Part shown: positions 1-64,000 of the stretch, piece after piece
How the letters are laid out: each line of letters starts with the position of its first letter
Position numbering within the stretch: position 1 is the stretch's first letter
Origin: Halopseudomonas xinjiangensis
GTDB taxonomy: Bacteria > Pseudomonadota > Gammaproteobacteria > Pseudomonadales > Pseudomonadaceae
Length of the DNA: 64,000 nt
Direction of reading: 5' to 3'
Assembly: GCA_011050525.1 (NCBI GenBank)
Contig: DRFO01000017.1
Location: 310,001-374,000, forward strand
The notes under the pieces: generated by a model
The model's input: only the letters and a program-made list of their open reading frames with translations
Database searches by the model: none
What the model was told of the DNA's origin: nothing
Translations under genes and position numbers: made by a program

Positions 1-351
1 TGTGGCCGTGGCAGAAAGGGTCTGAATGAAGTTCAAGGCGCTGCGCTCTGCGGTGAGCAATCCCCGCGCAGGGCCGCTCAGTTTGCAGAAAACCTGATTG
101 GCTTCGAGCGGTGCACCGTCTGCGGCAAGCCATTCGACGCGGATGGCAGGGTCAATCTGGCGGAATACTTCATCCGCCCAGGCGGTGCCGCACAGCACAG
201 CCGTCTCCCGCGTGATGATTGTGGCGCTGGCAGGTTGGGCGGCCGGGATCAAGGCCGCAGTAATATCTCCGGAACCGACATCTTCGATAAGTGCACTGCG
301 AACATTTTCCGTAATGGATGTCCGCAGATCGTTGAGGACCAGATTCGGCAT
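1..351 (-). CDS. nadC: Nicotinate-nucleotide pyrophosphorylase, N-terminal part
   Basis: Quinolinate phosphoribosyltransferase, which converts quinolinate and PRPP to nicotinate mononucleotide, CO2 and PPi in cytoplasmic de novo NAD synthesis. Only the first 117 residues are inside the window; the gene runs off the left edge. The ATG at 351 gives MPNLVLNDLR followed by EDVGSGDITAALIP, the typical N-terminal half-barrel of NadC. The fragment ends in AERSALNFIQTLS, which matches the conserved AERTALNFLQ element that opens the catalytic domain. The neighbouring DUF1631-ampD-ampE genes are the neighbours I recall for nadC in P. aeruginosa. The gene looks intact as far as visible. Confidence 0.93.
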   Translation of the reverse strand, partial: MPNLVLNDLRTSITENVRSALIEDVGSGDITAALIPAAQPASATIITRETAVLCGTAWADEVFRQIDPAIRVEWLAADGAPLEANQVFCKLSGPARGLLTAERSALNFIQTLSATAT

Positions 352-409
352 GAAAGAGGGCTCCGTCGCTTAATGACAATGGCGGCGAGTATACCCGATT
401 GGAAAGAAG

Positions 410-434
410 ATACCCGCCCTGGGGGGGCGGGTAT
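410..434 (-). terminator. Hairpin terminator after the alanine/Na+ symporter
   Basis: A perfect 10-bp stem (410-419 with 425-434, loop tgggg) lies 12 bases downstream of the symporter stop. Read on the minus strand it is followed by a T-rich stretch, CTTCTTTCC, rather than a clean T run. It separates the symporter from nadC, which reads in the same direction. Confidence 0.6.
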
Positions 435-446
435 GCAGGTGCCTGA

Positions 447-1817
447 TCAGCGATTGCTAATCACATCGGTTGGGTTGTTGAAGTAGTCCTTGGTCAGTTT
501 GAAGACCACTGGACTCAGCAGCAGCAACGCTATCAGGTTAGGTATCGCCATCATCGCGTTCAGCGTATCGGCTACCAGCCAGATGGTGCCGAGATCAATG
601 ATCGGAAGCGTGCCCAGGGGAATGGCCAGTACCCACAGCACGCGGAACGGGATATTCGAGCGTTCACCGAACAGGAACTGCGTGCACTTTTCGCCGTAAA
701 AGCTCCAGCCGATGATGGTGGTGAAGGCAAAAATTGCCAGGCCGATGCTCACGATATACTGCCCCCAGCCGCCAGGCAGCCCCTCGTTAAACGCCAGAGC
801 TGACAGCGAGGCACCATTTTCGCCGCTTTGCCATGCGCCCGTTACCATGATGACCAGGCCGGTGATCGAACAGATGATGATCGTATCGATGAAGGTCCCC
901 AGCATGGCAATCGTACCCTGACGTACTGGATTATTGGTCTGCGCTGCAGCATGAGCGATCGGTGCGCTGCCCAGACCTGCTTCGTTGGAGAATACTCCGC
1001 GAGCGATACCGAACCGCATGGCCGCCCAGATGGTTGCGCCTGCGAACCCGCCTGCGGCAGCAGCCGGATTGAACGCGTGATAGAAGATCAGACCTAAGGC
1101 GTCCGGGACTTCGCTGGCGTGCATGATCAGAATGATCACGCCGCCGCCAACATAGAAAAGCGCCATGATCGGGACCAGCTTGCCGGCAACTTCGCCGATA
1201 CGCTTGATACCGCCGATTAGCACCAGCGCGACCAGAACCGCGATGACGATACCGGTAACCAGAGGTTGAATGCCGAAGGTGCTTTGCAACGCATCAGCCA
1301 CTGAGTTCGACTGGATGGTGTTGCCGATACCGAAACCCGCTAGCATCCCGAAAATCGCAAAAAGCACGCCAAGCCATTTCCATTTGGCGCCCAGGCCGTT
1401 GCGAATGTAATACATCGGCCCGCCAACGTGGTTGCCCCGTGCGTCCTTCTCGCGGTAATGCACGGCCAGCGCTGCTTCGCAGAACTTGGTTGCCATGCCG
1501 ACCACAGCGATCAGCCACATCCAGAACAGGGCGCCAGGTCCGCCAAAGAAAATGGCTGTCGCGACACCCGCAATGTTCCCCGTACCGACCGTGGCAGACA
1601 GCGCGGTCATCAGGGCGTTGAACGGGCTGATATCACCTTCGTCGGTGGTTTTCTTGCGGCCGCGCCAGAGCATGCTGAAGCCGTAAAACAGCTTGCGCTG
1701 GGGTATCAGTTTCAGACCCAGGGTAAGATAAATCCCTGTTCCAGCCAGCAGGGCCAGCATTGCCGGTCCCCACACCACGCCGTTTATGGCATTGATCAAC
1801 GCTATCAGTGATTCCAT
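447..1817 (-). CDS. Alanine/glycine:sodium symporter (AGCS family)
   Basis: Inner-membrane secondary transporter that takes up alanine or glycine with Na+. The 456-residue protein is hydrophobic throughout. It carries family stretches such as NALMTALSATVGTGNIAGVA (about residues 68-87), EAALAVHYRE and GVFSNEAGLGSAPIAHAAA, all typical of AgcS/AlsT/DagA carriers. I chose the ATG at 1817 because GGAGAG lies 8 bases upstream and the protein then opens MESLIALINAINGVVWG as in the family; an upstream in-frame start at 1895 would add an unlikely polar extension. The gene stands alone between its own terminator and a divergent gene. The exact substrate cannot be read from sequence. Confidence 0.9.
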   Translation of the reverse strand: MESLIALINAINGVVWGPAMLALLAGTGIYLTLGLKLIPQRKLFYGFSMLWRGRKKTTDEGDISPFNALMTALSATVGTGNIAGVATAIFFGGPGALFWMWLIAVVGMATKFCEAALAVHYREKDARGNHVGGPMYYIRNGLGAKWKWLGVLFAIFGMLAGFGIGNTIQSNSVADALQSTFGIQPLVTGIVIAVLVALVLIGGIKRIGEVAGKLVPIMALFYVGGGVIILIMHASEVPDALGLIFYHAFNPAAAAGGFAGATIWAAMRFGIARGVFSNEAGLGSAPIAHAAAQTNNPVRQGTIAMLGTFIDTIIICSITGLVIMVTGAWQSGENGASLSALAFNEGLPGGWGQYIVSIGLAIFAFTTIIGWSFYGEKCTQFLFGERSNIPFRVLWVLAIPLGTLPIIDLGTIWLVADTLNAMMAIPNLIALLLLSPVVFKLTKDYFNNPTDVISNR

Positions 1818-2192
1818 TGATGTCGCTCTCCGATAATTATAGTTGTTGTCCATAGCCGCCAGGCTGCACAGCGGACGATTCAAGCGTTCCGGCACAGAGA
1901 CTCAGATTATTCCTCTGGCGACCCAGCCGAGCTACAGCATGGCGGTGTTCAGTTTTAACGGCCTGTCTGTGATCGTCAAATTGTTATAAGAATGCGTCGG
2001 AAGTGGTTGCAGGGCAGTAGATAGAAAAAATGTGAACCAGGTTCAGAAAGCTGGGTAAAAAACTGGTTTTGTAACAAGAATCTGTATACTCGAATAAATT
2101 GACGCCAGATTTATGCCGCATTTAGGGGTCAGCCACTCGCAATCGGGGCTGGCGGCGCTAGGCCTGGCAGGCAACATGCCCGGAGATCTAAC
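1818..2192. other. 375-bp divergent intergenic region
   Basis: Non-coding space between the symporter and the DUF1631 gene, presumably holding both promoters. The one promoter-like element I see for the rightward gene is TATACT at 2085-2090, and it lacks a convincing -35 hexamer. The only other clear elements are the two ribosome binding sites (GGAGAG for the symporter, GGAG at 2182-2185 for DUF1631). No RNA gene or repeat was recognised. Confidence 0.4.
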
Positions 2193-4547
2193 ATGGCCCA
2201 GGATCACAAAATAATCCCCATCAATGCTGGAGACATCCGTCGCCAGGCCCCTGGTTCTGCTCAGCCTGCTTTACCCCAGCCCCTGCGAGCGGTTTCCAAT
2301 CATGCCCTGGGTTTTCTAAAGATCGCGCTTGGAGATCTTTTCGACAACGCTGACGATAGCCTTTTCGAAATGGCTGACCGCGCTGCCAGCAACAATGATC
2401 AAACCCTGTTTTTCGAGGCCATGCGGGTGGTCCGGCTTCAGCGGCATGCGATAGAAAAAGCCTGCGCTGTAGGCTTGGTCAAGGCACTTGAAGCACTGAA
2501 TCAATCAGAGATCCCGGCCAGCCAGGATCTCGGCCAGTCTTTTCAGGTAGATTCGCTTTCCCTGGTTCAGCCGGATGAGCTGGAGCAGTCGGTTGCCCTG
2601 GACGGAATGGTCGGTCGCGTTGTAAGTCGCAACCGACCCGCGCTGGCTCATCTGGCAATTCGCTTGAACAGCCTGGTCAAAGGCCTCGTCGACGAGCGCA
2701 ACAATCCCTTCGGTCCGGCGTCTCTGGCCCAGATATTTGTCGATAGCTATGCCGAGCTGGAGCTGGATATCAAGGTACGTCTGATCATCCTCAAACTGTT
2801 CGAGCGTTATGTTTTCAACCGGGTGGACAGCTTGTATGAAGAGGCGAACAATCTCTTTGTGGCAGCAGGCGTCATGCCGGACCTGACTTTTTCAGCGGTC
2901 AACGGCAAGCGTGGAATGCGCTCCCCGTCAGCCATGGCAACACAGACCATTGCTCGAGGTGAGAGCCCCGACCGGACTGACCACCAGCACGTTCTATCGA
3001 TGTTCAGCGACCTTATCGGAAGCTGGCGCCATGCCAGCGGCGATACGGCCCTTACCAGTCTTGGTTCCTCCGGGGCAACGCCTATGGCGAGCGACGAGCT
3101 GCTCGGTATGCTTGCGCAGATGCCTTTGGACGAACCGGGGGCTGGCGGCAGTTCAATCAACCTGGTGCGTAACCGTATCCACCAACGACTCGGAGAGCAG
3201 CGCCGACAGACTGGCCAGGCGCGTAGCGTCGCCCGGGTCGATGATGATGTCATCAGTCTGGTCTCCATGTTGTTTGATTTCATCCTGGACGACAATAACC
3301 TGCCCGCGGCCTTGAAGGCTCTGGTGGCGCGCCTGCAACTGCCCGTGTTGCGCGTTGCCATAGCGGACAAAAGTTTTTTCAGCCTGTCGAGCCACCCTGC
3401 GCGCCGTCTGCTGAACGAACTGGCCAGGGCGACGCTAGGCTGGAGTGATCACGACGACCTCGGCCGTGACCAGTTGCACCTACTGCTGGAAAGTATCGTA
3501 ACTCGTCTGTTGAGCGAGGCTGATCCGGCGGCCGAACTGTTCGGGCATCTGCATGCCGAGCTGGCAGAGTTCGTCAAGGTTGAGCAACGGCGTTCGAGCC
3601 GCTTCGAGCAGCGCACGCGTGACGCCGAAGAGGGGAGGGCCAAGGTCGATGCTGCCCGTAATCGGGTAGCCGTGCGACTCAACGCGTTGCTTGTAGGAAA
3701 AACCTTGCCGGTTCTGGTAGTGGACATAGTTCGCGACACCTGGAGTCAGGTCATGCAGATGATCTGGTTGCGAGAAGGCGAAGAGTCATCTGCCTGGCAG
3801 GAAGCTATCCACACCGCCGAGAGTCTGATAGACAGTGTCGACTCAGCATCGGTGCTTGATACTGCCGATCGCCAGCGCGGCAGTGAGAAGGTCCGGGAAG
3901 CAGTACGAGGAAGTCTTGATCTCATCGGTTACGACGAGCAGCAAAGCGTGGTGTTGATGGAGCGGCTAGCTGAGCTGCAACACACCATCCTGACCGCAAC
4001 ATCAACCCTGCGCGCAGAGCTTGCAACAATCGAAGCCGACGATGCCGTGTATGAACCACAGCCATCTCGCTATGAGGCGACAGTCCAGAAAGAACGGGCA
4101 ACCGAGCTGATCGGTCTGGATGAACTGGCGCTGGACGACTCTGCTTCCAATACTGAACCTGACGAGCCGCTATTCGAGGCTGTACATGTTGTCGAGCCAG
4201 TACTCCAGGCTGGCTCCGGCTCGATCGAAGCCGAGCTGGTGTCGGATCTGCCCAGCGTGGATGCTGCGAGTTGGGTGGATAATCTTCACACCGGAGGGTG
4301 GTTCGAGCTGACTGCAGCAGAGGGGCAACCAGTACAGCGTTGTAAACTGGCTGCCATTATCAGCTTCAGCGGCAAATATATTTTCGTCAATCGGAGCGGG
4401 ATGAAGGTGGCTGAATACGGTAAGTCCGCTCTGTACCATCATTTTGATCAAGGCCTGATCCGCCTGGTTGACGACAACCAACTGTTTGATCGCGCATTGG
4501 AGTCGGTCATTGGTAATCTGCGTCGGCTCCAGTCGGCCACGAGCTGA
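2193..4547 (+). CDS. DUF1631 family protein
   Basis: Conserved protein of unknown function, 784 residues, matching the large DUF1631 proteins of Pseudomonas, sometimes mis-annotated as thymidine phosphorylase. The N-terminal two thirds are predicted helical and acidic, without a signal peptide or membrane span, so it is probably cytoplasmic. The last 100 residues change character. They form a compact beta-rich module with GGWFELTAAEGQPVQRCKLA, then YIFVNRSGMKVAEY and a final helix LFDRALESVIGNLRRLQ, a layout reminiscent of PilZ-like domains, though no PilZ RxxxR/DxSxxG signature is present. GGAG is 7 bases before the ATG. It sits 61 bases upstream of ampD on the same strand and may share its transcript. 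Function is unknown. Confidence 0.88.
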   Translation: MAQDHKIIPINAGDIRRQAPGSAQPALPQPLRAVSNHALGFLKIALGDLFDNADDSLFEMADRAASNNDQTLFFEAMRVVRLQRHAIEKACAVGLVKALEALNQSEIPASQDLGQSFQVDSLSLVQPDELEQSVALDGMVGRVVSRNRPALAHLAIRLNSLVKGLVDERNNPFGPASLAQIFVDSYAELELDIKVRLIILKLFERYVFNRVDSLYEEANNLFVAAGVMPDLTFSAVNGKRGMRSPSAMATQTIARGESPDRTDHQHVLSMFSDLIGSWRHASGDTALTSLGSSGATPMASDELLGMLAQMPLDEPGAGGSSINLVRNRIHQRLGEQRRQTGQARSVARVDDDVISLVSMLFDFILDDNNLPAALKALVARLQLPVLRVAIADKSFFSLSSHPARRLLNELARATLGWSDHDDLGRDQLHLLLESIVTRLLSEADPAAELFGHLHAELAEFVKVEQRRSSRFEQRTRDAEEGRAKVDAARNRVAVRLNALLVGKTLPVLVVDIVRDTWSQVMQMIWLREGEESSAWQEAIHTAESLIDSVDSASVLDTADRQRGSEKVREAVRGSLDLIGYDEQQSVVLMERLAELQHTILTATSTLRAELATIEADDAVYEPQPSRYEATVQKERATELIGLDELALDDSASNTEPDEPLFEAVHVVEPVLQAGSGSIEAELVSDLPSVDAASWVDNLHTGGWFELTAAEGQPVQRCKLAAIISFSGKYIFVNRSGMKVAEYGKSALYHHFDQGLIRLVDDNQLFDRALESVIGNLRRLQSATS

Positions 4548-4608
4548 ACGGGAATAGTGCTTCAATCCGTGTGGCCTGCTAGCATTGCGCTTTTGCCGGT
4601 GGGTTTTC

Positions 4609-5193
4609 ATGCACAAAGTCGCAGACGATGGCTGGTTCAGTGGCGCCGAGGTTTGCGCTACTTCGCACTTCAACGCGCGCCCACCCGGTGAATCGATATC
4701 GTTACTGGTGATTCATAATATAAGCCTGCCTCCCGGACAATTCGGGGGCAAGCATGTGCAGCGTTTTTTCACTGGTCAGATAGATCCTGCTGGCCACCCC
4801 TATTTTTCCGAGATTGCTCACCTGCGGGTTTCCGCGCATTTTCTGATTGAACGCGATGGGGCTGTCACCCAGTTTGTTTCCTGTCTGAACCGTGCATGGC
4901 ATGCCGGGGATTCGCGGTATGCCCGGCGTTCGGACTGCAATGATTTTTCCATTGGCGTCGAACTTGAGGGCACCGATGACGAGCCTTACAGCGCAGATCA
5001 GTACTCCGCTCTGGTTGAACTTACTTGCGCGCTGAGGAAGGCCTATCCAGACATTACGCCCGGTCGCATTACCGGGCACGAGTTCATTGCACCGGGGCGT
5101 AAGACCGATCCAGGCCCCGGCTTCGATTGGCATCATTACCTGCGCTGTGTCACCGGGCATGCGGTTCCTGGTCAGCAAGAGAGCCTTCCATGA
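4609..5193 (+). CDS. ampD: 1,6-anhydro-N-acetylmuramyl-L-alanine amidase AmpD
   Basis: Cytoplasmic zinc amidase of cell-wall recycling. It cleaves the peptide from 1,6-anhydroMurNAc-peptides and thereby keeps beta-lactamase inducer levels low. The 194-residue protein has the amidase_2 fold with zinc ligands visible as His36 (LLVIHNISLP), His157 and Asp167 (ITGHEFIAPGRKTDPGPGFD), the arrangement known for AmpD. I chose the ATG at 4609 (MHKVADDGWFSGA); an earlier in-frame start at 4585 would add eight unlike residues. Its stop codon overlaps the ampE start by four bases (ATGA), so the two are translationally coupled. AmpG, the permease that brings in its substrate, is encoded at 13-14 kb. Confidence 0.95.
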   Translation: MHKVADDGWFSGAEVCATSHFNARPPGESISLLVIHNISLPPGQFGGKHVQRFFTGQIDPAGHPYFSEIAHLRVSAHFLIERDGAVTQFVSCLNRAWHAGDSRYARRSDCNDFSIGVELEGTDDEPYSADQYSALVELTCALRKAYPDITPGRITGHEFIAPGRKTDPGPGFDWHHYLRCVTGHAVPGQQESLP

Positions 5194-6005
5194 GTTTTCT
5201 GGTGTTGTTGTTGGTTGCGCTTATTCTGCGCTTCACCCCCTGGCGGCACGGCTTTCCGCTGGATGTGCTCGGGCGCTGGACCGCCTGGGTGTGGCGCGTT
5301 GCTGGTCGACGTCCGATCTGGCAGAGAATAATGCTGCTGGCTTTGCCGCTGCCCCTTTTGGGGTTGGTGCTCTGGGGTGTGCATGAAACCGCATACGGGT
5401 TGGTCAGTCTGGCGTTGCAGACCTGCTTGCTGTTTCTCTGCGTAGGTCGGACGGATCCGATGGGCAAGCTGACCGCACCACTGGATGAGGCCTGGCTGAG
5501 ACAGGATTACGAAGCGGCAAGCCTGTTGGCGGAGCAGGAATTCGGTGTGCTGGGTGAGGATTCACAGGATTTGATAGCGGCTGTTCGCGGGCATCTGGTC
5601 TGGGAAGCCTGCCACGGATATTTCGCCCCAGCTTTCTGGTTTGTTCTGCTTGGCCCCATCGCGGCAATCGGATACAGGCTGGCCTGGCTGGCTGAACAGC
5701 AAAATCCAGATGGTCGTGAATCTTTTGCTGCCGAAACGACCCACGCCCTTGAGTGGCTGCCAATCCGGCTCATGGGGTTGGGTTTTGCTCTGGTCGGACA
5801 CTTCGACCGAACGCTCCGCGCCGTCAGAGACACGCTGACGCAATGGGACATCTCCAGCAAAAAACTGGCCAGGCTTTATGTCAATGTTGCCCTGGATGCA
5901 GACGCTGAAGCTGGCGTCTCTCCGCTGGCCAGCGCGCGGGTTCTTCTCCAGCGCACGGTCTTGGTGTGGGCTGTTGCCATCGCCTTTCTAGTGCTGGTGG
6001 GCTAA
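5190..6005 (+). CDS. ampE: Regulatory signalling modulator AmpE
   Basis: Inner-membrane partner of AmpD, with a proposed role in sensing and signalling during beta-lactamase induction; its biochemical activity is not established. The 271-residue protein has hydrophobic segments near residues 3-15, 45-75, 150-170 and 250-271. It contains conserved stretches such as RDYEAASLLAEQEF-like QDYEAASLLAEQEF and a buried FWFVLLGPIAAIGYRL helix. The start is the ATG at 5190, inside the ATGA overlap with ampD; longer in-frame openings lie wholly inside ampD and are out of family. The ampDE order is standard for pseudomonads. Confidence 0.93.
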   Translation: MSFLVLLLVALILRFTPWRHGFPLDVLGRWTAWVWRVAGRRPIWQRIMLLALPLPLLGLVLWGVHETAYGLVSLALQTCLLFLCVGRTDPMGKLTAPLDEAWLRQDYEAASLLAEQEFGVLGEDSQDLIAAVRGHLVWEACHGYFAPAFWFVLLGPIAAIGYRLAWLAEQQNPDGRESFAAETTHALEWLPIRLMGLGFALVGHFDRTLRAVRDTLTQWDISSKKLARLYVNVALDADAEAGVSPLASARVLLQRTVLVWAVAIAFLVLVG

Positions 6006-6183
6006 AGGTCTCGGTTCGGACGCCGATAGAGTCAATATGGGACTGACAAAGAATGGCGATGACCTTGTCGCAGCTTCGTTCAGGCTGTCTTGAATACCCT
6101 TGAGTGCCCCATTAGATGGAAGCCCCTTTTTCGTTTCGCATGTCGCAACACCACCGCATCCGCGTCAGCACTAGGAGAATTGC

Positions 6184-8202
6184 GTGAATAGTCTCTTGGC
6201 CCCAGCCATAGCCATGATGAACCGGCTTAGTTACGGAATGAAGTTTTGCCTGATCGGCATGCTGTGCTTCATTCCGTTGATCGTCATCAGCAGTATGCTG
6301 GTGCAGCAAGCCTATGATCGCCTCCAACTAACCCAGCGGGCCTTGGACAGCATGGCTATGCTCCGCCAGACCAGTGCGTTGCTGCGTGATGCGGAGACCT
6401 TGCGAGACCTGGATATGGTCCTCGACCAGCTGAGCCAGGGGGAATATGCCGCTGATCTGGAACAGCGCACCCAGCGCTTGCGCAGCCAGGTGGTGGATTC
6501 CCTGAAGAAACTACCGCTGGATAGCGACGATCCAGGCGCTGTTGATCTTATTGCCAAGCGGGATGAACTGGCCGCAACCTATACCCAGCTGGGAAACACC
6601 TCCGTACGCAGTCGGGGCGCCATGTCTGCCCAGGCATTCGGCGAAGCGTCCTCCCTGCTGAGTTTTAGCGCTGCCTACGCCGGCTTGCCCCAGGACTACG
6701 ACCGTAACGTCCGCCAGCTGAGCGATCTGCTGACTGACGTCACCCCACAGATTAGCGCTGCGATTGGCGAAGGTCGCGCGGTGGGTGCATATTCCATCGG
6801 ACTGGGCTATCTGAACTCTGATGCCAGCCGTTCCATGGATGACCTTATCGAGACGATGCAGCGTCTGTCTGCCGAATACTCTCAGGTACTGGGCATGAGC
6901 TTGGCCGGTCAAGACCTTGCCGAGTTGCGAGCCGCCTCGGTGGCGAGCCTTGAGAGCCTTGCCACCACCAGCCTGATCTTCGAGGAAGACATCATTCTGG
7001 CCAGCGTGCTGGAAGGTTCCTGGTCCTCCTATTTTGAGCGCATCACTGCCGAAATCGACAAGACCTACAATTTCAACAAGGCTATCTTTAATTCGCTGGA
7101 GGGCATGCTCCAAGCCCGTCTGGGCGAAAATCTGCGTTCGATGATGATTCTGATTGCGTCGCTGGTAGCGGTACTGGTGTTGATCGTTTATCTGTACCTG
7201 GGGTTTTACATGGCTACCCGCCGCACCCTGCACAAGCTTTCGGTGCTGATGGGGCAGGTAGCTAATGGTGACATGACCGTCAGGGTCGAAGTCGAGAGTA
7301 AAGACGAGCTGGGTGCGTTGGCGGGGGAGTTCAACGAGACGGTCCAGCGTATTCGTGGTCTTATCCAGCAGGTGAGTCAGACATCGGGACTGGTTCAAGA
7401 GCAGTCGCAGCAGGTGGAAAATATTTCCAGCGAAAGCAGCAGCGCAGTAGCTGCCCAGCGCAGCCAGATCGAGCAGGTAGCTACCGCCATGAACGAAATG
7501 GCCGCTACGTCCCAGGAAGTTGCCCGCAGCGCAGCGGCCGCCGTGGTCAACGCCGAGAAGGTCAATGCCGAGACAGCGAGCGGACGCAATCTGGTGGAAT
7601 CATCGGTGGCCGGAATCGAAAAGCTGGCCGGAGAAATCGACAACTCGGTGAAGGTTATCAATCAACTCGCCAGTGACAGTTCTTCTATCAGCCGAGTGCT
7701 TGAGGTAATCAAGGGTGTGGCTGAACAAACCAACCTGCTCGCCTTGAACGCAGCGATTGAAGCTGCCAGGGCGGGTGAGCAGGGCAGAGGGTTCGCCGTA
7801 GTCGCAGACGAGGTGCGTACCCTGGCTCGTCGCACACAGCAGTCCACCGAAGAGATAGAACAGATGATCGCCAGGTTGCAGTCGGGCGTTGGCGCGGCGG
7901 TAAAAGCCATGGGCACCAGTCACAGCATGACCGGCGCCACGGTGGACTCGTCGTTGAAAGTGCAGGATGCGCTAGGCAACATTCTCCGGGCGGTCACTCA
8001 CATCGTTGACCAGAGCCAGCAGATTGCGGCAGCGGCAGAGGAGCAGACAGCGGTCAGCCATGATATTGATCAGAATATCGTGCAGATAAACCAGGCTGGG
8101 GAGCGCACGGCAGAGGGAGCCCGCATGGCGGAAAACGCGAGCAATCGCATGGGGCAACTGGTGCAGGAACTGCAAAAAATCATCAGCGCTTTCCGGGTCT
8201 GA
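6184..8202 (+). CDS. Methyl-accepting chemotaxis protein
   Basis: Transmembrane chemoreceptor that signals through CheW/CheA. Order of domains over 672 residues: membrane span 21-40, a large periplasmic sensing region to about 318, second span 320-342, HAMP 343-395, then a long cytoplasmic coiled coil. The hairpin tip is clear near residues 512-545, with [20 protein letters not shown] and [17 protein letters not shown]. There is no C-terminal CheR-tethering pentapeptide; the protein ends [10 protein letters not shown]. The start is a GTG at 6184 preceded by AGGAG six bases away. A chemoreceptor gene next to ampE is also the order I recall in P. aeruginosa. The ligand is unknown. Confidence 0.93.
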
Positions 8203-8237
8203 CGGTCAGGCCTGAAAAAGCGCTGCGGGCAAGTCTG

Positions 8238-8804
8238 CTAGAGGGTAGGTTTGGGTTTAGGCTCCCAAAGTACTTCCGGAGTAGCCTGAAGCCGTGCAAT
8301 GGTTCGTGCGGCTACGAATAGCAGGTCCGAAAGACGATTGAGGTAAATGAGCGCCTGCTCATTTACCGGGTCCTGGTTGGCCAGGGTGAGATACCGTCTT
8401 TCCGCACGACGACAGACACTGCGTGCCAGGTGCGCCAACGCTATACAGCGTGAACCGCCCGGCAGGATAAAGTTTTTCAGGGGCGCCAGTTCACCATTGA
8501 AGCCGTCGATCAATTCCTCAAGCCCCGCCACATCGCCCGCACTGATGATGTCATAACCCGGCACAGCCAGCTCTCCGCCCAGATCGAAAAGGCGATGTTG
8601 AATGGGCCCCATGGTCTGGCATAGCTCGCTCAGCCCTTCGGCAGCTAACTCGATCAGCAGCAGGCCTAACTGACTGTTGAGTTCGTCAACGCTGCCCATA
8701 GCCTCGATACGCGGATGATCCTTGCCTAGCCTGCTGCCATCTGCGAGACCCGTCTGGCCCTTGTCCCCGGTGCGGGTATAAAGTTTGCTCAAGCGAAAGC
8801 CCAT
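8238..8804 (-). CDS. Cob(I)yrinic acid a,c-diamide adenosyltransferase (PduO type)
   Basis: ATP:cob(I)alamin adenosyltransferase, which makes adenosylcobalamin for B12-dependent enzymes. The 188-residue protein shows the PduO-type signatures: YTRTGDKGQTGLADG near the N-terminus (ATP-binding loop), GSVDELNSQLG, FILPGG and SVCRRAERR (catalytic Arg region). The chosen ATG at 8804 gives MGFRLSKLYTRTG, with AGGG about nine bases upstream; a longer reading from 8909 would add about 35 residues with no family match and would cross into the panE stop region. It converges with the chemoreceptor gene and follows panE by about 100 bases on the same strand. Confidence 0.92.
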   Translation of the reverse strand: MGFRLSKLYTRTGDKGQTGLADGSRLGKDHPRIEAMGSVDELNSQLGLLLIELAAEGLSELCQTMGPIQHRLFDLGGELAVPGYDIISAGDVAGLEELIDGFNGELAPLKNFILPGGSRCIALAHLARSVCRRAERRYLTLANQDPVNEQALIYLNRLSDLLFVAARTIARLQATPEVLWEPKPKPTL

Positions 8805-8905
8805 GATGTGTAACCCTGTATATGAAATAGACGCGGAGCCGTCACCGGCTGGATCTGACAATGCACGCAGATTAGCCGGAAACGCCAGCGCTACCAAGCC
8901 AGACG

Positions 8906-9823
8906 TCAATCCTGCGGCAGCCCAAGCGTTGCCAGATGTGTTCTCAGTTCCTGATAGAGGCTTTGCAGCGTTGGGAGGTGCAGGCCACTCAATAAGGCCT
9001 GTCTGCTGGCGTAGCCCAGAATGAAATCGATTTCCGTACGTCGGCCTGCGGCCACGTCCTGACGCATCGAAGAGCTGTTCGAATGGGTCCGAGAGATAAC
9101 GTCATGCACCATGGTGCTCAGCTCTTCCTGAGATATATCCAGGCCTTGAAGACCCAGCAGTTCGCGCAGCTCGATCGTTAAGGCATTCAGGCGTTTGCCG
9201 GCAAGCTCGGGGACCTGGCCGTTGGTACAGTCATGCAGGACGGTAAAGGGATTGATGGCGCAGTTGATAGCGAGTTTCTGCCAGAGGATCCGGGTTATGT
9301 CGGGCTCCCACTCCAGCGCGATACCTGCGTCGACGAATTGCTGCAGCCAGATCGGCGAAGGGGCGCCCTGCGGATCGCCGAGGCGGGTTATGCCCGCTCC
9401 AGCCCACACTACATGGCCGGGCTCTTTGGTATAGGCTCCATCGGTCGTGCTGGCATAAAGCACCTTGAGATGCGGATAAGCCAGGGAGGCATTCTGTTGA
9501 CTGCCCATTCCGTTCTGCAGCATCAATATGTTGCAGTGCGGAGCTAATCGATGAGCAATGGAGGCCAGAGCCGCTGCCGCGGAATAGGCTTTGGTGGCGA
9601 CTATTACCCGCTCGACTGGCTGAGCGCTGGACCTGGCGCATTCGGCCCCGATACCAACCGGCTCGGTTTGGCCGAGGTGTTCAAAGAGCACAGTACTCCC
9701 GCGCGATTGCCATTCCGTCAACGCCGAAGGCGTGCGCAGGATGAGTCTGCAATCGATCCCTGCCGAGGCAAGTCGGGCTGACCAGAGCAGTCCGAGGCTG
9801 CCAGCGCCCAATACGTGAATCAT
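8906..9823 (-). CDS. panE: 2-dehydropantoate 2-reductase
   Basis: Ketopantoate reductase, which reduces 2-dehydropantoate to pantoate with NADPH in pantothenate and CoA synthesis. The 305-residue protein opens MIHVLGAGSLGLLW, a Rossmann GxGxxG-type loop. It has the conserved ATKAYSAAAAL lysine region and the KLAINCAINPF substrate-binding stretch, then the helical C-terminal domain. The ATG follows directly on the TGA of the upstream response-regulator gene (TGAATG), so the two are surely co-transcribed and probably translationally coupled. I recall the same pairing in P. aeruginosa. No reason for linking a CoA-pathway enzyme to a response regulator is evident. Confidence 0.92.
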   Translation of the reverse strand: MIHVLGAGSLGLLWSARLASAGIDCRLILRTPSALTEWQSRGSTVLFEHLGQTEPVGIGAECARSSAQPVERVIVATKAYSAAAALASIAHRLAPHCNILMLQNGMGSQQNASLAYPHLKVLYASTTDGAYTKEPGHVVWAGAGITRLGDPQGAPSPIWLQQFVDAGIALEWEPDITRILWQKLAINCAINPFTVLHDCTNGQVPELAGKRLNALTIELRELLGLQGLDISQEELSTMVHDVISRTHSNSSSMRQDVAAGRRTEIDFILGYASRQALLSGLHLPTLQSLYQELRTHLATLGLPQD

Positions 9824-10789
9824 TCAGATCTCGGCAGTGCGACGCACTTCGGTAATCAGATTCGTTTCGTAGGCTTCTTCAAGATGCCGTTCCACCATCT
9901 CCAGAAGCTTTTCCGGCTTCGGTAGCGACTGGTGAGCAACGACCGATCCAAGGGCCATGCCGGCTCGCACGGTCAGGTAGCCTTCGCTGGTCTTGAATGC
10001 CTTGAGATTCAAGCCGTCGTGCAGACGCCGGAAACTGTTCGGCTTGCATTCGTGCTGATCTTCGGCAAGCGTGACAATGGCAAAGGTATTGACTCCGACG
10101 CGAGCAATGACGTCCGTAGGTCTGACCAGTTGCTGGAGGCGGCGAGCAATCCCCTTGAGCAGCTCAGACTGCACGATTTCACCAAAACGACCGCCCATTT
10201 CATCCAGATTCTGCACGCCGAGAACCAGGACGCAACAGGCCCCGCCGCGGGTATCGACGTTTCGTATCGCATCTTCCAGGCGCTGCAGCAGGTAGCGCCG
10301 ATTGCCCAGCGCGGTCAGACTGTCGACCAGATTGTGGGCTTCCAACTGGGCATTGTTGTCCGCCATCAATCGGTTCTCTTCCAGAAGACGATTGATCAGT
10401 TGCGAGGTACGGTCGGCGGCAAATATCCGGGGCAGGAGCTGTTCGCTCATGGAAGACTTGCTGATGAAATCATCCACGCCGCGATCAAACGCTTCGCTGA
10501 GAACGTTGTCGCCTTCCCTCGCGGTCAGCAGCACCACGTAGGTGTAATGGTCGGTTTGTTCATCAGTCTGGCGAACTCGGGTAGTCAACTCCAACCCGTC
10601 CATTTCCGGCATTAACCAGTCAGCCACCATGACGCTGGCCGGACGCTGGTCGTGCATAGCCAGAGCATCCATGGCCGAGCTGGCGAAACGAATATCAGCA
10701 TATCCGGCCTGGGTAAGCGTGTGGCCTATGACCGCACTACTGAACTTGGTATCGTCCACCACCATAATGCTGAGTTGCGGATTGGGCAT
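9824..10789 (-). CDS. Response regulator with degenerate GGDEF domain
   Basis: Two-domain signalling protein of 321 residues. REC domain, residues 7-125: acidic pair Asp12/Asp13, phospho-acceptor Asp57 (VMVADWLMPEMDG), Thr89 and Lys111. GGDEF-like domain, about 150-315, opening DSLTALGNRRYLLQRLEDA. The signature loop reads RVGVNTFAIV, so GGDEF has become GVNTF (232-236), and the metal-binding Asp normally found near the start of the domain is also absent. Cyclase activity is therefore unlikely; a role as a GTP- or c-di-GMP-binding or purely protein-binding output is possible (inference). The start at 10789 has GGGAG seven bases upstream. It is coupled to panE and divergent from yajQ. Confidence 0.9.
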   Translation of the reverse strand: MPNPQLSIMVVDDTKFSSAVIGHTLTQAGYADIRFASSAMDALAMHDQRPASVMVADWLMPEMDGLELTTRVRQTDEQTDHYTYVVLLTAREGDNVLSEAFDRGVDDFISKSSMSEQLLPRIFAADRTSQLINRLLEENRLMADNNAQLEAHNLVDSLTALGNRRYLLQRLEDAIRNVDTRGGACCVLVLGVQNLDEMGGRFGEIVQSELLKGIARRLQQLVRPTDVIARVGVNTFAIVTLAEDQHECKPNSFRRLHDGLNLKAFKTSEGYLTVRAGMALGSVVAHQSLPKPEKLLEMVERHLEEAYETNLITEVRRTAEI

Positions 10790-10899
10790 AGCTTTGCTCC
10801 CTGCAGCTGAGTCGTCGGCAAATAGCGTTATAATGCCACGATCAGGTCCGTTGTTTTGCAATTTATGTCATAAAAATCATGTTTATTCGAGGTAAATCC

Positions 10900-11385
10900 A
10901 TGCCGTCATTTGATGTGGTGTCCGAATTGGACAAGCATGAAGTCACCAATGCTGTTGAGAACGCTATGAAGGAGCTGGAACGTCGCTACGACCTCCGTGG
11001 CAAGGGCACCTTCGAGTTCAAGGAAAAAGAGTTGCTGGTGCATATTACCGCTGATGCAGACTTTCAGCTGGAACAAATGGTCGAGATCCTCAAGATGAAC
11101 CTGGCCAAGCGGAAAATCGATATCCAGTGCCTTGAAACAAAACCCGCCTTTGCATCCGGCAAGCAGGTCAAGCAGGATATGGTTCTGCGTGAAGGCATCG
11201 ACAAGGAAATGGCGAAGAAGATAGTTGCGCTGGTCAAGGAATCCAAGGTGAAGGTGCAGGCCGCCATCCAGGGAGAGCAGGTCAGGATCACTGGCAAAAA
11301 ACGAGACGACCTTCAGGAAACCATGGCGCTTCTAAAGGGCGCTACGTTGGACCTGCCTTTGCAATTCAATAATTTTCGAGATTGA
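10900..11385 (+). CDS. yajQ: YajQ family cyclic di-GMP-binding protein
   Basis: Small nucleotide-binding protein of two ferredoxin-like domains. Family members in Xanthomonas and Pseudomonas bind c-di-GMP and act on transcription or translation. The 161-residue protein begins [20 protein letters not shown], the near-invariant YajQ N-terminus, and ends in [13 protein letters not shown], also invariant. The start at 10900 has GAGG seven bases upstream; an opening seven codons earlier lacks a site. A TATAAT hexamer at 10829-10834 could be part of its promoter but lacks a clear -35. It is divergent from the REC/GGDEF gene and is followed after 24 bases by mscS. Confidence 0.95.
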
Positions 11386-11409
11386 TGGGATAGATAAAAG
11401 GACGATTGA

Positions 11410-12249
11410 ATGGATGACATAGTGATTCAACTGGAAGAACTTCAGCAGGCCTGGTTGCCGCTGGTTATTCAATATGGAAGTCAGGTTCTGCTCGCTCTGG
11501 TTACCCTACTGCTGGGCTGGTGGATCATTGGACGTGTCACTGCAGCGGTCCAGCGGTTGCTGGAAAAGCGCAATGTCGACCGCACCTTGCACGGTTTTAT
11601 CGGAGCCTTGGTCGGAATTGGTCTGAAGGGTGTTTTGATCGTCAGCGTCGCTGGGATGATCGGAGTCGAGACCACGTCCTTTATCGCGCTGATCGGTGCG
11701 GCGGGCCTGGCGATTGGCCTCGCGTTGCAGGGCAGTCTGGCCAATTTCGCCGGTGGGATGCTGATTTTGATGCTGCGCCCGTTCAGGGCTGGCGAGTATA
11801 TCGAGGCGCAGGGCGTGGGCGGCACGGTGGACAGTATCCAGATTTTCTATACGGTTTTGAAAACACCGGATAACAAGACCATCACGATTCCCAATGGCAG
11901 TTTGTCCAACGGCAACGTCATTAATTATTCGCGTCAACCCACCCGCCGCGTTCATCTTGATATCGGCATCGACTACGGCGACGACGTGAAGAAGGCGCGG
12001 GAAATTCTGCTGGGGCTGGCACATAGCGACAACCGGGTTTTGAAGGATCCGGAGCCAGCGGTATGGCTGGTCTCGCTCGGCGACAACTCGGTCAATCTGT
12101 CGTTGCGGATGTGGACCAAGACGGATGATTACTGGGGCGTTTTCTGGGAAATGCTGGAACAGACCAAAGAGGCGTTTGACCAGGAAGGAATCAGCATTCC
12201 TTTCCCACAACGTACAGTGCATGTGGTTGCGCCGCCTGCTGCGGACTGA
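11410..12249 (+). CDS. mscS: Small-conductance mechanosensitive channel (MscS)
   Basis: Inner-membrane channel that opens under membrane tension and releases solutes after osmotic downshock. The protein has 279 residues, the size of E. coli MscS (286). Three N-terminal spans lie at about 20-40, 63-82 and 88-125. The third is the pore helix, with the glycine/alanine pattern AGLAIGLALQGSLANFAGG followed by ILMLRPFRAGEYIE. The beta domain (TIPNGSLSNGNVINYSR) and the alpha/beta cytoplasmic cage follow. It is probably in one transcript with yajQ and ends at an intrinsic terminator. Confidence 0.93.
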   Translation: MDDIVIQLEELQQAWLPLVIQYGSQVLLALVTLLLGWWIIGRVTAAVQRLLEKRNVDRTLHGFIGALVGIGLKGVLIVSVAGMIGVETTSFIALIGAAGLAIGLALQGSLANFAGGMLILMLRPFRAGEYIEAQGVGGTVDSIQIFYTVLKTPDNKTITIPNGSLSNGNVINYSRQPTRRVHLDIGIDYGDDVKKAREILLGLAHSDNRVLKDPEPAVWLVSLGDNSVNLSLRMWTKTDDYWGVFWEMLEQTKEAFDQEGISIPFPQRTVHVVAPPAAD

Positions 12250-12268
12250 TTGGAAAACCGGTTAAGGA

Positions 12269-12294
12269 AGCCCGGCAGCCGCCGGGCTCTTTTT
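12269..12294 (+). terminator. Intrinsic terminator after mscS
   Basis: An 8-bp perfect GC-rich stem (12269-12276 with 12281-12288, loop agcc) is followed by CTTTTT. It lies 20 bases past the mscS stop and ends the yajQ-mscS unit. Confidence 0.88.
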
Positions 12295-12492
12295 ATGACT
12301 TTCCTGTTGTAAATTGATTCTGGATATCCCTTTTTAACACGATGGCAATTTGCCCTTTCCCCTGTACTTCCCGCAACTTATCTGCGGAACTGAAAAAAAA
12401 TATGAACAGTCCAAACATCTGCTTGTCAGTTGAATAACGCTACGCGGTTGCCGTGTATGCGCGTTAATTTCAATGAACCAGGAGCAGATTCC

Positions 12493-13008
12493 ATGAATCG
12501 ACTGTTTAAAACCTCCATGCTTGTCGCTGCAATGCTGCCCGCTTTCGCAATGGCCGCCCCCGTTACCGGAAGCCAGGAAGTGACCTTGAGCGGTGCAGGT
12601 AGTAGCGACAAGGATTTTGATTCCAACGTTTTGTCCGTGCAGGGTAGCTGGGGTAGTTACCTGACTGATTCCTCCCTGTGGGGCGTTCGTCAAACGGTCA
12701 ACGCCAGTGACAACGAAGGCGAAAGCGTGATGTTTAGTGGTGCCACTCGGGTTTTCTACGACTATCTGTTTGGCGATGGCCCGGCTCGTCCGTTTGTCGG
12801 CCTCAGTGTCGGTGGGATATATGGCGAACAGGTTGATGAAACCTTCACGGGCGGTCCGGAAATTGGCCTGAAATACTGGGTCCAGGACAACGTGTTCATT
12901 ACCGGTATGATGGAGTATCAGTTTCTGTTCAAGAGCGGTAGCGATGCACAGGATCGTTATGATGATGGCGCGATCTTCTACAGCGTAGGTCTTGGTTATA
13001 ATTTCTAA
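12493..13008 (+). CDS. Small outer-membrane beta-barrel protein
   Basis: Secreted 171-residue protein with a clear signal peptide (MNRLFKTSMLVAAMLPAFAMA, cut before APV). The mature part alternates aromatic and glycine residues in strand-like segments, for example PFVGLSVGGIYGEQ and FYSVGLGYNF. It ends in phenylalanine, the usual outer-membrane insertion signal. It resembles small OmpW/OprF-N-type barrels, but I cannot name a family. AGGAG is 8 bases before the ATG at 12493; an upstream in-frame start at 12430 would place residues before the signal peptide. It is a single gene between two terminators. Pore, adhesion or structural roles are all open. Confidence 0.75.
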   Translation: MNRLFKTSMLVAAMLPAFAMAAPVTGSQEVTLSGAGSSDKDFDSNVLSVQGSWGSYLTDSSLWGVRQTVNASDNEGESVMFSGATRVFYDYLFGDGPARPFVGLSVGGIYGEQVDETFTGGPEIGLKYWVQDNVFITGMMEYQFLFKSGSDAQDRYDDGAIFYSVGLGYNF

Positions 13009-13022
13009 CCAGATCCTCGCTG

Positions 13023-13054
13023 AAAAAACGGCACCTTTTGGTGCCGTTTTTTTT
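13023..13054. terminator. Bidirectional terminator
   Basis: A 7-bp perfect stem (13029-13035 with 13040-13046, loop tttt) is flanked by six A on the left and eight T on the right, so it works in both directions. It lies between the outer-membrane protein gene and the convergent ampG. Confidence 0.92.
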
Positions 13055-13063
13055 GCCTGGGGT

Positions 13064-14437
13064 TTAGTCCATGCCTGGACGCTGCAACCGGTCTGGGTGG
13101 GCAAACTTGATAAGCATGGCGGCGAGGATGATAGCCGGCAGGCCGGTCAAGGCGGTGAGCATGAAGAAGCTCACCCAGCCTACATTCGCAGCAAGCACAC
13201 CGGTGAATCCCGCCGCGAACTGGCCGGGGAGGGTCATCAACGAGCTGAACAGCGCATATTGCGTCGCGGTGTACGCGGTGTTGGTAAGGCTGGAGAGATA
13301 GGCGATAAAGACGGAAATCGCCAGGCCACCCGTTATGTTGTCGGCAATGATCGCAAGCACCAGCCCGTATGTTTCCGGGCCGATGAAGCCGAGCCAGGCA
13401 AAGGTCAGATTGGTAGCCGGGGCCATGAAGGCGGTCAAGAGGAGGATCGGGGCGATACCAAAACGGGCGACCAGCAGGCCGCCGAGGGCAGCCCCAAACA
13501 GAGTCATCGCCAGGCCGAACGCCGCCGCTATATTGGCAATCTCGGCCTTGGTAAATCCCAGATCCAGATAGAACGGATTAGCCATGACGCCCATGAAAAT
13601 GTCGCTTATTCGAAACGTCGCGATGAAAGCCAGGACCAGCAAAGCGGTTTTACCGTAACGCTGAAAGAACTCTGCGAAAGGGCAGACCATGGCGCCGATG
13701 AACCAGGCAGTCAGGCTGCGCCGCCAGCCGTCGTGGCTGGTGTGGGCCAGGTAGTCACTGACCCGCTGCTCCAGTTGCAGGGTGTCCTCGGTCAGGTGAA
13801 CGTCAGGCTCGGCAATGACAAAAGTAGTGATCACGCCGACGCCCATCAGCGCTGCCATTGCCCCGTAGGCCAGACTCCAGCTATCCAGTGAGGCCAGGTG
13901 TAGAGCGCCTGCGCCGGCAGCAAGAATTGCCACGCGATAGCCAGTGACGTAGGTGGCAGCCATGGCGGCCTGCCGATGTTTGGCTTCGGCCTCGACCCGG
14001 TAGGCGTCAATGGCCACGTCCTGGGTCGCCGAGCCAAAGGCGGCCATCACTGCCCACAGCGCCACCAACTCCAGATTCATGCGGGGATCGGTCAATGCCA
14101 TCCCGAGCAGGGCGGCGGCAATAATGCATTGGGCCAGCAACATCCAGGCCCGGCGGCGACCGAGCCAGCGGCTCAGGAAGGGTATGCGCGCACGGTCAAT
14201 GAAGGGAGCCCACAGCACTTTGATCGAATGCGCCATGCCTACCCAACTAAGAAATCCGATCGCCGCAAGTTCTACTCCGATGTCGCGCAGCCAGGCGCTG
14301 AAGGTACCCCCGACCAACAGCAGGGGCAGTCCCGCCGAGAAACCCAGAAACAGCATCCCCAGCACACGCGGTTGGAGGTACACGCGAATCCCTTCATGCT
14401 TTGGCTGGGCAGTGTTCTCGATCTGGTCGTGGTTCAT
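13064..14437 (-). CDS. ampG: Muropeptide MFS transporter AmpG
   Basis: Inner-membrane permease that imports N-acetylglucosaminyl-1,6-anhydromuropeptides for cell-wall recycling and so feeds AmpD. The 457-residue protein has about 12-14 spans. AmpG signatures include GFSAGLPLLLVGGTFSAWLR (about residues 33-52), VGMAHSIKVLWAPFIDR and FGSATQDVAIDAYRVE. AGGAG lies just upstream of the ATG at 14437. AmpG is known as the gate for beta-lactamase inducers in pseudomonads; neither ampC nor ampR is in this window. The gene ends at a bidirectional terminator and is followed upstream by the alkyltransferase-like gene on the same strand. Confidence 0.93.
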   Translation of the reverse strand: MNHDQIENTAQPKHEGIRVYLQPRVLGMLFLGFSAGLPLLLVGGTFSAWLRDIGVELAAIGFLSWVGMAHSIKVLWAPFIDRARIPFLSRWLGRRRAWMLLAQCIIAAALLGMALTDPRMNLELVALWAVMAAFGSATQDVAIDAYRVEAEAKHRQAAMAATYVTGYRVAILAAGAGALHLASLDSWSLAYGAMAALMGVGVITTFVIAEPDVHLTEDTLQLEQRVSDYLAHTSHDGWRRSLTAWFIGAMVCPFAEFFQRYGKTALLVLAFIATFRISDIFMGVMANPFYLDLGFTKAEIANIAAAFGLAMTLFGAALGGLLVARFGIAPILLLTAFMAPATNLTFAWLGFIGPETYGLVLAIIADNITGGLAISVFIAYLSSLTNTAYTATQYALFSSLMTLPGQFAAGFTGVLAANVGWVSFFMLTALTGLPAIILAAMLIKFAHPDRLQRPGMD

Positions 14438-14472
14438 AAAGCTCCTGTTTGGGAAACTGCGAGGTGGCGATA

Positions 14473-14832
14473 CTACCCGGGCCAGCCAAAGCGTTTCATA
14501 TCCACTCGTCGGTTGCGGATGATGACACCTTCAGCCAGAAGCCGCTGCAGTTGTTCCTGTCCACTGGCGCTGTCGGCGGGTAACGAAAGGTATCCCTGGC
14601 TATTCACAACCCGGTGCCAGGGCAGCCGGGTATCCTCCGGCAGTTGGCTGAGAATTCGCCCGACTTGTCGCGCTCCCCGGCCCAGCCCCGCCAGCTGTGC
14701 CAGACGCCCATAACTGGTAATCCGCCCTGCCGGGATAGCCGACAATACCTGATAGACAGCGTCATTATGGGTACGGTGAATAGTGGCCGGAGGTACGCTC
14801 GTCCGGTCGGCTGGCATTCGTCGATCAGTCAT
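14473..14832 (-). CDS. Alkyltransferase-like protein (MGMT family, Trp in place of Cys)
   Basis: DNA-damage binding protein of the ATL class: the C-terminal MGMT fold without methyltransferase chemistry. The 119-residue protein has the helix-turn-helix and Arg finger region (YGRLAQLAGLGRGARQVGRI). The active-site motif reads PWHRVV where true O6-alkylguanine methyltransferases have PCHRV, so the acceptor cysteine is tryptophan. Known ATLs bind O6-alkylguanine and hand the lesion to nucleotide excision repair. The start is uncertain: the ATG at 14832 or an internal Met six codons on would both work. It is divergent from the DUF481 gene. Confidence 0.88.
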   Translation of the reverse strand: MTDRRMPADRTSVPPATIHRTHNDAVYQVLSAIPAGRITSYGRLAQLAGLGRGARQVGRILSQLPEDTRLPWHRVVNSQGYLSLPADSASGQEQLQRLLAEGVIIRNRRVDMKRFGWPG

Positions 14833-14870
14833 GGATAATGCGCCTTCGAATATTGCTCAAGGTTGTTCTG

Positions 14871-15884
14871 ATGTTAGTGTTTCGCGTGGTAACGGCGCTA
14901 TCGCTGCTGGTTCCGTCACTCAGTTTTGCCGATACGATCTGGTTGGACAATGGTGATCGTATCACCGGTACGATTGAACTGCTTGACGGAGGGCGGTTGG
15001 TCATGGAGACCGAATTCGCTGGTCAGGTGACGGTAAATGTCGAACGGATCCGAACGCTGGAAAGCGATAATTCGCTGCTGGTCAAGGTCCGGGATACCGC
15101 CGAGCGGGCGTTGTCAATAAAGCCCTCCGAAACGCCGGGACGCGTGCTCCTTTTAAATGGTTTGCCTGAACCGACGGAGCTAAAAATTACCGATATAGAC
15201 CAGATGATGGTACCGCAGCCCTTCATTCAGGACTGGGTGTTGCAGGGCAACGCTGATGCAAGTCTAGATGTGAAGAATGCTGACATTGACCAGCGAGACC
15301 TGGCCGTAAGGTTCAATACCGAGGCACGACACGGTGACTGGCGACATTCCCTGGCGGGCAATTTCGAGCGCTACTACAGCAATGACATCAAAAGTCGCCA
15401 CGAATGGGAATCGGATTACGATCTGAGCTGGTTCTTTGCCGAACAGTGGTTCTGGCAGACCAGTTTCAACCATCGGCGCGACCACCTGGGGGATGTGGCC
15501 AAACGGACCAGTATTGGTATGGGTCCTGGTTACGAATGGTGGAATACCAGTCTCACCCGTTTTGAAACCTCCGCCAGGCTCGATCATCTGCGGCTGGAAA
15601 ATCGCGACGGTTCTAGCAGCAACTTCAACGCCCTGGGGCTGGAATATGGCTATCAGCGATTCGTCTTCGGCAAGCGAGTGGAGGTATTCCACAATGCTGA
15701 AACGCTCGTTCCGGATGACCCCGATGTGATGTTCATTGTGGATACTGAACTGGGTGTCCGGTACATGCTTAACAGCTGGGCGTCCCTGAGCCTGTTGACT
15801 GAGTGGGACTACATTAATAGTGACGAGGAAAACGTCTCGGTTAACGACACCCGCTATCGTGTAGGTCTGGGCGTAAGCTGGTAG
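14871..15884 (+). CDS. DUF481 family outer-membrane protein
   Basis: Secreted beta-barrel protein of unknown function, 337 residues. A signal peptide (MLVFRVVTALSLLVPSLSFA) is followed by DTIWLDNGDRITGTIELLDGGR, a small SH3-like N-terminal part. From about residue 120 onward there is a strand-rich barrel (FNTEARHGDWRHSLAGNFE, WFWQTSFNHRRDHLGD), ending YRVGLGVSW with a C-terminal aromatic. This is the DUF481/YdiY architecture. I chose the ATG at 14871 because AAGG is eight bases upstream; the ATG at 14838 has no visible site and would lengthen the signal peptide. It is convergent with the SDR gene. Confidence 0.83.
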   Translation: MLVFRVVTALSLLVPSLSFADTIWLDNGDRITGTIELLDGGRLVMETEFAGQVTVNVERIRTLESDNSLLVKVRDTAERALSIKPSETPGRVLLLNGLPEPTELKITDIDQMMVPQPFIQDWVLQGNADASLDVKNADIDQRDLAVRFNTEARHGDWRHSLAGNFERYYSNDIKSRHEWESDYDLSWFFAEQWFWQTSFNHRRDHLGDVAKRTSIGMGPGYEWWNTSLTRFETSARLDHLRLENRDGSSSNFNALGLEYGYQRFVFGKRVEVFHNAETLVPDDPDVMFIVDTELGVRYMLNSWASLSLLTEWDYINSDEENVSVNDTRYRVGLGVSW

Positions 15885-15902
15885 GCCGGCGATGCGCCGG
15901 CC
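15884..15902. repeat. Perfect hairpin between convergent genes
   Basis: A GGCCGGC/GCCGGCC inverted repeat with a 5-base loop begins exactly at the stop of the DUF481 gene and precedes the end of the convergent SDR gene. There is no T run, so it is at best a weak terminator. Confidence 0.4.
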
Positions 15903-15916
15903 AGGATGGGCTGATT

Positions 15917-16675
15917 CTACAGGCGAATACCACCGTCCAGTTCCAGAACGCGGCCAGTGTAGTAATCGTTCTCGAACAGATAGGCAGCCGAATGAGCGAT
16001 CTCCTCGGGCTTGCCCATACGCTTCAGTGGGATGCCCGAGGTCATCTTTTCCAATGCTTCCGGCTTCATGCCGCCGGTCATTTCCGTTTCGATAAAGCCC
16101 GGTGCGATCCCGGCAACGCGAATTCCGTACCGTGCCAGTTCCTTGGCCCAGACCACCGTCAAGGCGGCCACGCCGGCCTTGGCTGCAGAATAATTGGACT
16201 GACCCATATTGCCGGCCCGTGAAATTGACGAGATGTTGATGATCAGCCCCTGGCTTTTCAGTTCGACCATTTTGGCTGCGACTTCACGGGTTCCCAGGAA
16301 TACACCGGTCAGATTGACATCGATAACTGACTGCCACTGGGCGAGGCTCATTTTTTGCATCTCGCCATCACGGACCTTGAGCAACAACCCGTCGCGCAAG
16401 ATCCCTGCGTTGTTGATCAGGCCATTGATGGTTCCAAAATCCTGTGCCACACGGTTTACCATGTCGATCACTTGTTCTTCGTTGGCTACGTTACACAGAT
16501 AGGCCCGGGCATCCCCACCGGCGGTTTTGCAGGCGCTAACCGCTTCATCCAGGCGCTCCTGACTCAGATCGACCAGCGCCAATCTGGCGCCTTTAGCGGC
16601 CAGGTATTCGCCCATGGCACGGCCCAAGCCCTGGCCGCCGCCGGTGATAATAATGACGCTGTCTTTCAATTGCAT
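15917..16675 (-). CDS. SDR family oxidoreductase (FabG-like)
   Basis: NAD(P)-dependent short-chain dehydrogenase of 252 residues. Visible motifs: cofactor loop [12 protein letters not shown] (about residues 10-21), Asp for adenine ribose (LALVDLS), LINNAG, catalytic Ser in [13 protein letters not shown] and the YxxxK pair in [12 protein letters not shown], then PGFIETEMT. The close likeness is to 3-oxoacyl-ACP reductases, but the substrate cannot be inferred, and no fatty-acid synthesis genes are nearby. AGGAG is seven bases before the ATG at 16675; the longer opening to 16750 encodes a Cys-rich segment unlike the family. I recall a similar SDR near groESL in P. aeruginosa. Confidence 0.9.
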
Positions 16676-16869
16676 ACTGGTACTCCTGGAGTATGGTCTC
16701 GGGTTTTTCAGGCGAGCAAGCATGCAACAGTTTCGACAAAGATTGAACATCTGATGTGATTACTAGTCTTCAAACGGAGATCCCAGGTCTTGCCGGTTGC
16801 GCCCCAGTGGCTTGAAAAAACCGTCCGCGCCCCCATCAATTACGTTTGGCATTCACGCGCGAGGTCAAC

Positions 16870-17313
16870 ATGCCCATTATCCGTATCCTGCTGTTGTTGC
16901 TCCCGCTGGTTGAACTGGCAGGTTTGATTGTTCTGGGTCAGTTTATCGGCGTGGGGTACACCCTTCTTTGGGTACTGGCCAGCGGGCTCCTGGGAATAAT
17001 CATGATCCAGCGCCAAGGCTGGGGCATGCTGCAGCGTCTGCAGACCCAGATGGCGCAAAATCGCGCTCCGCTTTCCGTGCTCAAGTCAGGCATGTGGGGC
17101 GTGTTGGCCGGCGTGCTGCTGGTGATTCCGGGCGTGGTCACTGACCTGCTCGCATTACCCGCACTGATCATGGCGCTGCGACACCGCAACAAGGCCCAAC
17201 CGGGCGAACCGGGAGGCCCCCAGGTCTGGAAGCAGGGAGAGCATAACGTCATTGAAGGGGAGTGGGCACCAGGGACGGAACGGCGACCGGAAAAGCACAT
17301 CGACAAGGAGTGA
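16870..17313 (+). CDS. fxsA: FxsA family membrane protein
   Basis: Inner-membrane protein of 147 residues named for relieving F exclusion of phage T7 in E. coli; its molecular role is unknown. Spans lie at about residues 3-23, 27-45 and 70-95. The family pattern is FVLLPLVELAGLI-like (LLLPLVELAGLIVLGQFIG) with a later GVLLVIPGVVTDLLALP and a charged C-terminal tail. The start at 16870 (MPIIRILLLL) has GAGG five bases upstream, preferred over an opening eight codons earlier. It lies just upstream of groESL, as in other pseudomonads, but ends before the sigma-32 promoter. Confidence 0.9.
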   Translation: MPIIRILLLLLPLVELAGLIVLGQFIGVGYTLLWVLASGLLGIIMIQRQGWGMLQRLQTQMAQNRAPLSVLKSGMWGVLAGVLLVIPGVVTDLLALPALIMALRHRNKAQPGEPGGPQVWKQGEHNVIEGEWAPGTERRPEKHIDKE

Positions 17314-17331
17314 AAAAATTTGCTCGACGCC

Positions 17332-17359
17332 CTTGAAAAGTGTTTGCAGATCCCCATTA
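17332..17359 (+). promoter_or_regulatory. Sigma-32 heat-shock promoter of groESL
   Basis: CTTGAAA at 17332-17338 and CCCCATTA at 17352-17359 are separated by 13 bases, an almost exact match to the RpoH consensus (CTTGAAA, 11-16 bases, CCCCATnT). Transcription would start near 17366, leaving a 5' leader of about 140 bases before groES. No CIRCE element was seen, as expected for this group. Confidence 0.9.
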
Positions 17360-17507
17360 AGGATTCACCAGTTTTGGCAGGCCGCTCACGCAGGGGTTTG
17401 CCCGGAACAGTGACGTTGCCCGAGGCGCGTCGTTCAGGCCGCAAGGCCTGTTTTTACTTGGATGCCGGCATGCCGGCCTTTGACATTCAAATTGGAGACT
17501 CAACACG

Positions 17508-17801
17508 ATGAAAATTCGTCCGTTACACGACCGCGTAGTCGTTCGTCGCAGCGAAGAAGAAACTAAAACAGCTGGCGGGATCGTTCTGCCTGGCTCTGCC
17601 GCAGAAAAGCCGAACACTGGCGTTGTGGTAGCTGTGGGTACCGGGCGTCTACTGGACAGCGGCGACGTTCGTCCGCTGGCTGTCAAGGAAGGCGACAAAG
17701 TCGTTTTTGGTCCTTATTCCGGTAGCAGCACCATCAAAATCGACGGCGAAGATTTGCTGATCATGAGCGAATCCGAAATTTATGGTGTGTTGGACGTCTG
17801 A
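17508..17801 (+). CDS. groES: Co-chaperonin GroES
   Basis: Ten-kilodalton lid of the GroEL chaperonin, forming a heptameric ring that closes the folding chamber. The 97 residues begin [20 protein letters not shown] and contain the mobile loop with [13 protein letters not shown] (about residues 25-37), then [12 protein letters not shown] and the final [17 protein letters not shown]. Length and sequence are standard. It sits under the sigma-32 promoter, 79 bases ahead of groEL. Confidence 0.97.
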
Positions 17802-17856
17802 GCTGACCCGATCGGTCTGGCTCGCCGGTAATCCGGCAACCTCCTGCATGATCTGA

Positions 17857-19524
<1,668 letters not shown>

Positions 19525-19552
19525 ACGCACCCAGCTATCGTAGTGCTGAAAG

Positions 19553-19584
19553 CCCGATCCGGTAAAAAGGATCGGGTTTTTTTT
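19553..19584 (+). terminator. Intrinsic terminator after groEL
   Basis: An 8-bp perfect stem (19553-19560 with 19569-19576, loop ggtaaaaa) is followed by eight T. It ends the groESL transcript 28 bases after the stop. Confidence 0.93.
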
Positions 19585-19604
19585 GCAGTATAAACTGGCT
19601 CGGT

Positions 19605-19622
19605 TGTAGGAGATTGCCTACA
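19605..19622 (+). promoter_or_regulatory. GacA box upstream of rsmZ
   Basis: TGTAGG-N6-CCTACA is an 18-base perfect palindrome matching the GacA upstream activating sequence (TGTAAG-N6-CTTACA) with one symmetrical change. Its centre lies about 170 bases upstream of the inferred rsmZ start, the long spacing known for rsmZ promoters in pseudomonads. It implies control of RsmZ by the GacS/GacA system. Confidence 0.8.
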
Positions 19623-19748
19623 CAATGCGTAAGCGTTAGCTGCCGCGTATCGTCAGCAAAGCTTCATTTTTTTGTCGATTGTTTTTTAAGTTATTGAAAA
19701 ATATTGAGAAAATAAATGGTGTCGAGGAGCTGACGGATTTCTCGGCAA

Positions 19749-19776
19749 TTGTTTCCGGGAACTAACCGGGTATTAT
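19749..19776 (+). promoter_or_regulatory. Candidate rsmZ core promoter
   Basis: TTGTTT (19749-19754) and TATTAT (19771-19776) are 16 bases apart, placing the start of transcription near 19783. This agrees with the first GGA hairpin of the RNA, which begins at about 19785. Confidence 0.55.
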
Positions 19777-19782
19777 TGTGCC

Positions 19783-19911
19783 ATGTGTGACGGATCGCAC
19801 TGCTTGGCAGGATGCCGAGCCATGGATTGCCAGGAGGCAAGGTCGGGATGACCAGGACAGGGATGACGCATAAGGAAGAAAGAGTGGGCGGGTTTTCCCG
19901 CCCCTTTTTTT
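19783..19911 (+). ncRNA. rsmZ: RsmZ-type regulatory RNA (RsmA/CsrA sponge)
   Basis: Small RNA of about 129 bases that would sequester RsmA/CsrA and relieve translational repression of its targets. It holds eight GGA motifs. At least four sit in hairpin loops: GTGTGA-CGGA-TCGCAC, CTTGGC-AGGAT-GCCGAG, TTGCC-AGGA-GGCAA and GGTC-GGGAT-GACC. It ends in a terminator stem GGGCGGG-TTTT-CCCGCCC (19886-19903) followed by C and seven T. Its position next to fdxA, an upstream GacA box and the repeated AGGA loops all match RsmZ. Both ends are inferred. Overlapping reading frames on either strand are not genes. Confidence 0.9.
19886..19911 (+). terminator. Terminator of rsmZ
   Basis: A 7-bp all-GC stem (19886-19892 with 19897-19903, loop tttt) is followed by C and a T run. 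It forms the 3' end of the small RNA, 80 bases from the end of the convergent fdxA. Confidence 0.92.
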
Positions 19912-19990
19912 GTCTGAAATTTGTGCTCTGTTGCCTGTTCGGACACAAAAAAGGCCGGCGCGAGCCAGCCAGTTTTAGCGAAAAATTATC

Positions 19991-20314
19991 TCACCGCTCC
20001 AGATACTGCAATTTGTCAGGCACACCATCCCATTCCTCAGCGTCCGACGGGGATTCCTTCTTCTCGGTGATGTTTGGCCATATGTCTGCCAGTTCGGCGT
20101 TGAGTCCGGTAAATTCCTGCTGATCTTCTGGTACTTCATCTTCCGAAAAAATCGCGTTGGCCGGGCATTCCGGTTCACATAGAGCGCAATCGATGCACTC
20201 ATCAGGATGGATAACCAAAAAATTCGGGCCTTCATAAAAGCAATCGACAGGACAGACCTCAACGCAATCAGTGTATTTGCATTTGATGCAGTTGTCGGTA
20301 ACAACAAAAGTCAT
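19991..20314 (-). CDS. fdxA: 7Fe ferredoxin FdxA
   Basis: Small electron-transfer protein of 107 residues with one [3Fe-4S] and one [4Fe-4S] cluster. Cysteines at 9, 17 and 50 match the 3Fe site, and 21, 40, 43 and 46 the 4Fe site, as in Azotobacter ferredoxin I; Cys12 and Cys25 are extra. The C-terminal extension ([14 protein letters not shown]) is also typical. It is downstream of mutS on the same strand with a 142-base gap and convergent with rsmZ. The physiological partner is not evident. Confidence 0.95.
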
Positions 20315-20370
20315 GTGGGGGCTCCATCAGATCAGCGTGTCGCAATGTGGCGCGTAGTCTAGCAGTTTTT

Positions 20371-20394
20371 GCGGGCCGGTACAGTCTGGCCCGC
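20371..20394. repeat. Inverted repeat between mutS and fdxA
   Basis: GCGGGCC/GGCCCGC with a 10-base spacer lies in the 142-base gap. It lacks a T run on the minus strand, so it is not a clear terminator for mutS; an RNA-processing or pausing role is possible. Confidence 0.3.
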
Positions 20395-20456
20395 CGTTTT
20401 GCCGCATTTACGCGTATATCCAGGAAGTTAATGAAAATAAATATCATTTACGGAAA

Positions 20457-23030
20457 TCAGAGCATTTCATCTTTCCACTGGTATAACAGATCAAGCGCCT
20501 GTCGCGGGGTCAGTTCGTCAGGTTTGGTCAGCTGTAGCTGTTCGATTAATGGATGCGGAGCGCTGGCAAACAGATCGTTCTGCACCGGTTGATCCGTGGC
20601 ATAGATAGTACGCGCCTGCTGCGTAAGACTTTGCTGCTCGAGTTGAGCCAGGTGTTGCCGCGCCCGGTCTATCACCGCGCGCGGCACGCCGGCCAGTTGG
20701 GCCACCTGTAGTCCGTAGCTTTGACTGGCTGGTCCTGCTAATACGGTGTGCAGGAACACTATCCGTTCGTTATGTTCGGTGGCATTGAGATGGACATTGG
20801 CTACCCCGGGGTCTGTGTCCGCCAATCCGGTAAGTTCGAAGTAGTGCGTGGCGAAGAGGGTGAAAGCCCGCACCTTGGCGAGGTATTCAGCCGCAGACCA
20901 GGCGAGGGATAAACCGTCGAAGGTACTGGTACCACGCCCCACCTCATCCATCAGCACCAGACTGGCATCAGTGGCGTTGTGAAGGATATTTGCTGTTTCG
21001 CTCATTTCCACCATAAAGGTGGAGCGCCCGCCAGCCAGATCGTCGCTTGATCCTATGCGGGTGAATATGCGGTCCACGCACGAAAGCTCTACCTGCGCAG
21101 CCGGGACGTAACTGCCGATATGCGCAAGCAGCACGATGAGCGCTGTCTGGCGCATGTAAGTCGATTTGCCGCCCATGTTCGGACCGGTTATGACCAGCAT
21201 GCGAATCTCTGCATCCAGGCACAAACCGTTTGCAACAAAGGGATTGTCCAGCACCTTCTCCACGACCGGATGGCGCCCCTGGTGGATGATCATCTGGCTG
21301 CCTTCGACAAAGCGGGGTCGGCAGTAGTCCAGTGCGCCGGCCCGTTCGGCCAGGGTAGTCAGAACGTCAACCTCGGCAAGGCTCGCGGCGCTATCCTGCA
21401 AGGGGGCAAGCTCTTCATTAAGACGGTCCAGCAGTTCGTCGTATAACAGCTTTTCACGTGCCAGCGCCCGGCTGCGCGCAGACAGCGCCTTGTCTTCAAA
21501 GGTTTTCAGCTCCGGAGTGATAAAGCGTTCGGCGCCTTTGAGAGTCTGGCGGCGGATATAATCAATCGGTGCCTGATCAGCCTGCCCGCGTGAAAGCTCG
21601 ATGAAATAGCCGTGGACTCGATTGTATCCGACCTTGAGGGTGGACAGGCCGGTACGCTCGCGCTCGCGCGTTTCCAGGTCTATCAGATACTGGCCAGCGT
21701 TTTCGCTGATGTTCTGAAGCTCGTCAAGGTCCGCATCAAAGCCGGGCTTGATCACTCCGCCCTCACGAATCACCGCTGGCGGGTTATCAATGATCGCCCG
21801 ATCCAGCAGCTCTGCCAGTTCAGGGTAGGTTTGTATGCTGTCTGCAAGCTGGCGCAGGTGCTCGGCATCGATGGGTGTCAACGCATCCTGAAGCTGCGGC
21901 AGGGTAGCCAGCGCATCGCGCAGGCGAGCCATGTCCCGCGGCCGCGCAGACCGCAGCGCGATCCTGGCAAGAATTCTCTCAATGTCACCGATACCCTTCA
22001 GGATCGGTTGCAGGTCTTCGTGGTGATGCTGATCAAGCAGGGCGGCAATACTTTCCTGGCGCGCCTGGAGCACAGCCATATCGCGCAACGGTCGGTTGAG
22101 CCAGCGCGACAACAAGCGACTACCCATGGCTGTGGCGGTCTGATCGAGCACATCGAGCAAGGTGTTTTCGCGGCCTCCGGCAAGGTTCGCATCGATCTCC
22201 AGGTTGCGCCGGCTTGCTCCGTCGATGATAACGCTATCCTCAAAGCGCTCCTGGACGATCCCCCGTATATGCGGCAGGGCGGTGCGCTGGGTCTCCTTGG
22301 CATAGCACATCAAAGCGCCGGCAGCGCCCAGACCGAGCGTCAAACCGGCGCAGCCAAATCCTGCCAGATCTTTGGTTGCGAATTGCTGGGTCAGTGCCTT
22401 GAATGCACTGTCCTGATCAAATTCCCACGGTGCGCGGCGGCGCACGGCACGCCGCCGCTCTATGGGCGTATTGCTTTCCCAGTCATCAGGAATCAGCAGT
22501 TCGGCGGGCGCCAGCCGCTCAAGCTCGCCGAGCAGGGTCTCCCACCCTCGCAGCTCCATAGTGGTAAAACGCCCACTGTTGATGTCCAGCGTCGCCAGCC
22601 CAAAGGCGCGTTCGCTGCCCACCAGGGCGGCCAGAAGATTGTCTCTGCGTTCGTCCAGTAACGCTTCGTCACTCACGGTGCCGGGGGTGAGAATGCGAAC
22701 TACCTGGCGGTCTACGGGTCCCTTGCTGGTAGCGGGGTCGCCAATCTGTTCGCAGATGACTACCGATTCACCCAGCTTCACCAGTTTTGCCAGGTACCCC
22801 TCGGCGGCATGAAATGGAATGCCGGCCATCGGAATGGGCTGGCCCCCGGATTGGCCCCGCGCCGTCAGCGTGATGTCGAGTAATCGAGCAGCCTTTTTGG
22901 CGTCGTCATAAAACAGCTCGTAGAAATCACCCATCCGATAGAACATCAATTGTTCCGGATGCTGCTGTTTGATGCCGAAATATTGCGTCATCATGGGGGT
23001 GTGGCTGGTGGACTTGTCGGCGCGGGTCAT
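20457..23030 (-). CDS. mutS: DNA mismatch repair protein MutS
   Basis: ATPase that recognises mismatches and small loops and recruits MutL. The 857-residue protein is the normal length. The mismatch-probing Phe-X-Glu is Phe36/Glu38 in [12 protein letters not shown], the same numbering as E. coli. The ATPase has Walker [14 protein letters not shown], then the Walker B/signature region [18 protein letters not shown] and ATHYFELT. The ATG at 23030 follows AGGGA by six bases; an opening 15 codons upstream is out of family. It is divergent from the pncC/cinA-recA-recX unit, a conserved DNA-repair neighbourhood in Pseudomonas. Confidence 0.97.
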
Positions 23031-23129
23031 GCAAATCCCTGGTTCCGTGGCTTGGGTTGGTATCTGGCCGGCCATAGTCTACGCAATGCGGTGCCGGCTT
23101 TTAAGCGCAATATATAGAGGTGACGAAGA

Positions 23130-23651
23130 ATGTCTCAATATGACCCCCTGATTGATTCGGTAGCGGCTCGCCTGGGCAATGGATTAAGGCGTCTTGATTT
23201 GCAGGTCACTACTGCGGAGTCCTGCACCGGTGGCGGAATAGCCGAGGCCATAACCCGGGTCAGCGGCAGCTCCGCCTGGTTCGAAACCGGCTTCGTTACC
23301 TACGCCAATCGTAGCAAGTCGCACTGGCTGGGAGTCAGTGAGCAGGACCTTGCCACCCATGGGGCAGTCAGCGAGCAGGTCGTCCGCGCCATGGCCCTGG
23401 GGGCGCTGGAGGCTGCGGACGCTGATCTGGCGGTAGCGGTCAGCGGTGTTGCCGGCCCGGAAGGAGGTACTCCCGAGAAGCCAGTAGGTACTGTCTGGTT
23501 TGCCTGGGCGGTGCGCGGACGCGGGGTCGTCAGTCATTGCAAGAGAATGCAAGGCAGCCGCCGGGAGGTGCGCGCCCATACCGTGCTCAAGGCATTGGAA
23601 GGGCTAGTCATCGAAGTTGAACGCGAAGCTGTGAACCGATTATCGTCCTGA
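23130..23651 (+). CDS. pncC: Nicotinamide-nucleotide amidohydrolase (CinA C-terminal family)
   Basis: Deamidates nicotinamide mononucleotide to nicotinate mononucleotide, recycling the NMN released by DNA ligase. The 173-residue protein is the stand-alone CinA C-terminal domain. It contains TAESCTGGGIAEAIT (active-site Ser region), GFVTYANRSKSHWLGV, AVAVSGVAGPEGGT and PVGTVWFAW, all near-invariant. GAGG precedes the ATG at 23130. It sits 110 bases upstream of recA, the common arrangement in gammaproteobacteria. It is often annotated cinA, although the N-terminal half of full CinA is absent. Confidence 0.93.
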   Translation: MSQYDPLIDSVAARLGNGLRRLDLQVTTAESCTGGGIAEAITRVSGSSAWFETGFVTYANRSKSHWLGVSEQDLATHGAVSEQVVRAMALGALEAADADLAVAVSGVAGPEGGTPEKPVGTVWFAWAVRGRGVVSHCKRMQGSRREVRAHTVLKALEGLVIEVEREAVNRLSS

Positions 23652-23693
23652 CCAAATAGGGGGTAGGCGAGGGGCATCTTCTATGGAATAATA

Positions 23694-23709
23694 CTGACCA
23701 AATATACAG
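23694..23709 (+). promoter_or_regulatory. LexA operator (SOS box) of recA
   Basis: The 16-base element has CTG and CAG ends ten bases apart with an AT-rich core (CTGACCAAATATACAG), close to the CTGT-N8-ACAG consensus with one mismatch. It lies just after an AATAAT-like -10 element and would overlap the start of recA transcription. The recA ATG is 52 bases downstream. Confidence 0.82.
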
Positions 23710-23761
23710 TAGTTTTTCCAGATCGGGCGCTAAAGCACCCGCCACTCCAAGAGGATGCACA

Positions 23762-24802
23762 ATGGACGACAACAAAAAGAAGGCGCTTGCTGCGGCTTTG
23801 AGTCAGATTGAACGTCAGTTTGGCAAGGGCGCGGTGATGCGCATGGGTGACCAGGAACGCATGGCTATCCCGTCGATCTCGACTGGTTCCCTGGGCCTGG
23901 ATATCGCGCTGGGTCTGGGCGGTCTGCCCAAGGGTAGAATCGTTGAAATCTATGGCCCTGAATCCTCGGGTAAAACCACGCTGACCCTTTCGGTTATCGC
24001 CCAGGCTCAGAAGCAGGGCGCTACATGCGCCTTCGTGGACGCCGAGCACGCCCTTGATCCCGAATATGCCGGTAAATTGGGCGTCAACGTAGATGACCTG
24101 CTGGTATCGCAGCCGGACACCGGTGAGCAAGCCCTCGAAATCACCGATATGCTGGTACGCTCCAACGCGGTAGACGTCATCATCATCGACTCGGTCGCCG
24201 CCTTGGTGCCAAAGGCCGAAATCGAAGGCGAGATGGGCGATCACCATGTGGGTGTTCAGGCCCGTCTGATGTCCCAGGCCCTGCGGAAAATTACCGGTAA
24301 CATCAAGAATGCCAACTGTCTGGTCATCTTCATTAACCAGATCCGTATGAAAATCGGCGTAATGTTCGGCAACCCGGAAACCACCACCGGCGGGAACGCG
24401 CTGAAATTCTATTCATCTGTGCGGCTGGATATTCGCCGTACCGGTGCGGTCAAGGAAGGCGACGAAGTCGTTGGTAGCGAAACCCGTGTCAAGGTGGTCA
24501 AGAACAAGGTAGCGCCTCCGTTCCGCCAGGCAGAGTTCCAGATTCTTTATGGCCAGGGCATTTATCACAATGCCGAGATTATTGATCTGGGCGTCCAGAT
24601 CGGGTTGGTCGAAAAAGCCGGTGCCTGGTACAGCTACAAGGGCAGCAAGATTGGTCAGGGCAAGGCCAATGCGGCCAAATATCTGGCGGATAACCAGGCC
24701 ATTGCGGACGAAATAGAAAAATCCATCCGCGACCAGTTGTTGCCGAAACCAGTCAAGCCGGGTGCGACATTGGTTGAGGATAACGCCGAAGCCGACGCCT
24801 GA
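23762..24802 (+). CDS. recA: Recombinase RecA
   Basis: DNA strand-exchange ATPase and SOS co-protease. The 346-residue protein has the N-terminal helix, Walker [13 protein letters not shown] (about residues 67-78), Walker [11 protein letters not shown], the L1/L2 DNA-binding loops ([10 protein letters not shown] and [16 protein letters not shown]) and an acidic C-terminal tail ending NAEADA. An SOS box upstream indicates LexA control. recX follows 18 bases downstream and so is likely read from the same transcript. Confidence 0.98.
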
Positions 24803-24820
24803 TAGAGTCTTGCTTGAATC

Positions 24821-25264
24821 ATGTTTGGCAAGAAAGGTCTCGATACTCCGATAGCAATACGCCGCACCGCGCTGGATCTACTGGCGCGGCGTGAGCATAC
24901 CTATACTGAATTGCAGCGCAAGCTGCTCCAGCGCGGGGCGACAAGCGAGCAGATTGGGGTCGAGCTTGATCGATTGCAGACCGACGGTTTACTGAGTAAC
25001 GAGCGTTTTTGTGAAGCCTACGTGCATGCCCGGAGCCAACGCGGCTTCGGGCCGCAACGGTTGCGAGAAGAGCTACGGCAGCGCGGTGTTTCTGCAAGCA
25101 TGATCGAAACTACCTTCAGGGATGGCTCCTGGGACTGGCAACAGCTAGCACAGACTACATTTCAAAAGAGATTTCCGGAAGGCCCTGCGCGTGACGCCAA
25201 GGAGCGTGCCCGACAACTGCGCTTCATGCAGTATCGCGGATTTGCTGATTTTCAGGCTGATTGA
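24821..25264 (+). CDS. recX: Recombination regulatory protein RecX
   Basis: Small helical protein that inhibits RecA filament extension. The 147-residue protein shows the RecX three-helix repeats: LDLLARREHTYTELQRKLLQRG, then DGLLSNERFCEAYVHARSQRGFGPQRL, and a final LRFMQYRGF. Length is typical. It has no obvious ribosome binding site and probably relies on read-through from recA, 18 bases upstream. Its last 41 bases overlap, in antisense, the end of the LOG-family gene, so the two coding ends share DNA. Confidence 0.93.
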   Translation: MFGKKGLDTPIAIRRTALDLLARREHTYTELQRKLLQRGATSEQIGVELDRLQTDGLLSNERFCEAYVHARSQRGFGPQRLREELRQRGVSASMIETTFRDGSWDWQQLAQTTFQKRFPEGPARDAKERARQLRFMQYRGFADFQAD

Positions 25265-26312
25265 CGAAATCAATCAGTTTGCGCAACGTTCCGTGGTCGC
25301 GCCCATTGAATACAAAGCTGAGCCTCGCTAATTCCTGCAGTTCTGGCTCGTCGGACTGGTCGGCTGGACCAGTTGCCTGGGTAAATCCGGGTTCCAGACA
25401 AATACGTGCGAAGGTCTGGTTGATGTGTTGCAGCGCTCTGTCCGTCAAAGGACGGTTCAAACGCATCACATACTGACCGTCATTCCATCGCGCTGAATGA
25501 TAGTTGCTGTAGAAATCAAGAATGTTCTGCATCGCCTCAGCTGGAGAACTGACGAGGGTCACAAGGTTCAGATCGGTCTCGACGATGTAGGCATTGTCAC
25601 AAAGTTGATGCTTGAAAAACTCCATCAGACTCGACCAGTATCGTCCACCAGGCACATCCAGGAGAATGACCGGCACAACGGGACTCTTTCCTGTTTGAAT
25701 CAGGGTAATTACTTCAAGGGTCTCATCCAGGGTACCAAAGCCACCGGGGCAAAGGATCAGCGCTTCAGCCTCTTTCACAAAGAACAGCTTGCGTAGAAAG
25801 AAGAATTTGAAGGATAGGTCGTGGTCGGTGTCGTGGACTATGTCGTTCGAACGTTGTTCAAAGGGCAATGTGATATTGAAGCCAAGACTGTAGTCCAGCC
25901 CGGCGCCTTCATGGGCGGCGGCCATGATGCCAGCGCCGGCACCGGTAATGGTCATGAATTCATGCCTGGCCAGGGTCGCGCCCATTTCTTTAGCCAATAC
26001 ATAAAGATCATGGCTGACAGGCGTACGGGCTGACCCGAAAACCGTGACTTTGCGACGGCGCTTGAAGGTCTCCAGACGAGCAAACGCCTGTTCCATTTCC
26101 CGGATAGTCTGCAGCATAATCTTTGCGTCCCAGCGATTGCGCCCAGACTGAGCCATGCGCACAACCGCTGTGAGCATCTTATTGTATAGCGATGAATGAT
26201 CGCTTCGTCCGTGGCTTAGGCCAACCAGCTCTTCGATTTTCTGTTGCAGGCCAGTGGCGCCTGTCTGCACGTGGCGATTGAGATAGTCGACCTCTCCTAG
26301 TTCATCAGACAT
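25224..26312 (-). CDS. LOG family protein (cytokinin riboside 5'-monophosphate phosphoribohydrolase-like)
   Basis: Predicted nucleotide 5'-monophosphate nucleosidase of the lysine-decarboxylase-like Rossmann fold; proven members release the base from AMP or cytokinin ribotides. The 362-residue protein has a helical N-terminal third, then KVTVFGSARTP, MTITGAGAGIMAAAHEGA and the signature PGGFGTLDETLEVIT (PGGxGTxxE). A C-terminal extension of about 90 residues goes beyond small LOG proteins. AGGAG precedes the ATG at 26312 by five bases. True substrate is uncertain. The 3' end overlaps that of recX on the other strand. Confidence 0.88.
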   Translation of the reverse strand: MSDELGEVDYLNRHVQTGATGLQQKIEELVGLSHGRSDHSSLYNKMLTAVVRMAQSGRNRWDAKIMLQTIREMEQAFARLETFKRRRKVTVFGSARTPVSHDLYVLAKEMGATLARHEFMTITGAGAGIMAAAHEGAGLDYSLGFNITLPFEQRSNDIVHDTDHDLSFKFFFLRKLFFVKEAEALILCPGGFGTLDETLEVITLIQTGKSPVVPVILLDVPGGRYWSSLMEFFKHQLCDNAYIVETDLNLVTLVSSPAEAMQNILDFYSNYHSARWNDGQYVMRLNRPLTDRALQHINQTFARICLEPGFTQATGPADQSDEPELQELARLSFVFNGRDHGTLRKLIDFVNQPENQQIRDTA

Positions 26313-26391
26313 TCGTGCTCCTGTTTTCTATCGGCAGGCCCCTTCGCCCTTAAAACGGGGCGACGGTATATCCATCGCTCTCGGCAGGGGG

Positions 26392-26790
26392 TCACAAAGC
26401 CTGACAATGCTTCGCTATGAACTGTTGAGTCAGCACCGGTTGAGTGGAATCGGTTATGACGAAATGGTAGGTAAGCGTAGCGCCCAGATCGAGCAATCGA
26501 CGGTATTGCTGGTTTGCGCACACACTGGCCTGCAGCTGTGTCCTGACCAGTAACGGATTGGCTTGGAGATTCTCGGCATACGCGGTGTTGACCGATAGAA
26601 AATTTACCAGTTCGTTGCCGTCCACGGTGTACCCTTCGTCAACGATGTCCTCATTGATTGCTCGCGGTGTACCTTCGCTGCTCTGGGCAGCGACGTCTTC
26701 CAACGTCTCCTGGAGGCGCATTTCACGCAAGGAAGCCGCGGAAGCGGATAAGGCAATGAAAAACGCCATGAGTAAAATCAACCAGCGCAT
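26392..26790 (-). CDS. Small secreted protein (PA3611-like family)
   Basis: Secreted 132-residue protein with a signal peptide (MRWLILLMAFFIALSASA, cut before ASLRE). The mature part has two cysteines (CANQQY and KHCQAL) that could pair, and a mixed helix/strand pattern ending in LTYHFVITDSTQPVLTQQFIAKHC. It resembles the small periplasmic family that includes the quorum-regulated PA3611 of P. aeruginosa, which I recognise by pattern and by its place near erdR-type genes; this is tentative. GGAG lies six bases before the ATG at 26790. No function can be given. Confidence 0.65.
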   Translation of the reverse strand: MRWLILLMAFFIALSASAASLREMRLQETLEDVAAQSSEGTPRAINEDIVDEGYTVDGNELVNFLSVNTAYAENLQANPLLVRTQLQASVCANQQYRRLLDLGATLTYHFVITDSTQPVLTQQFIAKHCQAL

Positions 26791-26943
26791 GTATATCTCC
26801 AACAGAGTGTTCGGAAACGGAATGAGTGAAATATCAGACCGCAGGCCAGGCGACAGGTTCGTCCAACCCTGGTTCTGATAATCAAGAGTACCCGGCGTGG
26901 ATGCAAGTCAGAAGCCTTAATCATAGGAGGGTAGTGAACCCAG

Positions 26944-27555
26944 ATGTGTCCCGAGTGTGCGTTACCTACTGTTTATTGTGTCTGCTCATCAAGACCCCAG
27001 CTGGAGGCAAGCATCTGCTTCTGCCTGCTGATGGATTCCCGGGAGCCGAGCAAATCGAGTAATACGGGACGCTTGATAAAGAGCTGCCTGGCCGAGACGA
27101 AGGTATTCATATGGTCGAGAACGCAGCCAGACCAAGGGCTGATGGCGCTACTCGAGTCGTCGTATTGGCAGCCCTATCTGATTTTTCCTGGCGAGTATGC
27201 TGCGCCGCACCAGCAGGTGGTGGAGGCGTTGCCGGCATCTGCCCGAAGACCATTACTAATCATTCTGGACGCTACCTGGCTTCAAGCCCGGAAGATATTT
27301 CGCAAGAGCCCTTATCTTCAAGCTCTACCGGTGCTGAGTTTGCCGCGCGGGAATCCTTCGGCTTATCGGTTGCGTCGTTCACGCGAAGCAGCCCATCTAT
27401 GCACCGCCGAGGTAGCCATTGCTTGTCTGGGGTTGGCGGGTGAAAAGCGGCAGGCTGAGCTGCTTGACGATTACTTCGAAACGTTTTCAACGGCCTGGCT
27501 CGCTGCCCGCGACCGGAAGGCGGTCGGCAATCAGCTTGCCCTGAATGTTGTATAA
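26944..27555 (+). CDS. DTW domain protein (tRNA-uridine aminocarboxypropyltransferase)
   Basis: Predicted tRNA-modifying enzyme that adds a 3-amino-3-carboxypropyl group to uridine from S-adenosylmethionine. The 203-residue protein begins with a cysteine cluster CPECALPTVYCVC typical of the family. It carries the DxTW motif as DATWLQARKIFRKS (about residue 108 onward), then LPRGNPSAYRLRRS and ACLGL. The ATG at 26944 is the first possible start, since an in-frame stop lies at 26935-26937. AGGAGGG is upstream, though at a long spacing of 12. It is convergent with the EamA gene across 15 bases. Confidence 0.85.
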   Translation: MCPECALPTVYCVCSSRPQLEASICFCLLMDSREPSKSSNTGRLIKSCLAETKVFIWSRTQPDQGLMALLESSYWQPYLIFPGEYAAPHQQVVEALPASARRPLLIILDATWLQARKIFRKSPYLQALPVLSLPRGNPSAYRLRRSREAAHLCTAEVAIACLGLAGEKRQAELLDDYFETFSTAWLAARDRKAVGNQLALNVV

Positions 27556-27570
27556 CGTCGCGCAGAGCAG

Positions 27571-28497
27571 TCAGTGGTGGCCGGCTGGCTCCTGTTGTAC
27601 GGGAGCGTCTCGCCTGCGGCCGAGGTAAATGGGTACCAGCTGTGCCACAAGCATGCCAGCCAGCATCAACGCGCATCCTGCCAAACCGCGGGTTGACAGG
27701 GACTCTCCCAGAATCAGCCAGGCGGCGATGGCGGCGAAGACGGCTTCAAAACTCAGAATAATAGCTGCATGGGATGTGATAGCGTCTTTCTGAGCCACCA
27801 CTTGCAAAGTGAAACCGATTCCGACCGCCAGCAAGCCCCCATAGAGGATCGACGGGCCGGCGAGTAAAACGTCCGCCCAGATCAGCTCCTCAAAGATGAC
27901 TGCCAACAACAGGCTGATGAACGCACAGACCACGAACTGTAGAAACGCAACGCGGATCGGGTCATACCGGCTGGCGAGCGATCCTACCAAAAGCACGTGG
28001 ACAGCCCAGCAGGCCGCGCCGATCAGTTGCAGCCAGTCGCCTGACGCCACGCTGTAATCATCATTCACACTTAGCAGTAGCATGCCTGTCAGTGCCATGA
28101 GCGCGCCGGTCCAGGTTCCGAGTCCTGTGCGCATACCGATGAACAGCCCGAACACCGGAACCAGAATGACATAGAGGCCCGTAATGAATCCCGAGTTGGT
28201 CACCGTGGTGAACATCAAACCTATCTGCTGAAGGTTGATGCCCAGGGTCAACACCCCACCCAGCAGCAGGCTGCCCACCAACATCGGCCGGCTGAAGCTG
28301 CGGTGAACTTCAGCCGCCTGCGGGCGGGCCAGGAGTACCAGCGGCAAGACTACCAAAGCCCCGAGCAAAAACCGCAAGCCCGTGTAGAGAAAGGGCCCGA
28401 TATGTTCCATCCCAAGGGATTGAGCTACAAAGGTGCTCCCCCAGATAAGGGCTGTGATCAACATCAGGGCGTCGGCCCGGTAGGCGCGTAAATTCAT
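27571..28497 (-). CDS. EamA/DMT family exporter
   Basis: Inner-membrane transporter of the drug/metabolite superfamily, 308 residues with ten predicted spans in two EamA repeats (about 8-140 and 155-290). Family features include LITALIWGSTFVAQ at the N-terminus, PFLYTGLRFLLGALV, and in the second repeat ILSFEAVFAAIAAWLILGE. The start is the ATG at 28497 (MNLRAYRADA); the 24 extra codons upstream are Cys/Arg-rich and unlike the family. The substrate cannot be told. It is divergent from crbR. Confidence 0.88.
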   Translation of the reverse strand: MNLRAYRADALMLITALIWGSTFVAQSLGMEHIGPFLYTGLRFLLGALVVLPLVLLARPQAAEVHRSFSRPMLVGSLLLGGVLTLGINLQQIGLMFTTVTNSGFITGLYVILVPVFGLFIGMRTGLGTWTGALMALTGMLLLSVNDDYSVASGDWLQLIGAACWAVHVLLVGSLASRYDPIRVAFLQFVVCAFISLLLAVIFEELIWADVLLAGPSILYGGLLAVGIGFTLQVVAQKDAITSHAAIILSFEAVFAAIAAWLILGESLSTRGLAGCALMLAGMLVAQLVPIYLGRRRDAPVQQEPAGHH

Positions 28498-28682
28498 GGC
28501 AAGCTTCTTCTGGCAGAGGGAGCGGATTATGCTGGAATCAGAGCGGTCGGGACAGGTACAGATAGGCACCGGTAGAGGAAAGTTGAATTGACGTGAAGAC
28601 CTCTAACTGGCAGGCTTCATGCAGCCTCTGAAAGCAAAGTGCAATCCCTGTACATAACAATAATTTGAAGCGGAATCCAGGC

Positions 28683-29345
28683 ATGGGTCCTACCTACGAC
28701 ATACTTATAGTTGACGACCATCCCTTGTTTCGAAGCGCTTTGCGCCAAGCCTTGAGTAGTGGTCTCGATGCCACTGTCGCGTTGACCGAAGCCGGAAGTA
28801 TAGCCGAGCTGCAATCCATGCTGGATGTACGCACCGACTGGGATCTGGTCCTGCTGGATTTGAACATGCCGGGTGCCTACGGGTTTTCCGGATTGGTTCT
28901 GTTACGCAGCCAGTATCCGCAGATTCCCGTCGTAGTGATTTCTGCACAGGAAGAGGCTGCGGTGTACAAACGCGCCAGGGATTTCGGTGCGAGTGGTTTC
29001 ATACCCAAGTCGTCGACTCTTGAAGGTATCCAGCAGGCGGTGCGGGATGTGTTGGAAGGTGGTCTCAGCTGGCCACTCCAACAGCCCGGTGACGGCGGCC
29101 CGCTGTCGCTGGAGGAGCAGGCGATAAGCGCCCAGCTTGCTAGCCTTACCCCCCAACAGTTCCGGGTGCTGACGATGGTTTGTGACGGGCTGCTCAACAA
29201 ACAGATTGCCTACGAGCTCAACGTATCCGAAGCGACAATCAAGGCCCACGTGACGGCGATTTTCCGAAAGCTCAACGTTCGTACCCGCACTCAGGCCGCC
29301 CTGGCGCTGCAACATATGGAGCTGGCCAAGGCCAGCCATCAATAG
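28683..29345 (+). CDS. erdR: LuxR-type response regulator (CrbR/ErdR)
   Basis: DNA-binding response regulator of 220 residues. REC domain 5-125, with acidic pair in ILIVDDHPLFR, phospho-acceptor Asp in LVLLDLNMPGAYG and Lys in IPKSS. C-terminal HTH of the LuxR/GerE type: LTPQQFRVLTMVCDGLLNKQIAYELNVSEATIKAHVTA. Size, sequence style and the following dgkA match ErdR/CrbR, which with the CrbS/MxtR kinase activates acetyl-CoA synthetase and acetate or ethanol use. That kinase is encoded one gene downstream here. The start could be the ATG at 28683 or a TTG six codons earlier. It is in one unit with dgkA, 11 bases apart. Confidence 0.85.
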   Translation: MGPTYDILIVDDHPLFRSALRQALSSGLDATVALTEAGSIAELQSMLDVRTDWDLVLLDLNMPGAYGFSGLVLLRSQYPQIPVVVISAQEEAAVYKRARDFGASGFIPKSSTLEGIQQAVRDVLEGGLSWPLQQPGDGGPLSLEEQAISAQLASLTPQQFRVLTMVCDGLLNKQIAYELNVSEATIKAHVTAIFRKLNVRTRTQAALALQHMELAKASHQ

Positions 29346-29356
29346 AGCAGTGCTGA

Positions 29357-29728
29357 ATGATTGAAAATCCCTACAAGGGCGTGACCGGCCTGCGTCGTAT
29401 CGGGCGGGCGCTCGGCTATTCACTGGATGGGCTTGTTGTGGCCTACCGCGGTGAGGCGGCTTTCCGCCAACTGGTGTGGTTGGCAGTGGTTCTGATACCC
29501 ATAGCTGCGTTTCTCCCTGAGCCGCCAATTGCCAAGGCCTTGTTGATAGGCGTGGTGATGGTGTCCCTGATAGTCGAGCTGCTCAATTCCGCCATCGAGG
29601 CTGCAATCGATCGAATCTCTCTGGAGCGCCATCCCTTGTCCAAGGCTGCCAAGGACATGGGCAGCGCGGCGCAGATGCTTAGTTTGATAATGATCGGGGT
29701 CGTTTGGGGGCTGGTGCTGCTGGGCTGA
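29357..29728 (+). CDS. dgkA: Diacylglycerol kinase
   Basis: Small trimeric inner-membrane kinase that phosphorylates diacylglycerol to phosphatidate, recycling lipid from osmoregulated glucan and LPS decoration. The 123-residue protein has an amphipathic N-terminus and three spans at about 35-53, 55-75 and 100-121. The active-site motifs are EAAFRQ (Glu34 region), ELLNSAIEAAIDR and KDMGSAAQ. Length is standard. It is sandwiched between erdR and the CrbS-type kinase gene on the same strand, 94 bases before the latter. Confidence 0.95.
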   Translation: MIENPYKGVTGLRRIGRALGYSLDGLVVAYRGEAAFRQLVWLAVVLIPIAAFLPEPPIAKALLIGVVMVSLIVELLNSAIEAAIDRISLERHPLSKAAKDMGSAAQMLSLIMIGVVWGLVLLG

Positions 29729-29822
29729 TGGGCTCAGGCCTGCGACTTATGTATGGTATCCGGCCGCTGGGCAAACGCACTTCGCCCTGCCAGACTAACC
29801 CATCTCCATTAAGGGCTGATCA

Positions 29823-32800
29823 TTGCGCATGATGCTCTCCGGCGGCCTGGTTGCCACCATATTCCTGTTGTACATGGCTCTGCTGTTCGCTATAGCCTTC
29901 TGGGGTGACCGGCGGTCCGGCGAGTTCAATCCGCGCTTGCGAGTCTGGGTTTACAGTCTGTCGCTTGCGGTATGGTGCACCAGCTGGACTTTTTTTGGCG
30001 CCGTAGGCATGGCGTCGGGGCAGATATGGGGTTTTCTGCCCATTTACCTCGGCCCGGTGATTTTGTTCCTCTTCGGCTGGCGACTTTACGCGCGCATGAT
30101 CGCCATCAGCAAGCAGGAAAATATCACTTCTATTGCCGACTTCATCGCTTCGCGCTATGGCAAATCGCAAGGTCTGGCGGTAGTCATCACCCTGCTGTGC
30201 CTGGTCAGCGTGTTGCCCTACATCGCCCTTCAGCTCAAGGGCATCGTCCTCGGGTACACCCTGCTCAGCGGGCCGGTGATGACGGAAGGCGTGGAAGCCG
30301 CAGAAGGACCCGGTGCGCAGGATACGGCGCTGGTGGTCACCCTGGTGCTGGCGCTTTTCACGATCCTGTTCGGTACTCGCAGTCTCGACGCAACCGAGCA
30401 CCATCGCGGCATGATGCTCGCCATCGCCTTTGAGTCGCTGGTCAAATTGCTGGCCTTTCTGGCGGTGGGTGCGTTTGTTACCTTCAGCCTGTTTGGCGGC
30501 TTCGCTGATCTGGTCGACCGCGCCCGCGATAGCGCGGAGCTGGCAGATTACTGGCAGCGGGAGACGCTTTACACCAGCCTGCTGTTTCAAACCTTTGTAG
30601 CGGTGCTGGCCTTCCTGTGTCTGCCGCGCCAGTTTCAGGTAGCGGTTGTCGAGAATATCGAATCGGGTGATCTGCGTTTGGCGCGCTGGGTATTCCCTGC
30701 CTATATTCTGCTGGCTGCACTGTTTGTGGTGCCGATCAGCCTGGCTGGTCAGATGACGCTGGGTCCGGCGGTTTCCCCTGATTCCTATGTCATCAGCATC
30801 CCCTTGATGGAAGGCCAGCCGGTACTGGCTCTGCTAGCTTTTCTCGGGGGAGCCTCTGCCGCGACCGGGATGGTGGTGGTCGCCGCCATTGCCTTGAGCA
30901 CCATGGTGTCGAACGATGTGGTGCTGCCCCTTTTGCTGCGCAAGAACAGCCATCCCGAGCGTTCTTACGAAGAGTTCCGCGGGTGGTTGCTCAATGTCAG
31001 ACGGACCAGCATTCTGGTTATTCTACTGCTGGCATACCTTGTCTACAGGTTGATCGGGTCGGCGGGCAGCCTGGCGAACATTGGACAGATTGCCTTTGCC
31101 GCCATCGCTCAGTTGGCCCCGGCAATGTTTGGCGCGTTGTTCTGGAAACAGGCTAACCGTACCGGCGTGTTCGCCGGGCTCATCGTCGGCGTAAGCCTGT
31201 GGTTATATCTGTTGATCCTGCCGGTGGTGGGCAGCGGTTTCGGCTGGGACCTGGACGGCTGGCCACTACTGGACAGTCTGCATACTCGCTCACTGGGATT
31301 ACCGGTAGACAGCATCACCCTTGGCAGCCTCATCGCCCTGACGTGCAATTTCCTGGTCTTTGTGATCGTTTCCCAGTCCAGCCGTACCCGCGTTCTTGAG
31401 CATTGGCAGGCGAGTCGTTTCGTCAATCAGGATGGGCAGCAGTGGGCCGACGGGCCAAGCCGTTCTTTATTGCGAGTGACGGTGGAAGACCTGCTCGCGC
31501 TCGCCTCCCGATTTGTAGGGGAGGATCGGGCGCAGACCAGCTTTAGCCGTTTTGCAGAGGCCCAGGGCGTCAGCTTCAGCTCGACCCAAGTAGCCAACAG
31601 CAGCTGGATTACCCATACCGAACGATTGCTCGCCGGGGTCCTCGGTGCGTCTTCGGCACGGGTGGTGGTGAAGGCGGCGATTGAGGGCCGCGACATGCAG
31701 TTCGACGATGTGGTGCGAATCGTCGATGAGGCATCCGAGCTGTTGCAGTTCAATCGGGGCCTGCTGCAGGGGGCAATCGAGAACATTACCCAGGGCATCA
31801 GCGTAGTAGACAAGGAATTGCGCCTGGTGGCCTGGAATCGTCGATACCTGGAAATGTTCGGTTATCCGGAGGGGTTGATCGCGATCGGTCGTCCAGTGGC
31901 GGATATCATTCTGTGTAACGCCCAGCGAGGTTTATGTGGCCCTGGCGATCCTCAAACTCATGTGCACAAGCGCATTAGCTGGATGAAGCAGGGCACGGCG
32001 CATCGCTCGGAACGTTTGTTTCCCAATGGCCGGGTCATTGAGATTATCGGCAACCCCATGCCTGGTGGCGGGTTTGTGATGAGCTTTACCGACATCACGG
32101 CCTTCAAGGAAGCTGAAACCGGCCTCAAGAATGCCAATGAAAGCCTGGAGCAAAGGGTCGCGGAGCGCACCCGCGAGCTATCGACATTGAACGAGGCGTT
32201 GATTCAGGCCAAGGCACAGACCGAGCGCGCCAGCCAGTCCAAGACGCGCTTCCTTACGGCGGTCAGCCATGATCTCATGCAACCAATGAACGCCGCCCGG
32301 CTGTTTTCTGCCTCGTTGTCACATCAGCCCAGTCTGCCTGAAGAGGCCGCAGAACTGGTACGGCATCTGGATACGTCCTTGCGGTCCGCCGAGGATCTCA
32401 TTTCCGATCTGCTGGATATATCCCGCCTCGAAGCTGGCCGGATCAATCCGGAGTGGAGCGATTTTGCGCTGTCAGAACTGTTCGATACGCTACGCATAGA
32501 GTTCGGCGCGCTGGCGGGAGATCAGAGAGTTGATTTGAGGGTGCACGGGAGCCGCTTGCGGGTAAGAAGCGACATGCGGTTGTTGCGCAGAATTCTGCAG
32601 AATTTTCTGACTAACGCTTTCCGGTACGCCGGACGCTCACGTGTTTTGCTCGGGGTGCGACGCGTTGCCGGACAAGTGCGCATCGAGGTGTGGGACCAGG
32701 GTCCCGGTATTCCGCGAGACAAGCTGCAAGTTATCTTCGAGGAATTTCAGCGGCTTGATAGTCACCGCACCCAGGCGGAAAAGGGGTTGGGGCTGGGTTT

Positions 32801-33326
32801 GGCCATCGCCGATGGCCTGTGCCGGGTGCTGGGTCACGAGCTGGCTGTGCGCTCCTGGCCGGGAAGCGGCAGTGTATTCAGCGTGGTCTTGCCAGTGGCG
32901 CGCTATGGCGTGACATCGAGGGACGCTGCCCAATCACCAGCGGCGCTTGCGCTGAGCGGTGCTCAGGTTCTGTGTATCGATAACGAGCCTAATATTCTTA
33001 CCGGCATGCGCAGTCTGCTGGGCAGATGGCAGTGCCACGTTGCAACTGCCCGGGACCGGGCCGAGGTGGCTCAGGTTATGGCTGAAGGTTTTCGGCCACA
33101 GTTGGTCCTGGTAGATTTTCACCTGGACCAGGGCGATACCGGACTTGAGCTCATGATCTGGCTACGGGAGATGCTCGGTGCGGAACTGCCGGGGGTGGTC
33201 ATCAGCGCCGACGGCCGCAGCGAGCTGATTACCCGGATCAAACTGGCCGGGCTCGACTACCTGCCGAAGCCGGTCAAGCCCGCCGCGTTGCGGGCGCTCA
33301 TCAGCCGTTATGTCGAACTGCGCTAG
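29823..33326 (+). CDS. Solute symporter-hybrid histidine kinase (CrbS/MxtR type)
   Basis: Membrane sensor of 1167 residues joining a transporter to a kinase. In order: SLC5-like Na+/solute symporter with about 13 spans (1-525), a STAC-like linker (about 530-620), PAS (650-755), coiled coil (765-800), HisKA with phospho-acceptor His816 (FLTAVSHDLMQPMNAAR), HATPase (905-1020, DQGPGIPRDKL and GLGLGLAIADGL) and a C-terminal REC with Asp1098 (LVLVDFHLD). This is the architecture of CrbS/MxtR, partner of ErdR/CrbR in acetate control. The start is probably the TTG at 29823, seven bases after AAGGG; ATGs at 29829 and 29832 are alternatives. Close linkage to erdR supports the pairing. Confidence 0.9.
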   Translation: MRMMLSGGLVATIFLLYMALLFAIAFWGDRRSGEFNPRLRVWVYSLSLAVWCTSWTFFGAVGMASGQIWGFLPIYLGPVILFLFGWRLYARMIAISKQENITSIADFIASRYGKSQGLAVVITLLCLVSVLPYIALQLKGIVLGYTLLSGPVMTEGVEAAEGPGAQDTALVVTLVLALFTILFGTRSLDATEHHRGMMLAIAFESLVKLLAFLAVGAFVTFSLFGGFADLVDRARDSAELADYWQRETLYTSLLFQTFVAVLAFLCLPRQFQVAVVENIESGDLRLARWVFPAYILLAALFVVPISLAGQMTLGPAVSPDSYVISIPLMEGQPVLALLAFLGGASAATGMVVVAAIALSTMVSNDVVLPLLLRKNSHPERSYEEFRGWLLNVRRTSILVILLLAYLVYRLIGSAGSLANIGQIAFAAIAQLAPAMFGALFWKQANRTGVFAGLIVGVSLWLYLLILPVVGSGFGWDLDGWPLLDSLHTRSLGLPVDSITLGSLIALTCNFLVFVIVSQSSRTRVLEHWQASRFVNQDGQQWADGPSRSLLRVTVEDLLALASRFVGEDRAQTSFSRFAEAQGVSFSSTQVANSSWITHTERLLAGVLGASSARVVVKAAIEGRDMQFDDVVRIVDEASELLQFNRGLLQGAIENITQGISVVDKELRLVAWNRRYLEMFGYPEGLIAIGRPVADIILCNAQRGLCGPGDPQTHVHKRISWMKQGTAHRSERLFPNGRVIEIIGNPMPGGGFVMSFTDITAFKEAETGLKNANESLEQRVAERTRELSTLNEALIQAKAQTERASQSKTRFLTAVSHDLMQPMNAARLFSASLSHQPSLPEEAAELVRHLDTSLRSAEDLISDLLDISRLEAGRINPEWSDFALSELFDTLRIEFGALAGDQRVDLRVHGSRLRVRSDMRLLRRILQNFLTNAFRYAGRSRVLLGVRRVAGQVRIEVWDQGPGIPRDKLQVIFEEFQRLDSHRTQAEKGLGLGLAIADGLCRVLGHELAVRSWPGSGSVFSVVLPVARYGVTSRDAAQSPAALALSGAQVLCIDNEPNILTGMRSLLGRWQCHVATARDRAEVAQVMAEGFRPQLVLVDFHLDQGDTGLELMIWLREMLGAELPGVVISADGRSELITRIKLAGLDYLPKPVKPAALRALISRYVELR

Positions 33327-33410
33327 ACCAACTGTATGCCGGCAACTGTATCTTGAAGCCAACCCTGGCGGCTTGCTACCGTGGGCGGCCGCTACCTAGA
33401 GTTCCAGATC

Positions 33411-34148
33411 ATGTCATCGCGTCTGAAGGAAGCCCTCCTGGGAGCCCGGGATACCATTCCCATGCTGGTAGGTGCATTGCCATTCGGCATCATCTTCGGG
33501 ACGCTGGCGGTGTCGGCTGGATTGTCTGTCAGCGCTACCCTGGCCATGTCTGCGTTTGTTTTCGCCGGGTCGGCACAGTTCATCGCGATCAGTCTCATCG
33601 CCTCAGGGTCGGGACTGGCGGTAATCCTGATCACCACGCTGATCGTCAATCTGCGCCATATGCTCTACAGCGCCAGCCTGTTGCCCTACATCAGGCATTT
33701 GCCCCAGCGCTGGCGTATCCCCCTGGCGTTCTGGCTGACCGACGAAAGTTACGCTGTAGTCCAGAGTTATTACCTCCAGCCCGGGATTTCGTCGCCTCAC
33801 AAGCACTGGTATTTCCTGGGGTCATGCCTGGCCATGTACAGCAACTGGTTCGCCTGTACTGTGATTGGCGTCGTGCTGGGTCACGCCTTGCCGGGCATGG
33901 CCGATTGGGGATTGGACTTTGCCATGGTGGCAACCTTCATCGGTATCGTGGTCCCGCTGTTGCGGACCAGGCCAATGCTGGCCGCTGCACTGGCGGCCGC
34001 CGCCGTAGCATTGCTGGCGCACTCTCTGCCCTACAAACTGGGGCTCATGCTTGCTGCGCTGTGCGGCGTGATTGCCGGGGTAACGGCCGAGCGGCTCAAT
34101 CGATCTTCCTGCAATCAGATCGAGGAGGGCACCAATGAACACCTTTGA
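33411..34148 (+). CDS. azlC: AzlC family branched-chain amino acid exporter subunit
   Basis: Large subunit of a two-part exporter for branched-chain amino acids, inner membrane. The 245-residue protein has the family opening [20 protein letters not shown], then [13 protein letters not shown] and [20 protein letters not shown], with about seven spans. The start at 33411 is weak in ribosome binding site; a GTG at 33381 is an alternative but adds residues unlike the family. Its end overlaps azlD by 14 bases, indicating translational coupling. Confidence 0.9.
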
Positions 34149-34464
34149 GATAACAATGGTCACCGGCATGGCGCTGATTACCTTCGGGATTCGCTACGCG
34201 CTGTTCGCCGCGGGCAACCGGGTACGTTTCAACCCCTTGGTAACGCAGGCGTTGAACTACGTTCCCGTGGCCGTCCTGACGGCGATCGTCGCACCCGCGA
34301 TGTTCATGCCGAACGCGGAGAAGGGCTTGGATATCGCCCTTGATAATGCCTACCTGATTGGCGGCCTGGCAGCCATCGTGATCGCCGCCAGGTGGCGAAA
34401 GCTGTTGGCTACCATCGCGGGAGGCATGTCGTGCTTCTTTCTGTGGCGATGGTTGTTCAACTGA
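34135..34464 (+). CDS. azlD: AzlD family exporter small subunit
   Basis: Small membrane partner of AzlC, 109 residues with four spans. It shows the family features [12 protein letters not shown] and [23 protein letters not shown]. It starts inside azlC (14-base overlap). Its TGA at 34462-34464 is immediately followed by the stop codon of the convergent MFS gene at 34465, leaving no spacer at all. Confidence 0.9.
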
Positions 34465-35694
34465 CTACCACAGCGCAGCACGCCCGCTGCGAATAGCCAC
34501 GATCATCAGGCTCAGCGCTGCCAGTGAGATGATTGTGGTGAAGCCCAGTACCGTCGGGCCAAAACCGATCACGTCACTGACAAAGCCCACGCCTAGCACC
34601 ACGGTGGCCATGGTCAGATAGGCCATCAGATAAAAAGCCGAGATTATCCCGCCGCGCTCTGCCGGCGGGGCCACCTGGCTGATCGACGCGATCGCCACGA
34701 CACCTGTTGCGCCCGCTCCGGCAGCGGTGGCCAGCGTGGCGAACGTAAACAGCCACGGCGAGCTGAGAATGACTGCCGCTGCCATCACTAACAGACCGGA
34801 GATAAGGGTGCTCGGCCCTACGATCAACAGGCGGTTCATCGGTTGTTTCTGGCAGGCAAACTGGCTGAACCCCGCCATCAGTTGCCAGGCGGCGGCAAAA
34901 AGCCCGGCCTTGGCGCGATCATCAATACCCACCAGGCTGGTCGCCAACGACGGGCCCAGCGAGGCGTACAGGCTTCCGGTCGACCATGCCAGGCATATGG
35001 CCGCCGCAGCAAATATGAAAGCGCCCAGCAGTTCACGCGGAACCTTGATCGTAGTGGGACGCCAGGCCCGAAGGCTGAAGCTTTTTTGCCGTTGGCCGAT
35101 ATGGGCTGGCCAGGGGGCAGTGAGCAGCAGCACTATCGCGGCCAGGCTCAGGCCTATAACCACCAGGAAAGGCCAGGTATCCGCACCGGTTTCCCAGCGT
35201 AGAGCCAGGGAGCTCACCGTCGGGCCGGCGAAGGCACCCAGGGTAAAGAACAGGGCGGACAGCGTTGCGGCCCGGGTCCAGTTTTCGTTGGGCTCAAGCT
35301 CCACCAGCGCGGCAGAAGCTGCTCCGGTGACAATGCCGGTGCCTATACCCGTCAGGATCCGTGCGATACCCAGCCAGTAAATGCCCTCAGCGAACAAGAA
35401 AACAACTCCCCCCGTCAGGATGAAGAGCATGCCCGGCACCAGCATCTGCCTGCGCCCGAGCTTGTCCGACAGTGAACCAAGTGTCAGCAGCGTGCTCACC
35501 ACCCCCAATACATAAATCGAGAATACGCCGGTCAAGGCTGCAGAGGAAAATCCCCAGCGTGCTTGCCAGACGGAGTACAGAGGAGTGGGCAGGTTGCTGG
35601 CAAAAATAGCGGTGAAAATCGCCATCAGCGCCGCCGCCATAGCCAACGAACGTCTGTTTTCGGGGGCCGTTGAGCCCGCATTGGGAGGCGGCAT
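34465..35694 (-). CDS. MFS transporter
   Basis: Major facilitator permease of 409 residues with 12 predicted spans. The cytoplasmic loop 2-3 motif reads GSLSDKLGRRQML (about residue 75), and the loop between spans 4 and 5 contains ARILTGIGTGIVTGA, the pattern of drug-efflux-type carriers. The ATG at 35694 follows AAGGTG by six bases. Nothing in the surroundings points to a substrate. Converges with azlD without a gap. Confidence 0.88.
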   Translation of the reverse strand: MPPPNAGSTAPENRRSLAMAAALMAIFTAIFASNLPTPLYSVWQARWGFSSAALTGVFSIYVLGVVSTLLTLGSLSDKLGRRQMLVPGMLFILTGGVVFLFAEGIYWLGIARILTGIGTGIVTGAASAALVELEPNENWTRAATLSALFFTLGAFAGPTVSSLALRWETGADTWPFLVVIGLSLAAIVLLLTAPWPAHIGQRQKSFSLRAWRPTTIKVPRELLGAFIFAAAAICLAWSTGSLYASLGPSLATSLVGIDDRAKAGLFAAAWQLMAGFSQFACQKQPMNRLLIVGPSTLISGLLVMAAAVILSSPWLFTFATLATAAGAGATGVVAIASISQVAPPAERGGIISAFYLMAYLTMATVVLGVGFVSDVIGFGPTVLGFTTIISLAALSLMIVAIRSGRAALW

Positions 35695-35790
35695 CAGTGC
35701 ACCTTTGATCGCGATAAAAAACGCAATTATCGCAGAGACGACGGGCGTGCGCCCGGCTGATTGGCTCCGATACGACTGCTGATTTGCGGC

Positions 35791-36858
35791 CTATAAGCGA
35801 GGGGCCGAGATTGTCTCGCCCATTCCGCTAGACCAGTCGCTGAGCGACAGGGGGTAATCCGGGTCTATTGCTCGGCGGGTGATGTCAGCTAGCCGACCGG
35901 TATCCGCGGCAGGCACGGGCCAATATTCGGCATCGGCAACAGGCTTGAACTCACCGTTCTCGCCATTTCTCGACGCCAGGGCAAACCGGAATGGGTGATA
36001 GCCCGGCATGCCAAGGCGCAGGTCCGTCACCACCCAATTATTGTCGATCAGGTCATACCGCAGCATGTCGTCGGTAAACCAGCGCAGGCGCTGGTGTTGG
36101 GCTGAGTTTTCGAGTGCTTGCACGGCAACGCTGGCATTGCGCGGCAGCTTCTCCAATTCAGGCGACTCGTTGTCCATCCAGCTCACCAGCCCCTCGTAGT
36201 AGTCATCACCGTCTATGGCGACAACCCTCCACAGCAGCGTGTTGAAAGGCGTTGGCGCCACGAAGGTAGCTTGCGGCTCGATACCGGCTGCTGCCAGCGA
36301 TTCATCAAGGCGATTTTCCGCCATCTGTTTGCTGATCAGCGTGCTGCCCAGATAAAGGCTGCTCAGGGCCAGCGCCACAAACTGCAGGCAAACACCCTTG
36401 TGCCGCATACCCATGATCAATCCGCCAATTACCGCAACCAGGAGCGGCACCGTATATAGCGGATCAATGATGAAAATACTGGAGATGGCCACCGGAGTGC
36501 TGGCAATCGGCCAGAACAACTGGGTCCCGTACGTAGTAAAGGCGTCAAGCAGCACGTGAGTCAGAAGTACCAGACCGATGCTCGCAAATAGCCTGTTGCG
36601 TGAATAATCAGCGTGAGGAAAGCGGCGGCGTACCAGCCAGGTCATCGCCAGGGCAACAGCTCCCAGCACAAAGAGCGAGTGGCTGAAACCGCGGTGGTAG
36701 GTCATGTCCGCCACCGCATCCCCAAAATCCACCAGCACATCCATATCAGGCAGGGTCCCAAGGAAGGCCCCATAGATAAGCGCCTTGCGCCCCTGCCAGC
36801 GGCCCAGCATTGCGCCCTGCACGGAGGCACCCAGTACCGCCTGAGTAATCGTATCCAT
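35791..36858 (-). CDS. Membrane-bound metal-dependent hydrolase (YdjM/DUF457 family)
   Basis: Predicted inner-membrane protein of 355 residues. The N-terminal half has the family's conserved acidic and histidine residues around membrane helices: MDTITQAVLGASVQGAMLG, GTLPDMDVLVDF, YHRGFSHSLF and THVLLDAFTTYGTQLFWP. The C-terminal 170 residues are soluble, with tryptophan- and aspartate-rich segments. Family members are called metal-dependent hydrolases from these residues, but no reaction is established. It stands alone on the minus strand. Confidence 0.83.
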   Translation of the reverse strand: MDTITQAVLGASVQGAMLGRWQGRKALIYGAFLGTLPDMDVLVDFGDAVADMTYHRGFSHSLFVLGAVALAMTWLVRRRFPHADYSRNRLFASIGLVLLTHVLLDAFTTYGTQLFWPIASTPVAISSIFIIDPLYTVPLLVAVIGGLIMGMRHKGVCLQFVALALSSLYLGSTLISKQMAENRLDESLAAAGIEPQATFVAPTPFNTLLWRVVAIDGDDYYEGLVSWMDNESPELEKLPRNASVAVQALENSAQHQRLRWFTDDMLRYDLIDNNWVVTDLRLGMPGYHPFRFALASRNGENGEFKPVADAEYWPVPAADTGRLADITRRAIDPDYPLSLSDWSSGMGETISAPRL

Positions 36859-36971
36859 TCTGTCTATCTCTTTTTGCGAGCGGCCAGATTACTGGAACGC
36901 AGGGCCGCAGAGTCAGCTAAATCGATACGATTTTTTTCAGGAGAGGCGGAGGAAAAGTCGCTGGACGCCAC

Positions 36972-37661
36972 TCAGAGCGCGTGCTCCTTGTCTAGTTCGA
37001 TGGACTGGTCGAGTAATTCAAGCAAGGCCTTGCGCGCTTTCAGCTTGGTATTTCGGAACGCAGTCATGTTCAGCTTCGTTAGCTGTCTGGCCATGTCCAT
37101 CGTCTGGGCTTCGAGTTGCTCCGCCGGAACTACCTTGTCCAGAAAACCAGCGGTTACCGCGTCGGCCGGGTCAAACATCTCGGCGTTGATGACCGAGCGA
37201 TTGAACGCCGCAGCAGACAGGCGTGCGCGGGACAGCTCAATGCCCACGTGGTGCATGGTGATGCCAATCGCGACTTCATTCAGGCCGATCTTGAACGGGC
37301 CTTCTGTGCCGATCCGGTAGTCAGCCGAGAGCAGAATGAAAGCGCCTTTGGCAATCGCATGTCCGGTACAGGCGACCACCACCGGGTAAGGATGGGAGAG
37401 CATGCGGCGCGCCAGGGTTGATCCTGACGCAACCAGCGCCTTGGCCGCGTCTGCCCCCGAGGTCATGATTTTCAGATCGTAGCCGCCCGACAGAATGCCT
37501 GGCTTGCCGCTGATGACGACGACCGCTCGGTCCTTTTCAGCTTGATCCAGCGCAGCGTTGAAGGCGGCAATCACATCCGTCGAGATGGCGTTGACCTTGC
37601 CGTTGTCCAGACTCAACCGCGCAATGCCATCGGAAAAACTGTAGGAAACGAGCTCGCTCAT
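36972..37661 (-). CDS. Crotonase/enoyl-CoA hydratase family protein
   Basis: CoA-thioester enzyme of the crotonase fold, 229 residues. The oxyanion-hole segment LSGGYDLKIM and the second element GHAIAKGAFILLSADYRIG are present, followed by FKIGLNEVAIGITMHH. The position of the first catalytic Glu of true hydratases (in GGGCEL) is hydrophobic here, while the second Glu (NEVAIG) is kept, so a hydratase is doubtful; isomerase or other CoA chemistry is possible. The start at 37661 (MSELVSYSFSDG) has GAGG upstream; an opening 21 codons earlier is out of family. Single gene. Confidence 0.85.
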   Translation of the reverse strand: MSELVSYSFSDGIARLSLDNGKVNAISTDVIAAFNAALDQAEKDRAVVVISGKPGILSGGYDLKIMTSGADAAKALVASGSTLARRMLSHPYPVVVACTGHAIAKGAFILLSADYRIGTEGPFKIGLNEVAIGITMHHVGIELSRARLSAAAFNRSVINAEMFDPADAVTAGFLDKVVPAEQLEAQTMDMARQLTKLNMTAFRNTKLKARKALLELLDQSIELDKEHAL

Positions 37662-37787
37662 TGGATGAGTCCTCACATGGAATCCGGCCGGGAATGGCCA
37701 CACAATGTTGCAGTGTACCAACATAAATATGACCGGCGAGTCTGCACGAAACGCGCTTGCCCCGGCGAACTTTCAATCAAATAGCGT

Positions 37788-37816
37788 TTGCTAAAACTGA
37801 GTTGTTTCGGTAAATT
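37788..37816 (+). promoter_or_regulatory. Promoter of tRNA-Ser
   Basis: TTGCTA (37788-37793) and TAAATT (37811-37816) are separated by exactly 17 bases and followed by a GC-rich discriminator GCGCGCC, as in stringently controlled stable-RNA promoters. The start of transcription would be near 37823, 35 bases before the mature tRNA. Confidence 0.6.
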
Positions 37817-37857
37817 AGCGCGCCTTGGAGCCGGGGGTTACCCCAGTTCCAGGATCC

Positions 37858-37948
37858 GGAGAGGTGTCCGAGTGGCTGAAGGAGCACGCCTGGAAAGTGT
37901 GTATACGTTAATAGCGTATCGAGGGTTCGAATCCCTCTCTCTCCGCCA
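37858..37948 (+). tRNA. tRNA-Ser (anticodon GGA)
   Basis: Class II tRNA of 91 bases including an encoded CCA end. The acceptor stem GGAGAGG pairs with TCTCTCC (one G-U), the discriminator is G, and the anticodon loop CTGGAAA gives GGA for UCC/UCU codons. The long variable arm lies between the anticodon and T arms, and the T arm contains GGTTCGAATCC. Reading frames that cross it on both strands are the well-known false ORFs of tRNA-Ser. Confidence 0.97.
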
Positions 37949-37960
37949 GATAGCGACAAC

Positions 37961-37990
37961 AAGGCCCCGTTAATCGGGGCCTTGTTGTTT
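37961..37990 (+). terminator. Terminator after tRNA-Ser
   Basis: A 9-bp perfect stem (37961-37969 with 37975-37983, loop ttaat) is followed by GTTGTTTC. It is 12 bases past the CCA end. Confidence 0.8.
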
Positions 37991-38080
37991 CTGCGTTTCG
38001 CTGTCCATGCGTTTAATAATGCCCGGTAGCGAGCTCTTCAAGCGGACGCATTTGCGACGCTTATTTTTCGTGTAAGTCTT

Positions 38081-38121
38081 TGCTGTATCCTTGATGACTA
38101 TGCTGTAACACCTTGTAGTCA
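38081..38121 (+). promoter_or_regulatory. Candidate operator of the toxin-antitoxin operon
   Basis: Two direct copies of TGCTGTA (38081-38087 and 38101-38107) are 20 bases apart, and an inverted pair TGACTA (38095-38100) / TAGTCA (38116-38121) overlaps them, just ahead of the antitoxin start at 38142. Ribbon-helix-helix antitoxins normally bind such repeats to autoregulate. No footprint is implied. Confidence 0.35.
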
Positions 38122-38141
38122 CCGATTACGAGGGTATAGCC

Positions 38142-38414
38142 ATGGGCGTTACTACAGTTCGACTTCAAGCAGACGTTGAGCAGCGCCTGGAAGCAATCGC
38201 CAGCAGACTTCATCGAAGCAAAGGCTGGGTGACTAACCAGGCACTGTCGGAATACATTGAAAAGCAGCAGCTTGAGCAAGAGCGTTGGAAGCAAACGCTA
38301 GAAGCAATGGAATCCGCCGCCCAAGGTAAAGTGGTTGATGCCAGCGAGGTTCATAGTTGGCTTAATAGCTGGGGAACCGACAACGAGCAGGATGTGCCGA
38401 GGTCAGGTAAGTGA
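38142..38414 (+). CDS. Ribbon-helix-helix antitoxin (RelB/ParD-like)
   Basis: Antitoxin and autorepressor of a type II toxin-antitoxin pair, 90 residues. The N-terminal TTVRLQADVEQRLEAIASRL followed by SKGWVTNQALSEYIE is the CopG-type ribbon-helix-helix. The C-terminal half is charged and helical and ends with VVDASEVHSWLNSWG, a pattern seen in RelB-like partners of RelE/ParE toxins. GAGGG precedes the ATG. Its stop overlaps the toxin start (GTGA). It lies 190 bases downstream of tRNA-Ser. Confidence 0.85.
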   Translation: MGVTTVRLQADVEQRLEAIASRLHRSKGWVTNQALSEYIEKQQLEQERWKQTLEAMESAAQGKVVDASEVHSWLNSWGTDNEQDVPRSGK

Positions 38415-38692
38415 AACTGGTTTACACGGATGAAGCCATTGAAGATTTGAAGCGCCTCAGGGAGTTCATCGCAGTCCACAATCCTTCCGCTGCAGCGAGA
38501 ATAGCCGCAGAATTGATTGCCAAAATCGAATTGCTACCAGACCTTCCTAAATTGGGGGCACCGGTTGAACTGGCACCGGTGCCTGATTCTGTCCGCGACA
38601 TGGTTTTTGGCAAGTACGTCGTGCGCTATTCAGTGCATACCAGTGTCATCATCATCCTCCGGGTATGGCTTGGCTTGGAGGGTGAACGGTAG
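38411..38692 (+). CDS. RelE/ParE family toxin
   Basis: Toxin of 93 residues with the RelE/ParE fold: MKLVYTDEAIEDLKRLREFI, then AARIAAELIAKIELLPDLPKLGAPV, and a C-terminal YVVRYSVHTSVIIILRVW strand hairpin. RelE members cleave mRNA on the ribosome and ParE members poison gyrase; sequence alone does not settle which. It starts at a GTG that overlaps the antitoxin stop by four bases, so synthesis is coupled. Confidence 0.87.
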   Translation: MKLVYTDEAIEDLKRLREFIAVHNPSAAARIAAELIAKIELLPDLPKLGAPVELAPVPDSVRDMVFGKYVVRYSVHTSVIIILRVWLGLEGER

Positions 38693-39174
38693 CAATCTAA
38701 CCAGCCGCTGTTGCTGTGGTTGACTCGCATACGGGCCAAGTTGCTAGCTGCAGCCCCAACGCCCAATCATTAAGCTGTCCCGCCCGAATCTGCTCAGCCT
38801 GCAAGTCTCTTATTTCGCCGATGCCAGCATGGCAAGGCTCATGATTACTGCAAAGCTGAGCCAGATTTTAAACCGTCGTACCGCGCGCTCATCATCTCGC
38901 TTTATGGCTTTGACGAAGCTGGACCAGAGGTTCATCCCGCACCTGCCTGCCGTGTGGCGCGGGTTCTGTAGAGGGAGATCAGTAAGCTTGATACTGGCGG
39001 GGAAGCTTGATTTAGGTGCGACGGGAGGTAGGCCCCGCCCCTTCCACCACCGCTGTTGTTTTACCATGTCGCTTCGCCACTATTCAGATGCGTATGTCCG
39101 TTGACATGCGTCTAATAGAAAAGTTGCGACCTGATTCATCTCGTGCAGAAAAAGCAGCCGGACCCCACGGAAAG
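38693..39174. other. 482-bp region with at most one tiny gene
   Basis: Between the toxin and cysH there is no sizeable gene. The only coding signal is the 41-residue membrane-protein frame at 38810-38935 on the minus strand. The rest shows no RNA gene, repeat or recognisable terminator. No copy of the tRNA-Ser 3' end was seen that would mark an integrated island. Confidence 0.5.
38810..38935 (-). CDS. Putative 41-residue single-span membrane protein
   Basis: Small frame with an AGGTG site five bases before its ATG. It encodes a basic N-terminal half (MNLWSSFVKAIKRDDERAVR) and one hydrophobic segment (WLSFAVIMSLAMLASA). The polar helix, span and good ribosome binding site suggest a real small protein, but I recognise no family and it could be chance. 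Confidence 0.4.
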   Translation of the reverse strand: MNLWSSFVKAIKRDDERAVRRFKIWLSFAVIMSLAMLASAK

Positions 39175-39795
39175 TCAGTGGCTGATATGTAACCCGCACT
39201 CCCGGTTCTCTTCGCCCTTGGTTGGATCGAAGTAGTCGAAATTGTTGGGCAGGTCGTGGGCAACGAGGTATTGGTACAAATCCTTGGCGCTCCAGTAGAG
39301 CAGGGGAGCCACTTTGATCAGGCCGTCCGGGTTGAGGCTTACCGGTTCCATCTGGGCTCGCACGGCGGTGTCGCTGGCGCGCAGTGCAGTAAACCAGACC
39401 TGCGGAGCCGCTTCGCTCAGCGCCCGGGCGAATGGCTCCAGCTTCACCTCTTCGGTGAACGCGGCGTGACGCGGATCGTCAAGCGCTGGAACGGGTCCGT
39501 CCACGGCCTCGCGGTGTGCGCGGGAGCGCCTGGGGAGATAGATTTGCAGGTTTAGCTGCAAGCGTTGGGTCACTTCATCGGCAAATCGATAGGTGGCCTC
39601 GGTGTTGTAGCCGCTGTCCATCCACAGGATAGGTATGTTCGGCTGGACCTGGCTCACCATATGCAGGATTACCGCCTCGAAGGGCCGGAAGTTGGTTGTG
39701 CAAAGCGCCGGCTTGCCTAGCCCAAGCGCCCATTCCACAAGTTTTTGAGCGTCATTTCCATGGGCACTGTTGATGCTTTCAAGATCGAGCGTCAT
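39175..39795 (-). CDS. cysH: Phosphoadenosine phosphosulfate reductase family protein (short CysH)
   Basis: Predicted thioredoxin-dependent PAPS reductase of sulfate assimilation, 206 residues. It follows E. coli CysH closely in the core (DSGYNTEATYRFADEVTQRL, VWFTALRASDTAVRA, LLYWSAKDLYQYLVAHDLP) and keeps the catalytic ECGLH at the C-terminus. It lacks the Cys-Cys and Cys-x-x-Cys pairs that hold the [4Fe-4S] cluster of APS reductases, so it belongs with the PAPS type. It is about 38 residues shorter than E. coli CysH, and the nucleotide loop reads TTNFRPFEAV. AGGAG is six bases before the ATG at 39795. It is divergent from nirB. Confidence 0.83.
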   Translation of the reverse strand: MTLDLESINSAHGNDAQKLVEWALGLGKPALCTTNFRPFEAVILHMVSQVQPNIPILWMDSGYNTEATYRFADEVTQRLQLNLQIYLPRRSRAHREAVDGPVPALDDPRHAAFTEEVKLEPFARALSEAAPQVWFTALRASDTAVRAQMEPVSLNPDGLIKVAPLLYWSAKDLYQYLVAHDLPNNFDYFDPTKGEENRECGLHISH

Positions 39796-40176
39796 CAAAG
39801 ACTCCTGGGTGATAAAGGCTATGTGTCAGCTAGGTTGAACGATGCTCGCATGCTTGGCGACCTGCACCGGACGGATCACTGGAGCCAGTCGCTGTGCGCC
39901 GCCGCTTCGGCTTTCTATTACGAAATAGGTCGCGCCAAAAAGTTCCAACGCCCAACAGCGTGCATCGGCCATGGGCGCAAACGTATCGGCCGCCCTATAG
40001 AACGCTGCGCACCAAAAGGGGACTCAGGATTTTGCATTGCCCCCTTCTGGCCCAAGGCGCTACGCCACAACGTCTTCGCTAAGCCAAGCGCAGTACTAGC
40101 TGCGATCACGCCGAAGCAAGGTCGTTACAGGTCGTTGCTCGCTTAGCTTCCGTGCTGTGAGGGCCGTCCTGCACCC

Positions 40177-40192
40177 TGGCACGCGCCTTGCT
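40177..40192 (+). promoter_or_regulatory. Sigma-54 (RpoN) promoter of nirB
   Basis: TGGCAC-N5-TTGCT matches the sigma-54 consensus exactly at all conserved positions, with the GG at 40178-40179 and GC at 40190-40191. Transcription would start near 40203, giving a leader of about 210 bases. Nitrogen-regulated nitrite assimilation genes are typical NtrC/RpoN targets. Confidence 0.85.
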
Positions 40193-40281
40193 TTATCTAA
40201 TAGTACCTGTCCAAACACTGGCCAGGCGTCCCATGTGATCAATGACGATCACCAGCCTGTAATAAGGGTGGGACGGGTGAA

Positions 40282-40374
40282 TCGGGCAGCGTAGCCCGAC
40301 TAATCCTGGAACTTACAGACGAACACCAGGCAAAGGCGCCTGGGGCCGATTGATGGCTCCAGGCGTTTTTTTTT
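40282..40374 (+). promoter_or_regulatory. ANTAR (NasT)-type antitermination leader of nirB
   Basis: First hairpin: TCGGGC-AGCGTA-GCCCGA (40282-40299). Second: CCAGGC-AAAGGC-GCCTGG (40326-40343). Both have six-base loops with A at position 1 and G at position 4, the signature bound by ANTAR-domain antiterminators. The second stem shares its right arm with an intrinsic terminator (40337-40365, 11 bp, then nine T), so only one can form. Bound protein would hold the second hairpin and let RNA polymerase reach nirB, 39 bases beyond the T run. In Pseudomonas the expected protein is NasT, released by NasS when nitrate or nitrite is present; neither gene is in this window. Confidence 0.85.
40337..40374 (+). 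terminator. Leader terminator ahead of nirB
   Basis: An eleven-pair stem with one G-U (40337-40347 with 40355-40365, loop gattgat) is followed by nine T. A strong terminator placed between promoter and start codon implies attenuation. Confidence 0.93.
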
Positions 40375-40413
40375 GCGGGTCGCCCTGGCAGCGGCTCTGA
40401 CTGAGGAAAGGCT

Positions 40414-42972
40414 ATGAACTCTATCGTCACTCCGATCAAGAGCGAGACACTGGTCATTATCGGCAACGGCATGGTAGGGCATCACTGCGTTGAACAGCTG
40501 ATCGAGCGCGGTGCGTTGGCGCACTACGACGTGCATGTATTCGGAGAAGAACGTCAGCGTGCCTATGATCGCGTGCACCTGTCCGAGTATTTTGGTGGGC
40601 GCGATGCCGAATCCCTTGCGCTCTGTGAAGCTGATCTCTACACCCTCCATGGCGTGCACCTCCACCTTGGCGTGCAGGTACTGGAGATTGATCGGCAAAC
40701 CAGGGAGGTGGTGACCACCGCCGGACGCCAGGCCTATGATCGACTGGTTCTGGCTACCGGGTCTTATCCTTTCGTGCCGCCAATTCCCGGAGCTGACGGC
40801 AGTTCGCGTCTGGTTTATCGCACTCTGGATGATCTGGACGCCATCCGCGCGGCGGCGGTGCATGCCCGGCGGGGTGTAGTGGTTGGCGGCGGCTTGCTCG
40901 GGTTGGAGGCTGCAAACGCGCTCAAATCCCTGGGTCTTGAGGCGCACGTGGTGGAATTTGCCCCGCGTCTGATGCCGGTACAGCTGGATGCGGAGGGGGG
41001 GAGTGCACTGCGGGCCAGAATCGAGGCGCTGGGCGTGGGCGTTCATCTGTCGCGTGCCACCCAGGAAATTGTACCGGGTGAGGAGTATGCCTATCGAATG
41101 AATTTCAACGACGGCGAGTTCCTTGAGACCGACCTGATTCTATTCTCGGCCGGGATTCGTCCGCAGGATGCCCTGGGGCGTTCGGCCGGGCTTGCAGTCG
41201 CAGAGCGCGGCGGCGTAATCATCGATGGCGATTATCGCACCAGTGACCCGGCCATCTTCGCCATCGGCGAATGCGCCTCCTGGAACGGCAGCTGTTTCGG
41301 ACTGGTTGCGCCTGGCTACGCCATGGCGCGCAACCTGGCCGCCCAACTGGTGGGCGAGCAGCATGACCCGTTCGCTGGCGCCGATATGTCCACCAAGCTC
41401 AAGCTGCTCGGCGTGGATGTTGGCTCGATTGGCGACGCGCACGCCGCCACGCCTGGTGCCAAAAGCTACCGCTTTATCGACGAGACGACTGGCAGTTACC
41501 GCCGCCTGGTCATTTCCGCTGATGGCAAGAAAGTAATCGGCGCTGTGCTGGTCGGTGATAACAGCTATTACGATACGCTGTTGCAGTACGCGCAGAACGC
41601 TATCGCGCTGCCAAAGGACCCGTCGAGTCTGATCCTGCCGTTGTCAGACGGCGCGCCGACTCTTGGTGCAGACGCCTTGCCAGCTACCGCAACCATCTGC
41701 TCCTGCCACAACGTCAGCAAGGGAGCGGTCTGCTGTGCGGTCGATGCCGGTTGCACCGATCTGGGCGACCTGAAAGCCGAGACCAAGGCCGGCACCGGTT
41801 GTGGCGGTTGCAGCGCGCTGCTCAAGCAGGTTTTTGAGCACGAGCTGAGCGCTCGGGGCGTGGCGGTCGACAAGAGCCTTTGCGAGCACTTTGCCCACAC
41901 CCGTCAAGAGCTTTACGCCATCGTTCGGGTAGAGGGCGTGATCAGCTTCGACGAGCTTATTGCCAGGCACGGCCGCGGCCATACCGGCTGCGAAATATGC
42001 AAACCCGCCGTCGGCTCAATACTCGCCTCGTGCTGGAATCAGCCGATCACCGACCCCGCACTGGTACCGCTGCAGGACACCAACGACACCTTCATGGCGA
42101 ATATGCAGAAGAACGGCACCTATTCGGTGGTCCCGCGTATCGCAGGCGGCGAGATCACGCCTGACAAGCTGATTGCCCTGGGCGTCGTGGCCAAAAAATA
42201 CGATCTCTACACCAAGGTTACCGGTGGTCAGCGAATCGACCTGTTTGGTGCGCAGCTGCATCAGTTGCCGGACATCTGGGGCGAGTTGATCGAAGCGGGG
42301 TTCGAAACCGGGCATGCCTACGGTAAATCGCTGCGCACGGTGAAATCCTGCGTAGGTAGCACCTGGTGTCGTTACGGCGTGCAGGACAGCGTGGGCATGG
42401 CCATTCGCCTTGAGGATCGCTACAAGGGGCTGCGTGCGCCGCACAAGATCAAATTCGGCGTATCGGGCTGCACCCGCGAATGCGCCGAAGCGCAAAGTAA
42501 GGATGTTGGCGTCATCGCCACCGAAAAAGGCTGGAATCTCTACGTCAGCGGCAACGGCGGCATGCGTCCGCGCCATGCCGAGCTTTTTGCCACCGATCTG
42601 GACGACGCCACTCTTATACGCTTCATCGACCGTTTTCTGATGTTCTACATCCGCACTGCCGACAAGCTCCAGCGCACCTCCGTGTGGAGGGAAAGTTTGG
42701 AGGGCGGGCTGGATTACCTCAAGGAAGTGGTCATCGATGACAGCCTGGGTCTGGCCGCCGAGCTCGAGGCGCAGATGCAGCTAGTGGTCGATCGCTACGA
42801 ATGTGAATGGGCCAATGCTCTCCAGGACCCGGAGAAGCTCAAGCGCTTTCGGACCTTCGTCAATGACGAGCGGGGCGATCCTGACATCCATTTCGTGAAG
42901 GAACGAGGCCAGCGCCGTCCGGTGCACGCGTCCGAGCTACACCTGATCCCTGTTACCGAGGAGACCCCCTGA
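40414..42972 (+). CDS. nirB: Nitrite reductase (NAD(P)H), large subunit NirB
   Basis: Assimilatory enzyme that reduces nitrite to ammonium with NAD(P)H in the cytoplasm. The 852-residue protein has, in order, a pyridine nucleotide-disulfide oxidoreductase part (LVIIGNGMVGHHCVEQL near residue 14, VVVGGGLLGLEAANAL near 153), a BFD-like [2Fe-2S] segment (ICSCHNVSKG and GTGCGGCSALL) and the sulfite/nitrite reductase half. The last ligates siroheme and [4Fe-4S] through CVGSTWC and CTRECAEAQ. The start has GGAAAGG just upstream. Its stop overlaps the nirD start by one base. It is controlled by the sigma-54 promoter and leader described above. Confidence 0.96.
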   Translation: MNSIVTPIKSETLVIIGNGMVGHHCVEQLIERGALAHYDVHVFGEERQRAYDRVHLSEYFGGRDAESLALCEADLYTLHGVHLHLGVQVLEIDRQTREVVTTAGRQAYDRLVLATGSYPFVPPIPGADGSSRLVYRTLDDLDAIRAAAVHARRGVVVGGGLLGLEAANALKSLGLEAHVVEFAPRLMPVQLDAEGGSALRARIEALGVGVHLSRATQEIVPGEEYAYRMNFNDGEFLETDLILFSAGIRPQDALGRSAGLAVAERGGVIIDGDYRTSDPAIFAIGECASWNGSCFGLVAPGYAMARNLAAQLVGEQHDPFAGADMSTKLKLLGVDVGSIGDAHAATPGAKSYRFIDETTGSYRRLVISADGKKVIGAVLVGDNSYYDTLLQYAQNAIALPKDPSSLILPLSDGAPTLGADALPATATICSCHNVSKGAVCCAVDAGCTDLGDLKAETKAGTGCGGCSALLKQVFEHELSARGVAVDKSLCEHFAHTRQELYAIVRVEGVISFDELIARHGRGHTGCEICKPAVGSILASCWNQPITDPALVPLQDTNDTFMANMQKNGTYSVVPRIAGGEITPDKLIALGVVAKKYDLYTKVTGGQRIDLFGAQLHQLPDIWGELIEAGFETGHAYGKSLRTVKSCVGSTWCRYGVQDSVGMAIRLEDRYKGLRAPHKIKFGVSGCTRECAEAQSKDVGVIATEKGWNLYVSGNGGMRPRHAELFATDLDDATLIRFIDRFLMFYIRTADKLQRTSVWRESLEGGLDYLKEVVIDDSLGLAAELEAQMQLVVDRYECEWANALQDPEKLKRFRTFVNDERGDPDIHFVKERGQRRPVHASELHLIPVTEETP

Positions 42973-43364
42973 TGAGTCAGCCAAACGCGTTATCTGCCCC
43001 ACCGCTGTCCTCAAGTCGCAACTCCAACGCCTGGAGCCGACTGTGCAGCCGCCAGGACCTGGTGGCCAATTCCGGCGTGGTTGCCTGGCTCGATGGCGCT
43101 CAGGTCGCGCTGTTTCACCTGCCGCATACCCCTGACGGCGAACAGCTTTTCGCCGTAGAAAACCGCGATCCCAAGTCAGGTGCGAACGTAGTCGGGCGTG
43201 GCATCGTCGGCCAGCTCAAGGGCGACCTGGTTATCGCATCGCCGCTCTACAAGCAGCACTACCGGTTGAAGGACGGCAGCTGCGTGGAATATCCGGAGCA
43301 GCGCCTGCGCGTCTGGCCGGTGCGATTGAATGGCGATGTCGTGGAAATAGGGCCACTCGGCTGA
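42972..43364 (+). CDS. nirD: Nitrite reductase (NAD(P)H), small subunit NirD
   Basis: Small partner of NirB with a Rieske-like fold, 130 residues. It shows the family features WSRLCSRQDLVANSGVVAWL, VALFHLP and FAVENRDPKSGANVVGRGIVG, with no Cys/His cluster ligands, as is normal for NirD. The TGATG junction with nirB indicates translational coupling. Confidence 0.93.
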   Translation: MSQPNALSAPPLSSSRNSNAWSRLCSRQDLVANSGVVAWLDGAQVALFHLPHTPDGEQLFAVENRDPKSGANVVGRGIVGQLKGDLVIASPLYKQHYRLKDGSCVEYPEQRLRVWPVRLNGDVVEIGPLG

Positions 43365-43440
43365 TCGATACGAGCCAGGCCGCACAGGTCTCTACCAATA
43401 GTCGTCATCCTTAACCGAATCATGGAAAGAGAGTAAAAAC

Positions 43441-44250
43441 ATGTCTTATCTAGTGCCTGCAGAGTTCGTTACGAAGATGGTGGACGCGGGAGAATCCAAA
43501 CTCTTCATGGCGACCCGAGACGTATTGATCCGTGCCTACATGGCTGGGGCCATTCTGGCAATTGCCGCGGTATTCGCGGTGACGGTCACGGTGCAGACAG
43601 GCTCGCCAATTATCGGCGCCATCCTCTTCCCGGTCGGATTCTGCATCTTGTATCTGATGGGTTTCGATCTATTGACTGGCGTCTTCGTGCTCACCCCGTT
43701 GGCGTTGTTCGACAAACGGCCGGGCGTAACGGTGGGCGGCATCCTGAAGCATTGGGGTGTGGTTTTCACCGGCAACTTTCTGGGCGCCTTGACGGTGGCT
43801 CTGTTGATGGCAATCGTCTTCACCTACGGCTTCACCAGGGAACCCGATGCGGTTGGCAAGATCATCGGCGATATCGGTGAAGGCCGCACACTGGGCTACA
43901 AGGAATATGGTGCAGGCGGAATGCTGACGATTTTCATCCGGGGTGTGCTGTGTAACTGGATGGTTTCCCTGGGTGTGGTGGGCGCGATGGTTTCCACGTC
44001 GGTGAGCGGGAAGGTCATTGCCATGTGGATGCCGGTCATGCTGTTTTTTGCCATGGGTTTCGAGCATTCCGTGGTCAACATGTTCCTGTTCCCCTCGGGG
44101 CTGATCATGGGCGGTAATTTTTCCGTGATGGATTACCTGATCTGGAACGAACTACCGGTCGTACTGGGCAACCTGATAGGCGGACTCTCGCTGACCGGGC
44201 TGACGTTGTATGCCACCCACATGAGAACCGCTCCCAAGCGCGCGTTGTGA
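43441..44250 (+). CDS. nirC: Formate/nitrite transporter (NirC-like)
   Basis: Inner-membrane pentameric channel of the FNT family, probably importing nitrite for NirBD. The 269-residue protein has six spans. Family stretches include AGAILAIAAVFAV, FPVGFCILYLMGFDLLTGVFVL, NFLGALTVALL, RGVLCNWMVSLGVVGA and FFAMGFEHSVVNMFLFPSGL. The fifth contains the FEHxVxNM pattern of nitrite/formate channels. It follows nirD after 76 bases with its own GGAAAGAG site. It takes the place where some pseudomonads have assimilatory nitrate reductase, which is not present here. Confidence 0.9.
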   Translation: MSYLVPAEFVTKMVDAGESKLFMATRDVLIRAYMAGAILAIAAVFAVTVTVQTGSPIIGAILFPVGFCILYLMGFDLLTGVFVLTPLALFDKRPGVTVGGILKHWGVVFTGNFLGALTVALLMAIVFTYGFTREPDAVGKIIGDIGEGRTLGYKEYGAGGMLTIFIRGVLCNWMVSLGVVGAMVSTSVSGKVIAMWMPVMLFFAMGFEHSVVNMFLFPSGLIMGGNFSVMDYLIWNELPVVLGNLIGGLSLTGLTLYATHMRTAPKRAL

Positions 44251-44280
44251 GTTTCCCTCAACAAGCCCCTCAGCAAGTCT

Positions 44281-44295
44281 CGGCCCAATGGGCCG
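44281..44295 (+). repeat. Short hairpin between nirC and the kinase gene
   Basis: CGGCCC-aat-GGGCCG is a compact 6-bp stem in the 64-base gap, followed by GGGCTGTTTGG. Too little T to be a firm terminator; it may lower read-through into the kinase gene. Confidence 0.3.
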
Positions 44296-44314
44296 GGGCT
44301 GTTTGGGGTAGATA

Positions 44315-46036
44315 ATGTCCAGCCAGTTGAAAGTGTCCGTAGGGCAGTATTCCGACAAGGGCCGCAAGGCGGTCAACCAGGATTTTCACGGCGTTTACAG
44401 ACCGGAAGAGCCGCAACTGACCGCCAAGGGCATCGCCATCGCGCTGGCGGACGGCATCAGTAGCAGTGACGTGAGTCAGATTGCCAGCGAAGCGGCGGTG
44501 GCGGGTTTTCTTGCCGATTACTTTTGCACGTCGGACGCCTGGTCTGTGAAAAAGTCGGCCCAGCGGGTGCTGATGGCGACCAACTCCTGGCTGTATTCCC
44601 AGACGCGGCAGAGTCAGTACCGCTATGAGAAGGACAAGGGCTATGTGTGTACCTTCAGCGCCATGGTCATCAAGTCCACTACGGCGCATGTATTTCACGT
44701 GGGCGACGCGCGGATCTATCGCCTGCGGGGCGATGAACTGGAACAACTGACCAACGATCATCGATTCTGGATATCGCACGAACAAAGCTATCTCAGCCGC
44801 GCGCTAGGCATTGATTGCCATCTGGAGATCGACTATCAGGCGCTGCAGGTGGAGGCGGGGGATATCTTCCTGTTTGCCACCGATGGCGTCTATGAATATG
44901 CCGAGTGCCAGTTCATGGTCGCCACTATCACGGACCATGCGAGCGATCTGGATACGGCGGCGAGGATCATCGCAGAGCAAGCCTTCAGGCAGGGCAGTAC
45001 CGACAATCTCACCGCGCAGATCATTCGGGTCGACGAACTGCCCAGCCAGGACGCCAACGAGATCCACCAGCAACTGACCGAACTGCCTTGCCCACCCATT
45101 CTGGAAGCGAGGGCGGTCTTTGACGGCTTTCAGATTATCCGCGAGCTGCATGCCAGCAGCCGCAGTCATGTGTATCTCGCGGCCGAGGTCGGCTCAGACA
45201 CGCCGGTGATCATAAAAACCCCCTCCATCGATCTGCAACAGGACCCGGCTTATCTGGAACGGTTTCTAACCGAGGAATGGATTGCCCGGCGTATAAACGA
45301 CGTGCATGTGCTGAAGCCCTGCATGCAGACCCGTAAACGCAACTTTCTCTACACGGTCAGCGAGTTCATTGATGGCCAGACCCTGACCCAGTGGATGATT
45401 GATCACCCAAAGCCGGATCTGGAAACAGTGCGGGGAATAGTCGAGCAGATCGCCAAGGGGCTACGCGCCTTTCACCGGCTCGAAATGCTGCATCAGGACC
45501 TGCGTCCGGCAAACATAATGATCGACGGCACCGGCACGGTAAAAATTATCGATTTTGGCTCCACCCGGGTCGCCGGGTTGGCGGAAATCACCAGACCCTT
45601 TGCGCCAAGTGATCTGCTGGGCACCGCGCAATATATGGCTCCTGAATACTTGTTGGGCGAGGGCGGCTCGCCGCGCTCGGACCTGTTCTCGCTGGGCGTC
45701 ATTGCTTACCAGATGCTCACCGGCAAGCTGCCCTACGGGGCTCAGGTAGCCAAGGCCAGAACCAGGGCCGCACAGAACAAACTGGCTTATAAGTCTGTTC
45801 TTCACGATAACCGCGAAATTCCTGCCTGGATCGACGATGTGCTGAAAAAAGCTGTCCACCCGCAGCCGCACAAGCGGTATGACGAGCTATCCGAGTTCAT
45901 CTTTGAATTGCGCCAACCGAGCCAGCAATTCCTGAACAAGGCTCGCCCGCCGCTGATGGACCGCAACCCGGTGCTTTTCTGGAAGGGGCTGTGTTTTCTG
46001 CTGGCGATGGTGATAGCCGGCTTGCTCGTCCAATAG
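44315..46036 (+). CDS. PP2C phosphatase-serine/threonine kinase fusion, membrane-anchored
   Basis: Bifunctional signalling protein of 573 residues. PP2C domain 1-240: metal aspartates at Asp23 (AVNQDFHG), Asp46 (ALADGISSS), HVGDARIYRL, FATDGVYEY and STDNLTAQI. Protein kinase domain 265-540: ATP lysine Lys301 (PVIIKTPS), catalytic loop HQDLRPANIMID (His393, Asp395), DFG at 413-415 and MAPEYLLGE. The glycine-rich loop is degenerate (ELHASSRSHVYLA). A single C-terminal span (VLFWKGLCFLLAMVIAGLLVQ, split as residues 553-573) anchors it. I recall the same gene beside nirBD in P. aeruginosa, so a role in nitrate/nitrite assimilation is plausible but unproven. Confidence 0.88.
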   Translation: MSSQLKVSVGQYSDKGRKAVNQDFHGVYRPEEPQLTAKGIAIALADGISSSDVSQIASEAAVAGFLADYFCTSDAWSVKKSAQRVLMATNSWLYSQTRQSQYRYEKDKGYVCTFSAMVIKSTTAHVFHVGDARIYRLRGDELEQLTNDHRFWISHEQSYLSRALGIDCHLEIDYQALQVEAGDIFLFATDGVYEYAECQFMVATITDHASDLDTAARIIAEQAFRQGSTDNLTAQIIRVDELPSQDANEIHQQLTELPCPPILEARAVFDGFQIIRELHASSRSHVYLAAEVGSDTPVIIKTPSIDLQQDPAYLERFLTEEWIARRINDVHVLKPCMQTRKRNFLYTVSEFIDGQTLTQWMIDHPKPDLETVRGIVEQIAKGLRAFHRLEMLHQDLRPANIMIDGTGTVKIIDFGSTRVAGLAEITRPFAPSDLLGTAQYMAPEYLLGEGGSPRSDLFSLGVIAYQMLTGKLPYGAQVAKARTRAAQNKLAYKSVLHDNREIPAWIDDVLKKAVHPQPHKRYDELSEFIFELRQPSQQFLNKARPPLMDRNPVLFWKGLCFLLAMVIAGLLVQ

Positions 46037-46055
46037 CCGGGCCGGTCTAGTTGTT

Positions 46056-46085
46056 GGCCGACGGGCGGATTACAGCCCGTCGGCC
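46056..46085. repeat. Perfect 11-bp hairpin after the kinase gene
   Basis: GGCCGACGGGC (46056-46066) pairs exactly with GCCCGTCGGCC (46075-46085) around an 8-base loop, 20 bases after the kinase stop. There is no T run on either side, so it is more likely an mRNA 3'-end stabiliser or a weak terminator than a classical one. Confidence 0.5.
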
Positions 46086-46276
46086 CAAATCAGCGTTTGC
46101 CCGATTAATTGGCAACTTTGCCGCGACCCTGCGTACTAAAAATTGTGACGCAACCGCCGCAGAACGCTATGGGCCGAGCCCCATGGCGATGAAGCAGGAA
46201 AGCGTGCCGCTTAATACCCGCGGCGAAGCGAAGGAGATTATCCGGCGGCGAATAAAAACCCGAACAGGAGATTTTC

Positions 46277-47449
46277 ATGAGAGCCCTTCGCTGGCATGGC
46301 AAGAAAGACATCCGCTGCGACAATCACGTACCTGATCCCTCCATAGAAGATCCGCGCGATGCGATCATCAAGGTTTCGTCCTGCGCCATCTGCGGCTCTG
46401 ACCTGCATCTGTACGACGGTTTCATGCCTGGAATGATGCATGGTGACATCGTGGGCCACGAGTTCATGGGCGAAGTGATGGAAGTGGGCTCCGCCAATAA
46501 AAAGCTGAAGGTGGGCGACCGGGTCGTAGTGCCTTTTACTATTTGCTGTGGGGAATGCGATCAATGCCGTCGGGGTAATTACTCGGTGTGTGAGCGCAGC
46601 AATCGCAACAAGAAAGTTGCCGAAAAGCTGTTCGGGCATACTACCGCGGGTCTTTACGGCTACACCCACCTTACTGGCGGCTATGCTGGCGGCCAGGCGG
46701 AATATGTACGGGTACCCTTCGCAGACGTTGGCCCGGTGGTCATCCCTAATGGTCTGACCGACGAACAGGTATTGTTCCTCGGCGACATCTTCCCCACTGG
46801 CTGGCAGGCTGCAGCGCAATGCGAGATTGAACCTACCGATACGGTTGCCGTCTGGGGTGCTGGGCCGGTCGGCCAGTTCGCTATCCGCAGCGCCATACTG
46901 ATGGGCGCCGAGCAGGTGGTTTGTATCGATAACGTACCCGAGCGTCTGTCCATGGCTCGCGCGGGTGGTGCGATCACCATCAATTTCGATGAGGAAAGCG
47001 TGGTTCATCGCCTGCATGAGCTGACACGTGGCAAAGGCCCGGAAAAATGTATCGACTCGGTCGGTATGGAAGCCCACGCGGCGCGCTCCATCGATTCCAT
47101 GTATGACCGCGTGAAGCAGACGATGATGCTGGAAACTGATCGACCCCATGTGCTGCGCGAGATGATTTACGTCTGCCGGCCCGCAGGCGTTCTGTCTATT
47201 CCAGGCGTATACGGGGGCTTGATCGACAAGATTCCATTCGGCGCGGCCATGAACAAGGGCTTGACCTTTCGCATGGGCCAGACCCACGTCAACCGCTGGA
47301 CCGATGATCTGCTGACCCGCATTCAGGAAGGGCAGATCGATCCCTCGTTTGTCATCACCCATACCGTGGGGCTGGAAGACGGCCCAGAGATGTATAAAAC
47401 CTTCCGCGACAAGCATGACGGTTGCGTCAAAGTCGTGCTCAAGCCCTGA
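46277..47449 (+). CDS. Zinc-dependent alcohol dehydrogenase (formaldehyde dehydrogenase-like)
   Basis: NAD-dependent medium-chain dehydrogenase of 390 residues. Catalytic zinc ligands are Cys39 (CAICGSDLH) and His61/Glu62 (VGHEFMGE). The structural zinc has four Cys in [16 protein letters not shown]. The cofactor loop is [12 protein letters not shown] near residue 195, and the enzyme has the longer insert between it and the C-terminus seen in glutathione-independent formaldehyde dehydrogenases ([12 protein letters not shown]). Substrate is not certain. AGGAG is six bases before the ATG. The next gene starts 11 bases after its stop, so they form an operon. Confidence 0.88.
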
Positions 47450-47459
47450 GGAGATAGCC

Positions 47460-48011
47460 ATGTCTGCAACAGATCAAGAAATCAAGCAGGAATACCGGCG
47501 CAATCATGCGGCTCGCAAGATGGCGCAGCGGCTGGGCTGGCTCAGCATTGGGCTGGGCGTCGCCGAGTTGCTTATGCCGGGGCCACTGGCGCGTACATTG
47601 GGCATACCGGGCGGCAAAACATTGCTGCGATTCTGTGGCGTAAGGGAGATTGCCTCAGGGGTCGGATTACTGGTGACCAAGCATCCCAAGCCGTGGATGC
47701 TCGGTCGGGTTGGTGGAGATGTGATGGATATGGCAGTGCTCGGCGGCGCTGTACTGGCTGGCGATAAGCCTGTGCACGCGCTATTGGCTGCCGGCACTGT
47801 AGCGGGGGTCACCTCGTTGGATCTGGCCTGCGCCCGGGGCCTGGCCACGGAGGATCATCTGGTCACCGTTTATGACTACAGCGACCGCAGCGGCTTTCCC
47901 GAGTCGCCGGACAAGATGCGTGGCCGTGCCAGCAAGCAAAGCGATATCAACACGGCGCCACAGGTGACTGGTATGGCTGCCGCCGACCGCGAAACCCAAA
48001 CGCGCCACTGA
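47460..48011 (+). CDS. Unknown membrane-associated protein
   Basis: Protein of 183 residues with no named function. A basic N-terminus (RRNHAARKMAQRLGW) precedes hydrophobic segments at about 28-45, 60-75 and 85-120 (VGGDVMDMAVLGGAVLAG), then a polar tail from 130. The opening LGWLSIGLGVAELLMPGPLARTLGI resembles the membrane segment that precedes SRPBCC/cyclase domains in some larger proteins; that domain is absent here. GAGGAG overlaps the stop of the dehydrogenase gene and serves the ATG at 47460. It lies between the dehydrogenase and an ABM-like gene. Confidence 0.65.
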   Translation: MSATDQEIKQEYRRNHAARKMAQRLGWLSIGLGVAELLMPGPLARTLGIPGGKTLLRFCGVREIASGVGLLVTKHPKPWMLGRVGGDVMDMAVLGGAVLAGDKPVHALLAAGTVAGVTSLDLACARGLATEDHLVTVYDYSDRSGFPESPDKMRGRASKQSDINTAPQVTGMAAADRETQTRH

Positions 48012-48080
48012 TGGCATCGCGGCCGACAGAAACGGCGCATCCCCTTGGGGCGCGCCGTAACGATTCCCCATGGAGAACCG

Positions 48081-48407
48081 ATGAAATTCATTTTCGAGGT
48101 GCGCGTGAAGCCAGGCTATACGGTCGAGGAATATGCCGAAGCCTGGGTGCGCGCAAGCGAAGTCATTCAGCAAACACCTGGCGCGCTGGGTACTCGCCTG
48201 CACCGCAAGATTGGCGAGCCTGATGTGCTGCTGGCTATCGCCAGTTGGGAGTCGAAGGCGGCCAGGGATGCGAAGAATGACAAGCGTAACGAGATGGTCA
48301 AGGCGATTCTGGAGAAGCACGCCAGGAACTGCGACATCAGACTATTGGGCGAGTTCGACGAACCGGAATGGGTGGTTTTACCGGGCGAGCAAGGGCAGCA
48401 GGTTTGA
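48081..48407 (+). CDS. Small dimeric alpha/beta-barrel (ABM-like) protein
   Basis: Protein of 108 residues with the ferredoxin-like pattern of antibiotic biosynthesis monooxygenase-type domains: MKFIFEVRVKPGYTVEEYAEAW, then PGALGTRLHRKIGEPDVLLAIASWESK and a terminal strand. No catalytic residues can be assigned. GGAG is six bases before the ATG at 48081. It probably belongs to the same transcript as the dehydrogenase and the unknown membrane protein, and converges with the endonuclease gene across 17 bases. Confidence 0.6.
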   Translation: MKFIFEVRVKPGYTVEEYAEAWVRASEVIQQTPGALGTRLHRKIGEPDVLLAIASWESKAARDAKNDKRNEMVKAILEKHARNCDIRLLGEFDEPEWVVLPGEQGQQV

Positions 48408-48424
48408 CAGCCGCCATGTTGTTC

Positions 48425-49369
48425 CTAACGGCAGTTTCCGGCCTTGCGGTAACCCTTGCGTAACGCCTCGGCCTCGCTGACAAACACCACCTCGTTTTTT
48501 TTGCTTGCCTTGCCATAGCTGGGACAAACCGATGGCAAGTGATAAATCTTGCTGCGACTGTTGCCGAGTATTGGAGCAGTTACCTCTGCTGGTGCAGACA
48601 AAGCAGCGCGTGAGAAGCGGACCCCTTCGGCATTGTTGTGATGCCCCAACGTCCAGGATCTCGCACCCGTTACGAAGTCGTTGGGGTGTCCCATCAGGCG
48701 ACCAATGCGCCGGTTGCGCTCTTCCTCCCATTGTGTAGGAGGAAATTCTCTGTTCCACGCCATCAGCAGTTTCTGTTGCTGGCTGGACAGACGCAGGTCA
48801 TAGCGGTCATGCATGTAGAAATAGGTGCGGGCGATCTGTCCTCTGATTTTGTTCCGAGGCTGGACCACGCGGTCGTTGAAGTCCACCTTGAAATCGCAGG
48901 CACCGTGGCGATAAGCCGAGCCAGGCAGCATGCCGAAACGATAGTTGCTGCGGTCGGCGTTGGCCTCCCCGATGGACGGCGTCAGGTTATGCAGGTCGGC
49001 TTCCATGGCGCTGAAGAGCGGGTCGGTGCGCTTGCAGTTGGCGCGCCCGCCTTGCTGCCAGCATTGGCGCTGCTGACCGAAAAGTGAAGCCGGGACAATG
49101 TGTTCCCATTCAATGCGCAGGGCACGATTATCCTGGGCGCGGATCTCATAGCCACAGCTTTTCAGATTGACGCGCCCACCCGAGCGCCCAGCCCATTCCC
49201 ATGAACATCCGCAATAAAAGGTGCCCTGCTGGTTGCGGTCCTGATAGACGTGCTGTCGCGCCATGACCTTTGCCGCCTCGAACGAGGACGGCGCGGCAAA
49301 GCAAACACTAGCGAAAAACAGGCTGAAACCCAGCGCGGCAAAAAGGCGACTACTACCTACTCGATACAT
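48425..49369 (-). CDS. Endonuclease I family nuclease with C-terminal Ada-like metal-binding module
   Basis: Secreted nuclease of 314 residues. A signal peptide (about residues 1-25, ending FASVCFA) is followed by the EndA/Vvn fold: CGCSWEW, the catalytic histidine region RIEWEHIVPASLFG, NLTPSIGEANADRSNYRF and cysteines expected to form disulfides in the periplasm. The last 50 residues (GNSRSKIYHLPSVCPSYG and ALRKGYRKAGNC) form the small Cys-containing module also found at the N-terminus of Ada. Periplasmic or extracellular DNA degradation is likely. The ribosome binding site is weak. Single gene. Confidence 0.85.
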   Translation of the reverse strand: MYRVGSSRLFAALGFSLFFASVCFAAPSSFEAAKVMARQHVYQDRNQQGTFYCGCSWEWAGRSGGRVNLKSCGYEIRAQDNRALRIEWEHIVPASLFGQQRQCWQQGGRANCKRTDPLFSAMEADLHNLTPSIGEANADRSNYRFGMLPGSAYRHGACDFKVDFNDRVVQPRNKIRGQIARTYFYMHDRYDLRLSSQQQKLLMAWNREFPPTQWEEERNRRIGRLMGHPNDFVTGARSWTLGHHNNAEGVRFSRAALSAPAEVTAPILGNSRSKIYHLPSVCPSYGKASKKNEVVFVSEAEALRKGYRKAGNCR

Positions 49370-49648
49370 TGAACTACTTAATGCAATGTGAATCGGTTAA
49401 CCCTGCCAAGGGCGCGATTGTAGCTGATTAATCAGGCGGGCCGGCGAGATATGTAAAGAATCTGGAACGCCCCTGCGTTGACGACTGAGTCAAAGATTCA
49501 TTCATGATGTGAATGGCTATCATCATCTGGATTCGTTTCAAATCCACGGGCGTTTTGCGTAATGTATCGCTCCTCAGCGGGCAGACCGGGTGGTCACAAC
49601 AGCTCTGATGCTGGTCCCTAGTTATCTAATTATTGGAGGTGTACTGCG

Positions 49649-50872
49649 ATGGCTTCTTTCGAAAGTATCAAGCAGGTCGGTGTAATCGGCGCTGGAACCA
49701 TGGGCCGCGGGATCGTGATGAACTTCGTCAACGCGGGTTACCCGGTAACCTGGCTGGACGTAAATGGCGAGATGCTTGAAAAAGGTCTGGAAGATATCCG
49801 CGGCGTTTACAAGCGCTCGGTTGCACAGCAGCGTTTTGACGATGCCGAAGCCCAGGCGCGGGTAAGCCGAATTACCACTACCCAGAATTATGCCGACCTG
49901 GCTGACATGGATCTCGTGGTAGAAGCTGTCTACGAGAACATGGACCTGAAGAAGAAAATCTTTGCTGAGCTGGACAAGGCGGTCAAAGCGTCTGCCGTCC
50001 TGGCAACCAATACCTCATACCTTGATATCGACGAGATCGCTGCGGCGACGCAGCGTCCTGGTCAGGTACTGGGTCTGCATTTTTTCAGCCCTGCGCACAT
50101 CATGAAGCTGCTCGAAGTGGTCCGTGGCAAGGCAACCGGTCAGGATGTAATGGATGCTTGCCTGGCTGTAGGCACCAAGATCGGCAAGGAAGCGGTTCTG
50201 GCAGGCAACTGTCACGGCTTTATCGGCAACCGCATGCTGGAGAAGTATTCACGTCAGTCCCGCGAGGTGGTGCTGGAAGGCTCCACACCCTGGCAGGTTG
50301 ACCAGGCGCTGCAGGGCTTCGGTATGGCCATGGGTCCTTACCGCATGTATGACGTGGTCGGTGTCGACCTGGGCTGGCGCTCTCGTCAGCTTGCCGGCGT
50401 AGGCCGCGGCGAACCGATTGTCTGGCTGGACAACAAGCTGTGTGAGATGGAGCGTTTCGGTCAGAAGAATGGCCATGGCTTCTACAAGTATGAGCCTGGC
50501 AGCCGTCAGGCCATCCATGATCCCGAAACCGACATGCTGGCGCGAGAGGTGGCAGAAGAAGCCGGCTATACCCAGCGTGATGTCGGCGGGGAAGAAATCG
50601 TTCGTCGCTGCATTCTTGCGCTGGTGAATGAGGGAGCTCGCATTCTCGATGAAGGCTTTGCCGAATCGGCCGAAGACATAGATCGTGTATACCTTTACGG
50701 TTATGGCTTCCCCAAAGAGCGTGGCGGCCCGATGTCCTACGCCGATAGCCTGGGTCTGGATGTGGTGCTTGAGCAGATTCGCGAGCTTGAAGCCAGCAAG
50801 GGTGAGTTCTGGAAGCCCGCAGCGGGTTTGGCCAAACGCGCTGAAGCGGGTGAACGCTTCACCAAGGGCTGA
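49649..50872 (+). CDS. 3-hydroxyacyl-CoA dehydrogenase
   Basis: NAD-dependent enzyme that oxidises 3-hydroxyacyl-CoA to 3-oxoacyl-CoA in beta-oxidation or related pathways. The 407-residue protein has the N-terminal Rossmann loop VGVIGAGTMGRGIVMN and the catalytic pair His144 (GLHFFSPAHIMK) and Glu156 (LLEVVRG). Two C-terminal 3HCDH-type helical domains follow, the second containing GYGFPKERGGPM. It looks like the dehydrogenase half of FadB without the hydratase part. GGAGG lies nine bases before the ATG. Single gene ending in a bidirectional terminator. Confidence 0.92.
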   Translation: MASFESIKQVGVIGAGTMGRGIVMNFVNAGYPVTWLDVNGEMLEKGLEDIRGVYKRSVAQQRFDDAEAQARVSRITTTQNYADLADMDLVVEAVYENMDLKKKIFAELDKAVKASAVLATNTSYLDIDEIAAATQRPGQVLGLHFFSPAHIMKLLEVVRGKATGQDVMDACLAVGTKIGKEAVLAGNCHGFIGNRMLEKYSRQSREVVLEGSTPWQVDQALQGFGMAMGPYRMYDVVGVDLGWRSRQLAGVGRGEPIVWLDNKLCEMERFGQKNGHGFYKYEPGSRQAIHDPETDMLAREVAEEAGYTQRDVGGEEIVRRCILALVNEGARILDEGFAESAEDIDRVYLYGYGFPKERGGPMSYADSLGLDVVLEQIRELEASKGEFWKPAAGLAKRAEAGERFTKG

Positions 50873-50888
50873 ACGTTTTGCAGTGATT

Positions 50889-50926
50889 AAAAAACCGCGT
50901 CAGTCCTGAACTGGCGCGGTTTTTTT
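50889..50926. terminator. Bidirectional terminator
   Basis: A 9-bp stem with one G-U (50895-50903 with 50911-50919, loop tcctgaa) has an A tract on the left and seven T on the right. It serves both the dehydrogenase gene and the convergent DUF3108 gene. Confidence 0.92.
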
Positions 50927-50941
50927 GATCCCCTTTTCAGG

Positions 50942-51703
50942 TCAGTCTGTATCAACCGGCAGACCGGTCACCGCCTCGCCATCTAGCGTGGCTTCCTTGA
51001 GCATGATCTGGTACTGCTGGCCATCTGTTTCAATCTGCTTCAGGCGCACCAGCAAATACTGCCAGTCTTTGGCGAACCATAAAGTAGTCTGGCGTTTGGA
51101 GCCCGCCTCACGGACGCGCTCGACCTCAACCGCGTTAAACTGTCCAACCCGGGTGGTCACCCGATCCTCCCCCGTCACGCGGAAATAATAATCTTCAATA
51201 TCATCGCCATCTACTACGCGGTAATGCATGTCGGTCTTGCCGGCCATCAGGTCTCGCTGCAGGGCTAGCTGGTAGGTGGTCTTGTCCAGCAAGCCAGGCT
51301 CTGTGTCCAGCGTGAACTGCTCGCCTTTGTATTCACCGGTTACTGCATTTGCGGCCCAGTCGAAATCCAGTGTCGCTTCTCTGCTGCGCCCAAGACCGCG
51401 ACGCTCATATTTGTATTCAAGCGGCTGCACCGTGTCTTCGTAGAGTCGCAAGGTACTTTCTTCTGTCAAACGAGCAACGAACATCCCGGCGTTGAAACTC
51501 AATGCCCAGGTACCGTCTGCGTTGGGCTGCAAGCTATGGGTAGCTTCGCCATTGACCGGAACCTTGCGCATGTCCGCTGCATAGCTTGCAGTAAAGGGAA
51601 CGAGATCCTTGGCTCCAGCAATAGTGCTGGTAACTGCCAGGGTAAGTGCAACCAGCCATCGGGCCGGACGACAACCGAAAGCGCGCGATAATCTTTCAGA
51701 CAT
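50942..51703 (-). CDS. DUF3108 domain-containing periplasmic protein
   Basis: Secreted protein of unknown role, 253 residues, with a signal peptide ending at about residue 31 (TLAVTSTIAGA). The mature part is a strand-rich lipocalin-like pattern: VPFTASYAADMRKVPVNGEA, PLEYKYERRGLGRSREATLDFDW and TTLWFAKDWQYLLVRLKQIE, matching DUF3108. It overlaps the end of purN by eight bases and sits in the order purM-purN-DUF3108 that I recall from P. aeruginosa. The functional link to purine synthesis is probably only positional. Confidence 0.88.
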   Translation of the reverse strand: MSERLSRAFGCRPARWLVALTLAVTSTIAGAKDLVPFTASYAADMRKVPVNGEATHSLQPNADGTWALSFNAGMFVARLTEESTLRLYEDTVQPLEYKYERRGLGRSREATLDFDWAANAVTGEYKGEQFTLDTEPGLLDKTTYQLALQRDLMAGKTDMHYRVVDGDDIEDYYFRVTGEDRVTTRVGQFNAVEVERVREAGSKRQTTLWFAKDWQYLLVRLKQIETDGQQYQIMLKEATLDGEAVTGLPVDTD

Positions 51704-52367
51704 CTGTCATTCCTCGCATATCAGTCTCCATGTTTTCAAGTCTGGTACCAACGGGACCAACAGGCTTGCCGTCCAGACAGGCACGGTTATCTATCAGTCT
51801 CAGCCGACCACTGGCGAACCAGTTCATGGCTTGAGGATACAGCAGATGTTCTGATTGCTGCACCCTTGCCGCCAAGGTCGCACTGGTATCCCCCGAGACA
51901 ATCGGAACAGGAGCCTGGACAATCAGCGGACCGCCGTCGAGCTCTTCGGTGACGAAATGGACAGTTGCTCCATGTTCGGCCTCGCCTGCATTCAATGCAC
52001 GCTGGTGGGTATTCAAGCCCTTGTACTTCGGCAACAAAGATGGATGGATGTTCAACAATCGACCATGGTAATGATTGACGAAGGCGGGTGTAAGAATTCG
52101 CATGAACCCGGCGAGAATCAGCAGGTCGGGGGAGTAGCTGTCCAGCCTGGCCATCATGGCCTGATCGAAAGCCTCCCGGCTTGCGTAAATGTTGTGGTCA
52201 AGAACCTGCGTCTCGATGCCAGCCTTCGCCGCCCGTTGCAGGCCGTAGGCATCTGCCCGGTTCGATACCACCAGCACGATTTGACCGTGGGCGGGGTCCA
52301 GGTGGTCAATCAGGGCCTGCAGATTGCTGCCCGACCCCGAGATCAATACCACAATGCGACAGGCCAC
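51696..52367 (-). CDS. purN: Phosphoribosylglycinamide formyltransferase PurN
   Basis: Third step of de novo purine synthesis: transfers formyl from 10-formyltetrahydrofolate to GAR. The 223-residue protein has IVVLISGSGSNLQALID, the catalytic Asn/His/Asp set in LLNIHPSLLPKYKGLNTHQRAL and GATVHFVTEELDGGP, and a family-typical LAGFMRILTPAFV. The start is a GTG at 52367, giving VACRIVVLIS-like sequence; no ATG is available nearby. It lies four bases after the purM stop and overlaps the DUF3108 start. Confidence 0.95.
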   Translation of the reverse strand: MACRIVVLISGSGSNLQALIDHLDPAHGQIVLVVSNRADAYGLQRAAKAGIETQVLDHNIYASREAFDQAMMARLDSYSPDLLILAGFMRILTPAFVNHYHGRLLNIHPSLLPKYKGLNTHQRALNAGEAEHGATVHFVTEELDGGPLIVQAPVPIVSGDTSATLAARVQQSEHLLYPQAMNWFASGRLRLIDNRACLDGKPVGPVGTRLENMETDMRGMTDV

Positions 52368-52371
52368 GATG

Positions 52372-53436
52372 TCAGTGTCCGTTGTGCAGAACTACCGGTT
52401 CATTGCCCTCAATTCCCGTGTCGATCCGGCCAATGACCCAGGGTGCTTCGCCGGCCTGCTTGAGTACCTTGAGCGCTTCGTCGACCTGATCCTCACCCAC
52501 GCAGATAATCATGCCAACACCACAATTGAGCACCCGGTGCATTTCGATCTCGTCCACATTACCCTGCTGCTGCAGCCAATCGAATACCGCGGGGCGCTTC
52601 CAGCTTGACAGGTCGATGCTGGCGCATGCTCCCGGCGGCAGCACGCGTGGAATGTTTTCCAGCAATCCGCCGCCAGTGATGTGCGCCATTGCCTTGACCG
52701 CCCCGGTCTGTTTGATCAGTTGCAACAGGGCTTTGACATAGATACGGGTGGGTGCCATCAGCAGGTCGCTGAGGGGTTTTTCATCCAGTACGACGGAGTT
52801 GATGTCTGCGCCAGATACCTCGATGATCTTGCGGATCAGGGAGTAACCATTGGAGTGTGGGCCGGAGGAGGGCAGCGCTAGAAGCACGTCGCCAGCCTGG
52901 ACCCGGCTACCATCGATAATTTCGGCCTTTTCAACCACGCCCACACAGAAGCCGGCCAGATCGTAGTCGTCGCCCTCATACATGCCGGGCATCTCAGCCG
53001 TCTCGCCGCCGACCAGCGCACAACCCGCCAGCTCGCAGCCTGCTCCAATCCCCGTGACGACCTGGGCGGCCACATCAATGTTGAGCTTGCCGGTGGCGTA
53101 ATAATCCAGGAAAAACAACGGTTCTGCGCCGCAGACGATCAGATCGTTCACGCACATGGCAACCAGATCGATGCCGATGCTGTCATGTCTGCCCAGATCC
53201 ATGGCAACGCGCAATTTGGTGCCTACGCCATCTGTACCCGATACCAGTACCGGCTGTTTATAGCCGGCAGGGATCTCGCAAAGGGCGCCGAATCCGCCAA
53301 GGCCGCCCATGACTTCTGGCCGGGCCGTCTTTTTTGCGACGTGCTTTATGCGGTCAACCAGAGCGTTGCCTGCGTCGATGTCGACTCCGGCGTCCTTGTA
53401 GCTGATGGAGGGTTTGGTCGGGTTCTGGCTGCTCAT
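52372..53436 (-). CDS. purM: Phosphoribosylformylglycinamidine cyclo-ligase PurM
   Basis: AIR synthetase, the fifth step of purine synthesis, closing the imidazole ring with ATP. The 354-residue protein opens with [20 protein letters not shown]. It has [20 protein letters not shown], the nucleotide-binding [20 protein letters not shown], then [11 protein letters not shown] and [15 protein letters not shown]. Length is normal. It is cotranscribed with purN and DUF3108, and divergent from the DUF2066 gene over a 235-base gap. Confidence 0.97.
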
Positions 53437-53671
53437 GCGTGGGGTCTCGATGGTCGAAAGGGGCGGTCAGGCTGCGCTCATGGCTGCCACGGAATTGCGC
53501 GCTAGTGTACCAATTTCACTGCCTGACGACCATGCTCGAGCCGCCTGGCGATTGACTGAATCTCATCGCTTGGTTGCCGCCGCTCCGGCGCTTGTTTAAT
53601 GTATGCGCTTTATGACTGTTGCTGTGAACACCTGTGAAGGGTGAACCAGTACAATCCGAGCGGAATTGCCC

Positions 53672-54835
53672 ATGTTCTCTTTGCGTCCTGTCGTGTTTTT
53701 CTGCCTTTGCGTATTGGTAGTGGCTCCCCTGCAGCTTTCAGCCGCGGTGCTTGAAAGCCTGTACCGAGTCGAGCAGCCGCAGCTTGAGGACGAGCCTCGC
53801 GACGAGACCTTGCGCAAGGCGACCCAGGTAATGTTCAAGCGCATCGCTGGAGAAGAGGTGGATTTCACCAAGGGACCCTTGGCGGAAGCGTTGAAAGACC
53901 CGCGTAGCCTGATGCGCCGAATTGGCGGTGAGGATGGTGTTGTCGACGTTCAGTTCGAGCCCTCGGCCCTGCGCGAGCTGATGGCTAGTGCCCAGCTTTC
54001 CATGCTGGGTCGTAATCGTCCCGGGGTGCTGGTATGGGCAGTAGAGCCCCAGATGTTGGGTGATGAGTTGCTTAACCAGGGTGGAGCGAACGCGGAGTTG
54101 CTGCGGGCCGCCGCCGCCCACCGGGCAGTCGCGTTGTCGTTTCCGCTGGGTGATCTTGAGGACCGTAGCCGGATAAGCGAGGCGGAAATTCGCGAGCAGG
54201 ACCGGGCAAGCCTGCTGCAGGCCAGTGAACGATACAGCGCCGAAGGCACCTTGGCGGTGGTTCTTGCTTCGCAAGGGGAACAGGCGCAGATAACCTGGAC
54301 ATTCTGGCTAAACGATGAAGAGTATTCAGGGCGTATCGCCGAGTCCGAGCCTGCTGCTGCCGTTGATGCGCTGATGCGCGCTGTGGCCGCTGCGGTCTTC
54401 GGGCAGTATGCCGTCCCGGCGGTCTCAAACGACCAGCTTTCCAGCTACAAACTCATTGTGCAGGATGTGAATAGCGCCGAAGATTACGCACTGCTTCAGC
54501 GCATGCTGCAACAACTGGGCAGCCAGAGCGTTCCGCAGGTTCTGGCTGTGGACGCCGACAGAGTCACGGTACGCCTGAACTTTCCGGGCGATGAAGCTCA
54601 GCTTGAGCGCATGTTGAAGCTCGACCGTCGTCTTGTTCGGACGTCCGCTCCAGAAATGACTGTCGCCGAGCAGGCGCCAGTGTTATTACCTGTTCCCGAC
54701 CAGCCGTCCGCTCCGCACGAGGCTGATGCTGGCAATATGGCTGCTGATCCAATCAGCGAAGCACCAACAGCGCCGCAAGTGATACCCGTTGCGGTTGAAC
54801 CAGATCCCGGCACGTTGTACTACCGGTGGCGATAA
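53672..54835 (+). CDS. DUF2066 domain-containing protein
   Basis: Secreted protein of unknown function, 387 residues. It has a signal peptide (MFSLRPVVFFCLCVLVVAPLQLSAA in two pieces, cut near residue 25). The mature part has a conserved DUF2066 region (ETLRKATQVMFKRIAGEE and RPGVLVWAVEPQM) and a proline/alanine-rich tail from about residue 330. The ATG at 53672 is preferred over a TTG two codons earlier. It is in the same direction as, and 30 bases before, the PerM gene, an order conserved beside purMN in Pseudomonas. Confidence 0.87.
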   Translation: MFSLRPVVFFCLCVLVVAPLQLSAAVLESLYRVEQPQLEDEPRDETLRKATQVMFKRIAGEEVDFTKGPLAEALKDPRSLMRRIGGEDGVVDVQFEPSALRELMASAQLSMLGRNRPGVLVWAVEPQMLGDELLNQGGANAELLRAAAAHRAVALSFPLGDLEDRSRISEAEIREQDRASLLQASERYSAEGTLAVVLASQGEQAQITWTFWLNDEEYSGRIAESEPAAAVDALMRAVAAAVFGQYAVPAVSNDQLSSYKLIVQDVNSAEDYALLQRMLQQLGSQSVPQVLAVDADRVTVRLNFPGDEAQLERMLKLDRRLVRTSAPEMTVAEQAPVLLPVPDQPSAPHEADAGNMAADPISEAPTAPQVIPVAVEPDPGTLYYRWR

Positions 54836-54865
54836 CTGCCGCAGACCACTCGCAAGGAACGGTGC

Positions 54866-55966
54866 ATGACCTCTGATTATCGATGGTACTGGGCTGCCGG
54901 GCTGCTGGCCTTTGTGGTGATGATCTATCTCCTCAGCCCGATCCTTTCGCCCTTTCTGGTTGGGATGCTGCTTGCCTATTTAGGTGACCCGCTAGTCGAC
55001 CGGCTCGAGCGGATGGGCATGTCTCGGGTGGTCGGCGTACTGGTGGTTTTCGCGGCGGCAACCGGTCTGCTGACTCTGGCAGTAGTGATATTGGTGCCTA
55101 TGCTGACCAACCAGATTTCGGCTTTGCGCGACCAGATACCGGCGATGATTGACTGGGTCAATCAAACTGCCTTGCCCTGGGTCGAGGTCCGTACAGGTAT
55201 TTCGGTTAGCGAATTTCAATTAGCTACCGTTGGGGAAAGGATCAGGGAAAACATAGGTGACAGCAGCGGCGTGGTGGGCGCTGTGCTGGCACAGGCTACG
55301 CGTTCCACCATGGCATTGATCACAGGGCTGGTTAATCTGGTACTGATCCCTGTCGTGGGCTTTTATCTGCTGAGGGACTGGGACACGATCGTCGAGCGAG
55401 CCCGTGGACTCATCCCAAGGGATCACGAGCCGCTGGTGGTCAAATTACTCGGCGATTGCGATGAGGTCTTGGGCGCCTTTATCCGCGGCCAGCTACTGGT
55501 GATGCTGGCGCTGGGCATTCTTTATTCTTTCGGCCTCTGGCTGGTTGGCGTTGATCTAGCCTTGCTGATCGGCATGCTGGCCGGCTTGGCGAGCCTAGTG
55601 CCTTACCTTGGCTTCGCGGTGGGCATTATCCCCGCGGTTCTGGTCGCAGCGTTCCAGTTTGGCGATCTGATTCATCCAGCGGCGGTGGTGGCTGTATTCA
55701 GTATCGTACAGATGCTGGAAGGCACTGTTCTGACGCCATGGTTGGTGGGCGATAAAATCGGGCTTCATCCCGTAGCAGTGATTTTCGCGGTAATGGCCGG
55801 TGGGCAGCTATTTGGCTTCGTCGGGATCCTGCTGGCATTGCCGGTGGCGGCCGTGATCATGGTTTTGCTGCGTTACATGAACCATCACTACAAGACATCA
55901 CCGGCCTATGAGAAATCCGAATCGGAGCATATTCTGCTCGAGCCGGATGAGAACGGCAAAGAGTGA
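54866..55966 (+). CDS. AI-2E family transporter (PerM-like)
   Basis: Polytopic inner-membrane protein of 366 residues with about eight spans. Family hallmarks are ILSPFLVGMLLAYLGDPLVDRLER near the N-terminus (residues 26-49, here broken for length as ILSPFLVGMLLAYLG and DPLVDRLER), a cytoplasmic or periplasmic helical insert, VGFYLLRDWD, IRGQLLVMLALGILY, and PYLGFAVGIIPAV. The substrate of this branch is not known. Its stop shares a base with the hda start (TGATG), so the two are coupled. Confidence 0.9.
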   Translation: MTSDYRWYWAAGLLAFVVMIYLLSPILSPFLVGMLLAYLGDPLVDRLERMGMSRVVGVLVVFAAATGLLTLAVVILVPMLTNQISALRDQIPAMIDWVNQTALPWVEVRTGISVSEFQLATVGERIRENIGDSSGVVGAVLAQATRSTMALITGLVNLVLIPVVGFYLLRDWDTIVERARGLIPRDHEPLVVKLLGDCDEVLGAFIRGQLLVMLALGILYSFGLWLVGVDLALLIGMLAGLASLVPYLGFAVGIIPAVLVAAFQFGDLIHPAAVVAVFSIVQMLEGTVLTPWLVGDKIGLHPVAVIFAVMAGGQLFGFVGILLALPVAAVIMVLLRYMNHHYKTSPAYEKSESEHILLEPDENGKE

Positions 55967-56679
55967 TGTCCCTGGGCCAACCCGTGCAACTGCCCCTCGG
56001 TGTGAAGCTTCGGGACGAGGCAACGTTCACCAGTTATTTTGCAGGCCCCAACGCTGCTGTTGTCGGTGCGGTCGAGGCGCTTGCCAGTCCCGGATCCGCT
56101 GTGCCAGAGCCTTATATTTATCTGTGGGGGGCTCAGGGTAGTGGACGGTCACACCTGCTACAGGCCGCCTGTCACAGGATGTCGGAACGGGATGGTCTGG
56201 CGATGTATCTGCCACTGCGCGAGGTGAAAAGTCACGGTCCGGCGATACTTGAAGGAATGGAAGCGTTTGACCTGCTATGCCTTGATCAGCTTGACGCCCT
56301 GGCTGGCGATCCCGAATGGGAAGAGGCCCTGTTCCACCTTTATAATCGCCTGCGGGAGCAAGACGGTAGACTGCTGCTCGCTGCGTCTGCGCCGCCCAGG
56401 GCGCTCGAATTCACGCTGGCCGATCTGGCATCGCGGCTGAGCTGGGGCGTGGTGTATCAGCTGCAGATGCTTGATGACCATGGCAAGCAGGAGATGCTGA
56501 AACTGCGTGCCGAGCTGCGTGGCCTGCAGCTCCCCGATGAAGTCGCCCGATATATACTCAGCCGCGGTAGTCGCGGCATGGCAGAGCTCTTTGCTGCACT
56601 AGATCATTTGGATCAAGCCTCACTGCAGGCGCAGCATCGCCTCACCATTCCGTTCGTAAAGCGGGTGATGGGCTGGTAA
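55966..56679 (+). CDS. hda: DnaA regulatory inactivator Hda
   Basis: AAA+ protein that, with the sliding clamp, stimulates ATP hydrolysis by DnaA and prevents re-initiation. The 237-residue protein has an N-terminal clamp-binding-like QPVQLPLGV, then the DnaA-like domain with Walker A GAQGSGRSHLLQA (Arg in place of Lys is normal for Hda), Walker B LLCLDQLDAL and the sensor/arginine-finger region ASRLSWGVVYQLQ. The ATG at 55966 overlaps the PerM stop. Complete. Confidence 0.93.
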   Translation: MSLGQPVQLPLGVKLRDEATFTSYFAGPNAAVVGAVEALASPGSAVPEPYIYLWGAQGSGRSHLLQAACHRMSERDGLAMYLPLREVKSHGPAILEGMEAFDLLCLDQLDALAGDPEWEEALFHLYNRLREQDGRLLLAASAPPRALEFTLADLASRLSWGVVYQLQMLDDHGKQEMLKLRAELRGLQLPDEVARYILSRGSRGMAELFAALDHLDQASLQAQHRLTIPFVKRVMGW

Positions 56680-56700
56680 ATTTCCGCCGGCTACGCTTCT

Positions 56701-58065
<1,365 letters not shown>

Positions 58066-58166
58066 TGCATTCTCCATCCTGTAAGCTGTCACCAGAGACC
58101 TTGGTGGCTTCTGGCAAGTATGCCGGCTATTCTAACCCTATTACCCTAGACTGTCAGGGAGCCTTG

Positions 58167-59432
58167 ATGCCGCCGCGACTAGCCCGATCGCTGCACTTTT
58201 GTCGTTATCTTTTGAAAAGATTCCTTGCGGACAACTGCCTCGAAAGCGCCGCAGCGCTGACCTACACCACCCTGTTTGCAGTGGTTCCGGTAATGACCGT
58301 GACCTATGCAATGCTGGCGGCCATCCCCGCCTTTGCAGACGTCAGCGTGCAGATCGAGGATTTCATCTTCCACAACTTTGTTCCGGCAACCGGCGCAACC
58401 CTGCGTGACTACCTGCGTGATTTTTCTGATCAGGCCAGGCAATTGACAGGAATCGGTGTGTTAGCGCTGATGGTCACCGCATTCATCATGTTATTGAAAA
58501 TTGAAAAATCCTTTAACGATATATGGCGAATTCGCCGTCCGCGTCATGGTGTCTCCAGTTTTCTACTCTACTGGGCCGTGCTCAGTCTTGGTCCTCTGCT
58601 GCTGGGCATGGGCTTTGCTGTCAGCACCTATATCGCTTCGATGAGCTTTCTCAGCGACGATGCGACGTTCGCCGAGGCGGGCAGGTGGATGTTCGGCTGG
58701 GTTCCGTTGTTGCTGAGCATGGCTGCTTTTACCCTCACTTTTGTGGCGGTGCCAAACACCAGGGTGCCGTTCAAGCACGGTCTGGCCGGCGGGGTGCTGG
58801 TCGCCTTATTGTTCGAGGGAGCCAAGGCTGGATTCGGTGTGTACCTCGCGCTGTTTCCAGGATATCAGCTTATTTACGGCGCTTTTGCAGCCTTTCCGTT
58901 GTTTCTGCTGTGGATATTCATCAGCTGGCTGATCATTCTGTTTGGTGCTGAACTGGTCGCTAACCTGGGCAACAGCAGTGCCTGGAGGCGCCCTGTATAT
59001 CCAAGGTTGATCAATCTCCTGGGGTTATTACGGGTGTTTCTGCAAGCGCAGAGTAAGGGAAAAACGGTCGATCTTGCGCGGGTCAATGCGGCGGGATGGA
59101 TTGTTCACGAAGACCTTTGGCTGGAGATGACGGACTGGCTTCAGACTGAGGAGATCATTACCCGCGCGCAGCAGGGTGGGTTTGTTCTCAGCCAGGATCT
59201 GGATCAGATCGAACTGGTCGACTTGCTTTCCCGCATCCCCGAAGCGCTGCCGGGTACGCAGCACTTGCCCAGGCGTCTCGACGGAGAGCATTCCTGGTAC
59301 CCACCTTTTCTGGCCGCACTGAGTGAGCTGGAGACCAGGCGTGGCGACATCATGGGTGGCAGCGTCAAAAGCTGGCTGAGCGTTGAGGGTAAATCAACTG
59401 AAAGTAAACATCTTGAGTCAACTCAGAGGTAG
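58167..59432 (+). CDS. YihY/BrkB family inner-membrane protein
   Basis: Membrane protein of 421 residues. The first 270 form the YihY domain with six spans (ESAAALTYTTLFAVVPVMTV, GIGVLALMVTAFIMLLKIEK, LFEGAKAGFGVYL, YGAFAAFPLFLLWIFISWLI). The last 120 residues are soluble, with a winged-helix-like pattern. The family was once called ribonuclease BN in error; its role is not established. The ATG at 58167 follows AGGGAG by six bases; an opening 49 codons upstream runs into the arsC start region and is rejected. The lipoprotein gene follows after two bases. Confidence 0.9.
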   Translation: MPPRLARSLHFCRYLLKRFLADNCLESAAALTYTTLFAVVPVMTVTYAMLAAIPAFADVSVQIEDFIFHNFVPATGATLRDYLRDFSDQARQLTGIGVLALMVTAFIMLLKIEKSFNDIWRIRRPRHGVSSFLLYWAVLSLGPLLLGMGFAVSTYIASMSFLSDDATFAEAGRWMFGWVPLLLSMAAFTLTFVAVPNTRVPFKHGLAGGVLVALLFEGAKAGFGVYLALFPGYQLIYGAFAAFPLFLLWIFISWLIILFGAELVANLGNSSAWRRPVYPRLINLLGLLRVFLQAQSKGKTVDLARVNAAGWIVHEDLWLEMTDWLQTEEIITRAQQGGFVLSQDLDQIELVDLLSRIPEALPGTQHLPRRLDGEHSWYPPFLAALSELETRRGDIMGGSVKSWLSVEGKSTESKHLESTQR

Positions 59433-59434
59433 TA

Positions 59435-59884
59435 ATGACACGTTTTAAAACCGCGTTGTCGCTGTGGGTCCTGGCGCTGGGTATCAGCGCCTGCGGTGGC
59501 GAGCAGTGGACGGATCATCAGGGAAACAGTGTTGATCGGGAAGAGCTCGCAGGTCGCTGGTTGGTGGTTAACTACTGGGCGGACTGGTGCGGCCCCTGTC
59601 GGGAAGAGCTGCCAGAACTGAACGCACTGGCAGAACAGTATCCGGACATTGCGGTGCTGGGCATCAACTTCGATGGGGTGACAGGACAAGCGCTGCAGGA
59701 CATGAGCGACAGCATGGAAATCCGGTTTCCTGTCATGGGTCATGATTTTGCTGCGGCGATGAATCTGCCGCTACCACAGGTCCTGCCCACCACCTATGTG
59801 CTCAGTGGAGAGGGCGCGATCGTCCATACATTGCAGGGGCCGCAGGACAAGGCGGCCCTGCTGGCTGTGACAGTTGACGAATGA
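59435..59884 (+). CDS. TlpA-like thioredoxin lipoprotein
   Basis: Membrane-anchored periplasmic thiol-disulfide protein of 149 residues. A lipoprotein signal ends in LGISAC (lipid Cys about residue 20). The mature domain has the thioredoxin fold with active site WADWCGPCREELPEL and a cis-proline region VLPTTYVL. It is expected to reduce or shuffle disulfides in the envelope, for example in cytochrome maturation. GAGGT precedes the ATG. It is tightly packed between the YihY and acylphosphatase genes. Confidence 0.9.
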   Translation: MTRFKTALSLWVLALGISACGGEQWTDHQGNSVDREELAGRWLVVNYWADWCGPCREELPELNALAEQYPDIAVLGINFDGVTGQALQDMSDSMEIRFPVMGHDFAAAMNLPLPQVLPTTYVLSGEGAIVHTLQGPQDKAALLAVTVDE

Positions 59885-59894
59885 GGAAATGTCG

Positions 59895-60167
59895 ATGAGC
59901 AAGATCAGTCTGCAAGGCGTGGTAAAAGGCAAGGTTCAAGGCGTAGGGTTTCGGCAGGCTACGGTGCGTCGGGCGGTGAAGCTGGGCGTTGATGGATGGG
60001 TCCGCAATACTGATGACGGCGCGGTTGATGTATTGATTTGTGGCGATGAAGCCGCCGTTGAAGCCATGGCTGCCTGGTTGAGCACAGGACCCACCCAGGC
60101 GCGTGTTGATTCGGTGGCATTCAGCTCCTGCGCCTGGCAGGACATTGCGGGCTTCGTTCAGCTTTGA
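59895..60167 (+). CDS. acyP: Acylphosphatase
   Basis: Small cytoplasmic hydrolase of acyl phosphates, 90 residues. The catalytic Arg20 lies in KVQGVGFRQATVRRA and Asn38 in DGWVRNTDDGAVDVLI, both exactly as in the family. The start at 59895 is eight bases after GAGG; in-frame Mets one to seven codons earlier are less well spaced. The biological substrate is not known for bacterial members. Last gene of the rightward YihY-TlpA-acyP unit, abutting the convergent transglycosylase gene. Confidence 0.93.
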   Translation: MSKISLQGVVKGKVQGVGFRQATVRRAVKLGVDGWVRNTDDGAVDVLICGDEAAVEAMAAWLSTGPTQARVDSVAFSSCAWQDIAGFVQL

Positions 60168-60746
60168 TCAGTCTTTTACGTACCAGTAGCGATACCAGTA
60201 TTCCTGTACTTTATCCGGATACTTGTGGCTTCCCAGGCTGCCGTTATAACGCCCCAGCGCCCGACGGATGTCGCCCTTTTCCTTGTCCAGATAGAATTTC
60301 AGAATAGTGCATCCGTACCGCAGATTGGTTGAAAGGTCGATCAGATTGTCCTCCGGTCGGCCCAGTTCGTGTTTCCAGAACGGCATGACCTGCATTGCGC
60401 CCTGGGCCCCTACACTGGATAAGGCGTAGCGATCAAACAGACTTTCGACGTGGATGACAGCCAGCACCAGATCAGGCTTGAGTCCCGCGCGGGTCGCGTG
60501 GCTATGTACCTGCCTCAGAAAATACAGACGCTGGCGTTCATCGGGTATGTACCGGCGCATGCGCGTGGACATATCCATCAGCCAGACCTCGGCGTCGAAA
60601 CGATCCTTGAAGCTGTCCGCTTCGGAAACCGCCTGTAATAGCTGGGCTTTCAGCTCAAGATCGACCGGAATCTCTGATGATGTGCTGGCGAAGGAAAAGC
60701 TTGCCCAGACTATGCAGAACGCTGACGCAATCCCTGCGTGGCGCAT
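60168..60746 (-). CDS. Lytic transglycosylase (SLT domain)
   Basis: Periplasmic peptidoglycan-cleaving enzyme of 192 residues. A signal peptide (about residues 1-21, ending FSFA) is followed by the goose-lysozyme-like SLT domain. The catalytic Glu lies in LAVIHVESLFDRYALSS, then GAQGAMQVMPFWKHELG, NLRYGCTILKFYL and RALGRYNGSLGSHKYPDKV. It cuts between MurNAc and GlcNAc to give the 1,6-anhydro ends that AmpG and AmpD recycle. It starts five bases after the stop of the upstream lipoprotein gene; a GTG one codon earlier is an alternative. Confidence 0.92.
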   Translation of the reverse strand: MRHAGIASAFCIVWASFSFASTSSEIPVDLELKAQLLQAVSEADSFKDRFDAEVWLMDMSTRMRRYIPDERQRLYFLRQVHSHATRAGLKPDLVLAVIHVESLFDRYALSSVGAQGAMQVMPFWKHELGRPEDNLIDLSTNLRYGCTILKFYLDKEKGDIRRALGRYNGSLGSHKYPDKVQEYWYRYWYVKD

Positions 60747-60751
60747 CACCT

Positions 60752-61435
60752 TCAGCGCTCTTTTTCCGGGCCGAGGGCCTGCACGAAGTCACCCTGCAGT
60801 TCCGGATCCGCGGTGGTCAGCAAGATCAGCATGTTTTCCAGTTGGTTCGACTCTTCAGCCAAACCAAGCTCCGCCAGTCGCTGGACCCGGTAGGCCCATT
60901 GGTCCACGTTGTCATCTTCCAGGTCGTCGTATATCAGGGCGATGGCTTCATGGAGCTTGGGCCGCAGCTCCCGGCTGATGAGCAAATTGACCTCGCTGCG
61001 CGAAGCAGGCTCGGCATGGGCAACTAACTGAATGACGCGAAGATTTTCATAATCGAGCCCGATGAATTCGTCGTCGAGCAAATTCAACCGCAGCATGCCA
61101 TCGGCATCGGTGTGCAAAACGGTATGGGACTGGCCGGCGATCACTTCCACTGGTTTGGTTGCCCAGGGGATACTGTGAAAGCTTTCCCGCTGGTTCAATA
61201 AAACGTCCTGACGATCGTACTCGCTGACTGAATACAACGATTGCTCAGTGAAGCGAATAGTGCGCTGAGGCAGGTTCAAAACCACAGAATCCCCTGCATT
61301 CATATGAATCCCATGGCTAACCAGTTGACGCTCGGTGCGGATATACGGCCCGTCGGTCGGCGGCTGGGTGCCACAGGCCGAGAGCACAAGACTAGCCGCT
61401 ATCCACAGTAACCAGGGGGAAGACAATTGACGCAT
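60752..61435 (-). CDS. Lipoprotein of unknown function
   Basis: Predicted lipoprotein of 227 residues: MRQLSSPWLLWIAASLVLSAC gives a lipobox LVLSAC around residues 16-21 when read in two parts (signal MRQLSSPWLLWIAASLV). The mature part has a short beta region (SVVLNLPQRTIRF, PVEVIAGQSHTVL) and a helical C-terminal half (LRPKLHEAIALIYDDLEDDN). I recognise no named domain. The start could instead be a GTG at 61453 that overlaps the proS stop by four bases; the lipoprotein signal fits the ATG better. It lies between proS and the transglycosylase gene and is probably co-transcribed with both. Confidence 0.7.
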   Translation of the reverse strand: MRQLSSPWLLWIAASLVLSACGTQPPTDGPYIRTERQLVSHGIHMNAGDSVVLNLPQRTIRFTEQSLYSVSEYDRQDVLLNQRESFHSIPWATKPVEVIAGQSHTVLHTDADGMLRLNLLDDEFIGLDYENLRVIQLVAHAEPASRSEVNLLISRELRPKLHEAIALIYDDLEDDNVDQWAYRVQRLAELGLAEESNQLENMLILLTTADPELQGDFVQALGPEKER

Positions 61436-61449
61436 GGATGGTTCACGCC

Positions 61450-63183
61450 TCACACGTTGATAATTCGTTCAATCAAAAACGAGAGCATTTCTGCGGCCGG
61501 CATGTTGCGTGCTTCTTGCTCGCGACGATATTTGTATTCCAGGGTGCCTTCGGCCAAACCGCGGTCACTGATGACTACCCGGTGAGGAATACCAATCAGA
61601 TCCATATCGGCAAATTTGACGCCGGGACTGACCTTTTTGTCACGGTCGTCCATCAATACGTCGATACCAGCCTTACGCAAGCCCTGATAGAGCTCTTCGG
61701 TGGCCTGTCGTACCGGCTCCGATCCTTCCATTTTCATCGGCACCAAGACCACCTGGAACGGAGCGAGCGCATCGGGCCATAGAATGCCCCGGTCGTCGTA
61801 GTTCTGTTCGATTGCCGAGGCCACTACACGGGATACTCCGATGCCGTAGCAGCCCATGGTCAGGGTGGTAGATTTGCCCTGATCGTTCAACACGTTGCAG
61901 TTCATGGCCTCGCTGTACTTACGCCCCAGTTGAAAAATATGACCCACCTCAATGCCACGTTTGATAACCAGTGTGCCTTCACCATCAGGGCTAGGGTCCC
62001 CTTCGACTACGTTGCGAAGGTCGGCCACTTCGTCATGCCTGGCGTCGCGATCCCAGTTCACGCCGCTGTAGTGCTTGCCGTCCTGGTTGGCACCGCAGAC
62101 GAAATCCGCAAGCCAGGCAGCGCTGTGATCGGCAATGATCTTCATATCCAGTCCTATCGGACCGATTGAGCCTGGTTTGCATCCAATGGACTGCTGAATC
62201 TGCTGTTCAGTGGCAAAGGTAAGCGGTGCGTGCACTGCCGGATGGTTTTCAGCCTTGATGGGGTTCAGTTCGTGATCACCGCGCAGAATCAGGGCTATCA
62301 GTGGCTGGGCTTTGCCTTCTTCGGCCTGGCCCAGCACTATCAAGGTCTTGACTGTTTGCTGCGCCGGTAACTGCAGAAACTGGCTGACGGCCTCGATGGT
62401 GAACTGCTCCGGCGTATCGACCAGTTGCTTGCTGGCGGTTGCGCCTGGACGGTCACCGGCAGGCAGCAACGCCGTCGCTTTTTCCATGTTCGCTGCGTAC
62501 GAACCGGTGTCCGAGAATACGATTGCGTCTTCGCCGGACTCGGCCAATACGTGAAACTCGTGGGACCCTTCGCCACCAATTGAGCCGTTGTCGGCTACCA
62601 CAGGGCGGAAATCCAGCCCGAGACGACTGAACACGTTGCAATACGCCTGATACATTACGTCGTAGGTCTGTTGTAAGGACGCCTGATCGACGTGGAAGGA
62701 ATAGGCGTCTTTCATGGTGAACTCGCGTGCACGCATCAGGCCGAAACGGGGGCGTATTTCATCGCGGAATTTGGTCTGTATCTGATAAAGATTCAGCGGC
62801 AGTTGCTTGTAACTGGTGATTTCATTGCGCGCCAGCTCAGTGATGATCTCTTCGTGCGTCGGGCCGACACAGAATTCGCGGTCATGCCTGTCCTTCAGGC
62901 GCAGTAGCTCGGGGCCGTATTGCTCCCAGCGACCGGATTCCTGCCATAGCTCCGCAGGCTGGATAGCAGGCATCAATACTTCCAGTGCGCCGGCATTGTC
63001 CATTTCGTCACGAACCACCTGTTCCACCTTGCGCAAAACCCGCAGGCCCATCGGCAGCCAGGTGTAAAGACCTGAGGCTATCTTGCGAATCATGCCGGCC
63101 CGCAACATCAGTTGGTGGCTGATGACGGTGGCGTCTGCAGGTGTTTCCTTGAGGGTGGAAATCAGATATTGGCTGGTACGCAT
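61450..63183 (-). CDS. proS: Prolyl-tRNA synthetase
   Basis: Class IIa aminoacyl-tRNA synthetase that charges tRNA-Pro, bacterial type with an editing domain. The 577-residue protein begins [20 protein letters not shown]. Motif 2 lies in [19 protein letters not shown]-like [19 protein letters not shown] and [20 protein letters not shown]. The YbaK-type insertion spans about 220-390, then motif 3 [17 protein letters not shown] and the anticodon domain. The start at 63183 is the family start; an opening 14 codons earlier is not. Normal length (E. coli 572). Confidence 0.96.
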
Positions 63184-63293
63184 GGGGGAGGGAAGTCCTG
63201 AGATCAGAGTCAGATTTGGCCACATTGTACGGTTGTCTACTCAAGGCGTACAGGGTGCTCGGAGGGAGAAGCGATCAAAGTATGGGCAACAAA

Positions 63294-63316
63294 AAACCCG
63301 GCGCAAGGCCGGGTTT
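63294..63316 (-). terminator. Terminator of the porin gene
   Basis: A 9-bp stem (63294-63302 with 63308-63316, loop gcaag) is followed, on the minus strand, by a T run made of the six A at 63291-63296. It ends the porin transcript 26 bases after its stop and before proS. Confidence 0.88.
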
Positions 63317-63341
63317 CTTGTGACGTCGTACTACTGAGAGA

Positions 63342-64000
63342 TTAGAGCAGATCCCAGCTGTAAGAAACGATCAGGCGGTTTTCGTCAATGTCGCCGTCAA
63401 ACGCTTCATCTTGGCGAACTGTTGCATTACGCCACAATACGTTGACACCTTCCAGGCTACCGTTTTGTACAGTGTAGCTAATATTAGTGTCGCGTTCCCA
63501 GCGGCCGTCGCGGCTTTCGTCGGCCAAGCCTTCGTGCGCGGCATCAATATTGTCACTGGTAATATAGCGCGTCATGAACGTCAATCCGGGAAGGCCTAAG
63601 CCTGCGAAATCATAGTCATAACGAGCCTGATAAGACCGCTCATCCTTGGCGTTAAAATCTGCATATTGGACAGAGTTGGCCAGAAAGATCGCACCGTCTT
63701 CGTACAAATATCCAGTGTCGCCACCCATGTGCTGGTAAGCCAGCGTGAAGCCATGGTTGCCTGCGCCAAGGGTAAGTCCGAGGGAGGAGGCCTTATTGTC
63801 GTAGTTAACACCACCATCTTCGTCAGATGTTTGATAGTGCGCCAACTCGGTAGTGAGACTGAAGACATCGCTGAGCGCAGCTGTATGAGACAGACCCGCA
63901 AAATGACGTTTCCAGAGCTCATCGGCTTTGGAGGTATACAACGTGGCTGCTAGGGCATCGTTGAGCGTGTACGTACCGCCCAGATAGATAACCTTATCGT
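63342..64000 (-). CDS. OprD-family outer-membrane porin, C-terminal part
   Basis: C-terminal 219 residues of an outer-membrane channel; the gene runs off the right edge. Reading on from the edge gives DKVIYLGGTYTLNDALAATL, then alternating strands such as GNHGFTLAYQHMGGDTGYLY, YQARYDYDFAGLGLPGLTFM and NRLIVSYSWDLL at the end. The YxxRYDYDFAxLGxPGLTFMxRY pattern is the hallmark of the OprD/OpdX porins of Pseudomonas, which take up amino acids, peptides or aromatic acids. The substrate class cannot be told from this part. Confidence 0.88.
   Translation of the reverse strand, partial: DKVIYLGGTYTLNDALAATLYTSKADELWKRHFAGLSHTAALSDVFSLTTELAHYQTSDEDGGVNYDNKASSLGLTLGAGNHGFTLAYQHMGGDTGYLYEDGAIFLANSVQYADFNAKDERSYQARYDYDFAGLGLPGLTFMTRYITSDNIDAAHEGLADESRDGRWERDTNISYTVQNGSLEGVNVLWRNATVRQDEAFDGDIDENRLIVSYSWDLL

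Follow-up and report, generated by a model that had tools for sequence, protein, structure and literature searches.

The leader of the nirB-nirD-nirC operon in a stretch of 64,000 nucleotides of Halopseudomonas xinjiangensis DNA (the window) is very probably a NasT-dependent attenuator of modular, three-hairpin build, in which two hairpins that we call H0 and P2 make up the constant pair and a third, P1, is optional. Direct support for this assignment comes from the sequence parts of the leader, from covariation of its stems, from constraint on its loops, from the presence of NasS and NasT in the genome, and from the absence of the leader in relatives that lack an ANTAR protein. The two-hairpin ANTAR antiterminator is established, with hairpins of at least 3 bp and hexaloops that carry A at position 1 and G at position 4 (A1/G4; Ramesh 2012, PMC3369931; NasR SELEX, PMC7496416), and the accepted ANTAR target is a hairpin pair bound by a dimer. 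Nitrate or nitrite causes NasS to let go of NasT, and free NasT is an oligomer described by its authors as broadly compatible with a hexamer (PMC3795266). In Pseudomonas, nirBD leaders are established targets of NasT: one review (PMC12830290) describes control of the nirBD leader NalA by NasT and sigma-54/NtrC, citing Romeo 2012 and Nie 2024, and a further paper (PMC8092218) gives RpoN, NtrC and NasT as regulators of nirBD, citing Romeo 2012.

Architecture of the nirB leader

A preliminary description of this DNA reported two hairpins with A1/G4 hexaloops in front of nirB, 26 bases apart, the second overlapping an 11-bp terminator with a tail of nine T residues. Base-by-base reading bears out these elements and their positions (Table 1), including the gap between P1 and P2 (40299 to 40326) and the overlap of hairpin and terminator. 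The count of two did not stand, as a third A1/G4 hairpin, H0, had been overlooked, and the sigma-54 promoter was likewise absent from that description.

Table 1. Features of the nirB leader and downstream genes, in window coordinates
Feature	Position	Strand	Description
Sigma-54 (-24/-12) promoter	40177..40192	+	TGGCACGCGCCTTGCT; zero mismatches to TGGCAYRNNNNTTGCW
Outer stem	40228-40232 with 40270-40274 (span 40228..40274)	+	Encloses H0 and a small second hairpin
H0	40235..40252	+	GTGATC[AATGAC]GATCAC; third A1/G4 hexaloop hairpin
P1	40282..40299	+	TCGGGC[AGCGTA]GCCCGA; A1/G4 hexaloop, 6-bp stem
P2	40326..40343	+	CCAGGC[AAAGGC]GCCTGG; A1/G4 hexaloop, 6-bp stem; putative antiterminator hairpin
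Intrinsic terminator	40337-40347 with 40355-40365, then T9 at 40366-40374	+	11 pairs, one G-T
nirB, NADH nitrite reductase large subunit	40414..42972	+	NF011565, 1243.8 bits; TIGR02374, 1071.7 bits; above cut-off
nirD	42972..43364	+	PF13806 Rieske_2, 121 bits
Formate/nitrite transporter (nirC-like)	43441..44250	+	PF01226, 210 bits
PP2C phosphatase-Ser/Thr kinase fusion	44315..46036	+	PF13672 and PF00069

Positions 40338-40343 form the 3′ arm of P2 and lie inside the 5′ arm of the terminator, so that the P2 and terminator folds are mutually exclusive. Folded each alone, P2 has a computed energy of -10.3 kcal/mol and the terminator stretch one of -27.9 kcal/mol, and the terminator fold is predicted to beat P2 unless P2 is held. 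Folding of the complete 181-nt leader gives z = -4.6. Loop starts are spaced 47 nt from H0 to P1 and 44 nt from P1 to P2, and the lower stem of P1 is poorly formed in the window, though conserved among relatives. A generic terminator scan did not report the terminator at 40337-40374, probably because its stem continues into the T tract. The sigma-54 promoter is the only zero-mismatch match to its consensus on either strand of the window; allowing up to two mismatches gives 36 matches in the window, which is no excess above chance. Sigma-70 promoters in 39700-44400 numbered 2 against 2.0 expected, both within nirB.

When the window was dinucleotide-shuffled 200 times and both strands were scanned, 15% of the shuffles contained one or more pairs of A1/G4 hexaloop hairpins (stem at least 6, gap at most 40), and 63% did when the stem was allowed to be as short as 5; because such pairs are common in shuffled sequence, the two hairpins are by themselves weak evidence. 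None of the 200 shuffles contains a triple resembling H0-P1-P2 at stem 6, and 1% do at stem 5; P1-P2 is the only pair on either strand of the window (stem at least 5) that has a run of T no more than 60 bases away. Its gap of 26 lies just outside the linker of 2-25 nt allowed in a curated survey of actinobacterial ANTAR RNAs (PMC8164766).

Conservation, covariation and modularity of the hairpins

For comparison we used the best 80 loci, whose NirB proteins are 80-90% identical to that of the window; two of these (L019 and L076) are truncated upstream, leaving 78 that are readable, and P2 is present in 75. Together with the window they provide 76 leaders, or 75 distinct sequences, and in 75 of the 76 a looser form of the sigma-54-like element lies upstream of P2, no farther than 235 nt away. 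In the interval from the -12 element to P2, 102 hexaloop hairpins with stems of 5 bp or longer were counted over the distinct leaders, 83 of them with both A1 and G4, where shuffling leads one to expect 29.7 hexaloop hairpins for 75 leaders, 2.1 ± 1.5 of them A1/G4; the leader sequences are related, and the 83 hairpins are not 83 independent events.

Twenty-five leaders of the window's class, picked by hand from the 76, were aligned. H0, P1 and the outer stem covary: H0 is paired in 95.9% of cells with 23 double-change cells against 7.5 shuffled, P1 in 85.3% with 16 against 5.8, and the outer stem, paired in 87% of cells, has changes on both sides at all five of its pairs. The loops are constrained as well. 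That of H0 has A1 in 23 of 25 sequences and G4 in all 24 that have a letter there, while positions 2 and 5 vary, and that of P1 has A, C and G at positions 1, 3 and 4 in 25 of 25. P2 hardly varies (98.7% of cells paired, loop A1 and G4 in 25/25), and support for its helix therefore comes from the loop and the terminator overlap, not from covariation. The terminator is paired in 99.6% of cells, and unguided RNAalifold recovered it along with H0 and part of P1.

The 67 leaders from genomes that encode NasT, the window among them, indicate how the hairpins combine. P2 is the anchor of this count, so its presence in every counted leader is partly by construction. At thresholds of 3, 4 and 5 contiguous bp, H0 (defined as TC[A..G..]GA) is found in 62, 62 and 59 leaders, and P1, taken here as any other C:G-closed A1/G4 hairpin upstream of P2, in 35, 28 and 23; an H0-like hairpin arises in 153 of 13,400 monoshuffled leaders. 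H0 fails the rule in L018, L047, L053, L068 and L074, of which L047 and L053 retain it with one mismatch and L068 has G1 in the loop. The distance from the H0 loop to the P2 loop is bimodal: in 16 leaders it is 38-45 nt, too short to accommodate P1, and in the other 46 it is 62-94 nt; a strict P1 accompanies H0 in 27 of 62. H0 is thus the more constant upstream partner of P2.

NasT and NasS are encoded on another contig

The preliminary description had attributed the leader to a NasT/NasR mechanism while observing that nasST is not nearby. A profile search of the window's genome (3.97 Mb in 44 contigs, 92% complete) found a single ANTAR match, at C6:38451 (68.2 bits). The protein is a 192-residue NasT with a receiver domain (30.2 bits) and an ANTAR domain (65.9 bits), and its gene is immediately preceded by one for an NMT1-like NasS (PF13379, 292 bits). 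As read from sequence, a receiver-ANTAR protein directly after an NMT1-like protein is the NasS-NasT arrangement, and the solved structures related to this NasT by sequence include the 'putative antiterminator' 1s8n, AmiR (1qo0) and a nitrate regulatory protein (4akk). The check proposed with the earlier attribution, under which a genome devoid of ANTAR proteins would have counted against it, is thus passed. The NasT half of that attribution is supported and the NasR half is not, as the sole detected ANTAR protein is NasT. The pair lies on a different contig from the window leader, as had been anticipated, and regulation of the window nirB would hence act in trans.

The nasST contig also encodes a NarK-type transporter (308.8 bits, just below the cut-off of 311.7), a second NirB (nirB2) that is 37% identical to window NirB, a nitrate reductase-like protein below cut-off, a uroporphyrinogen methyltransferase, and a paralogue of the window's PP2C-kinase fusion. 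Scanning the genome with the pattern CAAAGRCGNC..TTTTT, which is blind to leaders such as that of nasA, gave four matches against two for the reversed control; two of the four are the nirB and nirB2 leaders. The other two were taken as chance, judged from their sequence.

Leader composition in genomes with and without NasT

An ANTAR protein is encoded in 77 of the 80 relatives' genomes (47/50 and 30/30). The three genomes without one (L031, L034 and L056) are exactly the three of 78 that lack P2 and the terminator before nirB, and all three retain the sigma-54 promoter there; on the NirB tree they amount to only two independent changes. This co-absence, together with NasT and NasS in the genome, supports the antiterminator interpretation put forward in the preliminary description. 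In the same three genomes attenuation appears to have been lost together with its regulator.

With NasT called at 58% full-length identity or more, nine further genomes lack it; all of them encode proteins with NIT and ANTAR domains (NasR-type), assigned by adjacency in six, the other three being L054, L063 and L072. The L072 genome additionally encodes an AmiR-type ANTAR protein. H0 is found in one of these nine, L072 (Fisher p = 5.7e-7 relative to NasT genomes, uncorrected for kinship). With kinship taken into account, six independent pairs on the NirB tree divide into 3.7 in which H0 follows NasT, 0.2 with the opposite pattern and 2.1 without a difference, and the sign test gives a median p of 0.125-0.25 with 5-7 changes of NasT state on that tree. 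The association of H0 with NasT is therefore suggestive, a lead that is not significant after kinship correction. In the NasR-only L016, L017, L020, L032, L054, L063 and L080, P2 and the terminator are kept and no upstream A1/G4 hexaloop hairpin passes the rule. The idea that P1 is the NasR-specific hairpin was rejected: the window's genome and others have P1 while encoding NasT and no NasR, and eight of the nine NasR-only leaders are without P1 by the rule.

Sister leaders at nasA and nirB2

Two further leaders of like build lie within the nasST cluster of the same genome, before nasA and nirB2, and both look like sigma-54-driven ANTAR attenuators. The nasA leader, in front of the transporter gene (L002, 3943-4008), scores 40.1 bits for the Rfam narK RNA (RF03032), just below the cut-off of 43.2. 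The narK RNA consensus opens with a sigma-54-like promoter followed by GGcagCC[AACGGC]GGcugCC and CGAC[AAAGAC]GUCG, which are two A1/G4 hairpins; Rfam annotates the first only and leaves the second unpaired. The family has 51 matches among those listed, in 29 of 37 genomes, and both hairpins are present in 24 of 30 loci fetched from the 29. The narK RNA thus appears to combine a sigma-54 promoter with a two-hairpin ANTAR attenuator, which suggests a function for this family. The model starts from the -24 element, a sequence expected to lie outside the transcript. We found no paper on the 'narK motif' or 'narK RNA' in the literature searched.

The nirB2 leader, directly before the second nirB (L002, 7273-7408), matches Rfam P11 (RF00625) at 78.9 bits and has three A1/G4 loops and a terminator. 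The P11 'small RNA' accordingly looks like a terminated NasT leader, and presumably P11 and NalA are the same RNA. Using a hairpin rule of four contiguous bp or five of six, and leaving out L129 (no readable P2), the 15 P11-type leaders with readable P2 in NasT genomes contain H0 in 11 and P1 in nine. By eye, three of the H0 misses (L119, L122 and L124) retain an A1/G4 loop whose stem is shortened or contains a mismatch; some of the P1 misses are true departures, as L120 lacks G4 and the loop size differs in L123 and L127. P1 is the more variable hairpin in P11-type leaders too. At the NasR-only P11-type loci L130, L133, L135, L138 and L141, H0 is present in none of five and P1 is kept in L130 and L133; a sixth, L145, is a weak match from the same genome as L138 and has a different A1/G4 hairpin.

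The window leader itself gave no match at gathering score in an Rfam search, P11 included. Its narK RNA match (17.9 against 43.2 bits) was set aside as RNA homology, resting mainly on the sigma-54 promoter, and a mir-4599 match on the minus strand was taken as chance. A covariance model built from 28 two-hairpin P1-P2 cores with short linkers (21 narK-type, 7 P11-type) did not find P1-P2 across the 64-kb window, where its best matches lay elsewhere at 15.4 bits; when the search was confined to 251 bases and run with filters disabled, H0 scored highest, at 12.3 bits, and P1-P2 was not picked out. The motif is short and low in information and the linker longer in the window leader, which may account for these misses. 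The same model finds the nasA and nirB2 leaders, though these belong to the families it was derived from, the nasA leader being one of its rows.

Proposed mechanism and alternative explanations

In the mechanism we propose, the sigma-54 promoter, probably driven by NtrC at low nitrogen, would start the transcript near 40204, and by default the RNA would fold the terminator and stop near 40374. Nitrate or nitrite would lead NasS to free NasT, whose ANTAR domains would engage the A1/G4 hexaloops in H0, P1 and P2; with P2 held, the terminator 5′ arm would be unavailable and polymerase would continue into nirBD. H0 and P2 would serve as the constant pair and P1 as an optional third contact or a spacer. 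The binding of NasT, the signal, the read-through and the pairing partners of the hairpins are what we infer from the observations above.

One departure from this mechanism is the classic two-hairpin view of the preliminary description, in which NasT uses P1 and P2 only, H0 being a structural hairpin with no part in the switch. P1 lies next to P2, in the order of the published two-hairpin motif (PMC7496416), and the unbroken A1 and G4 of the P1 loop agree with such a role. An unrelated hairpin, however, is not expected to hold A1 and G4 while its other loop positions vary, nor to be retained where P1 is missing, as in the 16 leaders with close H0-P2 spacing, and we regard this explanation as unlikely. 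We consider it very unlikely that the leader is a constitutive terminator-attenuator or a terminated small RNA whose conserved hairpins answer to no ANTAR protein: the terminator is strong, and Rfam catalogued the comparable P11 leader as a small RNA gene, but neither the A1/G4 constraint nor the exact co-absence with ANTAR proteins would be expected. That the partner is a NasR-type (NIT-ANTAR) or AmiR-type protein instead of NasT draws on the occurrence of NasR in some relatives, alone or with NasT; the window's own genome has the single ANTAR protein described above, which is NasT, in an assembly whose 92% completeness allows for a second to have been missed, and such a partner seems to us very unlikely.

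A more speculative extension of the NasT attenuator, which we hold tentatively as possible but rather doubtful, is that H0 serves as a NasT-specific dock. Either a NasT oligomer of more than two subunits, or a dimer switching from H0-P1 to a pair that includes P2, would hold the three loops simultaneously, and NasR lineages would have shed H0 in parallel from window-type nirB leaders and from the paralogous P11-type nirB2 leaders. Leaders that naturally carry either two or three A1/G4 hairpins, one of which may track regulator type, form a family in which stoichiometry and partner specificity can both be tested by hairpin swaps.

Comparison with known systems

The window leader resembles the two-hairpin ANTAR antiterminator (PMC3369931, PMC7496416) in its A1/G4 hexaloops with a C:G closing pair, in the overlap of hairpin and terminator, and in the nitrogen gene downstream, and differs in having three such hairpins, H0 being a presumed recognition element. 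With the NasT-controlled nirBD leader of Pseudomonas (PMC12830290) it shares the sigma-54 promoter, presumably the antitermination by NasT, the nirBD target, and NasS and NasT in the genome. Unlike NalA/P11, it precedes a different NirB (37% identical to the nirB2 product), and an outer stem and longer linkers distinguish it as well. From its sequence features it would be a member of the class of NasT attenuators, set apart by the third hairpin and by P11 and narK scores below cut-off, and the P11-type leader of nirB2 in the same genome supports P11 as a NasT leader.

In Paracoccus denitrificans the nasA leader has two hairpins between promoter and gene, and mutation of HI causes severe loss of nitrate-induced transcription (PMC5424462); the organism and gene are different, and the window has three hairpins. 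Three hairpins in an ANTAR-bound RNA have a precedent in the PPE1-5′ RNA of Mycobacterium tuberculosis, which has three author-predicted hairpins and binds the ANTAR regulator PdtaR (PMC8131098). There the hairpins surround the start codon and sequestration of the regulator is proposed, with no attenuator or loop letters given in the account consulted; the window leader is a probable attenuator. The actinobacterial survey refers to dual stem loops, and its main text does not contain 'three stem' or 'third stem' (PMC8164766). We found no three-hairpin ANTAR attenuator in the literature searched, and an earlier description may exist within the work on P11/NalA (Romeo 2012, Nie 2024).

Downstream operon and other features of the window

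Downstream of nirB and nirD, the transporter gene is followed by that for the PP2C phosphatase-kinase fusion (Table 1), which by our reading probably belongs to the same operon. Fusion genes of this kind occur in both nitrite/nitrate operons, that of the window and that of the nasST cluster (L002, 5328-6995), and their products are 30% identical. Among the 80 relatives' loci, examined with flanks of at most 3 kb, a PP2C-kinase fusion lies beside nirB in 27, of which 26 also have a nitrite transporter gene. Elsewhere the window contains an RsmZ/PrrB small RNA at 19784-19911 (RF00166, 61.1 bits) and a tRNA-Ser (GGA) at 37858-37948.
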